DNA of 45,153 nt from Candidatus Saccharimonadota bacterium (lineage in GTDB: Bacteria; Patescibacteriota; Saccharimonadia; Saccharimonadales; OFTM59): the NCBI GenBank assembly GCA_029260875.1, contig JAJDCL010000003.1, positions 1-45,153 of the forward strand, read 5' to 3'. Shown piece by piece: positions 1-45,153 of this stretch; positions within the stretch are counted from its first letter, which is position 1, and each line of letters begins with the position of its first letter. Position numbers and translations under genes: made by a program. The notes under the pieces were generated by a model that worked only from the letters and a program-made list of their open reading frames with translations, did no database searches and was not told the origin of the DNA.

Positions 1-88
1 CCAGTTCTTCAGCTTTACGAAACCACCCTAAACGGATCCTGGCTCCGTATACCAATAGTTGTTTCTCGCTCATCTTCCTGTATCTCAC
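1..88 (-). CDS. 5' end of an unidentified gene, cut by the left window edge
   Basis: The reverse strand is open from a GTG at 88-86 to the window edge, giving 29 codons. A perfect AAAGGAG Shine-Dalgarno lies 5 nt before this GTG. An in-frame ATG at 73-71 is the alternative start, but its only SD-like bases touch the start codon, so GTG is preferred. The visible peptide is charged and amphipathic (it contains LLVYGARIRLGWF) with no signal peptide. I do not recognise a family from this much. It lies just downstream of the response regulator gene on the same strand and could be co-transcribed with it. The start codon sits inside an inverted repeat. Confidence 0.5.
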   Translation of the reverse strand, partial: MRYRKMSEKQLLVYGARIRLGWFRKAEEL

Positions 89-117
89 TTTCACTCCTTT
101 CTAGTTTAGTGAAAGTG
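86..117 (-). repeat. 10-bp perfect inverted repeat over a translation start
   Basis: CACTTTCACT at 86-95 and its exact reverse complement at 108-117 are separated by 12 nt. Read on the minus strand, the RNA hairpin would hold most of the AAAGGAG Shine-Dalgarno in its loop and the GTG start of the left-edge gene in its 3' arm. No T-tract follows, so it is not a normal intrinsic terminator. It may be a translational control hairpin or a protein operator. Confidence 0.5.
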
Positions 118-155
118 TCCAAGATGTGTGGTGGGTGGATAATTAATTAATAGGG

Positions 156-583
156 CTAGACAAGGCCGAGGTGGTGTTTGATTTTGTCTACAACATCTGC
201 AATCACTACCTGTGATTTTATCAAGTAGTCATCCACCCCTAGTGCGTCTGCGCGCTCACGGTCAGCTTCTTGACTAAGCGCAGTAAGCATAATGATTTTG
301 ATGTTAGCCGTTTCGGGGGTGCTACGTATAATATCAAGCACATCAAATCCACTCACTTTAGGCATCATTGCGTCTAGAAGTATCAGATCCGGTCTAAAAG
401 CTAAGGCGGCAGCTAAGGCCTCCTCACCGTTAGGTACGCGGTGAACTATGAAATTTTCGGCTTGTAAACGAGTCGTATAAACACTAGCTAAACCGTTATC
501 ATCTTCAACTAGGAGAATTTTTTCTGCTGAGTCGGTGGGTTTTTTGAGGGCTTTACCTGGTTGTCATCATCCATATTGTTCAT
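156..583 (-). CDS. Single-domain response regulator (CheY-like receiver), interrupted by a -1 frameshift
   Basis: The ATG at 583-581 starts one base after the pyrG stop (TAGCATG), so translation is probably coupled. Frame 0 gives 24 codons (MNNMDDDNQV...) and then a TAG. The receiver domain is in the -1 frame and runs to the TAG at 156-158: KILLVEDDNG with the acidic pair, LILLDAMMPK with the phospho-acceptor Asp, IIMLTA with the switch Thr, and YLIKS with the conserved Lys. It is therefore a complete receiver of about 120 residues with no output domain. The two frames meet at the heptamer A AAA AAC (545-539), a classical -1 slippery site. A lost or uncalled A in the six-A run would have the same effect. 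No histidine kinase is visible nearby. The receiver identity is firm; whether the shift is programmed, mutational or a sequencing artefact is open. Confidence 0.75.
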
Positions 584-584
584 G

Positions 585-2207
585 CTAATGGTTTCCTGAG
601 TCTTTTGCAACAAGAGCACCTATAAACCCGCTAAACATTGGGTGCGGACGATTCGGCCTAGATTTAAACTCCGGATGGAATTGGCTGGCCAGAAAAAAAG
701 GGTGATCAATCGCTTCAATGATTTCTACCAGCGCCCCGTCGGGGCTTGTCCCCGAGGCCCTTATTCCCCATGCCTCATAATTTTCACGATAATCGTTACT
801 ACATTCGTACCTATGGCGGTGGCGCTCAACCGTTGCCCTAGACCCGTATACTTTCTCTGCTAGAGTTCCCTTTTGCAGATCGCACGGGTAATTACCAAGT
901 CGCATTGTACCGCCCGTGTTTTCCTTGCCTTTTTGGCCGTTCATAGTGTTAATAACAGGATGCGGGCTTGATTCGTCTAGTTCAGCAGAGGTCGCCTGCC
1001 TAAGCCCTGCGTTGCGAGCCGCCGCAATTACAGCCATTTGAAGCCCCAAACACAATCCTAAATACGGCAAGCCAGTCTTGAGTGCATACTGAGCAGCTTT
1101 GATCTTGCCTTCAAGCGCCCTCGTACCAAAACCACCAGGCACCACAATCCCATCCACACTACCAAGAACGTCTTCTACTAAAATATCTCCGTTTTCTATG
1201 GCTTCTGCATCAATCCATTTTATTTCAAGCGAAACATTGTTCCACATTGCCGCTGAGCGCAGCGCTTCAAATACGGACATATAAGTATCTTGGTTGTCCA
1301 TGTACTTAGCCACTACACCCACGCAGGCTTTGGTGGAATATTGAGTTTTTGCCCGCTTTACTATTGTGCGCCAATCCTTAAGCTCTGGCCTAGATATTTT
1401 TAATTTTAGGCGTTCGGCTATAACGCCTGCGATTCCGCTATCTTCAAGCGTCAGCGGAACCTCGTAAATGCTTTGGGCGTTAGGCAGTAGAACAATTGCC
1501 TCAGCTGGTATGCCACTAAAAAGGCTCAGCTTATTAACAATAGATTTAGGAGCCCTCTGCTCGCTTCTGGCCGCAAGCACATCGGGCACGATACCTAGCG
1601 CCCTTAGCTCTCGCACTGCATTTTGAGCAGGTTTAGTCTTGAACTCTGCGCTAGCACCTAAATAAGGCACATAAACGACGTGTGCAAACAAACAATTCTC
1701 GCGGCCGATAACAAAGGGCAGTTCACGGATTGCCTCTAAGAAGCTTAGGCTTTCATAGTCACCAACAGTGCCACCAATTTCTACAATGTGAACGTCATAA
1801 CCTTCTGCAGCCGCAATGATTTCCTTTTGGATAGCCTGGATGACATGAGGAATAATTTGCACGGTCTTGCCGAGATACTTGCCAGCGCGTTCGTCTTCTA
1901 TAACTTTTCGCAGAACCCTGCCACTCATAAGCGAGCTAGCTTGGGTTAGCTCCTGGTCCATAAAGCGTTCATAGTGGCCAAGGTCTAGGTCCGTTTCTGC
2001 CCCATCCATCGTGACAAAGCACTCGCCGTGTTCTGCTGGGTTAAGAAGCCCGGCGTCAGTATTAAGATAAGGGTCACACTTTTGGATGTTGACGCTTAGG
2101 CCGCGAGCCTTAAGAGTGTGCCCGATTGAGGCGGCTGTGATGCCCTTTCCGAGCCCGGAAAGCACACCGCCTGTCACAAACACATACTTAGTCGGCCCCT
2201 TTGCCAC
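585..2207 (-). CDS. pyrG: CTP synthase
   Basis: This enzyme makes CTP from UTP, ATP and glutamine. It is 540 aa, the normal length. The N-terminal synthetase domain starts KYVFVTGGVLSGLGKG (P-loop) with the DPYLN and HGECFV motifs. The C-terminal class I glutamine amidotransferase domain has GVVVPGGFG, the nucleophile Cys in GLCLGLQ, and HPEF near the end. I choose the GTG at 2207, which has AGAGGTG upstream at good spacing, rather than the GTG at 2216, which overlaps that Shine-Dalgarno. A likely -10 (TATGAT, 2228-2233) precedes it. Its stop is one base before the response regulator ATG, so the two probably form a unit. The ordinary position of pyrH in the rpsB cluster is empty in this window, whereas pyrG is intact. 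Confidence 0.97.
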   Translation of the reverse strand: MAKGPTKYVFVTGGVLSGLGKGITAASIGHTLKARGLSVNIQKCDPYLNTDAGLLNPAEHGECFVTMDGAETDLDLGHYERFMDQELTQASSLMSGRVLRKVIEDERAGKYLGKTVQIIPHVIQAIQKEIIAAAEGYDVHIVEIGGTVGDYESLSFLEAIRELPFVIGRENCLFAHVVYVPYLGASAEFKTKPAQNAVRELRALGIVPDVLAARSEQRAPKSIVNKLSLFSGIPAEAIVLLPNAQSIYEVPLTLEDSGIAGVIAERLKLKISRPELKDWRTIVKRAKTQYSTKACVGVVAKYMDNQDTYMSVFEALRSAAMWNNVSLEIKWIDAEAIENGDILVEDVLGSVDGIVVPGGFGTRALEGKIKAAQYALKTGLPYLGLCLGLQMAVIAAARNAGLRQATSAELDESSPHPVINTMNGQKGKENTGGTMRLGNYPCDLQKGTLAEKVYGSRATVERHRHRYECSNDYRENYEAWGIRASGTSPDGALVEIIEAIDHPFFLASQFHPEFKSRPNRPHPMFSGFIGALVAKDSGNH

Positions 2208-2317
2208 TACAAACACCTCTCTTATGGATCATACTCTAACATAGGCCAAGCGGAACCTGAAGAACATTTAGAACTATTCTCTCTGTCAAGAAGCTTAAAG
2301 GGGCTAGGCACCAATTG

Positions 2318-3517
2318 TTAGCGTCGTAGAAGCTCTAGAGCTTTGTCTTTTTGAGGGTCGCGTTTGGCTGCATAGTCTTCGTTTGTACGCCCAACCTTTT
2401 CATCCGGCTCTATGCCTTCTTCGTCAATATTTTTACCGCCGGGGGTGTACCAACGAGCAATTGTCACCTTCAAAACTGTATCGTCTTTGAATTCTACAAG
2501 CTGCTGCACGCTACCCTTGCCAAATGTCGTTTCACCCAGCAAGCGTGCTAAACCATGGTCCTTTAGAGCCCCCGCTGTAATCTCGCTTGCGCTGGCGCTA
2601 CCTTCATTAATAAGCACGATTGTCGGTGTGTCATTTAAAACCGCACCTGCACCTGCTCGGTAAGTCTTGACTGTTTTACCGCCTCGTTTTTCCTCCAGTA
2701 CAGTTTCGCCCTTTTTGACCCATAGCGCAGACACATCCACCGAGGCCTCCAACAGTCCGCCTGGATTATTGCGAACATCCAGGATAACACCCTTGACTGC
2801 TTTTTGTTTAAACTCGTTAGCAGCATCACGAGCGAGCCGCTCAGTATCTTCACCGAACCTGCTGATTTTCATATAACCAATATTTCCGTCTAAAATCTCT
2901 GTGGTGACGCTCGGTATATTTATTTGTGCGCGGGTAATCTCAAATTCTAGCTCAGAAGCCTCGCCTTCACGAATGACTTTCAGAGTGACCTTCGTGCCTT
3001 CTGGCCCGCGGATCTTTTTAACCGCCTCCGAAACCGAAAGATCTAGCGCACTCTTGCCGTCAATTTCACTGATGATGTCCTTTGGTCGCAGGCCAACCTT
3101 TTCTGCAGGGAAACCGGCAATCGGAGCAATGATTACTATAACTTCTTTCTCCTTACTTAGCTCGGCACCAATCCCCGTGAAACTACCATTTAATTGATCG
3201 TCAAAGTCCGCAGATTCTTCTGCGTTAAGATACTCCGTATATGGGTCTCCTGTTGCTTGCGCCAAGCCTTCCTTGAGGCCGTCTAAGAGGTCGTCGGCAC
3301 TTAGTTGTCCGTCGTAATTAGCGCGTAGTGAGTCATAAACTTGTTCAACAGACGAGTAGTCTAGGTTATCCGGCAGATTATTTTGTGCGCTCTTGTAACC
3401 ACTTTTTAAGCTCCCGGGCAACCAACTTCCGCTACCTGATGTGTACCCAGCGGCAAATATCAAACTAGCCAAAACAAATGTAGCAGCTAATTTAGAAAAC
3501 GAACGAAACTTCGACAC
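2318..3517 (-). CDS. S41 C-terminal processing peptidase (CtpA/CtpB type)
   Basis: A 399-aa membrane-anchored serine protease of the extracytoplasmic side. A basic N-terminus and one hydrophobic segment (about residues 10-27) form a signal anchor. A PDZ domain (about 110-185, SFTGIGAEL through IISEIDGKSA) precedes the S41 domain. The catalytic dyad is visible as Ser309 in GSASASE and Lys334 in FGKGSVQ, at the family's 25-residue spacing. The start is GTG with an AGAGG Shine-Dalgarno. It lies downstream of ftsEX and the M23 protein on the same strand, as ctpB lies near ftsEX in Bacillus. Family knowledge is that such proteases trim C-termini of envelope proteins and often control cell-wall hydrolases. 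Here the M23 neighbour is a plausible substrate or partner (inference). Confidence 0.93.
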   Translation of the reverse strand: MSKFRSFSKLAATFVLASLIFAAGYTSGSGSWLPGSLKSGYKSAQNNLPDNLDYSSVEQVYDSLRANYDGQLSADDLLDGLKEGLAQATGDPYTEYLNAEESADFDDQLNGSFTGIGAELSKEKEVIVIIAPIAGFPAEKVGLRPKDIISEIDGKSALDLSVSEAVKKIRGPEGTKVTLKVIREGEASELEFEITRAQINIPSVTTEILDGNIGYMKISRFGEDTERLARDAANEFKQKAVKGVILDVRNNPGGLLEASVDVSALWVKKGETVLEEKRGGKTVKTYRAGAGAVLNDTPTIVLINEGSASASEITAGALKDHGLARLLGETTFGKGSVQQLVEFKDDTVLKVTIARWYTPGGKNIDEEGIEPDEKVGRTNEDYAAKRDPQKDKALELLRR

Positions 3518-3621
3518 GGCGGGCCCTCTCTATTTTGAATAACCCGTCTATTATCTCACACAGCAGGCCAATATCTAAAGTCGGGGATCATAAAACTTTT
3601 TACGTGTAATTTTATGAAAGT

Positions 3622-4788
3622 TTAGTAGGTTGAGTAGTTACAGTGAGAATAACCAGAGCTAGGCGGAATCATATGCGCGTAAACACTGAAGGTGCCATCA
3701 TTGTGCTGGATAACCACTGCATACCCGTAGGCGTTAGACCGGTTAAAAAACGATGAATCAGCTGAACAGCCTCGTGAAATTATCTGACCGTCTGCAACGG
3801 CCTTGACGGGCAGCCCTGCACCGCCAAAATCTATTCCTGGGTGACGATCTGATATATAGACAGGGTTATAAACCCCGTATTGCTGCGTAATCCTGACCGG
3901 TGTTACCGGGTATGTCCAACCACCACCGTTAAGTTTAGAGTTGGGGTCAATTAAACCTCCACCCGAGCTCCTTGCCTCTAAGTGCAAGTGTGCGCCGTCT
4001 GAAAAGCCGGTATTGCCTACTGTACCTATGACTTCACCGGCCTGAACTGGCCCAAGGCTAACAAACACGCCTTCTGCGAGCCTTCTGGCAAGAGCGTTTT
4101 GTGCCGCTATTAGTTCGTTGATCTTTTTGTTGTTCTCTTTAATTTGAGCATTAAAGCTTGACTGTTCCGCTTGGTTTAAGTTCAATAGCCGGTTTTGTTC
4201 TGCCCTTTGTGCTCCGATCTCTTGTTCTAGCTCCTTGTCTTCTTTAATAAGTTGTTCAATTTGCTCGCGCTGCTGTCTTAGCTGTAGTCTCAGCGCTGTA
4301 ATCTTATCAACTTGGTCCTTTATCTTATTCCGGACGACTTCTCGGTATTGCTGCTTGTCTACAAACTGGCTTAAGTCCTTGCTGGTAGCAAGCATTTCAA
4401 TCATGCTTATCTGCCCCTCTGTATACATGGCGCGTATACTCTGGCCAAGCACATCTTTTTGCCTGGCTAATTCAATTTCCGCAAGCCGTATTTCTTCGCG
4501 CAAACCATCACTTTTGGCTTCGTTCTCTTGGATTTGTGCTTGTAGTTGATTAATCCTGGCCTGCAACTTATCAATGGCGGACTGTAAATCGTTAGCTCTT
4601 ATGCGCAAAGCGTTTACTTGGGCGTGCGAGTGTGCGTTTTCATCCTTTAGTTGATTGATCTGATTCTGATGAGTCTGGGCGCGCGCCAACGGCATAACAA
4701 GGGCCACAGCAAGTCCGGATACCACCAGCAACACCGCGAACCTTCTGGCGTGATTTAAAATGGTATTTTTGATTTTTTGTTTTAGCAT
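3622..4788 (-). CDS. Coiled-coil M23 (LytM-like) peptidase with permuted catalytic domain
   Basis: A 388-aa secreted protein next to ftsX, in the place of the FtsEX-activated murein hydrolase (compare EnvC, PcsB, CwlO). A signal peptide (about 1-38, ending ARAQ) is followed by a long coiled coil (about 40-235). The M23 sequence motifs are all present but in swapped order. GEVIGTVGNTGFSDGAHLHLE (normally the C-terminal half) comes first, with HLH at 267-269. The normal N-terminal half follows: RITQQYG, HPGIDFGG (His316, Asp320), VKAVADGQI, and YAH (His372) just before the stop. The zinc ligands are thus complete and activity is possible. I choose the ATG at 4788 because an extended -10 (TGTTACAAT) ends 10 nt upstream of it. 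An ATG at 4812 and a TTG at 4827 are in-frame alternatives. Confidence 0.85.
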   Translation of the reverse strand: MLKQKIKNTILNHARRFAVLLVVSGLAVALVMPLARAQTHQNQINQLKDENAHSHAQVNALRIRANDLQSAIDKLQARINQLQAQIQENEAKSDGLREEIRLAEIELARQKDVLGQSIRAMYTEGQISMIEMLATSKDLSQFVDKQQYREVVRNKIKDQVDKITALRLQLRQQREQIEQLIKEDKELEQEIGAQRAEQNRLLNLNQAEQSSFNAQIKENNKKINELIAAQNALARRLAEGVFVSLGPVQAGEVIGTVGNTGFSDGAHLHLEARSSGGGLIDPNSKLNGGGWTYPVTPVRITQQYGVYNPVYISDRHPGIDFGGAGLPVKAVADGQIISRGCSADSSFFNRSNAYGYAVVIQHNDGTFSVYAHMIPPSSGYSHCNYSTY

Positions 4789-4798
4789 TACCTCTTTA

Positions 4799-4804
4799 AT
4801 TGTA
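4799..4804 (-). promoter_or_regulatory. Probable -10 box for the M23 gene
   Basis: TACAAT preceded by TGT (extended -10) ends 10 nt before the preferred ATG, giving a leader of only about 3 nt. No convincing -35 is seen. Confidence 0.4.
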
Positions 4805-4905
4805 ACATGCATTGATAAGTAAATCAACCCTCCGGCCGTTAAAATTATGATGTGTAACCCAGGGTCCGTCCTTGCGGATTAGTCTATCGGTTAATTAGAA
4901 AAGGT

Positions 4906-5886
4906 TTATTTAGAAGTCTTGAATTTTAGGTATCGCCGCGTAGCAATAAAGGACGATGCAGCACCAATTATTATACCAATTAATAATTGCAGAGCCAAAA
5001 CTGACCATAAGCGCTGTGAAAAGAATTCGTTGGCATAATTTATATCCAGCAAGCCAAAGCTGCTGGTGCTCAGTGCGGCTTGCGGGACGGACAAAAGCGC
5101 TTGGCACAAACTTACAGATATAATAGCCGCTACAATCCCGTACAGAATACTCTCAACTATAAAGGGCCCTCTTATGTACCAAGTGCCTGCACCTAACAAA
5201 CGCATAATCTGCAGTTCTTCGCGCCGGTTGAATATAGCCATCTGAATGGTGTTAAGAATAATCAAAACAGATACCACAGCAAACACAATCACACCCAAAA
5301 CGCCAATACGCTGCAGTAGACGAGTACTTTTGGTAATGTTATCAATTGCTTCTTTGCGATCACCTGAGTATGAGGTATCGTCTGCTTGGAGATCTTTGAT
5401 CTCGGGCTTTTCTACATAATTGCGTATATCTTCAATCCGGTCTACATCGTGCGGTTTGATGCGCAGCAGAGCAAAAAGCGGGTTGTCTGTCTGAGAAATA
5501 GCTAGCAGCAAATCTATGTCATCGTTGTTGGCTGCTTTGTATTCTTCCAGTGCCCTTTCTTTAGAGACATATTCAACCGAGCGAATGTTACCCATCTTTT
5601 TAATATCTGCGACCAATTGATCTCTGCGCTCCTCGGTCACCGAGTCTTTTAAATATACCGAGATATCAATCTTATCTTCAATCTGTTGGATAGTGTGGGC
5701 GAAGGTAGCATTAGCGATATAAGAAAACAATATGATACTGAGCGTGATTATCATGACTGCGACGGCAGCTATGGACAATGAGGCGTTACGTATAAAATTC
5801 TGACCGCCAGTCTTAATAATCCGCCCGAGGGTTATCATCTTGTGATTACCCTGCTGCCGCGTTTTAGGGGTCTTTTTGCGTGTCAT
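4906..5886 (-). CDS. ftsX: Cell division protein FtsX
   Basis: The membrane partner of FtsE. Together they form an ABC-type mechanotransmitter that activates periplasmic or wall-side peptidoglycan hydrolases at the division site. It is 326 aa with four membrane segments: one at about 35-60, a large extracytoplasmic loop, then three at about 190-215, 245-270 and 290-318 (the FtsX/MacB-like permease core). NRREELQIMRLLGA is the typical coupling helix before the third segment. The ATG overlaps the ftsE stop by 4 nt (ATGA), so the pair is translationally coupled. The short basic tail before MITLGRI means an internal ATG could also be used. The next gene encodes the coiled-coil M23 protein, the expected effector. 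Confidence 0.93.
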   Translation of the reverse strand: MTRKKTPKTRQQGNHKMITLGRIIKTGGQNFIRNASLSIAAVAVMIITLSIILFSYIANATFAHTIQQIEDKIDISVYLKDSVTEERRDQLVADIKKMGNIRSVEYVSKERALEEYKAANNDDIDLLLAISQTDNPLFALLRIKPHDVDRIEDIRNYVEKPEIKDLQADDTSYSGDRKEAIDNITKSTRLLQRIGVLGVIVFAVVSVLIILNTIQMAIFNRREELQIMRLLGAGTWYIRGPFIVESILYGIVAAIISVSLCQALLSVPQAALSTSSFGLLDINYANEFFSQRLWSVLALQLLIGIIIGAASSFIATRRYLKFKTSK

Positions 5887-6575
5887 TTTGAGTCCTCGTT
5901 CGTATAGCGAGCATTGGCGCGGTCACTGACAACCCGGCCGTCGCTAATAGTAATAACTCGGCGTTTTAGTTTGTTTACTATCTCTTGGTTGTGCGTGGTC
6001 AAGATGACCGTCGTGCCGTAATGATTGATCTTTTCTAAGATCTTAATGATTTCCCAGGCATATTTTGGGTCAAGATTACCTGTCGGTTCATCTGCGATCA
6101 AAATTTTAGGCTGACGAACAACTGCTCTGGCGATTGCGACACGCTGACGTTCACCACCAGACAATTCGCCGGGCATACGCTTTTCTTTACCCTTAAGACC
6201 GACGATATCCAGGACCTTCGGCACTGTATGGGCGATTTCGCGGTTGCCATAACCTACAATTTCTAGGGCAAATGAGACGTTTTCAAAGACATTTTTGCCT
6301 GGCAAAAGCTTGAAATCCTGAAAAACTACACCAATCTTACGACGCACCAGCGGTATGTCTTTGTCTCGGAGTTTGTCATAATCCAGACCGCCAACCACGA
6401 TCTTGCCACTTGTCGGCTTCTCTTCTTTTGTCAGAAGTTTTAGGAGCGTCGACTTGCCTGCACCGGAGGCACCAACAATAATAACGAACTCACGGGGCTC
6501 GACATGGATGCTGACGCGGTCAAGAGCAGTATTCGTCCGGCCATATAGCTTTGTTACCCTATCCAGTAATATCAC
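5883..6575 (-). CDS. ftsE: Cell division ATP-binding protein FtsE
   Basis: A 230-aa ABC ATPase on the cytoplasmic face, partner of FtsX. Visible motifs are Walker A GASGAGKST, the Q-loop in VVFQDFKLL, the signature LSGGERQRVAIARA, Walker B ILIADEPTGNLD and the H-loop LTTH. The length is that of the family. The start is a GTG at 6575 without a Shine-Dalgarno. An extended -10 (TGCTATAAT) ends 6 nt upstream, so the mRNA probably begins at the GTG itself. It overlaps ftsX by 4 nt. The Pro-rich gene and prfB lie upstream on the same strand, as prfB lies before ftsEX in many Gram-positives. Confidence 0.96.
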   Translation of the reverse strand: MILLDRVTKLYGRTNTALDRVSIHVEPREFVIIVGASGAGKSTLLKLLTKEEKPTSGKIVVGGLDYDKLRDKDIPLVRRKIGVVFQDFKLLPGKNVFENVSFALEIVGYGNREIAHTVPKVLDIVGLKGKEKRMPGELSGGERQRVAIARAVVRQPKILIADEPTGNLDPKYAWEIIKILEKINHYGTTVILTTHNQEIVNKLKRRVITISDGRVVSDRANARYTNEDSK

Positions 6576-6581
6576 TCAGTC

Positions 6582-6590
6582 ATTATAGCA
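6582..6590 (-). promoter_or_regulatory. Extended -10 promoter for leaderless ftsE
   Basis: TGCTATAAT on the minus strand ends 6 nt before the GTG start of ftsE. This places +1 at or next to the G of the start codon. The box lies just after the stop of the Pro-rich gene. No clear -35 is seen, which is common with an extended -10. Confidence 0.6.
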
Positions 6591-6597
6591 AAAGCAA

Positions 6598-7008
6598 TTA
6601 GACTGCGGGTGGCGGAGTTGGCGCAGCTGGTGGTGGGGTCGGTGCTACAGGTGGTTCTGGAGGGGCTGACGGGTATTCGGGTGCTGGGCTTGGGACGCCA
6701 GGAACGTCAGTGGCAACCGTGGGCGTAGGCCCAACTGGCATAGAGAAATCCTGCTGGGGAGTTTGGGCTGATGCTGGCGGAACGACTTCTGGCATAGCCT
6801 GAGGTGATTCATTGCCTGTTTCGCCCCCTGCTGTTGATACTTCAACTGGTTCTGAAGGAGTTGGGGTTGTTTGCATAACAGGCTCAGTAGGCATAATCAC
6901 CTGCGGGTCAGGCTGCCCGACTGCTGCGGATGGCTCAGTAGATTGCTGTACAGGCTGGTCTGACGCTGGCGGTACTATTGGTGTTTGATTTTGATCGTCT
7001 GGATTCAT
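6598..7008 (-). CDS. Proline-rich low-complexity protein, function unknown
   Basis: A 136-aa acidic, Pro/Thr/Ala/Val-rich chain with Gln and Ser and essentially no predicted globular core. It has no signal peptide or membrane segment and ends in PTPPPAV with several PPP and PAP runs. The ATG at 7008 has a Shine-Dalgarno-like AAAGGAAA at good spacing, which supports real translation. A TGCTATAGT promoter-like box is about 45 nt upstream. It lies between prfB and ftsE, transcribed in the same direction. Such chains often act as flexible linkers or binding tails. A link to division through FtsEX is only a guess from position. I do not recognise a family. Confidence 0.7.
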   Translation of the reverse strand: MNPDDQNQTPIVPPASDQPVQQSTEPSAAVGQPDPQVIMPTEPVMQTTPTPSEPVEVSTAGGETGNESPQAMPEVVPPASAQTPQQDFSMPVGPTPTVATDVPGVPSPAPEYPSAPPEPPVAPTPPPAAPTPPPAV

Positions 7009-7054
7009 TTTGTTTCCTTTTTGTTTTTGTTTTTATTTTTAAATGAATGGTCAA

Positions 7055-7063
7055 ACTATAGCA
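7055..7063 (-). promoter_or_regulatory. Possible extended -10 for the Pro-rich gene
   Basis: TGCTATAGT on the minus strand, about 46 nt before the ATG, resembles the ftsE box. It would give a leader of about 40 nt carrying the AAAGGAAA site. It lies immediately after the prfB stop. Confidence 0.35.
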
Positions 7064-7079
7064 AAACACTTATGTTTTG
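7062..7079 (-). repeat. Small hairpin across the prfB stop codon
   Basis: CAAAACA at 7062-7068 and TGTTTTG at 7073-7079 form a 7-bp stem with a 4-nt loop containing part of the prfB stop. It is AT-rich and has no T-tract, so a terminator role is uncertain. Confidence 0.25.
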
Positions 7080-8170
7080 TCAATCTGCCCCTTGTCATCC
7101 CCCAGCGTCTGCTCCAGGTAAGCTTCTATGAAGGGGTTTAGGCTGCCGTCAAGCACACTTTCGGTGTCACTTGTTTCGTATTTGGTGCGGAGGTCTTTGA
7201 CCTGCTTGTAGGGGTGCAGTACATATGAACGTATTTGACTCCCCCATTCGGCTGATTGGTTCGGGCCCTTTAACTGACCTATCTGTTCGGCGTGTTGTTC
7301 TAGCTGTAGTTGGGCTAGGCGAGAGCGCAATATTGTCATAGCAGTTTCTTTGTTTTGAAGCTGAGAGCGCTCGTTTTGAATAGCAACAGTAATGCCGGTC
7401 GGCAGGTGCGTCACTCTTACTGCCGAATCGGTCGTGTTGACGCTCTGGCCCCCCTTGCCGCCACTTCGGTAGACATCAATCTTAAGCTCTTTATCATCTA
7501 TTACTATGTCTTCTGGAGCATCTATCTTGGGCAATACCTCCACTTTCGCGAAGCTAGTTTGGCGCAAATTATCAGAGTTAAATGGACTAAGCCTGACCAG
7601 CCGATGCACTCCGTGCTCCCCTTTCAATTTGCCGAAGGCGAAATCACCGCTAATTTCAATTGTTGCGCTTTTTATGCCAGCCTCGTCACCGGCGGACTCT
7701 TCAATTGTTCTGACAACATAATCATTATTCTCAGCCCAGCGCACATACATTCTCAGCAACATCTGTGCCCAGTCCTGCGCATCCGTGCCGCCTGCCCCGG
7801 CATATAGCCCAAGAATTGCATCGCGATCATCGTAAGGACCGCTTAACTTTAGTCGGGATTTCAGTTCGTCAAAGCGTTTTTCTAACCCTTCTATCTGTTG
7901 TAATAAATCGTCTGCTAAACTTTTGTCATTTAGCACGATAAGGTCGTAGGTATCACGGGCATTGTGTTCTAGCTCACGCCACGGGATTATGCGCTGTTCA
8001 AGCTTCGCCTGACGCTTCATGACAGTTTGTGCACGGATATTGTCTTGCCAAAAGTCAGGCGCTGCAGCAGATTCCCGCAACTTGAGCAGGGTTTGCTCGT
8101 CATCAACGACATTCAACCGGGTTATTGCTTGCTCTATGTTAGCGAGCAAACGTTTTGCACGTTCTTCCAT
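7070..8170 (-). CDS. prfB: Peptide chain release factor 2 (RF2)
   Basis: RF2 releases the nascent chain at UGA and UAA. It is 366 aa. The SPF discriminator tripeptide is present (RLVRLSPFNSD, about residue 195), and the catalytic GGQ is in SGGKGGQSVN (about 238). The N-terminus reads straight through from MEERAKRLLA, so the autoregulatory UGA frameshift of many bacterial prfB genes is absent. A functional RF2 fits the use of TGA as a stop by neighbouring genes. A TATAAT box ends 8 nt before the ATG and there is no Shine-Dalgarno, so the mRNA is probably leaderless. In Gram-positives prfB commonly follows secA; here an M16 peptidase gene lies between them. Confidence 0.97.
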   Translation of the reverse strand: MEERAKRLLANIEQAITRLNVVDDEQTLLKLRESAAAPDFWQDNIRAQTVMKRQAKLEQRIIPWRELEHNARDTYDLIVLNDKSLADDLLQQIEGLEKRFDELKSRLKLSGPYDDRDAILGLYAGAGGTDAQDWAQMLLRMYVRWAENNDYVVRTIEESAGDEAGIKSATIEISGDFAFGKLKGEHGVHRLVRLSPFNSDNLRQTSFAKVEVLPKIDAPEDIVIDDKELKIDVYRSGGKGGQSVNTTDSAVRVTHLPTGITVAIQNERSQLQNKETAMTILRSRLAQLQLEQHAEQIGQLKGPNQSAEWGSQIRSYVLHPYKQVKDLRTKYETSDTESVLDGSLNPFIEAYLEQTLGDDKGQIDKT

Positions 8171-8178
8171 GACTGTTA

Positions 8179-8184
8179 ATTATA
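8179..8184 (-). promoter_or_regulatory. -10 box for leaderless prfB
   Basis: Perfect TATAAT on the minus strand, 8 nt before the prfB ATG, with no Shine-Dalgarno between. No good -35 at 16-18 nt. Confidence 0.55.
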
Positions 8185-8230
8185 CTTCAAGATGAGATTC
8201 TGGCTTATTTTAAGCCTATAACTGACTTGC

Positions 8231-9520
8231 TCAGACCTTCCAGAGTGGACCAAGCTTGTTATACAACTTGCTAACCACTGGCTCGCCGGCATTACCCAAA
8301 GCGCCCATGCCCCAGATGTTTTCTTCAAACATGGATTGAGCAATTGTGATGATGCGATTTTTTGAAACAGCACGAATGCGTTCGGGCACCTTGTAATAGT
8401 CGTCAATTACGTCGTCAAAAAAGTAGCGATAGCTATAACCCGCGGCTGTGCCCCCCGCTGTCTGTCCACTCCTCTGATAACGACCCAGAGCATATTGTTT
8501 GGCTGCAGTGACGTCCTCGTCGTCAATATCGCCATCAAACACCGCATGAAGCTCCTTTAGGATGATATTAAATAGTTTGGGTGCGTTTTTTGGCATTACC
8601 TGAGCGCCAAACCACCAGTTGCTGTTGTCGCGAGTTTGCCCGAAACCAGAACTCATACTATAGACCAACCCCTGTTCACGCGCACTGCCGAGAATACGAG
8701 AGTAAAGCGTCTCTGTCAGCATAGTGTTTATAAGACTTAGTGCGTCAGATTCAGGGTCGCGCATGCGTCGGGACATGAAGGTGTCTATATAAAAATAAAG
8801 GTTTTCGACCATATTATTTGGTATATACAGCGGGCTAGATAGTTTTTGTGGTACCTCATGCGGCAACTCAAGCCTGTCATCGCCTTTTGGCAACTCCGTT
8901 GCCCCTAGAAGCTGGCGGATTACCTTCCGTCTTGCAGGCGGTAATTGGCCAGCAATAACAAAACGCATGTTGCTAGTTGTGTGCGTACCTGAGTAATGCT
9001 TGCGTATATCTTCCAGACCAACGTTTTTCATCATTAAAAGTCGTTTTTGATCTGTTAAAACAGCAAATCCGTACGCTTCACGAAGCGCTAGACTAAGGTG
9101 GCGAAAATGGTTATTTGAGCGGGCCGTAAGCTCTTCGCGAACATTTCCAAACTCTGCCTCAAACTCATCCTGAAGAAATAACGGTTTAGTTATAGCTATC
9201 ATCAGCAACCCTAGAATGCGATCCCATTCAAAGTCCGCACACTCGGCTTCGTAAGTTATGTCGTAAGTCCCAGTACTAGCGTTACAATAGGCTCCGTTTT
9301 TCTCAAATTCCGCCTGAAAATGACGCGCCTTAGGGATTAGCTCGTTTGCCCCAAGCAAAACATGCTCCATAATGTGCGGCGCCTCCCACTTTTCCTTGCT
9401 AACCAGGTACTCCCCGGCGCGAAAATTCATTTCGTATGTCATGACCGTGGCGTCGGGTATGTGCAAAAGAAGCCCGCGCGCGCCATTTTGAAGGACAACT
9501 TCAGTGACCGAATGCTTCAT
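8231..9520 (-). CDS. M16 family zinc metallopeptidase (insulinase/processing-peptidase type)
   Basis: A 429-aa protein with the inverted zinc motif HxxEH (HIMEH, His49/Glu52/His53) and a downstream Glu in the NVREELT helix, as expected for the third ligand. An N-terminal active M16 half is followed by the usual second, non-catalytic half. No signal peptide is seen, so it is probably cytoplasmic; bacterial relatives degrade peptides. It starts 10 nt after the secA stop, with an AAGGT-type site upstream, so it is likely co-transcribed with secA. The secA-M16-prfB arrangement interrupts the usual secA-prfB pair, which suggests an inserted gene. The substrate cannot be told from sequence. Confidence 0.88.
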   Translation of the reverse strand: MKHSVTEVVLQNGARGLLLHIPDATVMTYEMNFRAGEYLVSKEKWEAPHIMEHVLLGANELIPKARHFQAEFEKNGAYCNASTGTYDITYEAECADFEWDRILGLLMIAITKPLFLQDEFEAEFGNVREELTARSNNHFRHLSLALREAYGFAVLTDQKRLLMMKNVGLEDIRKHYSGTHTTSNMRFVIAGQLPPARRKVIRQLLGATELPKGDDRLELPHEVPQKLSSPLYIPNNMVENLYFYIDTFMSRRMRDPESDALSLINTMLTETLYSRILGSAREQGLVYSMSSGFGQTRDNSNWWFGAQVMPKNAPKLFNIILKELHAVFDGDIDDEDVTAAKQYALGRYQRSGQTAGGTAAGYSYRYFFDDVIDDYYKVPERIRAVSKNRIITIAQSMFEENIWGMGALGNAGEPVVSKLYNKLGPLWKV

Positions 9521-9530
9521 AGACTAGACC

Positions 9531-12137
9531 TTACCTTTTTTTCCGCTTTGCTTTTTGTTTTCTCTGGCGTTCGGCTTTACGATTTTTTTTAATTTTTTCA
9601 TGCTTTTGTCGTTTTTCCGCCTTTTCAAGCTTGAGAGGCACAAAGTCGGTCTCATGGAACTCTTCTGCCTCTAAAATACGGTCAGCATTGTCTACAGACT
9701 GCCTGGCAGCCCTGGTCAGTTCAGTTTCTACAGGCCGGTCAAGCTCATCGGCGTTGACCGGTCGGGCATGGAAGATTGCGCGAGCCACATCATGACGCAG
9801 CGTGACTTGCATCTCCTCAAACAGCCTCTGTCCTTGGCGCCTATATTCAACCAGCGGGTCTCTTTGCCCGACACTAATCCAGTGAATACCCTCGCGCAGG
9901 TGATCCATATTCTCAAGATGCTGCATCCAAAGGTTATCTAAAATTTGCAAATAGATATCCCTCTCAATCTTGCGCATAATCTCTTTGGTAAATGCTGCTT
10001 CTCGGCCTTTGTATAGTTCCTGAGCTGCGTCCACCAGGCTCTGCCCAAACTTATCTGCCGGGCTGTCAAAAAGCCTATCTAAGGTGGCGCTGTCAAAGGG
10101 GAACACTTCGGTCACTATGGGTTCAAACTGGTCACTAGTTAGGAGGGGCGAGCTGGCTAATGCTTGCGCTTCTTCTTCAATATAAAGCTTAATGCGTTTG
10201 CTAATGTCTTCTTGCACAAGCACATCCCGACGCATTGCGTATGTTGCTTTACGGTGACGATTCATTACATCGTCGTACTGAACAACATTTTTGCGCATAT
10301 CAAAGTTGTGGCCTTCAACCTTCTTCTGGGCGCCTTCTAAGCTTTTGCTGATGACGCGATTTTGGATTGGCGTCTCATCATCTACACCAAGCCGCTGCAT
10401 GATAGTACCAATGCGGTCGCCTCCAAAAATACGCATAAGATCATCTTCTGTGCTAACAAAGAATTGGGTTAAGCCTGGGTCGCCTTGCCGACCAGCGCGA
10501 CCACGTAACTGATTATCAATACGGCGAGACTCGTGTCTTTCTGAACCGATTACATATAAACCGCCGAGCTCTGTCACGCCCTTGCCCAGCACAATATCTG
10601 TACCTCGGCCAGCGATGTTGGTCGCTAGAGTAACCGTTCCCTTTTCACCGGCTTTGGCCACAATGGTTGCCTCGCGTTCATTATTCTTTGCGTTTAGTAC
10701 TTGGTGTGGTACTTTCTTTTGCTTCAAAAGCGTACTTAAAGCTTCGTTCTTTTCTATAGACGCACTTCCTATCAAAACTGGCTGACCGCGCTTTTGCGCA
10801 TCTTTAACTTCTTCCGCGATAGCTTTAAACTTGCCTATTTCAGATTTATAGATCTTGTCTGGTTTATCCACGCGCTTTAGTGGCTTGTTAGATGGAACTT
10901 CTATAACATCCAGTTTATAGATTTGATGAAATTCTTCGCTTTCGGTCAGCGCTGTCCCGGTCATACCTGACAGTTTGCTGTAAAGGCGGAAGTAGTTCTG
11001 GAAAGAAATCGTTGCGAGCGTCATGGATTCTTCTTGTACGTCAACGCCCTCTTTGGCCTCGATCGCCTGGTGTAGGCCTTCGTTGTAGCGCCGGCCCTTT
11101 AGCAGTCGCCCCGTAAACTCATCAACTATAACAACCTCGCCATCTGACGTCACAACGTAGTCTTTGTCACGCTTAAAAATAGCTTGGGCTTTTAGTGCTT
11201 GCTCAAGATGATAGATCGTTCGGATATTACCTGTTCCGTAAAGATTATCTATCCCCAGGATTCGTTGGACATGCTCCACACCATCATCCGTGAGCACCAC
11301 TGCACGACGTTTCTCGTCAACTTCATAGTCACTGTCTTTTTTAAGGTTACGTACAACCTTGGCAAACTGTGCATAAGCAGCACCGCTTGTTACTGAAGGT
11401 GCAGATATGATCAGTGGTGTACGGGCCTCGTCTATTAAGATCGAGTCTACTTCGTCTACGATGGCATAATTAAGTTCACGTTGTCGTAGCTGTTCGGTCT
11501 CACGAACCATGTTGTCGCGCAGGTAATCAAAGCCAAACTCGTTGTTAGTACCATATGTAACGTCTGCCTGATAGGCTTCCTGGCGCGTACATGGCTTTAG
11601 GTGTCGCAGCCTGATGTCTTCGTGCTCTTTGTTGTCAAATTTGGAGTCATATATATATGACTCGTCAGCAATAATAACGCCCGTCTGCATGCCCAAGAAG
11701 TCATAGACCTGCCCCATCCAGCCTGCATCGCGTCGTGCGAGATAATCGTTCACTGTGACCACATGAGCCCCTTTGCCGGTCAGCGCATTTAGATAGATTG
11801 GCAAGGTTGCAACCAGCGTCTTGCCCTCGCCGGTTTTCATTTCCGCCACATTGCCTTCGTGCAACACCATGCCACCGATAAGCTGCACATCAAAATGCCG
11901 TTGCCCTAACGTACGAGTTGCTGCTTCGCGAACGACAGCAAACGCGGCTGGCAGTATTTTGTCTAGGGACTCCTTCGTCAAACGTTCTTTTAGTTTGGCA
12001 GTCTGCTCCTTCAACTGTTTATCAGTCATTTCACTATAAGTGTCGGCAAGCGCATTGATTTCCTTAGTGCGCCTGCGAAGTCGCTTCACCGTTTTAGCTT
12101 GCGGGTCACCCAGAACCCGTTTTAAGATCTTCTTCAT
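9531..12137 (-). CDS. secA: Protein translocase ATPase SecA
   Basis: The motor that drives unfolded preproteins through SecYEG. It is 868 aa. Visible motifs are Walker A MKTGEGKT, the DEAD-like box VDEVDSILIDEARTPLI, TNIAGRGTDI, and QLRGRAGRQGDPG of the second helicase lobe. The preprotein-binding and helical scaffold domains have normal layout. The C-terminus is a Lys/Arg-rich tail without the CxCx8CH zinc motif used for SecB binding in proteobacteria, so SecB-independent export is likely. The ATG has a strong AGGGGAG Shine-Dalgarno 6 nt away. It is flanked by hpf upstream and M16 and prfB downstream, close to the Bacillus hpf-secA-prfB order. Confidence 0.98.
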   Translation of the reverse strand: MKKILKRVLGDPQAKTVKRLRRRTKEINALADTYSEMTDKQLKEQTAKLKERLTKESLDKILPAAFAVVREAATRTLGQRHFDVQLIGGMVLHEGNVAEMKTGEGKTLVATLPIYLNALTGKGAHVVTVNDYLARRDAGWMGQVYDFLGMQTGVIIADESYIYDSKFDNKEHEDIRLRHLKPCTRQEAYQADVTYGTNNEFGFDYLRDNMVRETEQLRQRELNYAIVDEVDSILIDEARTPLIISAPSVTSGAAYAQFAKVVRNLKKDSDYEVDEKRRAVVLTDDGVEHVQRILGIDNLYGTGNIRTIYHLEQALKAQAIFKRDKDYVVTSDGEVVIVDEFTGRLLKGRRYNEGLHQAIEAKEGVDVQEESMTLATISFQNYFRLYSKLSGMTGTALTESEEFHQIYKLDVIEVPSNKPLKRVDKPDKIYKSEIGKFKAIAEEVKDAQKRGQPVLIGSASIEKNEALSTLLKQKKVPHQVLNAKNNEREATIVAKAGEKGTVTLATNIAGRGTDIVLGKGVTELGGLYVIGSERHESRRIDNQLRGRAGRQGDPGLTQFFVSTEDDLMRIFGGDRIGTIMQRLGVDDETPIQNRVISKSLEGAQKKVEGHNFDMRKNVVQYDDVMNRHRKATYAMRRDVLVQEDISKRIKLYIEEEAQALASSPLLTSDQFEPIVTEVFPFDSATLDRLFDSPADKFGQSLVDAAQELYKGREAAFTKEIMRKIERDIYLQILDNLWMQHLENMDHLREGIHWISVGQRDPLVEYRRQGQRLFEEMQVTLRHDVARAIFHARPVNADELDRPVETELTRAARQSVDNADRILEAEEFHETDFVPLKLEKAEKRQKHEKIKKNRKAERQRKQKAKRKKR

Positions 12138-12228
12138 TTAGCACTCCCCTCTGGTTTGACTGTCTCGTCAGCAATAAAAACTATTGTACCTCATCAGAGG
12201 TGCACTATGCCAGGTAATTTTCCCAACA

Positions 12229-12585
12229 TTAAAGTCTTCGCAGCCGCGTTAAAAGCCGGCGGTGAATTCTAAGGGTGCTGTGAGTTTCCTTGTATTTCTT
12301 TAGATGGGTTTTTAGTTTTGCCTCTACAATATCTACCGCAGCAAATGGGTTAAGGGTCGTCTCCTTTATCGTAAAAGTTTCTCCCGGCAAGTTCAAAATA
12401 ACCTCGCAGGTGTGTAGCTTTCTGGCTTTTACTTTTGTCTCTTTAATCAAGACTTCAGCATGGGCTGATTCACGAGCGTGTCTAGGCATGTAACGATCGG
12501 TTTTGCCGATTTTTCTTATTATGTATTTTTTAAGCTCGTCACTCACCGTTGTGTGCACGCCACTAATTTCTAACTTCTGAATCAT
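12229..12585 (-). CDS. hpf: Ribosome hibernation promoting factor, short form (HPF/YfiA)
   Basis: A 118-aa protein that covers the HPF/RaiA N-terminal domain only (MIQKLEISGVHTTVSDELKKYI, then the basic strand KARKLHTCEVIL). The C-terminal dimerisation domain of long HPF is missing. By family knowledge it binds the decoding region of the 30S subunit and silences ribosomes in stationary phase. The C-terminus is very basic (RIHRRLLTRLRRL). Its ATG overlaps the serS stop by 4 nt, so it is translationally coupled to serS. secA follows after about 90 nt, as hpf precedes secA in Bacillus. Confidence 0.88.
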   Translation of the reverse strand: MIQKLEISGVHTTVSDELKKYIIRKIGKTDRYMPRHARESAHAEVLIKETKVKARKLHTCEVILNLPGETFTIKETTLNPFAAVDIVEAKLKTHLKKYKETHSTLRIHRRLLTRLRRL

Positions 12586-13880
12586 ACTGTCTCCCTCCCA
12601 CCCATATATTGCCTTAATACCGTAGGCACTTGTATTTGCTCGTCTCGCATCTGATAGTTTTCTATAATCGCGGCCAATATACGGCTCATGGCAAACGCGG
12701 TCGCATCATTAGTGTGGACCAGTTCTACTTCCCCGCTCTTGCGCCTAATACGTGTTTTAAGATCGCGGGCCTGATAATCAGTCATGTAGTCGGCCGTATG
12801 TGTTTCTATGAATCTATCCTGCCCCGGGAACCAACAGTTTAGGTCTATGCCACTGGCATTTGGTTTCCCGATATCAAAGGTGCATTTTCGGATTAGCTGA
12901 TAAGTAAGACCGAGTTTTTGAACCATATATTCTTGTAATGCAATGAGCAACTTATGCTCATCCTCACCTGTTTCTGGTGTGCTAAAGACTTCCATCTCAA
13001 GTTTGTCAAACTGGTGTAGACGGATAATACCTTCTGTATCTTTGCCGTATGTACCCGCCTCCCTGCGAAAACTCGTACTATAACCAATGTAACGGATGGG
13101 GAACATATCTTCCTGCAAAATCTCGTTCCAATACATAGTACAAAGAGTGTGTTCGGCGCTGGCGTTTAGCCATAAATCATCATCTGCAAGTTTATAAGTA
13201 ACTTCTTCTGCGTTTAACCTGGCTGAAGCAGCGTACGGCTCTGTCCGCAGCATGGCTGGTGGCAATATTGGCGTAAACGGCTTAGGTGTGGTATTTAAGT
13301 TATTCTCCTTAATAAGCTGAGCAAGTATTTGCTCGTCACCAAGAGTGTCCATCACGAATTGTATAAGCGCGAACTGCAAGCGTGCTAAACCGCCTTTTAT
13401 ATATGCAAAGCGACTACCTGCAATTTTCGCTGCACGTTCTTTATCGATAAGATCGCGTGGCTCTGCGATTTCCCAGTGTGGCTTAGGTCGAAAATCAAAT
13501 TGTGGCTTTTCTCCCGATTCTTTTTCAATAATATTTTCGGCTTCGCTGGAACCAACGGGCACATTTTCTAGGGGCATGTTCGGTACTTGTTTTAGCAGCA
13601 CGATAAATTCTTGTTCTATCGAATTCAATTGGTGTTCTAGGTCTGTCAGATTGTCTTTGATCATACGGCCCTGGGCCACCTGCTCTTCGCTTGGCCGTTG
13701 ACCGTTAGAGTTTTCGGTAAGTTCGTTGCGCTGGCGTCGTAGGTCCTCAACTTGCGCCAAAAGCTTGCGGCGTTTGGCATCAAACCCAAGTAGCTGGTCT
13801 ATGTCAACGCCATACCCCTTCTGCTTGGATTTTACTTTGACAAGCTCTGCGTTTTCCCTTATGAACTGAATATCTAGCAT
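12582..13880 (-). CDS. serS: Seryl-tRNA synthetase
   Basis: A 432-aa class II synthetase that charges tRNA-Ser. The N-terminal tRNA-binding coiled coil (about 30-105) is followed by the catalytic core with TSFRREAGTYGKDTEGIIRLHQFDKLE (motif 2), the serine-binding TAEHT-like segment (SAEHTLC), and the C-terminal motif 3 region near FAMSRILAAIIENYQ. The length and layout are normal bacterial. The ATG lacks a Shine-Dalgarno and follows a TATAAT by 8 nt, so the transcript is probably leaderless. It overlaps hpf by 4 nt. The gene is divergent from the HTH-Nudix gene, with 143 bp between the two starts. Confidence 0.97.
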   Translation of the reverse strand: MLDIQFIRENAELVKVKSKQKGYGVDIDQLLGFDAKRRKLLAQVEDLRRQRNELTENSNGQRPSEEQVAQGRMIKDNLTDLEHQLNSIEQEFIVLLKQVPNMPLENVPVGSSEAENIIEKESGEKPQFDFRPKPHWEIAEPRDLIDKERAAKIAGSRFAYIKGGLARLQFALIQFVMDTLGDEQILAQLIKENNLNTTPKPFTPILPPAMLRTEPYAASARLNAEEVTYKLADDDLWLNASAEHTLCTMYWNEILQEDMFPIRYIGYSTSFRREAGTYGKDTEGIIRLHQFDKLEMEVFSTPETGEDEHKLLIALQEYMVQKLGLTYQLIRKCTFDIGKPNASGIDLNCWFPGQDRFIETHTADYMTDYQARDLKTRIRRKSGEVELVHTNDATAFAMSRILAAIIENYQMRDEQIQVPTVLRQYMGGRETV

Positions 13881-13888
13881 GTATTTAT

Positions 13889-13894
13889 ATTATA
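13889..13894 (-). promoter_or_regulatory. -10 box for leaderless serS
   Basis: Perfect TATAAT on the minus strand, 8 nt before the serS ATG, with no Shine-Dalgarno. It shares the divergent intergenic region with the Nudix gene. Confidence 0.55.
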
Positions 13895-13951
13895 GCGTAT
13901 GTTGGCGCCACCCCTTCAAATACCATCTTCCACCGTTAACTACATATAACT

Positions 13952-13987
13952 AAAGTCAACTTCACTAGACTTTGGGGTTAATGACTT
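13952..13987. promoter_or_regulatory. Clustered AAGTC half-sites in the serS/Nudix divergent region
   Basis: AAAGTC at 13952-13957, GACTTT at 13968-13973 and TGACTT at 13982-13987 are inverted copies of one hexamer, spaced about 15 nt centre to centre. They lie between the serS start and the HTH-Nudix start. They could be an operator for the HTH domain of that protein, but they are short and chance is not excluded. Confidence 0.3.
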
Positions 13988-14023
13988 CTATAGTCCGGTT
14001 TAGATAATTTATAGGAGCCGACA

Positions 14024-14734
14024 ATGAGTCTAGAGATAAATATACACGCAGCTCAGACTAGCATTCTTCGGGAGCTGCTGTTTCATCCGCATGCAGGTTA
14101 TGCCAAACTACAGAAACCGACAGGTCTGAGCAGTGATCATTTCAACTTCCACATCTCGCGACTTGTGGAGCTTGGGTTGGTGGAAAAAATGAACCGGGGT
14201 CGCTATGCTCTATCACCACGCGGCAAGGAGTATGCCAACCGGCTTGATACAGACCAAAACACCGTCGAACGACAACCAAAAGCTGCCGTCATACTCGCTC
14301 TGGAGCGCGTGCATAACAACCAAAAACAATACCTGTTCCAAGAACGACTCAAGAACCCATATTTCGGATTTTGGGGGCTTCCAAGTGGCAAGATCCGGTG
14401 GGGCGAGACCATTACCCAGACCGCTGAGCGCGAATCCTTGGAAGAAACCGGCTTAATGGCAGAATTTACGGTTGCAGGTATATATCATGAAATTGTTATT
14501 CAGGAAGAAAGCGGTGAGTTGCTTGAGGATAAGATCTTTTTCGTAGTAAACGGCAAGAATCCTACCGGAAAACTCACCGTCAAGTTTGAAGGTGGTCGCA
14601 ATAAGTGGATGACGCGTGAAGAAGCGTACGCAAAAGAGAAGAAGTTTGACAGTTTCGCCCACGAACTGGACATTTTGACCTCGGATGAATGGCTAATTGA
14701 ACGTACTACCTCCTACAGCAAGAAAGTATTTTAG
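14024..14734 (+). CDS. Winged-helix/Nudix hydrolase fusion
   Basis: A 236-aa two-domain protein. Residues about 1-75 look like a winged-helix DNA-binding domain (ILRELLFHP, HISRLVELGLVEKMNRGRYALSPRG). Residues about 85-225 are a Nudix domain with a perfect Nudix box: Gly, then five residues, Glu, seven residues, then RESLEETGL. The catalytic residues are intact, so hydrolysis of a nucleoside diphosphate derivative is likely; the substrate is unknown. Some HTH-Nudix proteins are metabolite-sensing repressors (NrtR has the reverse domain order), so a regulatory role is possible. The start has an AGGAG Shine-Dalgarno. The 3' end overlaps the convergent nuclease gene by 4 nt. The upstream AAGTC half-sites may be its operator. 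Confidence 0.85.
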   Translation: MSLEINIHAAQTSILRELLFHPHAGYAKLQKPTGLSSDHFNFHISRLVELGLVEKMNRGRYALSPRGKEYANRLDTDQNTVERQPKAAVILALERVHNNQKQYLFQERLKNPYFGFWGLPSGKIRWGETITQTAERESLEETGLMAEFTVAGIYHEIVIQEESGELLEDKIFFVVNGKNPTGKLTVKFEGGRNKWMTREEAYAKEKKFDSFAHELDILTSDEWLIERTTSYSKKVF

Positions 14735-15504
14735 CGCCTCTTTATGGCCTGCAGAGTGAGTTCGGTACGCGCCTTGGCATAGGTGCAGAAATCACAGTCG
14801 CCGCCCATTGCAGCAGTACCAACGGCGGGCATATCACCTTCAAGGCAGCCCTTCATTTCCTGAAGTGTTTTTTCAAGCCAGTCTGCATTGCCAGTATAGG
14901 GGATAATTTTGGTACGGAATTCAACGCGATCATTAAAACCATCCATGTCTAGTCGCCCATTAGCATAAACGAAATAGCCGGTATCATTTACATTGAAGCC
15001 GTTTTGCCTAAGCAGCCATTGGTATATTTCCATTTGACGTTTATAGCTAACCTGCCAATCAGCGTCCAGAGTAATTTCACTTTGCTTTGCCGTTGCCTTA
15101 TAATCCACCACGATTAGTTCACCCGAATCGTTAACCCAAATATCGTCAACAGCCCCAAAAACATATAGATTAGTCGGCTTGTGTAGGGCCGCGACACCTG
15201 TGAAGTTAGTGCGCCATATGTTCAGATCATCATGAGAAAAAGGTATGGCTTGAACCCCAAATTCCAGCATAATCGGGTGCGGCTTGCCCTTTGCACGGAA
15301 GTTATCAAATTCTTTTTTCAGCAGTTCGTCAATCGCCTTGTTAATTTGAAAAGGTGGACCATTCGGTCGCGAAAGCCTCATGCGAGCATCTAGCCAAAAA
15401 CAGCGTGGGCACTGCATAAAAAGCTCAATCTTGCTGCGGCTGACCTTGAAAACTTCTTTTTGGCCAGGCTTATATGGCTGGCTGCGGGTTCTGTTATAAC
15501 TCAT
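14731..15504 (-). CDS. PD-(D/E)XK (RecB/Cas4-like) nuclease
   Basis: A 257-aa single-domain nuclease. SRSKIELFMQCPRCFWLD at the N-terminus is typical of the RecB/Cas4/AddB nuclease family. The catalytic core is seen as VFGAVDDIW (Asp) followed by LIVVDYKAT (D-x-K), then the QMEIYQWLL helix (Q-Y motif). Two Cys in CPRC and two in CDFC at the C-terminus match the layout of Fe-S-binding members, so a 4Fe-4S cluster is possible. No cas genes or helicase are adjacent, so the role is probably DNA repair or processing. The ATG follows TGCTACAAT by 8 nt with no Shine-Dalgarno (leaderless). Confidence 0.85.
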   Translation of the reverse strand: MSYNRTRSQPYKPGQKEVFKVSRSKIELFMQCPRCFWLDARMRLSRPNGPPFQINKAIDELLKKEFDNFRAKGKPHPIMLEFGVQAIPFSHDDLNIWRTNFTGVAALHKPTNLYVFGAVDDIWVNDSGELIVVDYKATAKQSEITLDADWQVSYKRQMEIYQWLLRQNGFNVNDTGYFVYANGRLDMDGFNDRVEFRTKIIPYTGNADWLEKTLQEMKGCLEGDMPAVGTAAMGGDCDFCTYAKARTELTLQAIKRR

Positions 15505-15512
15505 GCAGATCT

Positions 15513-15521
15513 ATTGTAGCA
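15513..15521 (-). promoter_or_regulatory. Extended -10 for the leaderless PD-(D/E)XK gene
   Basis: TGCTACAAT on the minus strand ends 8 nt before the ATG. It lies in the 30-nt gap after the M14 gene stop, so the nuclease has its own promoter. Confidence 0.5.
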
Positions 15522-15534
15522 GCTAATAGATGAC

Positions 15535-17562
15535 TCATGGGAGACTCGCCATGGCCCATAAGGCCTCACTGTTACGTGAAAATTCGTTACCTGATACTGT
15601 AGCAAGCTCTACGAGTAGCCCTGGAATCCCGTGTTTGTCATGTAGCCAATCCTCAAACTCTCCGGTTGTAGAGTACGAGAATATATCATCAGCCTGGCTG
15701 TCATGAGCAACGCTATAGCGACTTTTGTTTGCGTAGGCAGAAGCAAGGCTACCTGAATCCCCTGCCCCATTACCAATAACCACAGCTGCCACCGCATGAT
15801 AAGTTAAAACTAACCGAGGCGCCTGAGATTGTATATAAGAAGCAAGTGCCTTACTTTCTGGCTCGGATAGCGCGGTGCTGCCACCTCCCTCGGGCACAAA
15901 CGTAGGGCCAGGCATGTAAACACCAGGGGTCCAGTCATCAGCCGGAAAGTTACGATTTAAGTCTACGTTGTTTGCGTTAGTCCGCCGGTTTGCCGCCGTG
16001 CCATCAGGGTTAGAGTTGGGTATTACTATGATCGTGCGGTGTGCCGGGATTCGGTCTGGGTTGTTTTCTAACTCGTCTATCCAAGAAGACATGGTTTGAT
16101 AGCTACTTTTTTCATTACCGTGCATGCCACCCACATAAACTATCTTACTGGGACCTGTACCGAATCTATAGGCTTGTATGGCGCGTCCATTTACAGAGTA
16201 ACCAATAGTGGATATGACTGCACAGCGCGTTCTAAAACGGCGCACCCAAGCTGCATCACCCACGACACCATAAGCGCTCTCAACCCCCTCATGAATGGTT
16301 AAGGTATATGGTGTGCAGACTCCGAGTAAATCGGGTGTTATTACCAAAAGATTGTTTTTAATACGCGCCTTAAACGGCACCGGGCCAGCGCCTGAGGTTA
16401 GGCTGATGTATTTTGAGATGTTCTGAGTAGACGCCAATGCTTGGTCAAAGGTAAGAGTAATCCCAGACTCTCTATCAACCTTACTAGAACCAATACTCGC
16501 GCTCTTCACTGCCGGACCTCCGGAGGTAGTAAACTCAATCATCAGCGGCGCTTCCAGTTGACCGTTATCTGTTGCAAACATTTCGTTAATAACTACTTTA
16601 AATTTTGCGCGTCGTTCTAGGGGTTTTATAAACCGCACCGTCAGCTCGCTGCCACTCAGTTCCGTGCTTGCTTCTACTGGCTGCTCGGTATTGTCCACCA
16701 GACGCACGATAGACACGCCGGAAAATAACGACAGCTCTTTGTTGGCGATCAGCCTAATTTCACTTAGTTGCTCATATACCAAACTACCGGGCTCCACAGA
16801 GTAGCTCGCGATCTGTATAGGGTCAGCTGTTTTTGCTTTTCCCTCATAAGCGACTCCCGCAGGGGCGCCCTTATAGCTTCTAGTAATCTTTAAATTGTAC
16901 TGAGCGCCTTGCGTCATACCCAAGTGTCTTACCGCGCAAGATATTTCCGTGTCATTTTTTGCACAACCAATTGTTTTTTCATTAGCGTGTATGTGGTAAT
17001 CAAATATTTTGTCGGTTGTACTAATCGGCAATACGAGTGGTTTACTAATGGCAATCGGTTTGGAAAATTTATCGGTGGCTAATAATGGATACTCTTGTGT
17101 CTTTATATACATCTTTTGCACTAACAGCTTGTTGCCTAAGAAAGAAAAGCTGGCTACATGCGCACTATTAGCAGATGGCGCGCTTTGCGTCACGGCGCAT
17201 GCTTGGCGCGAAAAAACTTCTAGCCCGAATAACGATACCCCGCCTCTTAGTTCTACCTTGTAAGCGCTGTCGCCAAGCGGACGATGCAGCCCAGACAGGA
17301 CAACTGGCTTGTTTACACAAACACTCTCTGAGCTAAAGGTGAAGCTGGCTCTAGGTTGCCAAAGAATAGATATTATGACCCATATTATGGTTAACGCTAT
17401 CACAGAGCGGAGTGCAAGTGATTTATGTTGACGGCTAAACCTACGGACGCGCTTCAGTACAGCCACAACATCATCATGAACCTTTCGCTGATCTACCATT
17501 TGCTCGGCGCCTTGTTCTAGCTCGCCTGCTATAGATGCCTTATTATTTGTTTCTGACAGCAT
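15535..17562 (-). CDS. Membrane-anchored M14 zinc carboxypeptidase with Ig-like domains
   Basis: A 675-aa protein. A cytoplasmic N-terminus (about 1-50) is followed by one membrane segment (about 52-68). A long extracytoplasmic region (about 75-440) contains bacterial Ig-like/SbsA-type repeats (SYSVEPGSLVYEQLSEIRL, SASIGSSKVDRESGITLTF). The C-terminal M14 domain (about 450-675) has the zinc ligands His481 and Glu484 (GGMHGNE) and His589 (LTYHAV). DLNRNFP carries the substrate Arg, and the catalytic Glu652 is in LLVELAT. The family trims C-terminal residues, including D,L- or L,D-peptides of peptidoglycan. It lies downstream of rsmE on the same strand with its own TATAAT about 15 nt before the ATG. 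A cell-wall or host-surface peptide substrate is an inference. Confidence 0.88.
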   Translation of the reverse strand: MLSETNNKASIAGELEQGAEQMVDQRKVHDDVVAVLKRVRRFSRQHKSLALRSVIALTIIWVIISILWQPRASFTFSSESVCVNKPVVLSGLHRPLGDSAYKVELRGGVSLFGLEVFSRQACAVTQSAPSANSAHVASFSFLGNKLLVQKMYIKTQEYPLLATDKFSKPIAISKPLVLPISTTDKIFDYHIHANEKTIGCAKNDTEISCAVRHLGMTQGAQYNLKITRSYKGAPAGVAYEGKAKTADPIQIASYSVEPGSLVYEQLSEIRLIANKELSLFSGVSIVRLVDNTEQPVEASTELSGSELTVRFIKPLERRAKFKVVINEMFATDNGQLEAPLMIEFTTSGGPAVKSASIGSSKVDRESGITLTFDQALASTQNISKYISLTSGAGPVPFKARIKNNLLVITPDLLGVCTPYTLTIHEGVESAYGVVGDAAWVRRFRTRCAVISTIGYSVNGRAIQAYRFGTGPSKIVYVGGMHGNEKSSYQTMSSWIDELENNPDRIPAHRTIIVIPNSNPDGTAANRRTNANNVDLNRNFPADDWTPGVYMPGPTFVPEGGGSTALSEPESKALASYIQSQAPRLVLTYHAVAAVVIGNGAGDSGSLASAYANKSRYSVAHDSQADDIFSYSTTGEFEDWLHDKHGIPGLLVELATVSGNEFSRNSEALWAMASLP

Positions 17563-17627
17563 ATTTTTATCTTAACGATTATATAGATACTATACTTGTG
17601 CTTTATCCTTTTACAACTTTCCAGAGG

Positions 17628-18314
17628 TTAAATAAGCTTGCTTACCGCACTAATACATGCGGTTTCAGCCCGCAATGTAAAATCATGAAGGCTTAGGTGT
17701 CTTAGGTTACTCTCTTTGAAAAGCTGCTTCTCAGCATCAGACCAGCCACCTTCCGGACCGACTAGCACACCAATAGGCTTGCTACTAGAAGACGCCAATC
17801 CGTCGCCTTCTTGTTCGCATACGTATAAAACAACCTTATTACCGAACTCTTTTATAGCGGTCCGGATATGCATAGGCTCTCTGACGCTTGGTATGTCGCT
17901 TCGCCCACATTGTTCCGCAGCTTCCGTCACAATTTTTTTAGCACGCTCAATACTGAAGCCGGTCTTCTCTGAACGGTCCACGAGCAGCGGGGTAAAATGG
18001 CTAACACCCAGTTCGGTACATTTTTGTAACACCCAGTCATTTTTATCTTTCTTGAGCAAAGCCCAGAGGAGATGAATTTCTTTGCTCGGAACCTTTCGCT
18101 CAAAATCAGTGATCAACTTAAGGTGTGCTTCGCGCTCGTTTATCTCAATTAACTCGTAAAGACGGTCGTGAGTAACACCGTCAAACAAAACAAGCCGCTG
18201 CCCTGGAGCCATGCGCAGAACCCTTCGCCACTGATTAATTAGCTTCGGGTCGTGCAGCCAAAAATCGTGTTTAAGCTCTGTTTCACTGCCAACATAAAAT
18301 CTATGAAGTCGCAT
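17628..18314 (-). CDS. rsmE: 16S rRNA (uracil-1498-N3)-methyltransferase
   Basis: A 228-aa SPOUT methyltransferase that modifies U1498 of 16S rRNA. It begins MRLHRFYVG with a PUA-like N-terminal domain (HDFWLHD, RVLRMAPGQRLVLFDG). The knotted SAM-binding end is GVLVGPEGGWSDAE then LSLHDFTLRAETACISA. The length is a little short of the usual 240 or so. The ATG lies 14 nt inside the 3' end of the trypsin-like protease gene, so translation is probably coupled. It is a housekeeping gene embedded between two surface proteases. Confidence 0.95.
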   Translation of the reverse strand: MRLHRFYVGSETELKHDFWLHDPKLINQWRRVLRMAPGQRLVLFDGVTHDRLYELIEINEREAHLKLITDFERKVPSKEIHLLWALLKKDKNDWVLQKCTELGVSHFTPLLVDRSEKTGFSIERAKKIVTEAAEQCGRSDIPSVREPMHIRTAIKEFGNKVVLYVCEQEGDGLASSSSKPIGVLVGPEGGWSDAEKQLFKESNLRHLSLHDFTLRAETACISAVSKLI

Positions 18315-20220
18315 GATGTGGCCTGTAGGTTTTACTTTTACTTGCCAGCTTGTAGGACAAGTGCCTGGAGTTATGTCTGGCCATCAAGATTATGGTCCCT
18401 GATGCTCCAGAAGCCCCTATAAACGATACGCCAGCTGCCGTAACAAATGGCACATCACGAACATCATGACCTGACGCAATACCCTTTTTTGCAGATGCCA
18501 GATAACTGTTTGCTAAGCGGTGCGCCGGATAGTTGTTCTTAACTTTTTCAAATTCTTGGACTGCTTTTGTGAAGCGGTTTTCTGCAAACAATTGTAACCC
18601 GCGCTCCCAGCTACTTTGCGTGGTGCTCTCCATGCCCAAGGTGACATTGTTTTCTCGTGCTAGGTCCTTTAAATCCGCTATATCGCGAATATAGCTTTTA
18701 GCGGAATCACTGGCCGCCTCATTCTTGTAACGATAAGTAAGCAGACCAAGAACTTCTCCGGCTTCGTTGATTACTGGCCCACCACTACTACCGTGTGAAG
18801 CGTCGGCATCAGATTGATACAGCTTATAGCGGCTGCCGGCTGCCACACGTATCGCACCAATGGTGCCGTTTGTGGCTGTTGCGCTTAGACTGTTATTGTC
18901 TGTCAAAATATTATCGGCATCACCCGGAAATCCAATAACGGTTATTTTCATATTTTGCGTGACTTGACCCGTAAACAATTTGATGTACGGAGTATCATTA
19001 GCGTTTATCTTTATTAGCGCCACATCACTAGTTGAGAACCCGTCTTCGCTACCGGACGCCAAAACAAAAAGATCCCTTGAGGAGTAGTCCATATCTATAA
19101 TCTGGGCTTGTTTCAAGCTATCGGTATCTTGAAAGTCCAACAAGTTTCTAAGATCTTGCTCTGAGCCAATAACAGGTGCGCGTGTACCAAGAGCAACGAG
19201 CAGCATGCTGCGCTTGTTATTTAGCTTAATGACGCTATCAGAGGCATCGTACAAACGCGTAATAACGGCTGCCAACAGTTCGGGCCGTTGCTCAATAACT
19301 GAGGCCTGGTACTCGCTCAACCCCATGTATTTCAAAAAGTTTGCAAGTGAACCGGGGTCATTTAGCAACACGTCCACCAGCACATCTTTTGCATTGCGAG
19401 CTACCACATGCCCGCTGGTGGCAATATGTCCATCGGACGAAACAAAAAACCCAGACCCAGTTGATGCATCACAGTGTTCACCACTCACTTCTTGGCCATC
19501 CACAACAAGCGACCCGCAAGTAACGCGATAGATTTTTACCGCAGCCGGGGATACTAAGTCAGCTGTGTAGCTTGCCGGTACAGTTTGTTTTGCGGCCAAC
19601 ACTCGACCGTCTGACGCAAAAGACAACGTGTTTAGTACGGTCTCAAAGGCAGCTGGCAACATGTTTGGCCCCCTTAAACCTTCCAGTCGTATTGTAATCG
19701 GCTGGCCATTACTTTCTCCTGTCCATACAATTGAGTAGGCCTTGTAGTTCTTGTCGCCAAGGGTAACGGACTGCTCATAAGTATTCCGTTGAAATGTTGC
19801 GCCCAAAAACTTGCTATAGGAACTTTCTAATAAAACCCTTGTTGCACCCAAATCTTTGGGTGGAATATAGCTCTCGGCGGACTTTTGTATAGCTAGGCGT
19901 GCGCTGGCCTGGGCAGGATCGCTAATGTGCGCGGGACTAAATTGCACATAGTCCGGACGGCTATCAACCCGAAGCAGGTTTGGATCGTAAGCAGACGATA
20001 CCCAGTCATGCAAAAAAACAGAAAGCTCAGATGTTTTAGCCGTGTTCACCGATAACACCCCGGCTGGCTGTCCTACCGGCAAACCGGCAAGCGTAATCGT
20101 TAGAAGCCCGGTAAAGACCAACCAGGAAGCAACAACCAACATGCTTAGATGTCTTAATAGATACGGTTTGTGGTGATGACGGACCTTAAGGTTTACGGCC
20201 TGTGGTTTGTGCCCATCCAT
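18301..20220 (-). CDS. Membrane-anchored trypsin-like serine protease with TPR-like and C-terminal membrane segment
   Basis: A 639-aa S1-family protease. A basic His-rich cytoplasmic start is followed by a membrane segment (about 27-48), then an N-terminal unassigned domain (about 60-220). The protease core carries His271 (IATSGHV), Asp399 (TSDVALI) and Ser479 (GSSGGP). An approximately 100-residue insertion lies between His and Asp. A TPR-like helical pair (about 535-575, FAENRFTKAVQEFEKV) and a second hydrophobic segment (about 588-608) end the chain. There is no PDZ domain, unlike HtrA. It begins 12 nt after the heliorhodopsin-like gene and overlaps rsmE by 14 nt, so these three form an operon. 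The coupling with the seven-helix protein hints at a shared membrane function (inference). Confidence 0.85.
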   Translation of the reverse strand: MDGHKPQAVNLKVRHHHKPYLLRHLSMLVVASWLVFTGLLTITLAGLPVGQPAGVLSVNTAKTSELSVFLHDWVSSAYDPNLLRVDSRPDYVQFSPAHISDPAQASARLAIQKSAESYIPPKDLGATRVLLESSYSKFLGATFQRNTYEQSVTLGDKNYKAYSIVWTGESNGQPITIRLEGLRGPNMLPAAFETVLNTLSFASDGRVLAAKQTVPASYTADLVSPAAVKIYRVTCGSLVVDGQEVSGEHCDASTGSGFFVSSDGHIATSGHVVARNAKDVLVDVLLNDPGSLANFLKYMGLSEYQASVIEQRPELLAAVITRLYDASDSVIKLNNKRSMLLVALGTRAPVIGSEQDLRNLLDFQDTDSLKQAQIIDMDYSSRDLFVLASGSEDGFSTSDVALIKINANDTPYIKLFTGQVTQNMKITVIGFPGDADNILTDNNSLSATATNGTIGAIRVAAGSRYKLYQSDADASHGSSGGPVINEAGEVLGLLTYRYKNEAASDSAKSYIRDIADLKDLARENNVTLGMESTTQSSWERGLQLFAENRFTKAVQEFEKVKNNYPAHRLANSYLASAKKGIASGHDVRDVPFVTAAGVSFIGASGASGTIILMARHNSRHLSYKLASKSKTYRPHHATS

Positions 20221-20231
20221 ACTGCAATAAT

Positions 20232-21098
20232 TTAGGCAGCAAGACCAGCTACAGCAAGCGCAACAAACACAAATTGTGAGAACATAGCAATAATCACATA
20301 GTTGCGCTCTACAAATGCATAGTCGTTTGACTGGCCAGTTCGTAGGTTGGACCGCTTAAGATTAGCCGCAACCAAAAGGAAGTTGATCAGCAACGCAACG
20401 TCAAGCGCGTATACATACCACGGGAAACGAATCATCCCATATATCATCGTCCCGGTCAGCGAGGCAAGTATGGCGTACATAGCCATTAGCCCGCACGCAA
20501 GAGCCATCCAGTAATGCACAGATGATTTTTCGCTTGCTTTTTGGTTATGTTTTTCGCTTAACCATGCAAAGACCATAGCAACAACCACGAACCCGCCGGC
20601 CATTTTATTTGCAGCTAAGTCCTCTACCCCGCTTACAATTGAGGCGAAGCTAACCATAATAACCCCAGTAACCGCTAATATAACCCATCGCCAAAAATAT
20701 ACACGTCCTGTCTGTGCCAGTTCATAACTAGCACGCCACCGGGTAAGCACTAGCGCGCTGTACACTCCGCTAACAACAATCATAGCCATCAGCAGCCACC
20801 TGACATCAAAGTCAAGCAATATTTTTTCTGCCGGGACAAAAACGGTTTGGAATTCGCTCAAAAGCGCATCCTTAGTAACAAAACTGAGTGAAAGCGCATA
20901 GTACACGGGCTTTACCGTTAACAATATCAGTGCAGCAAGTGCTGCCTGAAGTGCCAAGTTTATCTTGTGCAAGCTCCTTGTTTTCCCTGTGGCGGAGTTG
21001 CTCGTAGTTTTACTCACGATACTTTTTGGTGTCGTATTGCTCGCTGCGGGGCTTTTGCTTACAGCCCCCTTTTTGGTATTAGTCTTCTTCTTAGCCAT
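20232..21098 (-). CDS. Heliorhodopsin-like seven-helix protein lacking the retinal lysine
   Basis: A 288-aa protein with a Ser/Thr/Lys-rich N-terminal tail (about 1-43) and seven hydrophobic segments (about 44-72, 97-119, 134-155, 165-182, 194-217, 225-247, 264-287). From memory of heliorhodopsin 48C12, matching stretches are FWRWV in helix 3, MVFAWLSEKHNQ at the end of helix 4 (compare ILFGWLQEKYTQ), and VERNYVII at helix 7 (compare GERAYIVL). At the Schiff-base Lys position this protein has Gln275, and Ile140 replaces the helix 3 counterion Glu. Covalent retinal binding is therefore not expected. A TATAGT ends 6 nt before the ATG (leaderless). It is first in a run with the trypsin-like protease and rsmE. 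Family assignment is by eye and should be tested by profile search. Confidence 0.72.
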   Translation of the reverse strand: MAKKKTNTKKGAVSKSPAASNTTPKSIVSKTTSNSATGKTRSLHKINLALQAALAALILLTVKPVYYALSLSFVTKDALLSEFQTVFVPAEKILLDFDVRWLLMAMIVVSGVYSALVLTRWRASYELAQTGRVYFWRWVILAVTGVIMVSFASIVSGVEDLAANKMAGGFVVVAMVFAWLSEKHNQKASEKSSVHYWMALACGLMAMYAILASLTGTMIYGMIRFPWYVYALDVALLINFLLVAANLKRSNLRTGQSNDYAFVERNYVIIAMFSQFVFVALAVAGLAA

Positions 21099-21104
21099 AA
21101 AAAG

Positions 21105-21113
21105 ACTATATCA
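21105..21113 (-). promoter_or_regulatory. Extended -10 for the leaderless heliorhodopsin-like gene
   Basis: TGATATAGT on the minus strand ends 6 nt before the ATG, and a CTTTTT spacer rules out a Shine-Dalgarno. It lies in the 29-nt gap after msrA. Confidence 0.5.
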
Positions 21114-21127
21114 TGAATCTTCTAAGA

Positions 21128-21607
21128 TTAAATGTCTTTATACGGAATATGGCACATGCCTTGCCCGGTTTTCTCGGCATACTTTTGATGGTATTCCTCT
21201 GCCTCATAAAAACGAGCAGCTGGTACAATCTGCGTGACTATAGGTGCCTTGCCTAGCATCTTATGCTCATTTCTAGCTCTTTCTGCAGCTACTTGTTGCT
21301 CCTCCCCAAAGTAAAATATGGCTGATCTGTATTGATCGCCCACGTCCGGCCCCTGACGATTTATCTGGGTCGGGTCATGCATTCTAAAGAAGTGCTGAAC
21401 CAAAGTGTCATAACTAACCGTATTTGGGTCAAATACAAGTTCTACTGCCTCTGCGTAACCTGTTGTGTGACCACACACCTGTTCGTAGGTAGGATTTTCT
21501 GTGCGACCACCTGTATAACCGACGGTTGTTTTAACAACTCCCGGTACTTGATCGAAATAATACTGTACGCCCCAGAAGCAACCAGCTGCAAAGACAGCTT
21601 TGTTCAT
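21128..21607 (-). CDS. msrA: Peptide methionine-S-sulfoxide reductase MsrA
   Basis: A 159-aa enzyme that reduces methionine-S-sulfoxide in proteins. The catalytic Cys is in AAGCFWGVQYYF, followed by GVVKTTVGYTGG, YEQVCGHTTGYAEAVEL and DPTQINRQGPDVGDQYRSAIF, all diagnostic of MsrA. No N-terminal signal is seen, so it is cytoplasmic. It ends shortly after CHIPYKDI; the resolving Cys is not obvious beyond the Cys of GMCHIP, so thioredoxin recycling may use that one. The start is 3 nt after the DUF427 stop, so the two genes are co-translated. Confidence 0.95.
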   Translation of the reverse strand: MNKAVFAAGCFWGVQYYFDQVPGVVKTTVGYTGGRTENPTYEQVCGHTTGYAEAVELVFDPNTVSYDTLVQHFFRMHDPTQINRQGPDVGDQYRSAIFYFGEEQQVAAERARNEHKMLGKAPIVTQIVPAARFYEAEEYHQKYAEKTGQGMCHIPYKDI

Positions 21608-21610
21608 ACA

Positions 21611-21913
21611 CTACTCACTAACTTTGACGTCTCGCCAAAATGCCACATAGTTAGAAAAATCTTTTTTGACCTTTTGGATGGCGCCTGGCAATGGGTCAGG
21701 ATAAGACCAAGCGTTATCTTCGCTGATTTCGCCATCTAGCCCCACATGAAAATACTGGCACTTGCCTTTCCATGGACACGTATAGGGTGTATCACTTTTT
21801 TTCAAATAGTCCTGGTTTACGGAGCCTGGAGGAAAATACCAGTTGCCCTCAATATAAATTAAATCCTCGTGCGGTGCTTCCGCGATAACTTTATCTTGCC
21901 AGATTGCTTTCAT
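21611..21913 (-). CDS. DUF427 family protein
   Basis: A 100-aa protein with the DUF427 hallmarks: an N-terminal strand MKAIWQDKVIAEAP, GNWYFPPGSV, then YTCPWKGKCQYFHV with the CPWKG motif, and the C-terminal AFWRDVKV. The biochemical function of this family is not established. It is in a two-gene unit with msrA (3-nt gap), which suggests a role around oxidative damage (inference). An AGGGGG Shine-Dalgarno precedes the ATG. A TGCTACAAT promoter lies about 25 nt upstream, in the 38-nt gap after lysK. Confidence 0.85.
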   Translation of the reverse strand: MKAIWQDKVIAEAPHEDLIYIEGNWYFPPGSVNQDYLKKSDTPYTCPWKGKCQYFHVGLDGEISEDNAWSYPDPLPGAIQKVKKDFSNYVAFWRDVKVSE

Positions 21914-21934
21914 AATTACCCCCTGCTTTACTAA

Positions 21935-21946
21935 GTACCCTTATTG
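21935..21946 (-). promoter_or_regulatory. Probable extended -10 for the DUF427-msrA unit
   Basis: TGCTACAAT on the minus strand just after the lysK stop gives a leader of about 20 nt containing AGGGGG before the ATG. This is a normal leadered start, in contrast to the leaderless neighbours. Confidence 0.45.
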
Positions 21947-21951
21947 TAGCA

Positions 21952-23484
21952 CTAGGCCTCTAGCCGAAGTCGCTTAAGCAGCCATTCTTTAGGCAATATA
22001 CTCAAGAACCACCCTGCCCGCGGCCCAGAATTTTTACCTATAATCGCCTGGTATAGTGTGGTAAAAAGCTCTTTTGGCTCTAACCCAACGCTATCCTTCA
22101 GCTCATAAATAGCATTATGAAACCAGCTCCCGTCTGCATCGTCGGGAGCCTGGGCAATTTTATCTGCAAGCAAATTTAAGTACCTCTGTTCTTTTTCGTT
22201 AAATTCGCCTTTATTTATTTTCTCTCTCAACTCAAACTTCACATCTTCCGGCGCTCTTAAACGCAACCACTCATCAATAAACCTGAGCTGTTCCTTAATA
22301 ATATGCTCATCTTGATCAACAGTTCCGGCGTGTTCGGTACGGCGAACCACCTGAAGTGTTTTAGCGGGGTCCTTTAAGGCTGTCTGATAGCTGTTTACGA
22401 GATGTGAGAAAGGCACCCGGCTAACTACAGTTTGCTCCCCTCTAGTCGAAATGTGGAGCAGGGTTTCCTCTGATTTTGAACGCGGGGTTTTAGCAATCAG
22501 CTCTGCAAACTCATCTATAAGCTTCACCAGCCCGTCAACCGGGTCAAAAAATAAGGGTTTGTTCAGTGGGGCGCGCAGTATAAAGTAACGCACAACTTCT
22601 ATGGGCATAATTTTGATGCTTTCTTGTGCACTAATAGCTGTACCTTTGCTGGCGCTCATTTTTTTGGTATCGCCAACCATATGTATGGAGTCGTAAGGTA
22701 CTGGTATTGGCGGGGTTGTATGAAAAATATTTTTTGCTATATGCACGCTCGTATCATACGAGCCGCCCGCACTGGCGTGTTCCCGGCCGAACGGCTCCAC
22801 ATGCACCTGTAGCTGCCACCAGCGAGCTGGCCAATCCAATCGCCAGTCAAGCTTAACCTCACCCTTGGCATAGTCGGCTATTTGTTCGCGGCCTCCTGCG
22901 TCAAGGTATGCCAGTGTTTTGTTGATTTTATCAATAGATACGAACGGACGATTTTTCAAGCGACCGTTTTCTAAGATTTGTATTGGTGTCCAGTTTGGGT
23001 CAAGCTTACGGTTTGATATTTTTTCTAGCGTACTACGTATTTCTGGTATATGGTCAAGACAAAGCTCAATCGCTGGGACAAACCAACCGCTTCTGTATTT
23101 TGGATGTGACCGCACAAATTCTACGTCAACCTTCAGGGCCTTGCAGCTGCCTATGAGCCCTTGTAAGAAGTAATCAGCATATGATTCTCCGCTCTGCCCG
23201 CCTGGTGAAGGCACATCGCAAAGCGGCATACCAAGATATTGGTCAAAGTCCGCCGGCACATTAGGCGGCACCTTTCTAAACACATCCAGATCATCTACAA
23301 AATATATATGCCGAGCCTGTCTGCCTCGTCTTTGCAGTTCTAGTAAAAGCGCGTCACAAGTTACAAGCTCGCGCATATGACCTAGATGATAAACCCCGCT
23401 CGGAGAACCACCAGACTCGATCAATATCTCGCCTTCCGGTTGCCGAGCAATTGCTTCATCTGCTATCTGATTAATCCACTGCAT
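21952..23484 (-). CDS. lysK: Class I lysyl-tRNA synthetase
   Basis: A 510-aa class I LysRS, the form typical of archaea and scattered bacteria, unrelated in fold to the usual class II LysS. Class I motifs are HLGH at residues 33-36 (GGSPSGVYHLGHMREL) and KMSASKGT at about 275. The Rossmann core continues with HIYFVDDLDVFRKVP and HIPEIR. The C-terminal half is an all-helical anticodon-binding cage. The ATG at 23484 has no Shine-Dalgarno; a weak GATACT lies 7 nt upstream, so it may be leaderless. Upstream is the longest empty gap in the left half of the window (243 bp). Confidence 0.95.
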   Translation of the reverse strand: MQWINQIADEAIARQPEGEILIESGGSPSGVYHLGHMRELVTCDALLLELQRRGRQARHIYFVDDLDVFRKVPPNVPADFDQYLGMPLCDVPSPGGQSGESYADYFLQGLIGSCKALKVDVEFVRSHPKYRSGWFVPAIELCLDHIPEIRSTLEKISNRKLDPNWTPIQILENGRLKNRPFVSIDKINKTLAYLDAGGREQIADYAKGEVKLDWRLDWPARWWQLQVHVEPFGREHASAGGSYDTSVHIAKNIFHTTPPIPVPYDSIHMVGDTKKMSASKGTAISAQESIKIMPIEVVRYFILRAPLNKPLFFDPVDGLVKLIDEFAELIAKTPRSKSEETLLHISTRGEQTVVSRVPFSHLVNSYQTALKDPAKTLQVVRRTEHAGTVDQDEHIIKEQLRFIDEWLRLRAPEDVKFELREKINKGEFNEKEQRYLNLLADKIAQAPDDADGSWFHNAIYELKDSVGLEPKELFTTLYQAIIGKNSGPRAGWFLSILPKEWLLKRLRLEA

Positions 23485-23727
23485 GCTGCTAAGTATCTGA
23501 TATGTTTCTTGCTACGGCAAGTTTTCAGAGTTGAATTTGTTGAGCTTGCCACCAAATCGTCTGAAACTGTAAGCTAAAAAACTGTACAGCTGTGAATTTA
23601 TCGGTCAATGCATTTAATCTGTTTTTGTGTCGTTGGGGGTGCTAAATGTATCATGCAGCGATCGTTTGTTGGGTGAGTAATAATCCGTTCGTTGGAGTTT
23701 CTGCTAATTGTTGAGCCTCACAATTGT
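23485..23727. other. 243-bp intergenic region between inositol monophosphatase and lysK
   Basis: I see no ORF with coding character, no tRNA-like cloverleaf and no strong terminator. On the minus strand a short CTGTACAG palindrome followed by six T (about 23573-23592) could be a weak terminator for the inositol monophosphatase transcript. A GATACT just before the lysK ATG (23492-23497) is a weak -10 candidate. Confidence 0.4.
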
Positions 23728-24561
23728 TCAGCTCGCAGCGCGATGATTTTTAATTTCATATAGCACCTTCTCATGCAAGTAACCATTGCTGGCGAGAGCC
23801 CCATAATTGCCTGCAGGAGAAATCTTAATCTTCCGCCCCTTCAGGTCTGTAACCCTGCCGCCAGCTTGTTCCACGATTATAAGGCCAGCAGCAATATCGT
23901 GCGCATTGCGCCCCGGGAAAGCCGAAAAACCTAACAAGCCATCAGCAACGCGGCAAAACTGTAGAGCTATTGAGCCCATGCGTGTATTGTTAGCCTTGCC
24001 CTCAAATTGACTAGAAAAGTACTGGAGGTCGGGCTCAGCCCTTAGCCAGTGCATTACACCATACTTGGTGTTCAGGTGCGATTTATCTTGATTTACTCCT
24101 TGGATTATCTCGTTATTAAGCCTGGTAGGCTGCCCTTCCCCCGCGACGTATAATTTGTTGAGTCTTGGAGCAAGCACAACCCCAAACACAACCACTCCCC
24201 GCACGCTCAGGGCTAACGAAAAAGTAAACTCTTCATTGTTCGGACTATTTTCGCCAATAAAGTACCGTGTGCCGTCTATAGGGTCAACCACCCATAATAC
24301 GTCGGCGTTTTGGTCCACAGACTGCTCCTCTCCCAGCACACCGTGGGACGGAAATTGGAGCTGGACTGCCTCAATCAGCCACTCATTCACAAGCTTGTCG
24401 GTCGAAGTTACGTCGGTGCCATCCGCTTTCTTCTCAATCTCATAATCGCCTTGGGTCTGAGCTCGTAGCAGTTCCTCCCCCGCCCGTTCAGCAAACCGAA
24501 CTCCGAAATCATAGACTTCGTGGCGATCCACCGAGTCAAGGATGTTTGGCGGACTAGACAT
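23728..24561 (-). CDS. Inositol monophosphatase family phosphatase
   Basis: A 277-aa Mg-dependent phosphatase of the IMPase/HisN/CysQ superfamily. The metal-binding motifs are GEE at residues 77-79 and DPIDGT at 93-98 (WVVDPIDGTRYFIG). The C-terminal NAHDIAAGLIIVEQAGG stands for the usual WDxAAG motif, with His replacing Trp. The substrate cannot be fixed: inositol-1-phosphate, histidinol phosphate and PAP are all used in the family. No his or cys genes are in the window. The ATG is one base after the greA stop (TAACATG), so translation is coupled to greA. Confidence 0.88.
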   Translation of the reverse strand: MSSPPNILDSVDRHEVYDFGVRFAERAGEELLRAQTQGDYEIEKKADGTDVTSTDKLVNEWLIEAVQLQFPSHGVLGEEQSVDQNADVLWVVDPIDGTRYFIGENSPNNEEFTFSLALSVRGVVVFGVVLAPRLNKLYVAGEGQPTRLNNEIIQGVNQDKSHLNTKYGVMHWLRAEPDLQYFSSQFEGKANNTRMGSIALQFCRVADGLLGFSAFPGRNAHDIAAGLIIVEQAGGRVTDLKGRKIKISPAGNYGALASNGYLHEKVLYEIKNHRAAS

Positions 24562-24562
24562 G

Positions 24563-25021
24563 TTAACTAATGGCTATTATGTTAAAGCTAGCGGGCTCGC
24601 CGTTAGCTTTAAGCTCAACTACATCTCCTACTTTTTGACCGAGCAAGGCTTGGCCGATTGGTGATTCATCCGAAATCTTGCCATTCATAGGGTCAGCTTC
24701 AACTGTTCCCACCACCTGAAACTCTTTAGTCGTACCGTTGTTTTTAAGAGTAACGGTAGACCCCAGCTGGACCTTGCTGTCGTTTTTTGGCTTCTGGATT
24801 ATGACAACATTCATAAGTATGTGTTCTATCTCGGCTATACGGCTTTCTGCCTTGTCTTGTTCCTGAAGTGCTGATGTATACTCGGCATTCTCGGATAGAT
24901 CACCAAATTCACGCGCTAGCTTAATACGTTCTGCGATTGGCGCACGCAGTGCAATCAGTTCAGCCAGCTCGCCTTTTAGTTCCGCAACACCTTCCGATGT
25001 GAGGTGGAATTGTTTTTTCAT
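24563..25021 (-). CDS. greA: Transcription elongation factor GreA
   Basis: A 152-aa factor that stimulates cleavage of backtracked transcripts by RNA polymerase. The N-terminal coiled coil holds LSENAEYTSALQEQDKAE with the acidic tip residues. The C-terminal FKBP-like domain has VQLGSTVTLKNN, ISDESPIGQALLGQKVGDVVEL. The length is normal (E. coli 158 aa). A GGAAGGGGCGG stretch before the ATG can serve as the ribosome site. It is coupled to the downstream inositol monophosphatase gene. Upstream is the ProRS remnant. Confidence 0.96.
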   Translation of the reverse strand: MKKQFHLTSEGVAELKGELAELIALRAPIAERIKLAREFGDLSENAEYTSALQEQDKAESRIAEIEHILMNVVIIQKPKNDSKVQLGSTVTLKNNGTTKEFQVVGTVEADPMNGKISDESPIGQALLGQKVGDVVELKANGEPASFNIIAIS

Positions 25022-25077
25022 AGCAACCGCCCCTTCCCGGGTACTTTTGTCCCGTTTCGCATTAGTTTATCAGATAT

Positions 25078-25356
25078 TTAGTTAGCAAGGGTTTTTATTA
25101 ATTCTTCCTTTGATAGCAATGTAGCTTCTTGGGCTGTTCTTGCTTTTAGCTCAAAGGTCCCGGCACTTACCGTTTTCTCGCTTATAACAACACGATATGG
25201 AATGCCGAGCAGGTCTGCGTCGGCAAATTTCTCGCCTGGTCGCATATCCCGGTCATCGTATATTACCCCAACCTGAGATTTCGTCAACCGTTTAAACACT
25301 TCTCTATTGAGAAATATCACATCAGGTATAATTAATAACTTTGCGCAAAGATCCAC
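25078..25356 (-). CDS. Stand-alone anticodon-binding domain, apparent remnant of a bacterial-type ProRS
   Basis: A 92-codon ORF starting at a GTG 25 nt inside the 3' end of proS, in another frame. The peptide VGVIYDDRDMRPGEKFADAD followed by LLGIPYRVV and FELKAR is the typical end of bacterial-type prolyl-tRNA synthetase (HGTP anticodon domain). The catalytic domain and the first strands of the anticodon domain are missing. The adjacent full-length ProRS is of the archaeal/eukaryotic type and already has its own anticodon domain, so this is not its displaced tail. In the canonical bacterial cluster proS follows rseP. The simplest reading is that the original proS was replaced in place and only its 3' end survived. 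It may be a decaying pseudogene or a small protein under selection; the frame has no stops. Confidence 0.7.
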   Translation of the reverse strand: MDLCAKLLIIPDVIFLNREVFKRLTKSQVGVIYDDRDMRPGEKFADADLLGIPYRVVISEKTVSAGTFELKARTAQEATLLSKEELIKTLAN

Positions 25357-26753
25357 TGTTGTGTGGCTGGTTCGCCAGTTACAAAATCCGTACCCGATAC
25401 TCCGTCTTCTATCATGCAGCGACTTGTGGCTGTAGTTTCGTCTTTAATCTGTTTCTCAACTGCAGCGTTATCATTCCAGTAAACCTTAATGAAACCTTTG
25501 TGCTCAGATTGTATACGTTTGAATTCATCATAGTCACTTGCTTCTCGAGTGTTTTTTGTGGTGTATTCTTGTGATGCTTTAAGCATCATGGCCTGGATTT
25601 CATCAAGAGATTGTGAGAGCTTATTGGCAATCACGTCTAGTGAAATCTGTTCTTCATACCCATCAAAACGTCGTTTAGCGGTTACCAGCTTTTGCTCCAG
25701 CTCTTTGCTGCCAATCTTGAGGATAATCGGAATTCCTTTTACTTCTGCTTTGTTAAGACGAAACCCAAAACTCTCGTCATCCCGATCGTCAATTGCAGCC
25801 CGTGTACCTGCCTGCTGTAGTTGATTGACCAGCTCCTTGCAATATGTTATGAGCTCAGGCTCCGGTCTAACTGGCACAATAACAATCTGAGTAGGCGCTA
25901 ACTTTGGAGGCAACCGTAGACCGTTATCGTCACCGTGCGCCAAAATGAGCCCGCCTATGGACCTAGTGCTCAGCCCCCAGCTCGTTTGCCATGCAAAAGC
26001 GTCAACACCCTCTTTGTCTTGAAATGTTATGTTAAAGGGTTTAGCAAAATTTTGACCTAAATCGTGCGACGTACAAGCTTGCAGGGCCTTACCGCTGGGC
26101 ATAAGAGATTCATACGTCAATGTTGTGTCAGCACCAGCAAAACGCTCACTGGCTGATTTATAACCGACATACCCATCCAGTGCAAAGAAATTCCGGTATA
26201 TATGCGCATACATATCCATTGCCCACTTTTGCATATCTGCAGCTTCGTCGTGTGCTACGTGAGCTGTATGACCTTCTTGCCACAGAAATTCACTCGTTCG
26301 CAAAAACGGCATGGTACGTTTTTCCCAGCGAACAACATTATTCCATTGGTTCATCATAATCGGCAAATCACGCCACGACTGTAACCATTTGGAAAAGGAG
26401 TTATACATAATAGTTTCACTTGTAGGGCGCACTACTAGTGGTTCTTCTAGTTTTTCACCGCCGCCATGTGTAACTATTGCAAGCTCCGGCGCGAATCCTT
26501 CAACATGGTTAGCTTCTTTTTCCAGCAAACTCATAGGTATAAAAAGCGGAAAATATGCGTTTTGTACGCCTTTTGCTTTGATTAAAGGGTTCATTGCTTC
26601 TTGGATGAGCTCCCATATGGCATATCCGTACGGCTTTATAATCATAGTCCCTTTAGCCGGCCCATAGTCTGATAAGTCCGCTAATTGAATAATGGTCGTG
26701 TACCAGTCTGCTAAATCACCCGTCTTTGGTGGTAATAGTTTTTTATTGCTCAT
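25332..26753 (-). CDS. proS: Prolyl-tRNA synthetase, archaeal/eukaryotic-type
   Basis: A 473-aa class II synthetase that charges tRNA-Pro. The opening KTGDLADWYTTIIQLADLSDYG, the motif 2 region VVRWEKRTMPFLRTSEFLWQEGHTAH and the motif 3 region GLSTRSIGGLILAHGDDNGLRLPP are those of the archaeal-type ProRS. It lacks the editing (YbaK-like) insertion of the long bacterial form. After the anticodon domain (about 295-395) comes the family's small C-terminal domain, ending in WIFAQSY; the terminal Tyr is typical. Most zinc Cys of that domain are absent (only one Cys is near, in RCMIED). TTGGAG before the ATG is a Shine-Dalgarno. It sits at the ancestral proS place, after rseP and CPBP. Confidence 0.95.
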   Translation of the reverse strand: MSNKKLLPPKTGDLADWYTTIIQLADLSDYGPAKGTMIIKPYGYAIWELIQEAMNPLIKAKGVQNAYFPLFIPMSLLEKEANHVEGFAPELAIVTHGGGEKLEEPLVVRPTSETIMYNSFSKWLQSWRDLPIMMNQWNNVVRWEKRTMPFLRTSEFLWQEGHTAHVAHDEAADMQKWAMDMYAHIYRNFFALDGYVGYKSASERFAGADTTLTYESLMPSGKALQACTSHDLGQNFAKPFNITFQDKEGVDAFAWQTSWGLSTRSIGGLILAHGDDNGLRLPPKLAPTQIVIVPVRPEPELITYCKELVNQLQQAGTRAAIDDRDDESFGFRLNKAEVKGIPIILKIGSKELEQKLVTAKRRFDGYEEQISLDVIANKLSQSLDEIQAMMLKASQEYTTKNTREASDYDEFKRIQSEHKGFIKVYWNDNAAVEKQIKDETTATSRCMIEDGVSGTDFVTGEPATQQWIFAQSY

Positions 26754-26812
26754 TATTACTCCAAGTTCTAGTAAATACCTGTGATAGTCTCATCTATAAC
26801 TCTTATTGTACA

Positions 26813-27598
26813 TTAAATAATGAATAGTACGGTGAAGGCTACAAAATTCTTAATAGCGTGAAGCCATATGGCGGGCCATAGGCTACCAGTTTTTTCGCGC
26901 AGATAAACCAGCACGATGGATAGGATAAATGTATCAATAGCAGCAATCCAGAGCAGAGGCTCCCCATTACCCCAACCTAGATGCGCTGCACCAAATAATA
27001 AGCTGGTAATTATTGCGGTCGTTGGTAGCGATAGATTTTTGCGCAAGCCAGTGAATAGCAACCCCCGAACGAGGACTTCCTCGTAAATCGGCGGCAGAAC
27101 CACAAGGCCCAAAAACACTAGGGCCAGCGCCACACCCGACGTTTCTGTGCTAAAGGCCAACTGCTGCACCTGAGTGACGTCAATAAATGTCAAAAAAGTA
27201 CTCACAAGATAAATTACTAGAAGATAGGCCACAGAGTACCAGCCATAACCCACTAAGGCACGGATAAGATCGACGGGTTTTGGGCGTTTTAGGCCAATTC
27301 CTGCCCAATTACTCTTTAAGAACTTTAGGGCCCAACGCACAAGGAAAATACCGACAACCGCAACGGCAAGCTGGTTCACAAACGGGCCTATGACCCCTGT
27401 TCTCAGCCACTGGATTACTTCATCTGTTGATGCGCCTTGAGTCACAAAATAAAGCGCCAACAGGTTCAGGGCAATGATCTGTGACAAAAAATATATAACT
27501 ACCGTGCTAAACACAGCAAAAAAAGCATTGAGTCGGCCACTTTTCGGTCCGCGGTGTATTGCAGTAGTCACATCTGAAGGCGCGTCATCTGTTTTCAT
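26813..27598 (-). CDS. CPBP family intramembrane glutamic protease
   Basis: A 261-aa polytopic membrane protein with about seven hydrophobic segments. The CPBP/Abi motifs are present: EEVLVR (Glu173, Glu174, Arg178), HLGWG, and HAIKN near the C-terminus. Relatives include Rce1-like CAAX proteases and bacteriocin self-immunity proteins. Its ATG follows the rseP stop directly (TAAATG), so the two intramembrane proteases are made together. It is inserted between rseP and proS of the canonical cluster. Substrate unknown. Confidence 0.88.
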   Translation of the reverse strand: MKTDDAPSDVTTAIHRGPKSGRLNAFFAVFSTVVIYFLSQIIALNLLALYFVTQGASTDEVIQWLRTGVIGPFVNQLAVAVVGIFLVRWALKFLKSNWAGIGLKRPKPVDLIRALVGYGWYSVAYLLVIYLVSTFLTFIDVTQVQQLAFSTETSGVALALVFLGLVVLPPIYEEVLVRGLLFTGLRKNLSLPTTAIITSLLFGAAHLGWGNGEPLLWIAAIDTFILSIVLVYLREKTGSLWPAIWLHAIKNFVAFTVLFII

Positions 27599-28714
27599 TT
27601 AGGAGAATAGTCTTTTTATATCAAGGAATGTAACGAGAAAGATAAGTGCCAACAAAATCATAAAGCCAGTGCCGTTAATTAGATCTTCCCTATCCCGGGT
27701 TAGTGGCTTTTTCAGCGCTCTAAACACCAGGGTGACAAAAAGCCTTCCGCCATCAAGTGCCGGTATCGGGAGAGCGTTCATAACAGCCAGGCTTATAGAG
27801 ATCAGTGCGATGAGAAACAATATTTGGCTCAAACCTTCAGATGCTGAGTCACTAATTAGTTTGAAAATTGCTACGGGGCCAGCGACTGCGTTTTGCGCTT
27901 CTTGGGTTTGGCCTTTAAATAAATTCTGCACTACATAGCCTAAGCCACGGAACGAGAGGTCAGTATACTGAACGGCCGTACCAACGCCAACTATTGGGGC
28001 AGACCAAGTAGCCCTAAAAACCTGGGGGTTAATCGAACTAACACCAAGGTAACCGGTGCTCTGTGTAGATGTTTGGTTTAGTGTCGCTTGCACTGTTTGC
28101 TCAGAACCATTGTCGCGCCGAAATGAAAGATCAATCGTTTGGCCCTTGTAGCGCTCAGTCAGGCCAGGCAGTGCCTCTGAACTGCCTATCGGTTCCCCGC
28201 CAATCCGTATAAGTTCATCTCCGGATTTAAGCCCAGCTTTATCTGCAGGCGAATCTTTAGCTACACCTACAAAAACTTGGCTTTTAATAATTTTTGTGTC
28301 TGAGCTGATCGTAAATTGTTCTTTGTCATAAAAAGGCAAAGCCCTTAAGTCCGCCTTGGGCATCCCACTGAATGCCAAGCCAGTGAATATAACCACCGCA
28401 GCAATAAAATTCATAAGCACACCCGCCAGAATAATCCTCACCTTGGGCCCGAGCCGGGCGGCTCCAAAACTGCCTGGTGCCGTATCGGCGTCGTTTTCGC
28501 CTTTTAGCTTCACAAAACCACCTAAGGGTAGCCAGTTCAGCGTGTAGATGGTTCCGTTTTGTTTCTTAAGGATTTTAGCTCTTGGGGGGAAGCCAATACC
28601 GAACTCTTCCACCGAGACACCATTTCTCCGAGCAACGATAAAGTGTCCGATCTCGTGCACAACCACCAGGCCAACAAACATTAATATCCCAAAAATCAGC
28701 AAAAGAATAGCCAT
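27599..28714 (-). CDS. rseP: Site-2 intramembrane metalloprotease RseP/RasP
   Basis: A 371-aa zinc protease that cuts within membrane helices of signal peptides or anti-sigma factors. HEIGH (His20, Glu21, His24) in the first membrane segment and LDG (Asp321) in NALPIPALDGGRLF supply the zinc ligands. One PDZ domain lies between (about 150-220, KAGLKSGDELIRIGG). The length fits the single-PDZ Gram-positive form. A TATACT lies 9 nt before the ATG, so the leader is at most about 3 nt. It is in the conserved order uppS-rseP, but cdsA and dxr, normally between them, are absent. Confidence 0.95.
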   Translation of the reverse strand: MAILLLIFGILMFVGLVVVHEIGHFIVARRNGVSVEEFGIGFPPRAKILKKQNGTIYTLNWLPLGGFVKLKGENDADTAPGSFGAARLGPKVRIILAGVLMNFIAAVVIFTGLAFSGMPKADLRALPFYDKEQFTISSDTKIIKSQVFVGVAKDSPADKAGLKSGDELIRIGGEPIGSSEALPGLTERYKGQTIDLSFRRDNGSEQTVQATLNQTSTQSTGYLGVSSINPQVFRATWSAPIVGVGTAVQYTDLSFRGLGYVVQNLFKGQTQEAQNAVAGPVAIFKLISDSASEGLSQILFLIALISISLAVMNALPIPALDGGRLFVTLVFRALKKPLTRDREDLINGTGFMILLALIFLVTFLDIKRLFS

Positions 28715-28723
28715 ATGAACCTT

Positions 28724-28729
28724 AGTATA
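28724..28729 (-). promoter_or_regulatory. -10 box close to the rseP start
   Basis: TATACT on the minus strand, 9 nt before the rseP ATG. AAGG lies within that 9 nt, so a minimal-leader start is also possible. Confidence 0.4.
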
Positions 28730-28758
28730 TAAAGTTTTTCAGTTATATCCTAGAGCAC

Positions 28759-29454
28759 TTAGGCGCCATAGCGGCGTTGACGAGCAGCATATTCTTCAAG
28801 TGCAACGTCTAGATCTTCCACCGAGAAGTCCGGCCAGTGCTTTTTAGTAAAATACAATTCCGAGTAGTTGATGCGGTACAGCATATAGCCGCTTATTCGC
28901 TGCTCGCCCGATGTGCGGATCAAAAAATCCACGTCCGGCACGTCCGGATGATACAAATGCCTACCAAGCGTATCATCGTTAATTTCATCGCTCGGTATTT
29001 TTTGGTCGATTATTTTTTTTATGGCATCCGCCAGCTCTTCGCGGCCACTATAGTTAAAACATAGTGCTAGGGTGCCGCGAGTATTACCTTTGGTTTTTTC
29101 CTCGGCTTTTTGGATTGCCCTTACAAGCTTGGGGCTCAGTCGCTCTCTGCTGCCGAGACAGACTAACCTAATATTTTCTTTATTCAGCTCTGCCACATCC
29201 TTATTTATCAAAAGGTATGCCAGGTTCATTAGATATTTAACCTCTTCGGACGTACGGTTCCAGTTTTCCTTAGAGAATATGTATGCCGAAACGTATTTAA
29301 CACCACGATTCATGGCTGCTTTTGTTATGGTTTTGAGGTTTTCATAACCGCGGTTATGGCCATCAAAACTAGGCAGGCCACGAGACTTTGCCCATCGTCG
29401 GTTGCCGTCAAGAATCAAACCAACATGTACTGGGATAGTGGACTTGTTTGACAT
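28759..29454 (-). CDS. uppS: Undecaprenyl diphosphate synthase (cis-prenyltransferase)
   Basis: A 231-aa enzyme that makes the C55 lipid carrier for cell-wall precursors from farnesyl-PP and isopentenyl-PP. LILDGNRRWAKSRGLPSFDGH carries the catalytic Asp and Arg. The C-terminal LIRTSGEQRISGYMLYRINYSELYF and HWPDF motifs complete the active site. The length is normal. A perfect TATAAT ends 7 nt before the ATG (leaderless). It follows frr as in most bacteria. With dxr missing from the local cluster, the isoprenoid precursors may be imported or made elsewhere; this cannot be judged from the window. Confidence 0.97.
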   Translation of the reverse strand: MSNKSTIPVHVGLILDGNRRWAKSRGLPSFDGHNRGYENLKTITKAAMNRGVKYVSAYIFSKENWNRTSEEVKYLMNLAYLLINKDVAELNKENIRLVCLGSRERLSPKLVRAIQKAEEKTKGNTRGTLALCFNYSGREELADAIKKIIDQKIPSDEINDDTLGRHLYHPDVPDVDFLIRTSGEQRISGYMLYRINYSELYFTKKHWPDFSVEDLDVALEEYAARQRRYGA

Positions 29455-29461
29455 CTTAAAG

Positions 29462-29467
29462 ATTATA
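29462..29467 (-). promoter_or_regulatory. -10 box for leaderless uppS
   Basis: Perfect TATAAT on the minus strand, 7 nt before the ATG; it overlaps the frr/uppS gap. Confidence 0.55.
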
Positions 29468-29472
29468 CCTGA

Positions 29473-30036
29473 TTAAACGGTCATTATCTCTGCTTCTTTG
29501 GATTTTGATAGAGACTCAATCTCGGCCTTGGCTTTATTCATAGCTTCCTCTATCTGCTTTTGTAGGCGTTTTGCATCATCCTCGCCAACTTGCTTGTCCT
29601 TTTTAGCTTGGTCAACGTCACGAATAGCATCGTGACGAATATTGCGCAAGCTGACCATCGCGTCCTCAACTTTACCACTTAAGAGCTTGACGTATTCTCT
29701 ACGGCGATCTTCTGTCAGTGGCGGGATTGGCACACGCACTACACGACCATCATCCATAGGGTTTAAGCCCAGCGATGGATTGTCGCGAATAGCTGCAGCA
29801 ATAGCCTGAAGATTATTAGGGTCAAACGGTGTTATTTGTAATTGTTGGGCTTCTGGCGCCGTCACTGTAGCCACCTGAATAAGTGGCATTGCCGTGCCGT
29901 AAGCAGTCACAGTGACGCTGTCCAGCATGCTGGGGTGCGCCCGACCAGTCCGAACCTTCTTAAGCTCTTCCTGGAAGTGACTTAAAGCTTGTTGAAATTT
30001 ACTATTTGCTTGGGTGACAGTTTGTTGTGGGTTCAT
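29473..30036 (-). CDS. frr: Ribosome recycling factor
   Basis: A 187-aa factor that splits post-termination ribosomes together with EF-G. The chain starts MNPQQTVTQANSKFQQAL and shows KVRTGRAHPSMLD, VTAPEAQQLQITPFD, NPSLGLNPMDDGRVVRVPIPPLTEDRRREYVK and a long C-terminal helix. The length matches the 185-aa family norm when the ATG at 30036 is used; a longer frame upstream overlaps tsf and is not needed. TACAAT lies 6 nt before this ATG, so it is probably leaderless. pyrH, normally between tsf and frr, is missing. Confidence 0.97.
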   Translation of the reverse strand: MNPQQTVTQANSKFQQALSHFQEELKKVRTGRAHPSMLDSVTVTAYGTAMPLIQVATVTAPEAQQLQITPFDPNNLQAIAAAIRDNPSLGLNPMDDGRVVRVPIPPLTEDRRREYVKLLSGKVEDAMVSLRNIRHDAIRDVDQAKKDKQVGEDDAKRLQKQIEEAMNKAKAEIESLSKSKEAEIMTV

Positions 30037-30042
30037 AGTGAG

Positions 30043-30048
30043 ATTGTA
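30043..30048 (-). promoter_or_regulatory. -10 box for leaderless frr
   Basis: TACAAT on the minus strand, 6 nt before the frr ATG, in the 16-nt gap after tsf. It supports the 30036 start. Confidence 0.45.
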
Positions 30049-30052
30049 CCAC

Positions 30053-30652
30053 TTAGTTAACTTCGCCGAGGACCATACGATTAAAGCGCCGTACAACAAT
30101 ATTCTCGCCCAGTTTGGCTATGTGTTCTTTGACGTATTCGCCCACAGTTAGGTCGGGATTCTTTACGAACGGCTGGTCTAGCAAGCAACGCTCGGCAAAG
30201 TACTTTTTGAGCATGCCGTTAACAATACTTTCAACCATGTTTTCTGGCTTGCCTTCTGATTTTGCCTTCTCGCTAAACTCTACCCTTTTAATAGCCTGGT
30301 CATCCGCCGGTATATTGTCTTGAGACACGTATTCTGGCGCACTTGCAGCTATATGCATAGCGATGTCCTTGACTAGCGCCTGGAATTCATCAGTCCGCGC
30401 CACAAAGTCAGTTTCGCAATTAACCTCTACTAACACACCAATGCGACCGTCATGATTATAGGTACCGACGATCCCTGATCGCGCCTCGCGCTCGCCACGC
30501 TTTTCGGCCTTGGTTAGGCCTTTTTTGCGCATAGCTGCAAGAGCCGTATCAAAGTCGCCACCGGCATCTACCAGTGCTTGTTTGGCGTCCGTAATCCCGA
30601 CGCCCGTAAGCTCACGTAAGCGCTTAATTTCTTCAACTGTTATGGCTGCCAT
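30053..30652 (-). CDS. tsf: Elongation factor Ts, short form
   Basis: A 199-aa nucleotide exchange factor for EF-Tu. The N-terminal UBA-like domain (VEEIKRLRELTGVGITDAKQAL) and the core motif VEVNCETDFVART are clear. The E. coli protein has about 283 aa with a duplicated core; here one core subdomain is reduced, as in Thermus and other short EF-Ts. The C-terminal NPDLTVGEYVKEHIAKLGENI matches the short forms. The ATG has an AAGGAG Shine-Dalgarno 5 nt away. It follows rpsB after 131 nt, with a possible TATGAT promoter in between. Confidence 0.97.
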   Translation of the reverse strand: MAAITVEEIKRLRELTGVGITDAKQALVDAGGDFDTALAAMRKKGLTKAEKRGEREARSGIVGTYNHDGRIGVLVEVNCETDFVARTDEFQALVKDIAMHIAASAPEYVSQDNIPADDQAIKRVEFSEKAKSEGKPENMVESIVNGMLKKYFAERCLLDQPFVKNPDLTVGEYVKEHIAKLGENIVVRRFNRMVLGEVN

Positions 30653-30783
30653 ATTTACTCCTTATTTATCATATACCATTTCGCTATTCGCAATAATTTT
30701 TCATCTGCCATTTGGCATTGGGGTTGCCCTTGAGAATCGAAATTTGTGCAATTAATGAAAAATGTAAGTTGTTAAACGTTAAA

Positions 30784-31545
30784 TTACTTTTCTGTGGTTT
30801 CTGTTTTGGGGGCTTCTGACTCACCTTTGTCAGGTTTGTCAGCTTTTTTAGCGTGTTTTGCTTTGCCAGATTCAATAGCTGCTTGCACGTAATCTGTAAC
30901 CAGTTTTAATGCTTTGATAGCGTCGTCGTTGCAAGGGATCGGATAAGTTACTGTGGTGGGGTCTCCGTTGGTGTCAACAATCGCAACAACTGGCACGCCA
31001 AGCTTCTTAGCTTCTCGCACAGCATTGGCTTCGTGAACTATATCGGTAATGTAAACCGCGCCAACTTTTACAGCCATGTCTTTAATACCACCATATATGT
31101 GGTTCATGGCGTCGATTTCTTCTTGGTAGCGCTGAACTTCAAGCTTGCTGTACTTGGCTGCCAACTGGCCGTTTTCCATCTTTTCTTCCAGGTCTTTTAG
31201 GTGTTTGATCCGTCCACCGATAGTAGTACGGTTGGTCATCATGCCTCCAAGCCAGCGCTCGACGACATACGGCATGTTGGTTGCTTCAGCTGCTGCCTTG
31301 GTGATGTCGTGCGCCTGGCGTTTAGTACCAACAAACAATACTTGTTTACCCTCATTGGCAACCTGCTCTAGAAAGTCTAGTGCTTCTTCCAGGTGCTCAA
31401 CGGTTTTAGTTAGGTCAATAATATGGCTGCCATCTCGCTTAGAGTGTATAAAAGGCGCCATGTTAGGGTGCCAACGACTGGATTTGTGGCCGAAATGCGC
31501 TCCCGCCTCTAGTAGTTTTTTGATATCTACTTCTGTAGATGCCAT
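30784..31545 (-). CDS. rpsB: 30S ribosomal protein S2
   Basis: A 253-aa S2 protein. Diagnostic parts are LLEAGAHFGHKSSRWHPNMAPFIH, RWLGGMMTNRTTI, DIVHEANAVREAKKLGVPVVAIVDTN and PIPCNDDAIKAL. It has a 30-residue Lys/Glu-rich tail after the conserved domain. The ATG has AAGGAG at 6 nt. It heads the rpsB-tsf-frr-uppS-rseP order. The roughly 100-nt leader holds a 7-bp inverted repeat that could be an autoregulatory S2 site. It is divergent from rpmE. Confidence 0.98.
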   Translation of the reverse strand: MASTEVDIKKLLEAGAHFGHKSSRWHPNMAPFIHSKRDGSHIIDLTKTVEHLEEALDFLEQVANEGKQVLFVGTKRQAHDITKAAAEATNMPYVVERWLGGMMTNRTTIGGRIKHLKDLEEKMENGQLAAKYSKLEVQRYQEEIDAMNHIYGGIKDMAVKVGAVYITDIVHEANAVREAKKLGVPVVAIVDTNGDPTTVTYPIPCNDDAIKALKLVTDYVQAAIESGKAKHAKKADKPDKGESEAPKTETTEK

Positions 31546-31574
31546 GTAATTCTCCTTATTCTTCGTCTTGGAAA

Positions 31575-31605
31575 CTTTAGCTGTCCTGCACGGAGCTGGC
31601 TAAAG
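31575..31605 (-). promoter_or_regulatory. Inverted repeat in the rpsB leader
   Basis: CTTTAGC at 31575-31581 and GCTAAAG at 31599-31605 are exact complements with a 17-nt loop that can pair further (AGCT/AG segments). It lies 30 nt upstream of the rpsB start, before the Shine-Dalgarno. S2 leaders are autoregulatory in several bacteria, so a similar role is possible; this element is not one I recognise by sequence. Confidence 0.35.
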
Positions 31606-31681
31606 AGGAAATGACTCCAAAACTGCTTAATTATTTAACTTTTTGAGCTTAACAGATTGGCGAGATTTTTACAACCCCTTG

Positions 31682-31710
31682 TTGACTCTTAGCTAACAGA
31701 TGTGTATACT
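31682..31710 (+). promoter_or_regulatory. Sigma-70 type promoter for leaderless rpmE
   Basis: TTGACT (31682-31687), 17-nt spacer, TATACT (31705-31710), then 9 nt to the rpmE ATG. It is the best -35/-10 pair in the window and leaves a leader of at most about 3 nt. Confidence 0.7.
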
Positions 31711-31719
31711 GGCCGGGTT

Positions 31720-32073
31720 ATGAAGAAAGACCTTCACCCTAATACATATCGTCCGGTTGTCTTCCAAGATCTGTCAAATGGCTGGTCTTTTTTGACACGC
31801 TCTACCGCTCCTACCGAAGAGACTGTCAAATGGGAAGACGGCAACGAATACCCTCTAGTCAAAGTTCACATCTCTAGCGCCTCACATCCATTCTTTACTG
31901 GCCAAGAAAAACTTTTGGACATTGAGGGTCGCGTTGACAAGTTCAAGGCACGTCAAGAAGCCGCCAAAGCTAAAGCAGATGCTATGAAAAAAGCTGCCAA
32001 TAAGACGCGGGTCAAAGAGCCTAAAGCCGACGAAACTCAAAAAATCGGCTCACTCAAGCCCGGCCAACGCTAA
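31720..32073 (+). CDS. rpmE: 50S ribosomal protein L31, type B, with basic tail
   Basis: A 117-aa protein. [21 protein letters not shown] and [18 protein letters not shown] are the L31 type B signature. There is no CxxC, so it is the zinc-free form. A tail of about 35 residues rich in Lys, Ala and Glu extends beyond the usual 80-90 aa. I use the ATG at 31720: an in-frame GTG at 31702 lies just before and overlapping the promoter region and cannot be on the mRNA if the -10 is right. An intrinsic terminator follows. prfA and prmC lie downstream, as in Bacillus (rpmE-prfA-prmC region). Confidence 0.95.
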
Positions 32074-32086
32074 CTATAATTGCCCT

Positions 32087-32124
32087 AAAACCACTTCTTA
32101 CTACATGTTGAAGTGGTTTTTCTT
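32087..32124 (+). terminator. Intrinsic terminator after rpmE
   Basis: AAAACCACTTC (32087-32097) pairs perfectly with GAAGTGGTTTT (32110-32120) around a 12-nt loop, followed by a T-rich run. It separates rpmE from prfA. Confidence 0.8.
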
Positions 32125-32130
32125 TATACT
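32125..32130 (+). promoter_or_regulatory. Possible -10 for prfA
   Basis: TATACT directly after the rpmE terminator, 11 nt before the prfA ATG. AGGAGG lies between, so the box may be fortuitous; if used, the Shine-Dalgarno would be cut by the start site. Confidence 0.3.
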
Positions 32131-32141
32131 AGGAGGTGCAA

Positions 32142-33197
32142 ATGGATGCTAAACAGCAAATTTTACGCGAAGAGTACACTGCCCTACAGGAAAAACTGCA
32201 GGACCCTGAAATTTTTGCTTCTAGAAACTATCCCAAAATGGCTAAACGACAGAAGTATCTGGAAGAAACCTTGGAATTATTTGACACACTAGAACAACTT
32301 GATAAACAAATAGCTGAGGCTAAAGAGCTAGCCCAAACCGGTGGAGAAATGGCCGAGCTGGCCGACAATGAGCTCAAGGAGTTAACTGCCAAAAAATCAG
32401 AAGTAGAACAGTCACTTACGGAGGCTATGACACCTAGAGACCTTAACGATGACAGGGATGCAATCATTGAGATCCGCGCTGCTGCTGGCGGTGACGAAGC
32501 CAGCCTTTTTGCTGGCGAGCTCTATCGCATGTACGCCCGATGGGCAGAAACAAAAGGGCTCAAGCTAGAGATTATTAACGAAAGCCCGTCCGAAGCTGGT
32601 GGGTTTAAGGAAATCATCTTTGCTGTGCGAGGAGATAGTGTTTATAGGCAGCTCAAGTTTGAAGCAGGCGTTCACCGTGTACAGCGAGTACCTGTCACAG
32701 AAAGCCAAGGCCGCATCCACACCAGCACCGTGACCGTAGCCGTTATGCCTGAAGCGGAAGAAACAGACGCAGAAGTCAAGCCCGCCGACTTACGAATAGA
32801 CGTCTATCGTAGTGGTGGCAACGGTGGCCAGAGCGTCAACACAACCGATTCCGCCGTACGCATAACTCATCTGCCCACAGGACTGGTTGTAACCTGCCAG
32901 GATGAAAAATCACAGATCAAGAATAAGGATAAAGCCATGGGAGTTCTCCGCGCGCGGCTTTTGCAGATGAAGCTTGATGAAGAGCAAAAACAGATGTCAG
33001 ACGCACGCAAAAAACTAATTGGCTCCGGCGATCGCAGTGAAAAAATCCGCACGTATAACTTCCCCCAAGACCGTATTACCGACCACCGCATCGGCTACTC
33101 TCGCTCCAACATCCCAGGTGCTTTGGGTGGCCAAATCGACGACCTTATCGAACAATTACAGACCGCCGAGCATCAAGTTATTGCCAATGAAGCTTGA
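32142..33197 (+). CDS. prfA: Peptide chain release factor 1 (RF1)
   Basis: A 351-aa factor that terminates at UAG and UAA. The PxT discriminator is PVT in [10 protein letters not shown] (about residue 184), and the GGQ is in [10 protein letters not shown] (about 229). The N-terminal coiled-coil domain is complete. The ATG at 32142 has a perfect AGGAGG at 5 nt; a GTG two codons earlier overlaps that site and is rejected. It overlaps prmC by 11 nt, the gene for the methyltransferase that modifies this GGQ. The stop is TGA, read by RF2. Confidence 0.97.
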
Positions 33198-34005
33198 AGA
33201 GTGGCTTAAAAACACCACTCGGTTACTTGCCGATTCTAGTATTCCAACAGCCAGGTTGGATTGTCTGGTTTTACTCGAAGACTCTATTGGCAAAGACCGA
33301 GCGTGGCTGCTGGCACATCCGGAGTTTGAGCTTTCTTTGACCCAGGCAAAAAAACTAGATAGTTTGGTAAAGCGCCGAGCAAACCATGAACCGCTGGCCT
33401 ATATTCGTGGTAAAAGTGAATTTTATGGGCGAGAGTTTATGGTGAACTCCCATACTCTAGAGCCACGCCCAGAGACAGAAACAATGATTGACCTACTGAA
33501 ATCTTTCAACTGTAGCGGCCCAATAGTTGATGTCGGTACTGGTTCGGGATGCCTAGCAATTACAGCTAAATTACAGTTTCCAGACGCTACGGTTTACGGA
33601 ACCGATATTGACGCCAAGTGTGTTGAAACTGCGCAACAAAACGCCAAGAGACACAGTGTGAAGGTGCAATTTTTTGTTTGTGATCTGCTTGAGGCCGTTC
33701 TTCTCACACCCTACCATCTGCCCGCTATCGTAATAGCCAATCTGCCTTATGTGCCAGACAGTCACACCATTAACCCGGCTGCGATGTTCGAGCCAAGACA
33801 CGCAATATTCGGGGGCGTTGATGGTCTGGATTATTACCGGAGGTTGTTTGTTCAGATTGATAAGCAAGCTAGTAGGCCAACCTACATATTTACCGAGTCC
33901 CTGCCTTTTCAGCATAAAAGCCTTGGCGAAATCGCAGGCCAGCACGGGTTTAGACAAGTAAAAGCACAAGACCTTATACAAGTTTTTAAGCTTACGGGTA
34001 GTTGA
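33187..34005 (+). CDS. prmC: Release factor glutamine methyltransferase
   Basis: A 272-aa SAM-dependent enzyme that methylates the Gln of the GGQ motif in RF1 and RF2. An N-terminal helical domain (about 1-75) is followed by the Rossmann domain with [13 protein letters not shown] (SAM motif) and VYGTDID. The substrate-binding NPPY motif appears as NLPY (VIANLPYVP), a variant of the usual sequence. I use the ATG at 33187, 11 nt inside prfA; the frame is open further upstream but that part only shadows prfA. It is convergent with htrA, with stops directly abutting. Confidence 0.92.
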
Positions 34006-35193
34006 CTATAACTGCGGAGCAGCTTCTAACTTGACCCTGATCTCTTGTTCGTTATTATCGCGAACCACTGTGAGCACAACTTCTTCACCTACACTATGCC
34101 GACCAATAAGAGAAACCAAACTACGCCTTTCGTCAATTGCCTTACCAGCTACTTTGATGATTATGTCTTTTTCTTTCAAGCCAGCCTTCGCGGCTGGGCT
34201 ATCAGGCAGTACGGATGGCTGGCCGGGTCTCGTTGGTACTATATACGCACCCCTGTTAACGCTAAGGTTATATTCATACGCGTAGTCGTCAGTTAGCTGC
34301 ACATAACGCACACCGAGGTATGGTCGCTGTACTTTGCCGGTCTCCAGAACGTTGGCAATTAAGCCCTTAACGTCATCTATTGGTATAGCAAAGCCTATAT
34401 TTTCCGCTCCACCTCCGGCAATAGCCGTATTCACCCCTATGACTTGTCCGTTAATATCAACCAGTGGGCCGCCCGAGTTACCTTGATTAATTGCTGCATC
34501 TGTCTGAAAGAGGTTCTGAAGTGTCTCTGTCCCACTCTCGTCAGAGGCCTCTAAGTTTCGGCCATACCCGGACAACACCCCTGTCGTAACTGTGTTCTGA
34601 AACTGCCCTAGCGCATTCCCTATTGCTATTACCCTAGAACCAACCTCCATCTGCTCTGACTGACCCAACTGAACCGGTTTTAGCTGCTTTCCCTTAGCAT
34701 CTTTAATTTTTAAGAAGGCAATATCAAGAGGGTCAGAGCTATTGGTGCGCCCAAGAACCTCAACGTCTTCTAGCTCTGTGCCATCAGAAAGCGTGACACT
34801 TACCTGACTTGCTCGGTCTGGTATAACATGACGGTTTGTAAGTATGATGCCGCTTTCGCTAACAATAAAGCCTGTGCCGGCACTTGCTTGCCTAACAGAC
34901 CGGTCAAACCCGAAGAAATCGGTAGTGGTTGTCTCGCTAATAATATTGACCGATACAACACTTTGCCCAACCTCTTTAGCTATATTGCTAATAGCCTGAC
35001 TTTCATTTAACACTAACTGCCGCGCTTCACTGGTGTCTACGTTCCCTGTTTGATTCTGTTGGCTTTTCGCGCCCAGCCAACCACCAACAAACCCGGCCGA
35101 AACACTTAATATTAATACCCCCGCAACTATAAGCAGGTGTCCGCGCGCAAGAGCGCTGCTCATCACTCCCTTGGGTATTGAGTTGTCTGCCAT
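34006..35193 (-). CDS. HtrA/DegP-type serine protease with PDZ domain
   Basis: A 395-aa membrane-anchored protease for envelope protein quality control. One membrane segment (about 19-40) is followed by the trypsin-like domain with His122 (LTNRHVI), Asp157 (PLDIAFL) and Ser240 (QGNSGGP). One PDZ domain ends the chain (about 290-390, DSPAAKAGLKEKDIIIKVAGKAI). The ATG has GGAGGG at 5 nt. A TATAAT (35216-35221) lies about 23 nt upstream, giving a short leader. It is convergent with prmC. Confidence 0.95.
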   Translation of the reverse strand: MADNSIPKGVMSSALARGHLLIVAGVLILSVSAGFVGGWLGAKSQQNQTGNVDTSEARQLVLNESQAISNIAKEVGQSVVSVNIISETTTTDFFGFDRSVRQASAGTGFIVSESGIILTNRHVIPDRASQVSVTLSDGTELEDVEVLGRTNSSDPLDIAFLKIKDAKGKQLKPVQLGQSEQMEVGSRVIAIGNALGQFQNTVTTGVLSGYGRNLEASDESGTETLQNLFQTDAAINQGNSGGPLVDINGQVIGVNTAIAGGGAENIGFAIPIDDVKGLIANVLETGKVQRPYLGVRYVQLTDDYAYEYNLSVNRGAYIVPTRPGQPSVLPDSPAAKAGLKEKDIIIKVAGKAIDERRSLVSLIGRHSVGEEVVLTVVRDNNEQEIRVKLEAAPQL

Positions 35194-35215
35194 AATGTCC
35201 CTCCGTCAACTTATC

Positions 35216-35221
35216 ATTATA
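35216..35221 (-). promoter_or_regulatory. -10 box for htrA
   Basis: TATAAT on the minus strand, 22 nt before the ATG, with GGAGGG in the leader. A conventional leadered promoter. Confidence 0.5.
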
Positions 35222-35227
35222 TAAGTC

Positions 35228-35989
35228 TTAGATAGTTTTATCACCCCAATCCGAGAAAACAATAACCACAATAATAATAGCGATCATAATAAAAATAAAC
35301 TGACGTCTTAATAGGGCTGAAAGCCGGTCAGATTGTTCTAAGTAATATAAGGCACCTAGGCCAAATCCCAGTACCGTTAGTAGGAGCGTCGGCTGTGATA
35401 CAACCCCGTAAAACAAAAGGTAGTGGCCCAACACCCAGGCAAGCGCAGCAGCAAAATATCCCCACGTATGTGCAAAAAGCGGGGCATAAGGCTCATCAAA
35501 GTTCGTAAAGAAGTGCCTGGCTGAAACGTAACATATAAAACCTGATAGAAGCACTAAGACTACTAACGGCTTCTCGCTCCACGCCAGCCAAAGCGCCATA
35601 AGCCCGATGGTCTGGCCCGTCAGAGCCTGGATCGACACCATGAACGTGCCAGAACGCGGTTTTAATATCAGTAACCAGAGAACATACACTCCCGCCCATA
35701 CCAACTTAGCTAGGCCATTATCCTGGCCAGGACCTGACTCAACCATAAAAACCAAAACCGAGAGCCCCACAATTATGTCCACAGCATTCGCACGGATGTT
35801 GGGCCACCAGTGTCTCGGACGCACGGCGAACATCCGCCATTTGCTTAAAAGGATCGTCGCTAGTGCTAATGGCACGAACGTTAACCGTACAAAAATAAAA
35901 ACCAGCACTGGGATCAACACCGTAAATGCTAAGTGAATAAAATGTGCAAAGCCGCTTTTGGGTTTAATTTTGGAGGCGATTTTGTTCAT
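35228..35989 (-). CDS. Polytopic membrane protein, function unknown
   Basis: A 253-aa protein with about eight hydrophobic segments (starting AFTVLIPVLVFIFV) and short loops. WRMFAVRPRHWWPNIRANAVDIIVG looks like a conserved loop. ARHFFTNFDEPYAPLF and HTWGYFAAALAWVLGHYLLFY are other features. I do not recognise a family. The ATG at 35989 is chosen; a TTG three codons earlier is possible. The 5' end overlaps the LCP gene by 26 nt, and TATAAT (36001-36006) lies 11 nt upstream within LCP coding sequence. htrA follows after 34 nt. Confidence 0.75.
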   Translation of the reverse strand: MNKIASKIKPKSGFAHFIHLAFTVLIPVLVFIFVRLTFVPLALATILLSKWRMFAVRPRHWWPNIRANAVDIIVGLSVLVFMVESGPGQDNGLAKLVWAGVYVLWLLILKPRSGTFMVSIQALTGQTIGLMALWLAWSEKPLVVLVLLSGFICYVSARHFFTNFDEPYAPLFAHTWGYFAAALAWVLGHYLLFYGVVSQPTLLLTVLGFGLGALYYLEQSDRLSALLRRQFIFIMIAIIIVVIVFSDWGDKTI

Positions 35990-37604
35990 TCTGTCCAAGT
36001 ATTATAACAAAGTCCGCTTCACCAGGCACAATACGACTGTCCGGCAAACTATTAACTACGCTGACACCAAAACGCTTTTCAAGATAAGCCTTCGTATACT
36101 TTTTAGACCCGTTGCGCAAATTCACAACGGTAGTTCTCTGCTGGTCCTTAATGGGTGAGTTAGCAACCTCGCTGATGTTATATCCGTAGGACTCCAGCTC
36201 TTCAGCGGTCCTAGCAGCCAAGCCAACCACATCGGTGCCATTGAATACTGCCACGGTGGCGTTTTCGTTTCGTAGGTAACCATCCTTCAGATGATTGCGG
36301 ACAAAGCTGTGTATGTCTTTATAATTATTGATACCGGCTTTTGGTATCTGAGCTGATGCCCCACCAATATTTGCACTACCAATCAAGACGTTGGGCGGAT
36401 CTACCAGGCTGATTGACTGAATTTTATCGCCACCGATTTCTGAGCCGATCTCACGTAAGCGCAACATTTCGCTAGGTGTTAGGTTGGTTTGCACATGGTC
36501 ACCAAAATCACTCATTAGCTGATTAAGTTTTAGCGGGTTAGCCAAGGTGCTCCGGGAAAGAATCTTGTCTTTTAAGGCAATTAACATCTCACGCTGCCTT
36601 TCGGATCTGTCAAAATCGCCTCTAGGGCTAGTATGTCTAGATCTAGCGTACGCAAGCGCACGAAAGCCATCAAATGTCTCCTGCCCCTTTTTCACGTTTA
36701 GGGTATATTTGCGCCCGTCTATACTCATCACCTCATAAACAGGATCATCTACATCAATAGTTATCCCGCCTACTGTGTCAATCGCCTTTTTGAAACCTTC
36801 AAAATCAACCATAGCATGATAATGGATGGGCACGCCCATAGTTGTTTCAACAACTTTTTCTACAGCAGCAAACCCTGCCTCCTCGCTCCCGGGTTTATCT
36901 TTTGGATTTTTAGTTAGGTGTGAGTTGCGTGCAATCTTATAGACGGCGTTTATCTTCATAGACCCGTATTCTGTCTTGATATAAAAATCTCGCGGGATAC
37001 TCAGCAAAGCAGCCTCTTTCTGGATAGGGTCAATACTTACCAGCAAAATGGTGTCGGTGAGATAAGAACCATTGTCGTGGTCCTCACCACCCGTGCCTAA
37101 TAGTAATATGTTTACTCTTCCGTCGCCTTCGCCGTTCAGGGTCGCTGGATCGGCATTTTCATGGAGTGCAGCCGCACCGCCACCACCCTTAAAAATCTGT
37201 CTGGCCTTTAGATATCCCTTACCAAATAAGTAGCCACCCATAATTACACTTATAAGAAAAAGTGCGATCATGCCCTTCAAGGCGAATCTGGTTTTTCCGA
37301 TTCGCAAGAAACGTCGGTGTCGTTTTTTTGATGAGCCAGCGGGTTGGGCCAGACTTGCAATCACGCTTGATTGGGTTCCGGAACGTCGCTTATCGTTATT
37401 TTGAGAGCCGTTCTCTACAGAAAAATAACGATTATTGCGATCAAGCCCATCTTGCTGAAGTTGTGATGCTGGTCTGTATGAGGTGTGCCGTTTAAACTGA
37501 AATCCCGCGTCACCAGGCCGAGACTGCCCGCGCACCAACCCATCTATTGGTTTTGGTTGTTGGTTTTTAGCTGATCTATGACGTCTAAAGTTATCCATCG
37601 GCAT
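35964..37604 (-). CDS. LytR-CpsA-Psr (LCP) family cell-wall ligase
   Basis: A 546-aa membrane-anchored enzyme. By family knowledge it transfers lipid-linked glycopolymers to peptidoglycan. A long basic, Gln/Arg-rich cytoplasmic part (about 1-105) is followed by one membrane segment (about 108-128). The LCP domain (about 165-385) carries LLLGTGGEDHDNGSYLTDTI, LLSIPRDFYI and RGDFDRSERQ with the conserved Asp and Arg residues. A LytR_C domain (about 465-525, VAVFNGTDVVGLAARTAEEL) ends it. I choose the ATG at 37604 because TATACT lies 7 nt before it; an upstream in-frame start would precede the promoter. It is divergent from lepB. Confidence 0.9.
   Translation of the reverse strand: MPMDNFRRHRSAKNQQPKPIDGLVRGQSRPGDAGFQFKRHTSYRPASQLQQDGLDRNNRYFSVENGSQNNDKRRSGTQSSVIASLAQPAGSSKKRHRRFLRIGKTRFALKGMIALFLISVIMGGYLFGKGYLKARQIFKGGGGAAALHENADPATLNGEGDGRVNILLLGTGGEDHDNGSYLTDTILLVSIDPIQKEAALLSIPRDFYIKTEYGSMKINAVYKIARNSHLTKNPKDKPGSEEAGFAAVEKVVETTMGVPIHYHAMVDFEGFKKAIDTVGGITIDVDDPVYEVMSIDGRKYTLNVKKGQETFDGFRALAYARSRHTSPRGDFDRSERQREMLIALKDKILSRSTLANPLKLNQLMSDFGDHVQTNLTPSEMLRLREIGSEIGGDKIQSISLVDPPNVLIGSANIGGASAQIPKAGINNYKDIHSFVRNHLKDGYLRNENATVAVFNGTDVVGLAARTAEELESYGYNISEVANSPIKDQQRTTVVNLRNGSKKYTKAYLEKRFGVSVVNSLPDSRIVPGEADFVIILGQNEQNRLQN
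36001..36006 (-). promoter_or_regulatory. Possible internal -10 inside the LCP gene end
   Basis: TATAAT on the minus strand, 11 nt before the ATG of the unknown membrane protein. It would give a leader of about 4 nt. As it lies in coding sequence, chance is possible. Confidence 0.35.
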
Positions 37605-37611
37605 TCTATTT

Positions 37612-37617
37612 AGTATA
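37612..37617 (-). promoter_or_regulatory. -10 box for the leaderless LCP gene
   Basis: TATACT on the minus strand, 7 nt before the ATG at 37604. It decides this start over upstream in-frame codons. Confidence 0.5.
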
Positions 37618-37672
37618 CAGGTTATCTTAAAAGCTGTGCTAGCTTCTTGGTGCACATTTCAGAGAAGTAAGG

Positions 37673-37678
37673 TATAGT
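37673..37678 (+). promoter_or_regulatory. -10 box for lepB
   Basis: TATAGT on the plus strand, 12 nt before the lepB ATG, so a leader of about 5 nt. It is back to back with the LCP promoter. Confidence 0.4.
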
Positions 37679-37690
37679 GTTAGGCTGGAT

Positions 37691-38353
37691 ATGGAACAGC
37701 TAAACACTATACCACAGGCGCCCCCGAATGGGTATTATTCGGACTCATCTACCGATCCCCAAGAGCCCAAAGAAGGCTGGAAAAGCGTTTTATCGACAAT
37801 ACTTATCATAATAGCTGCGCCAGCAATCGCCTTCATGCTGACTACTTTCGTGTTCCAATCTTACGAAGTTGACGGCGAAAGCATGGAGACAACACTGCAG
37901 CATGAGGATCGGCTAATTGTACTAAAAACCGGCAAGACTTGGGCGAGGATTACCAATAATGACTACTTGCCTAACCGCGGTGAAATAATAGTATTTGAAC
38001 AGAATAGCGCTATATCTGATCAGCAAGAAAACGGCGAGTCTAGACAACTTATAAAGCGAGTAATTGGCTTGCCTGGCGAACGAGTCGTGGTCAAGGATGG
38101 CTCAATAACAGTTTTTAACGACGAGTTCCCCTTGGGTTTCAACCCCGATAAAATCGGTGATTATAATGACGGGGTCTCTGAGACAACCCCTCAAAACGTT
38201 GATATTGTAGTGCCCGAGGGCGAAGTATTTGTTTGCGGCGATAACAGGCCTAACTCCAGTGATTCTCGTTCGTTTGGTACTGTGCCAGCAAAAGATATTA
38301 TGGGCAATTTGGTGTTGAGAATATACCCGTTCAGTAAGTTTGATCGGTTTTAA
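37691..38353 (+). CDS. lepB: Signal peptidase I
   Basis: A 220-aa membrane protease that removes signal peptides after Sec export. A Pro-rich start is followed by one membrane segment (about 33-55). The catalytic Ser64 is in DGESMETTL and Lys122 in LIKRVIGLPGE. The C-terminal box is VFVCGDNRPNSSDSRSFG. This is the single-anchor Gram-positive type. The Pro of the usual SMxPT is Thr here. It is divergent from the LCP gene and convergent with parB. Confidence 0.95.
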   Translation: MEQLNTIPQAPPNGYYSDSSTDPQEPKEGWKSVLSTILIIIAAPAIAFMLTTFVFQSYEVDGESMETTLQHEDRLIVLKTGKTWARITNNDYLPNRGEIIVFEQNSAISDQQENGESRQLIKRVIGLPGERVVVKDGSITVFNDEFPLGFNPDKIGDYNDGVSETTPQNVDIVVPEGEVFVCGDNRPNSSDSRSFGTVPAKDIMGNLVLRIYPFSKFDRF

Positions 38354-38380
38354 AATTTTACTATTAATTTGTTTTCGGTC

Positions 38381-39268
38381 TTAATCGCTCAACTTTTTCA
38401 GCAGCTGTTTTAGGTGGTTGTCGTCGGTAAAGTTAATTTCAATACGACCACCTTTTGCTGTGCGCTTTAGTGTAACTTGAGTGGCAAGACGCTTAGATAG
38501 TTTTTCTGTGTCTGATGTTTTAGTTGCCATGTGCGTACGCAATCTTGCGCCACTATCTTTAGCCTTCGCATCAGTGGGTCTCTTTAGGGCTATAACAAAC
38601 TGTTCCGCCTGGCGCACCGTCCATCGTTTCGTTTGTATCAGTTTTAGGAGTTCCGCTTGATCTTTTGGCGAATCCCTTAATGACAGTATTGCGCGCGCGT
38701 GCCCCTCGGTAATGCTTCCCGCTTGCAGAGCTTCGCGCGCAGCAATCGGCAAATTCAGAAGTCGCACAATATTATTAATAGTTGTTGGTGCCTTGCCCAG
38801 ACGCCTGGCGACATCAACGTATGTCATATTAAACTCTTGGTGCAGCTTCTCTATTGAAACGGCCTGCTCAAGTGGCGAAAGATCTACGCGCTGAACATTT
38901 TCTATTAAAGCTATCTCAAGTTTTTCCTGCGATCTTACAGAGCGCACAATTACAGGGATACGTTCTAGTCCGGCAATTTTGGCTGCACGCCAACGCCTCT
39001 CGCCTGCTACTATTTCATATTTATTGTGTTCAAGTGGAGTGACTACTAGCGGTTGGATTATTCCATAGCGTTTTATAGATAGTGCCAGCTCTTCTATAGA
39101 GGTCTTATCAAACTGAGTGCGTGGTTGTCCGTTGTCAGGTGATATGTCCTTGATGAGCAAATTTTGTATTCGTTCGCCTTGGTTTAGGAGAGCCGCTGTA
39201 TCAAGATTTTTAGGTATGAGTGTATCAAAACCCCTCCCAAGACCATGAGATTTATTATTGTTCGGCAC
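38381..39268 (-). CDS. parB: Chromosome partitioning protein ParB
   Basis: A 295-aa centromere-binding CTPase. It begins with LGRGFDTLIP, the ParA-interacting end, then the ParB/Srx domain with YEIVAGERRWRAAKIAG (CTP-binding box). The HTH region VARRLGKAPTTINNIVRLLNLP and SITEGHARAILSL follows, and the chain ends in a short dimerisation domain. Its ATG lies 14 nt inside parA. I looked for a parS-like 16-mer (TGTTTCACGTGAAACA) in the window and did not see one. Confidence 0.95.
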   Translation of the reverse strand: MPNNNKSHGLGRGFDTLIPKNLDTAALLNQGERIQNLLIKDISPDNGQPRTQFDKTSIEELALSIKRYGIIQPLVVTPLEHNKYEIVAGERRWRAAKIAGLERIPVIVRSVRSQEKLEIALIENVQRVDLSPLEQAVSIEKLHQEFNMTYVDVARRLGKAPTTINNIVRLLNLPIAAREALQAGSITEGHARAILSLRDSPKDQAELLKLIQTKRWTVRQAEQFVIALKRPTDAKAKDSGARLRTHMATKTSDTEKLSKRLATQVTLKRTAKGGRIEINFTDDNHLKQLLKKLSD

Positions 39269-40016
39269 GCTCTATTACCTCCTGTGCAAGATGCTTATAC
39301 GCACGGGCGCCCTTGGACCATTTGTCATGTTCTAGAATTGTCTTACCATAACTTGGAGCTTCCGCCAGACGCACATTCCTAGGGATAACCGCATTAAATA
39401 TTTTGTCGCCAAAGTGCTTTACGAGCTCTTCTTTTACCTGCGATGAAAGACTAGTCCGTGAGTCATACATTGTTAAGACTACGCCCAGTAACATTATGTC
39501 GGGGTTCAACCCCTCCCTTACTTGCTGGATGCTAGCCAAAAGTTGACTCAAACCTTCAAGCGCATAATATTCTGCTTGTACTGGAATTAAGATTTTGTTG
39601 GCAGCTGCCAACGCGTTAACCGTTAGCAAGCCGAGGGCTGGGGGGCAATCAATCAGTACGTAATCAAATGATGCATTGGCAAGGCTTCTTTTTAAGAATA
39701 ACTCGCGCGATTCAGAACCAACCATATCTATTTCAGCTGCAGCAAGATCGGCGTTACTCGGCAATATATTCAATCCGCTTAAATTCGTTGTTTTAATCGT
39801 ATCTTCTAGCTTTGATCGCTTAAATAGCACGTCGTACAATGTGTAATCAAGGCTGTGTTTATCTATTTGAAGGCCACTTGTGGCATTTGCTTGCGGATCA
39901 GCATCTACCACCAAAACACTTCTGCCTGCTCTTGATAGATAGGCAGCCAAGTTAAGGGTTGTCGTAGTTTTGCCCACTCCACCTTTTTGGTTTATAACAG
40001 CTATTACATGACTCAT
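39255..40016 (-). CDS. parA: Chromosome partitioning ATPase ParA (Soj type)
   Basis: A 253-aa deviant Walker ATPase. The N-terminus is MSHVIAVINQKGGVGKTTTT (deviant Walker A with the signature Lys), then VLVVDADPQANAT and YVLIDCPPALGLLTVNAL. No N-terminal HTH is present, so it is the chromosomal rather than the plasmid P1 type. It works with ParB to move the replication origin region. TATAAA lies 7 nt before the ATG with no Shine-Dalgarno (leaderless). Confidence 0.96.
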   Translation of the reverse strand: MSHVIAVINQKGGVGKTTTTLNLAAYLSRAGRSVLVVDADPQANATSGLQIDKHSLDYTLYDVLFKRSKLEDTIKTTNLSGLNILPSNADLAAAEIDMVGSESRELFLKRSLANASFDYVLIDCPPALGLLTVNALAAANKILIPVQAEYYALEGLSQLLASIQQVREGLNPDIMLLGVVLTMYDSRTSLSSQVKEELVKHFGDKIFNAVIPRNVRLAEAPSYGKTILEHDKWSKGARAYKHLAQEVIERAEQ

Positions 40017-40230
40017 CGCTATATTTATAACTCCGTGTCTTTACCCCTAAGCCTAGCACGATACCCATCCCAAGTAAACGAGCTTTCGGGCATGAAAAGC
40101 TGTAACTAGTATTATATGGCTAGCGCATAACTGGCTACTATTACGGTCAGTTTTAGTAAAACCCTATAAAGGTACGAGCTGATGCGCGCATACTCACGCC
40201 TTGATCGAATAAGTGACAAAAAATAGCAGC
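40017..40230. other. 214-bp region between the giant surface-protein gene and parA
   Basis: No gene seen. On the minus strand TATAAA at 40024-40029 is 7 nt before the parA ATG. A second TATAAT (40111-40116) could give a parA transcript with a leader of about 90 nt. AGCTTT...AAAGCT (40081-40101) is a 6-bp inverted repeat. No clear terminator follows the giant gene. Confidence 0.4.
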
Positions 40231-43200
40231 CTAGTTGTTGCCTATGATTATCCAGTTGGAGCCGTCACTGACCACCGTTATGTATTTGTATTGGGCGGCT
40301 AGGTCGTAGTGCTCTGCCCCGTCTATGGTTTGGCCGTCCACCGTCATCAGTTTGACCAGGTTGCTGGTAGCGTCCGTTTTCTTGACAGTATATTGGCGTC
40401 CCGCTATACCGACGGCTGACGGTAGCGTCGCTTCAAAGGTCTCTATAGCGGCATCGGCGGTGATGATGCTGTCCAGACCTGTAATCGTGTGGTCGGTAGT
40501 CGCAGCCCCGATAGCCGTAGTTATGCCACCCTCTATCTTAAGGTTGCCCTTTACGGCTAGGTCACCCAAGACCTCTAAGCCACCCTCTATTCGTGTGTCC
40601 CCTGTCACCACCAAACTGGCAGTCTGGATTAAGTTAGTAACCGTCAAGTTGGCAATTGTGGCTGCGCCCGTAACCGTCAGGTTCTGAATCGTACCTGTAC
40701 CGGTAACATTTAGAGCGCTCAATGTGCTCTGGCCGGAAACGTTCAGAGTTGCGATGTCCAGTTGTTCAGTGCTAGGATCAGCGTAACTAGTAGTAACAAA
40801 GATCATGACATTGTCTTTGCCGGTGCCGGGTGCCCAGCCTTCCAGGGCTTTACCGATCATCTGGCCACGCTCAGTAGCTTTCATACCGCGCCCAGGACTG
40901 GCTGAGGTGGTGATGTAGTCGCCAGGTAGTATTGGAGCAGAATCCGCAGCTATTTTAACGATTACACGGCCGCTTAGAGCTACAGGTTTTGGGTTGTCCT
41001 CGGGCTTGACTGTGCCATGGCCAACTGACGAGAAGTCACCATAATTTTCTGACGTGACACCAATTAATCCTTTCTCGTACTTTGCGGTTGATTTCATCAG
41101 TTTGGCTACTAAGCGCGGGCCGTCTGAAGTAACACGACCGTTGATGTCTATATTAGAGCTGCTGGTTTCCACCAGCTCGTCACTAACGACCACTATTTCA
41201 CCGTACACGACATCGTCTTTAGTCGGATAGATTTCGGCGTAGTCTGCTACTGGCGTACCAGAACAGTCATTAATTAGGCTTCCGCCGGAGTTATCCCAGC
41301 AAAGAGCTGCTGTGCCAGAAGAGGCAAAGCTGCCAATATACAGATCTCCGCCAACAACCAGCTTTGCCTCGGTTGGAGTATTATCGCCGATGCCGACGTT
41401 GCCGTCAGAGCGAAGAGAAAGGACGTCTATAAGGTCGGTTGTGGTTGTGTGGGCAAGGGCTATATCTAGTTGTGTTCTCGGCTGAAAACCGGTTGTATCC
41501 CATCTTGACATGTCAAATCTAGCAGCTCCTGCATATGAAACAATAGGTGTACCGTCGCGCATAAGAGTAAGCACGTTACTTCTTGCTGCGTTTTGTGCTG
41601 CTCCAACGCTTGATATAACAGCACCTGTATTCGTATAAGAAAGACTGTTGTCTGTGTCAACCCCGTCACCAGCATGAAATATTGCACTTGGGGATGAGTT
41701 GCCTACGCCTACCCGCTTGTTGGCTGTAATTCTCATGACTTCTGATAGTGTAGTGCCTGATGTGGTTCTAAAAACTATGTCTGTATCAAGAACAGATGCG
41801 GTGTGTGTTGCGGATGCCAGAGCGCGGATATCAGCGGATAATAGTCCCGGGGCTGTAAGATTTGTGTCGTTACTGAAGAAGTCAATTCCACCTATTAGGT
41901 TACCTGAGGTTATAGCCTGTCTGTCGCTTCTGAGGTTAATCTGGCTTGTTGTCGCGTCTGTGGCATTAATTGTGAGCTTGCGGTCAGGATCTGTGTTGCC
42001 GATGCCTATCCTACCAGTACTGTCAATTGTCATCCGGGCAGCAAATGCTGTGCCATCGTATATAACAAAGCTTCCTCCAGGAGCTATGGCTGAGCTGTTG
42101 TTGGTGGCACCGAACTGATAGCTTCTTCCCCCTGTCCCTGTGTTTTGTATATTAATCTCTACTTCAGGTTCGTTAAGCGAGATGTGAAGATCGCTTGTAG
42201 GACTGGTATTGGCTCCAATACCGACATTGCCGTTTGCTGCGATTCTAAAAACCTCTGATAGTGTAGTCCCCAATGTAGTTCTAAAGACTATGTCAGTATC
42301 AAGAACAGATGCCGTGTGTGTGGCGGATGCGAGAGCGCGGATATCAGCGGATAATAGTCCCGGGGCTGTGAGATTGGTGTCATTGCTGAAGAAGTCAATT
42401 CCACCTATTAGGTTACCTGAGATTATAGCTTGTCTATCACTTCTGAGGTTAATCTGGCTTGTTGTCGCGTCTGTGGCATTAATTGTGAGCTTGCGGTCAG
42501 GATCTGTGTTGCCGATGCCTATTCTACCAGTGCTGTCAATTGTCATCCGGGCAGCAAATCCTGTCCCGTCATATATAACAAAGCTTCCTCCGGGGGCGAT
42601 AGCTGAACTGTTGTTGGTGGCGCCGAATTGATAGCTTCTTCCTCCGGTTCCTGTGTTTTGTATATTAATTTCTACTTCGGGCTCGTTAAGTGAAATATGG
42701 AGATCACTTTGGGGGCTGGTGTTTGCACCAATACCGACATTGCCGTTTGCTGCAATTCTAAAAACCTCTGATAGTGTAGTTCCCAATGTAGTTCTAAAGA
42801 CTATGTCAGTATCAAGAACAGATGCGGTGTGTGTTGCAGACGCGAGAGCCCGAATGTCAGCAACTTGTAGCCCTGGCGCTGTAAGGTTGGTATCGTTACT
42901 GAAGAAGTCAACTCCACCTATCAAGTTACCCGACGTGATGGTAGTTCTTAAGCTTCTTAGATTGATTTGGCTCGTTGAGGTGTTTGATGCTGCGATTGTC
43001 AGCTTACGGTCCGGATCAGTAAGTCCTATACCTACACTATCTGTTGAAGTAGTTAACCGTACAGCAGTGCCGTCATCCGTCCAGCCTCCACCTGTGGATG
43101 ATGCGAAGCTTTGGAATGCTGAACAGTCATTGGAGTATTCCAGTTGATTTACTGTACCGTTGTAACGAAGACAACCTTTGTTGGTTGTATCGGTGTTGTT

Positions 43201-45153
43201 GTCTATGCGAAGGTTGCCTATTAGGTGTAGTGGATCATTTGGTGCAATAGTCCCTATCCCCACATTGCCACCCTGGAAGGCTGCGGCGTATGAGTTGGTT
43301 GAGCCAGACTGAGTGTCTACAAACAATCCATAGGATAATTCGGTTGAGGCTTGACCTTGGTTTTCAATACGTATACCGTAGTTTTCTTGTGTCCCAGCGC
43401 CAGATGTGCCAGCTATGGCATTTATTATTAATCCGTACGTTGATTGTATGCCCCCCGCTCCAATAGAGTTATTAGTGGGTGCTATTTGTATTCCTGATAA
43501 TTGAGCAACTCCCGAAGTGTTTGAAGAACTGTGAACAAAAGGCACGTAAAGCAAAGCTGTTGCGCTGTCTGCGCCCAAACCATAGCTAGCAGCTATTCTT
43601 TGTTGGCCGGTTATATCAAGATTGTAAGTAGGACTGCTCATACCTATGCCCACGTTACCGCTCACTATCAATCCGTTGGCCGGGGCGGCGTTTGCGCCAG
43701 CGTAGGTGCCTACGGCCAGACCACCATTGACATCCAGTTTTGACAGAGGAGACACCGTGCCTATGCCAACGTTACCGCCGTTTAAAGCAGTCAGCACTGG
43801 GTCTGGACCACTTTGTAATGTAAAGCTACCTACACCGTCATCAATAAAATCATAGTTTAGAATAGAATTACTAGCAGCTTTTAACGTGCCTATGCCCCCG
43901 GTGTAGCTTAGGTTGTTGTTGCCATTCAGACCAACAAAGAAGGTTGAGTCTACGATTATGTTACCGCCAGAAACATGTAGTTTTGCGCTAGGCCCAGTTG
44001 TCCCAATCCCCACACTGCCGTTTTTGATGCTGAGTACATCAGTCCAGGTGTCAGCACCGGTTGGGGATTGGAAGGTTAGTCTTCCGGTGCTGTAGCTGGC
44101 TCCGTCAAAGACACTGTATATTCTGCCCGAGTTAAAGAGTGAGCTACCTACTGGATTTATGTCATTGTAGAACACCATGCCAGTACCGGCTGTTTGCCCA
44201 GCGGTGTTGGAGAGTCTGAGAGTGTTGTTGGTAGCTGATGCTGAGTTTATTTTTACTTCTAGTAGGTTGCCTGGCGCGGTGGTGCCGATGCCAACGTTGC
44301 CGCTTGCTTCAAGGACTATTAGATGAGTAGCGCTTGCCCCCGAATTTCGTATATTAAAGCTACTGCCAGCTCCAAGGTCGTTGTAAATACCAGCAGAAGT
44401 AAGTATAAGAGCGCCAGCGTTAGCTGTTATGAAGTTATTTGTAGCACCAGCGTTGATCGCCAGCCCCTGAGTAGTTGCATCAGGACGATAAAAGCGTAAG
44501 TTACCACCCGTATTTATACGTCCGTCTCCATTAACATCTAGTTTAAACCCTGGACTAGTCGTACCGATACCCACTCTGTCTGTGCTGCCCTGCACAAATA
44601 AAGTATTACTGTCTACGTTGAGGTCTGCTCCGTTGTAGGTAAGGCCTGCACCGCTAGTAAGACTGTTGGTGCCGTTAAAGTAAGCGACCTGGTTGCTAGC
44701 GCCCATACCTGTGACGCCACCACCCGTAGCACAGCTGCCCCAGCTTGGAGCTACGCCTACTCCACCTGAGATTAGGCAAGAGCCAGTCGCAACGTCCGCC
44801 AACCTGCTGAGCGTTGTAGCACCTGAGGCATAGAGAATGTCACCTATAGCATAGGTCGCATTACCCGTACCACCTCTAGCCACAGTAAGGGTACCGGCGG
44901 TAAAGAAGCTACCGGCATCAGCATGGGAAACATTCTGTAGAATGCCAGCAGAAGTGATGCGAGTAGTGCCGTTCGTTTGTAGAGCACCCGTAACATTGAC
45001 GTTAGTGGCGGTGAGACGGATAGTGCCGTCTGTGTCGTTATCTATCGTCTCTCCGTTTTGGAGACTTATGTCGGTGGTTAGACCGATGTTACTAAAGCTT
45101 AGGCCTGTGCCGGAGGCGGCGCTAACCGTAATTGCGCCACTGGAGGTCACGCT
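40231..45153 (-). CDS. Giant fibre-like surface protein (3' part, cut by the right edge)
   Basis: At least 1640 residues, still open at the right edge. The visible N-side holds LTVARGGTGNATYAIGDILY, a tail-fibre-type motif. It is followed by at least 13 copies of an xVGIGTxxP motif that mark beta-rich repeat units, three of them in near-identical 171-aa tandem units. At about residue 1303-1457 lies DYAEIYPTKDDVVYGEIVVV...KPVALSGRVIVKI...GRGMKATERG, similar to C-terminal auto-processing or chaperone domains of phage tail spikes. A Val/Thr-rich 6-residue periodic stretch follows (SALNVTGTGTIQNLTVTG, about 1465-1545). The end (about 1555-1639) is a small domain with VDGQTIDGAEHYDLAAQYKYITVVSDGSNW. 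Export signals would lie beyond the edge. An attachment or host-contact fibre is likely (inference); no other phage genes are near. Confidence 0.8.
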   Translation of the reverse strand, partial: SVTSSGAITVSAASGTGLSFSNIGLTTDISLQNGETIDNDTDGTIRLTATNVNVTGALQTNGTTRITSAGILQNVSHADAGSFFTAGTLTVARGGTGNATYAIGDILYASGATTLSRLADVATGSCLISGGVGVAPSWGSCATGGGVTGMGASNQVAYFNGTNSLTSGAGLTYNGADLNVDSNTLFVQGSTDRVGIGTTSPGFKLDVNGDGRINTGGNLRFYRPDATTQGLAINAGATNNFITANAGALILTSAGIYNDLGAGSSFNIRNSGASATHLIVLEASGNVGIGTTAPGNLLEVKINSASATNNTLRLSNTAGQTAGTGMVFYNDINPVGSSLFNSGRIYSVFDGASYSTGRLTFQSPTGADTWTDVLSIKNGSVGIGTTGPSAKLHVSGGNIIVDSTFFVGLNGNNNLSYTGGIGTLKAASNSILNYDFIDDGVGSFTLQSGPDPVLTALNGGNVGIGTVSPLSKLDVNGGLAVGTYAGANAAPANGLIVSGNVGIGMSSPTYNLDITGQQRIAASYGLGADSATALLYVPFVHSSSNTSGVAQLSGIQIAPTNNSIGAGGIQSTYGLIINAIAGTSGAGTQENYGIRIENQGQASTELSYGLFVDTQSGSTNSYAAAFQGGNVGIGTIAPNDPLHLIGNLRIDNNTDTTNKGCLRYNGTVNQLEYSNDCSAFQSFASSTGGGWTDDGTAVRLTTSTDSVGIGLTDPDRKLTIAASNTSTSQINLRSLRTTITSGNLIGGVDFFSNDTNLTAPGLQVADIRALASATHTASVLDTDIVFRTTLGTTLSEVFRIAANGNVGIGANTSPQSDLHISLNEPEVEINIQNTGTGGRSYQFGATNNSSAIAPGGSFVIYDGTGFAARMTIDSTGRIGIGNTDPDRKLTINATDATTSQINLRSDRQAIISGNLIGGIDFFSNDTNLTAPGLLSADIRALASATHTASVLDTDIVFRTTLGTTLSEVFRIAANGNVGIGANTSPTSDLHISLNEPEVEINIQNTGTGGRSYQFGATNNSSAIAPGGSFVIYDGTAFAARMTIDSTGRIGIGNTDPDRKLTINATDATTSQINLRSDRQAITSGNLIGGIDFFSNDTNLTAPGLLSADIRALASATHTASVLDTDIVFRTTSGTTLSEVMRITANKRVGVGNSSPSAIFHAGDGVDTDNSLSYTNTGAVISSVGAAQNAARSNVLTLMRDGTPIVSYAGAARFDMSRWDTTGFQPRTQLDIALAHTTTTDLIDVLSLRSDGNVGIGDNTPTEAKLVVGGDLYIGSFASSGTAALCWDNSGGSLINDCSGTPVADYAEIYPTKDDVVYGEIVVVSDELVETSSSNIDINGRVTSDGPRLVAKLMKSTAKYEKGLIGVTSENYGDFSSVGHGTVKPEDNPKPVALSGRVIVKIAADSAPILPGDYITTSASPGRGMKATERGQMIGKALEGWAPGTGKDNVMIFVTTSYADPSTEQLDIATLNVSGQSTLSALNVTGTGTIQNLTVTGAATIANLTVTNLIQTASLVVTGDTRIEGGLEVLGDLAVKGNLKIEGGITTAIGAATTDHTITGLDSIITADAAIETFEATLPSAVGIAGRQYTVKKTDATSNLVKLMTVDGQTIDGAEHYDLAAQYKYITVVSDGSNWIIIGNN
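41744..43025 (-). repeat. 513-bp tandem repeats inside the giant gene
   Basis: The string GATAGTGTAGT recurs at 41744, 42257 and 42770, exactly 513 bp apart, and the surrounding sequence stays nearly identical for two full units and about half of a third. 513 bp is 171 codons, so copy-number change would keep the frame. Each unit encodes IDFFSND, DIVFRTT, VGIGANTSP and IGIGNTDPDRKLTI segments. Confidence 0.9.

Follow-up and report, generated by a model that had tools for sequence, protein, structure and literature searches.

The locus and the reconstructed gene

The window, the whole stretch of 45,153 bp analysed here, is a complete contig (C13) of a 0.999-Mb genome in 32 contigs (95.8% complete), a size consistent with the reduced genome that the initial annotation had perceived. 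Its right end is occupied by a single open reading frame on the reverse strand. The gene and its parts are listed below. Residue numbers are those of the 1,640-aa product of this frame (P0001), except that "full-length" denotes the joined 2,439-aa protein.

40231..45153 (-): giant fibre gene, 3' part (1,640 aa and stop), 5' end open at the contig end
45013..45153 (-): overlap with the end of contig G001:C14 (L038 10719-10859), 141 bp, exact
43174..44343 (-): shaft block, full-length residues 1070-1459, 85.6% identity over 390 aa to the OFTM277 syntenic gene
41245..43173 (-): shaft block, full-length residues 1460-2102, no ungapped match above 50% in the OFTM277 orthologue
41683..43056 (-): 171-aa shaft module, about 2.6 copies, period 513 bp, residues ~700-1150
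40765..41244 (-): gp12-type intramolecular chaperone (auto-processing) domain, residues ~1304-1463
41233..41244 (-): DYAE motif (D1304, E1307), predicted cut before D1304, aligned with D692 of phi29 gp12
40234..40710 (-): stalk and C-terminal domain, 73.6% identity in OFTM277 despite a different chaperone upstream
40234..40527 (-): C-terminal trimer-type domain, fold of TSP4 78-178, Solidus gp83 610-699 and T4 gp9/gp10

The final 141 bp of the window matched, base for base and in frame, the end of a contig (G001:C14, 24,858 bp; L038 and L096) binned with the genome of the same-genus relative OFTM277, a Ca. Saccharibacteria MAG (G001; the window's own genome is G000). Adjacent contigs of a k=141 assembly graph would show a 141-bp end overlap of this kind. 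Flanking genes of the window and of its syntenic place in OFTM277 (G001:C15, L005) shared only 74-80% DNA identity. OFTM277 was the only named relative found, and on this ground the window genome is taken as Saccharibacteria. Gene names being read from sequence, ileS was present twice in G001, on C7 and C14, the two copies having 85% protein identity to each other; G000 had no ileS and gave only 25-34% matches, read as other tRNA synthetases. C14 ran parallel to C7 over ~17 kb of aligned stretches (78-86% DNA identity), and a 9-kb piece of C14 had no match in G000 and two in G001. Because the overlap is exact and ileS is missing in G000 and doubled in G001, C14 is very probably a piece of the window's own genome that was misplaced in the OFTM277 bin. 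The completeness figures of both MAGs would be affected by this misbinning.

The frame joined across the overlap had 2,449 codons and encoded 2,439 aa from the ATG, the adjoining part lying at L038 8322-10859. The window shows only part of the gene and the full gene is longer, a statement that rests on the join to a contig binned with another genome. The joined gene order is ileS, a 282-aa membrane protein, fibre A (1,542 aa), the giant fibre, parA and parB. A PDB search with the C-terminus of fibre A alone found nothing. parA (39255-40016), noted from the start as lying beside the fibre gene, is its downstream neighbour together with parB (38381-39268). The other neighbours identified by Pfam scan were signal peptidase S26, an LCP protein, a trypsin-PDZ protease, PrmC, RF1 and L31. 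Another 5' fibre fragment of 563 aa, at the left end of G000:C12 (L083 1-1689, reverse strand, cut by the contig end), was considered as the missing N-terminus and showed no exact end overlap with the window. Because G001:C14, not C12, overlaps the window end exactly, the C12 fragment was taken as the start of a further fibre gene. Its product begins with a long cytoplasmic stretch and has one membrane anchor, which looks uncleaved; gyrA- and gyrB-like genes (names read from sequence) lie nearby.

The signal peptide that the initial annotation had hoped for beyond the contig end appeared once the 5' end was placed on G001:C14, and its assignment to the window fibre rests on acceptance of that join. 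The joined protein starts with MNKQIQ and has one hydrophobic stretch (18-42) and, as read from sequence, a signal-peptidase site between V-E-A and A. Its 14 cysteines form 7 close pairs, which fits the expectation for a protein outside the cytoplasm.

A beta-rich domain of ~130 aa, the LNFQARL domain, directly follows the signal peptide. Alignment of 8 rows from 7 genomes (L038, which is the window's own copy, L039, L042 twice, L050, L040, L045 and L080) had 19 invariant columns. At E <= 1e-3, the profile matched 72 of 239 genomes from the phylum, the longest of the matching frames having 7,471 aa; G000 scored as a miss because its copy sits on the other contig. The best PDB match of the profile had E 0.25, which is not significant. 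The structural model was weak (mean pLDDT 67; best Foldseek E 7e-3) and had no clear PDB relative, and a search for the domain in plasmids gave nothing.

Shaft, chaperone domain and tail

Fibre-like GIGT repeats had been reported over the 1,640 residues, and the count bears this out. Thirteen [VIL]G[IV]G loops were found, each with P and L/F after it, as in VGIGTTSPGFKL, and with a spacing of 39 to 130 residues. In 2,000 residue shuffles, the short motif had a mean of 0.77 (maximum 5) and the long motif a mean of 0.021 (maximum 1). The block at 41245..43173 holds the 513-bp repeats and is related to the phrog_9942 tail-fibre family and to phage tail proteins. Copies of the unit lie at 41719-42018, 42232-42531 (92%) and 42745-43044 (76%); Tandem Repeats Finder found no array because its maximum period of 500 is below the 513-bp unit. 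The sole significant phmmer match of the 1,640 aa in the PDB was Bd2133, a Bdellovibrio mosaic adhesive trimer (MAT) fibre of solved structure (8ond, E 4e-4), a modest match within a compositionally biased repeat region in which three loops of each protein were aligned. PHROG tail-fibre families matched at 2.2e-29 (phrog_9942) and 6.2e-19 (phrog_18345), and the shaft repeat module matched 12 phage records, mostly marine, at 29-36% identity.

The late region that had been likened to auto-processing domains corresponds to residues ~1304-1463 and has the fold of the phi29 gp12 C-terminal chaperone. The suggested comparison with tail-spike chaperone domains was made with a profile of 28 aligned rows, 21 of which contained the gp12-type domain (alignment A1). 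In the PDB it scored best against the phi29 gp12 C-terminal fragment (3gqh, E 2.7e-4); next came a tailspike chaperone domain (0.026) and then the phi29 capsid fibre (0.04). A domain-only profile placed full-length gp12 (6qz9) first with E 5.1e-4. Weak PDB rows for profile A3, to Teneurin-2 (E 0.17 and above) and Bd3460 (E 0.05), were set aside.

An AlphaFold2 single-chain model of residues 1255-1640 had a mean pLDDT of 72.9. Within the gp12-type domain, 10-residue means ranged from 56 to 98 and were at least 95 at model residues 141-200. The model matched uncut gp12 (3suc) with Z 12.6 (rmsd 3.4 over 120 residues, 21% identity) and the cut fragment (3gqh) with Z 12.5 (rmsd 2.7 over 115 residues, 23% identity). 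Model residue 50 (D1304) aligned with gp12 residue 692, the first residue of the fragment. At the cleavage point, 21 of the 21 A1 rows with this domain carry DxAE or DxSE; this D and this E are presumably the cutting residues in phi29. With Foldseek alone, phage capsid decoration proteins (8pkh) ranked first and 3gqh 27th. Because capsid decoration proteins stand above gp12 in this ranking, the gp12-type fold is evidently common to non-cutting proteins.

Searches of the whole protein against Pfam and NCBIfam gave nothing useful, the gp12-type domain staying under every Pfam cut-off; against Peptidase_G2 (PF11962) it had no match up to E 5. Among 99 relatives, PF11962 exceeded its cut-off as a frame sum in 2, of which L075 reached 22.3 against 25 bits by hmmscan and L076 had no match up to E 0.1. 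The gp12-type domain was present in 71 of 99 genomes (own and relatives), 30 of which have it in a frame of >400 aa; in the remaining ones it lies mostly in a membrane protein of ~280 aa (cf. L037 3472-4296). Multiple copies also occur. A single frame of 4,697 aa at G066:C1 432267-442328 had six gp12-type profile matches, and L042 (3,203 aa) had two.

The last ~98 residues matched the folds of trimer domains in CBA120 TSP4 (Z 12.9), Solidus gp83 (12.8), T4 gp9 (10.6) and T4 gp10 (10.0). In TSP4 and T4 gp9/gp10 the matched domain is far from the C-terminus, whereas in the window fibre it is at the protein's end. Sequence matches of this domain were two E. coli phage proteins and proteins of 189-244 aa from other genomes of the order. 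Many relatives of the fibre end instead in an H-lectin-like domain, which was below the Pfam cut-off wherever reported. Four proteins of 224-244 aa (L009, L012, L017 and L020) have an early ..LP...GD.G.WG..LN.F.. stretch and the window fibre's tip domain at the end; they look like small phage-type fibre proteins.

Different chaperones at the same locus in two species

The syntenic gene of OFTM277, which has the same neighbours, encodes an S74 domain (35.5 bits, cut-off 22) with S and K retained, as SNAALK, and no gp12-type domain. An S74 domain in the window protein was considered and rejected, being absent from the Pfam scan. S74 was found in 24 of the 99 genomes (own and relatives). The window's own genome encodes two other S74 proteins. 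These are paralogues of 956 and 959 aa (L035 2084-4951 in G000:C20; L036 441-3317 in G000:C14), each with a signal-peptide-like start, a C-terminal S74 domain with intact SDRRLK and no GIGT loops.

The two fibres were compared without gaps, the OFTM277 gene being available as two contig pieces (C7 and C15). Full-length residues 24-200 had 78.5% identity to the C7 piece; identity to the C15 piece was 85.6% at 1070-1459 and 73.6% at 2281-2439. In residues 201-1069 and 1460-2280, only two blocks exceeded 50%, at 469-509 (41 residues) and 798-844 (47 residues). An OFTM277 stretch between the contig pieces is possibly missing, which bears on 201-1069 and not on 1460-2280. Seven neighbouring proteins had 76-90% identity between the two species. 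Going by the block identities, the fibre ends and the middle block were inherited, and parts of the shaft and the chaperone were replaced. Judged by sequence, the chaperone is swapped at one locus, gp12-type in the window and the unrelated S74 in OFTM277.

In OFTM277, a transposase-like gene (L005 4996-5613, reverse strand) lies between the fibre gene and parA; in the window, only 214 bp separate the two. Its product contains MPNHLHLL, which we take to be the Y1/RAYT motif, and the gene may have a part in module exchange.

Proposed function and alternative explanations

Saccharibacteria live as episymbionts on other bacteria. We consider it rather likely that the frame covers the last two thirds (3' side) of a gene whose product, of ~2,439 aa, is exported to the cell surface of a Saccharibacteria-type episymbiont as a probably trimeric fibre, with the build of a phage tailspike and the mode of action of the MAT fibres of Bdellovibrio. 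Cleavage, trimerisation, surface display and host binding we infer from the resemblance to MAT fibres and phi29 gp12 and from the episymbiosis of Saccharibacteria. The chain would be exported by the Sec route through its N-terminal signal peptide, and the LNFQARL domain would then lie at the cell surface, as in the MAT model. Three chains would be wound into a long beta shaft with the VGIG..P..L loops, whose homology is seen, as caps; the gp12-type chaperone and the C-terminal trimer domain, to judge from their folds, may fix the trimer's register. That the folded chain would be cut before D1304, as in phi29 gp12, is suggested by the conserved D and E and by where they lie. Such a cut would release the C-terminal folding cassette and expose the variable shaft end as the binding tip, which might then bind a glycan or wall polymer of the host bacterium.

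According to the description of Bdellovibrio bacteriovorus MATs (PMC10769870), in each of the 21 the signal peptide is directly followed by a beta-rich domain of ~130 aa for which the PDB has no structural homologue. The window fibre has a domain of this size in this place, also lacking PDB relatives; the comparison is by description and suggestive. Both have a long beta shaft with capping loops, those of the window matching Bd2133 in sequence, and a mosaic build with S74 or other C-terminal modules. Unlike MAT fibres, the window fibre comes from Saccharibacteria, has 2,439 aa instead of ~1,000 aa, and carries a gp12-type chaperone, not S74, followed by further domains. We did not file it as a MAT, since the likeness of the N-terminal domain is one of description and the trimer is putative, the structure prediction covering a single chain.

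With phi29 gp12 (3suc, 3gqh, 6qz9) and Peptidase_G2 (PF11962), the window protein shares the C-terminal chaperone fold and DxAE at the cleavage point. It differs from gp12 in being cellular and, by prediction, exported, and in having a stalk and a second trimer-type domain after the chaperone. Its sequence is below the Pfam cut-off of Peptidase_G2, and it was not filed under PF11962 for this reason. In phi29, the virion lacks the chaperone, and the appendage attaches to wall teichoic acid and digests it. The S74 or endosialidase-type chaperone (PF13884; K1F endoNF, T5 pb1, MyRF) occupies the same fibre position at the OFTM277 locus, whereas the window protein has a different auto-processing domain in its place.

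We propose, tentatively and as something well short of probable, that the fibre of these episymbiotic Saccharibacteria is MAT-like and serves recognition, and that gp12-type and S74 domains, two unrelated phage self-cleaving chaperones, are interchangeable in it at one locus. The chaperone and the conserved C-terminal trimer domain would form a disposable folding cassette that is removed after assembly. The shaft end left behind, kept variable as modules are exchanged with phage and with sister fibres, would decide which host cell is recognised. We prefer a removable cassette because two unrelated self-cutting chaperones with their reactive residues kept precede the same tail, and because a long variable region directly precedes the cut. 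The conserved C-terminal domain downstream of the chaperone is odd and counts against a simple discard.

That domain is one ground for an alternative, namely that the gp12-type domain is a permanent trimerisation knob without self-cleavage and that the attached C-terminal domain (phage-type in the window, H-lectin-like in many relatives) is the receptor-binding tip. We regard this as a serious possibility, though not as the probable answer. The chaperone has a further domain behind it in the window gene, in the S74 orthologue and in relatives with H-lectin-like ends; the tail is conserved; and the same fold occurs without cleavage in phage capsid fibre and decoration proteins. However, the cleavage-point D and E are retained in every domain row, and the catalytic S and K are intact in the unrelated S74 that replaces the domain. 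If the tip were retained, it should be the fastest-varying part, but between the species it is the tail that is conserved and the shaft upstream of the chaperone that differs.

A more general function at the surface or in biofilm, with no role in host binding, seems possible but rather unlikely. The wide occurrence of the N-terminal domain in the phylum, including lineages of unknown host, would agree with such a function, as would the lack of a known ligand. However, PMC10769870 describes a tailspike build and the swapping of modules as typical of recognition fibres, and Saccharibacteria, which depend on host contact, are said in the accessible literature to need adhesins beyond pili.

An assembly artefact, a chimera in which several fibre genes were fused into the giant gene, is improbable. 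Both contigs terminate inside the gene, and shaft repeats are present within it and between paralogues, but the 1,640-aa part is stop-free inside one contig, the join is an exact in-frame overlap, and the gene order on either side is common to both species. The PHROG tail-fibre matches, the similarity of the shaft module to cyanophage and Pelagibacter phage tail proteins and that of the C-terminal tip to two E. coli phage proteins would suit a tail fibre of a prophage or phage-derived chromosomal element; this origin is very improbable and was ruled out, since the neighbours are housekeeping genes, the Pfam scan of ten window proteins at 31702-45153 found no phage structural protein, no viral contig was found to encode a relative, OFTM277 keeps the same gene order, and a signal peptide is unexpected for a tail fibre. 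The initial annotation had named two outcomes that would speak against its surface fibre, a missing export signal and neighbouring phage structural genes; neither occurred, because the signal was found once the 5' end was placed and no such neighbours were among the ten proteins scanned.

No description of such fibres in Patescibacteria was found in the open-licence literature, taken exclusive of bioRxiv and subscription papers. A Tn-seq study (Cell 2023) mentions envelope proteins that are essential and contain VCBS, dockerin and FnIII domains, and a T4P study expects further close-range adhesins. For host recognition by Patescibacteria beyond type IV pili, the accessible literature names unspecified adhesins, and the giant fibre is a concrete candidate. 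Its predicted cleavage point can be tested, its chaperone is swappable, and a pair of sister species differs in exactly that module. If the proposal is true, the predator Bdellovibrio and an episymbiont lineage share a tailspike-like solution for gripping other bacteria.

An LNFQARL-type beta domain was also observed after the signal peptide of the ~280-aa membrane protein, which is encoded at L037 3472-4296 (reverse strand; G000:C5, 61.5 kb) and has relatives at L026, L027, L034, L038 2387-3232 and L053 5746-6675. On our reading, the hairpin of two helices at its C-terminus, GITSVGRNPLSKK, resembles an ATP synthase c subunit (no Pfam match). The genes after it in L037 carry ATP-synt_ab (220.9 bits) and ATP synthase gamma (54.7 bits) domains, and the window genome also has an ordinary c subunit, on C31. 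This raises the question of whether the L037 locus encodes a second, divergent ATPase with a decorated c-like subunit.
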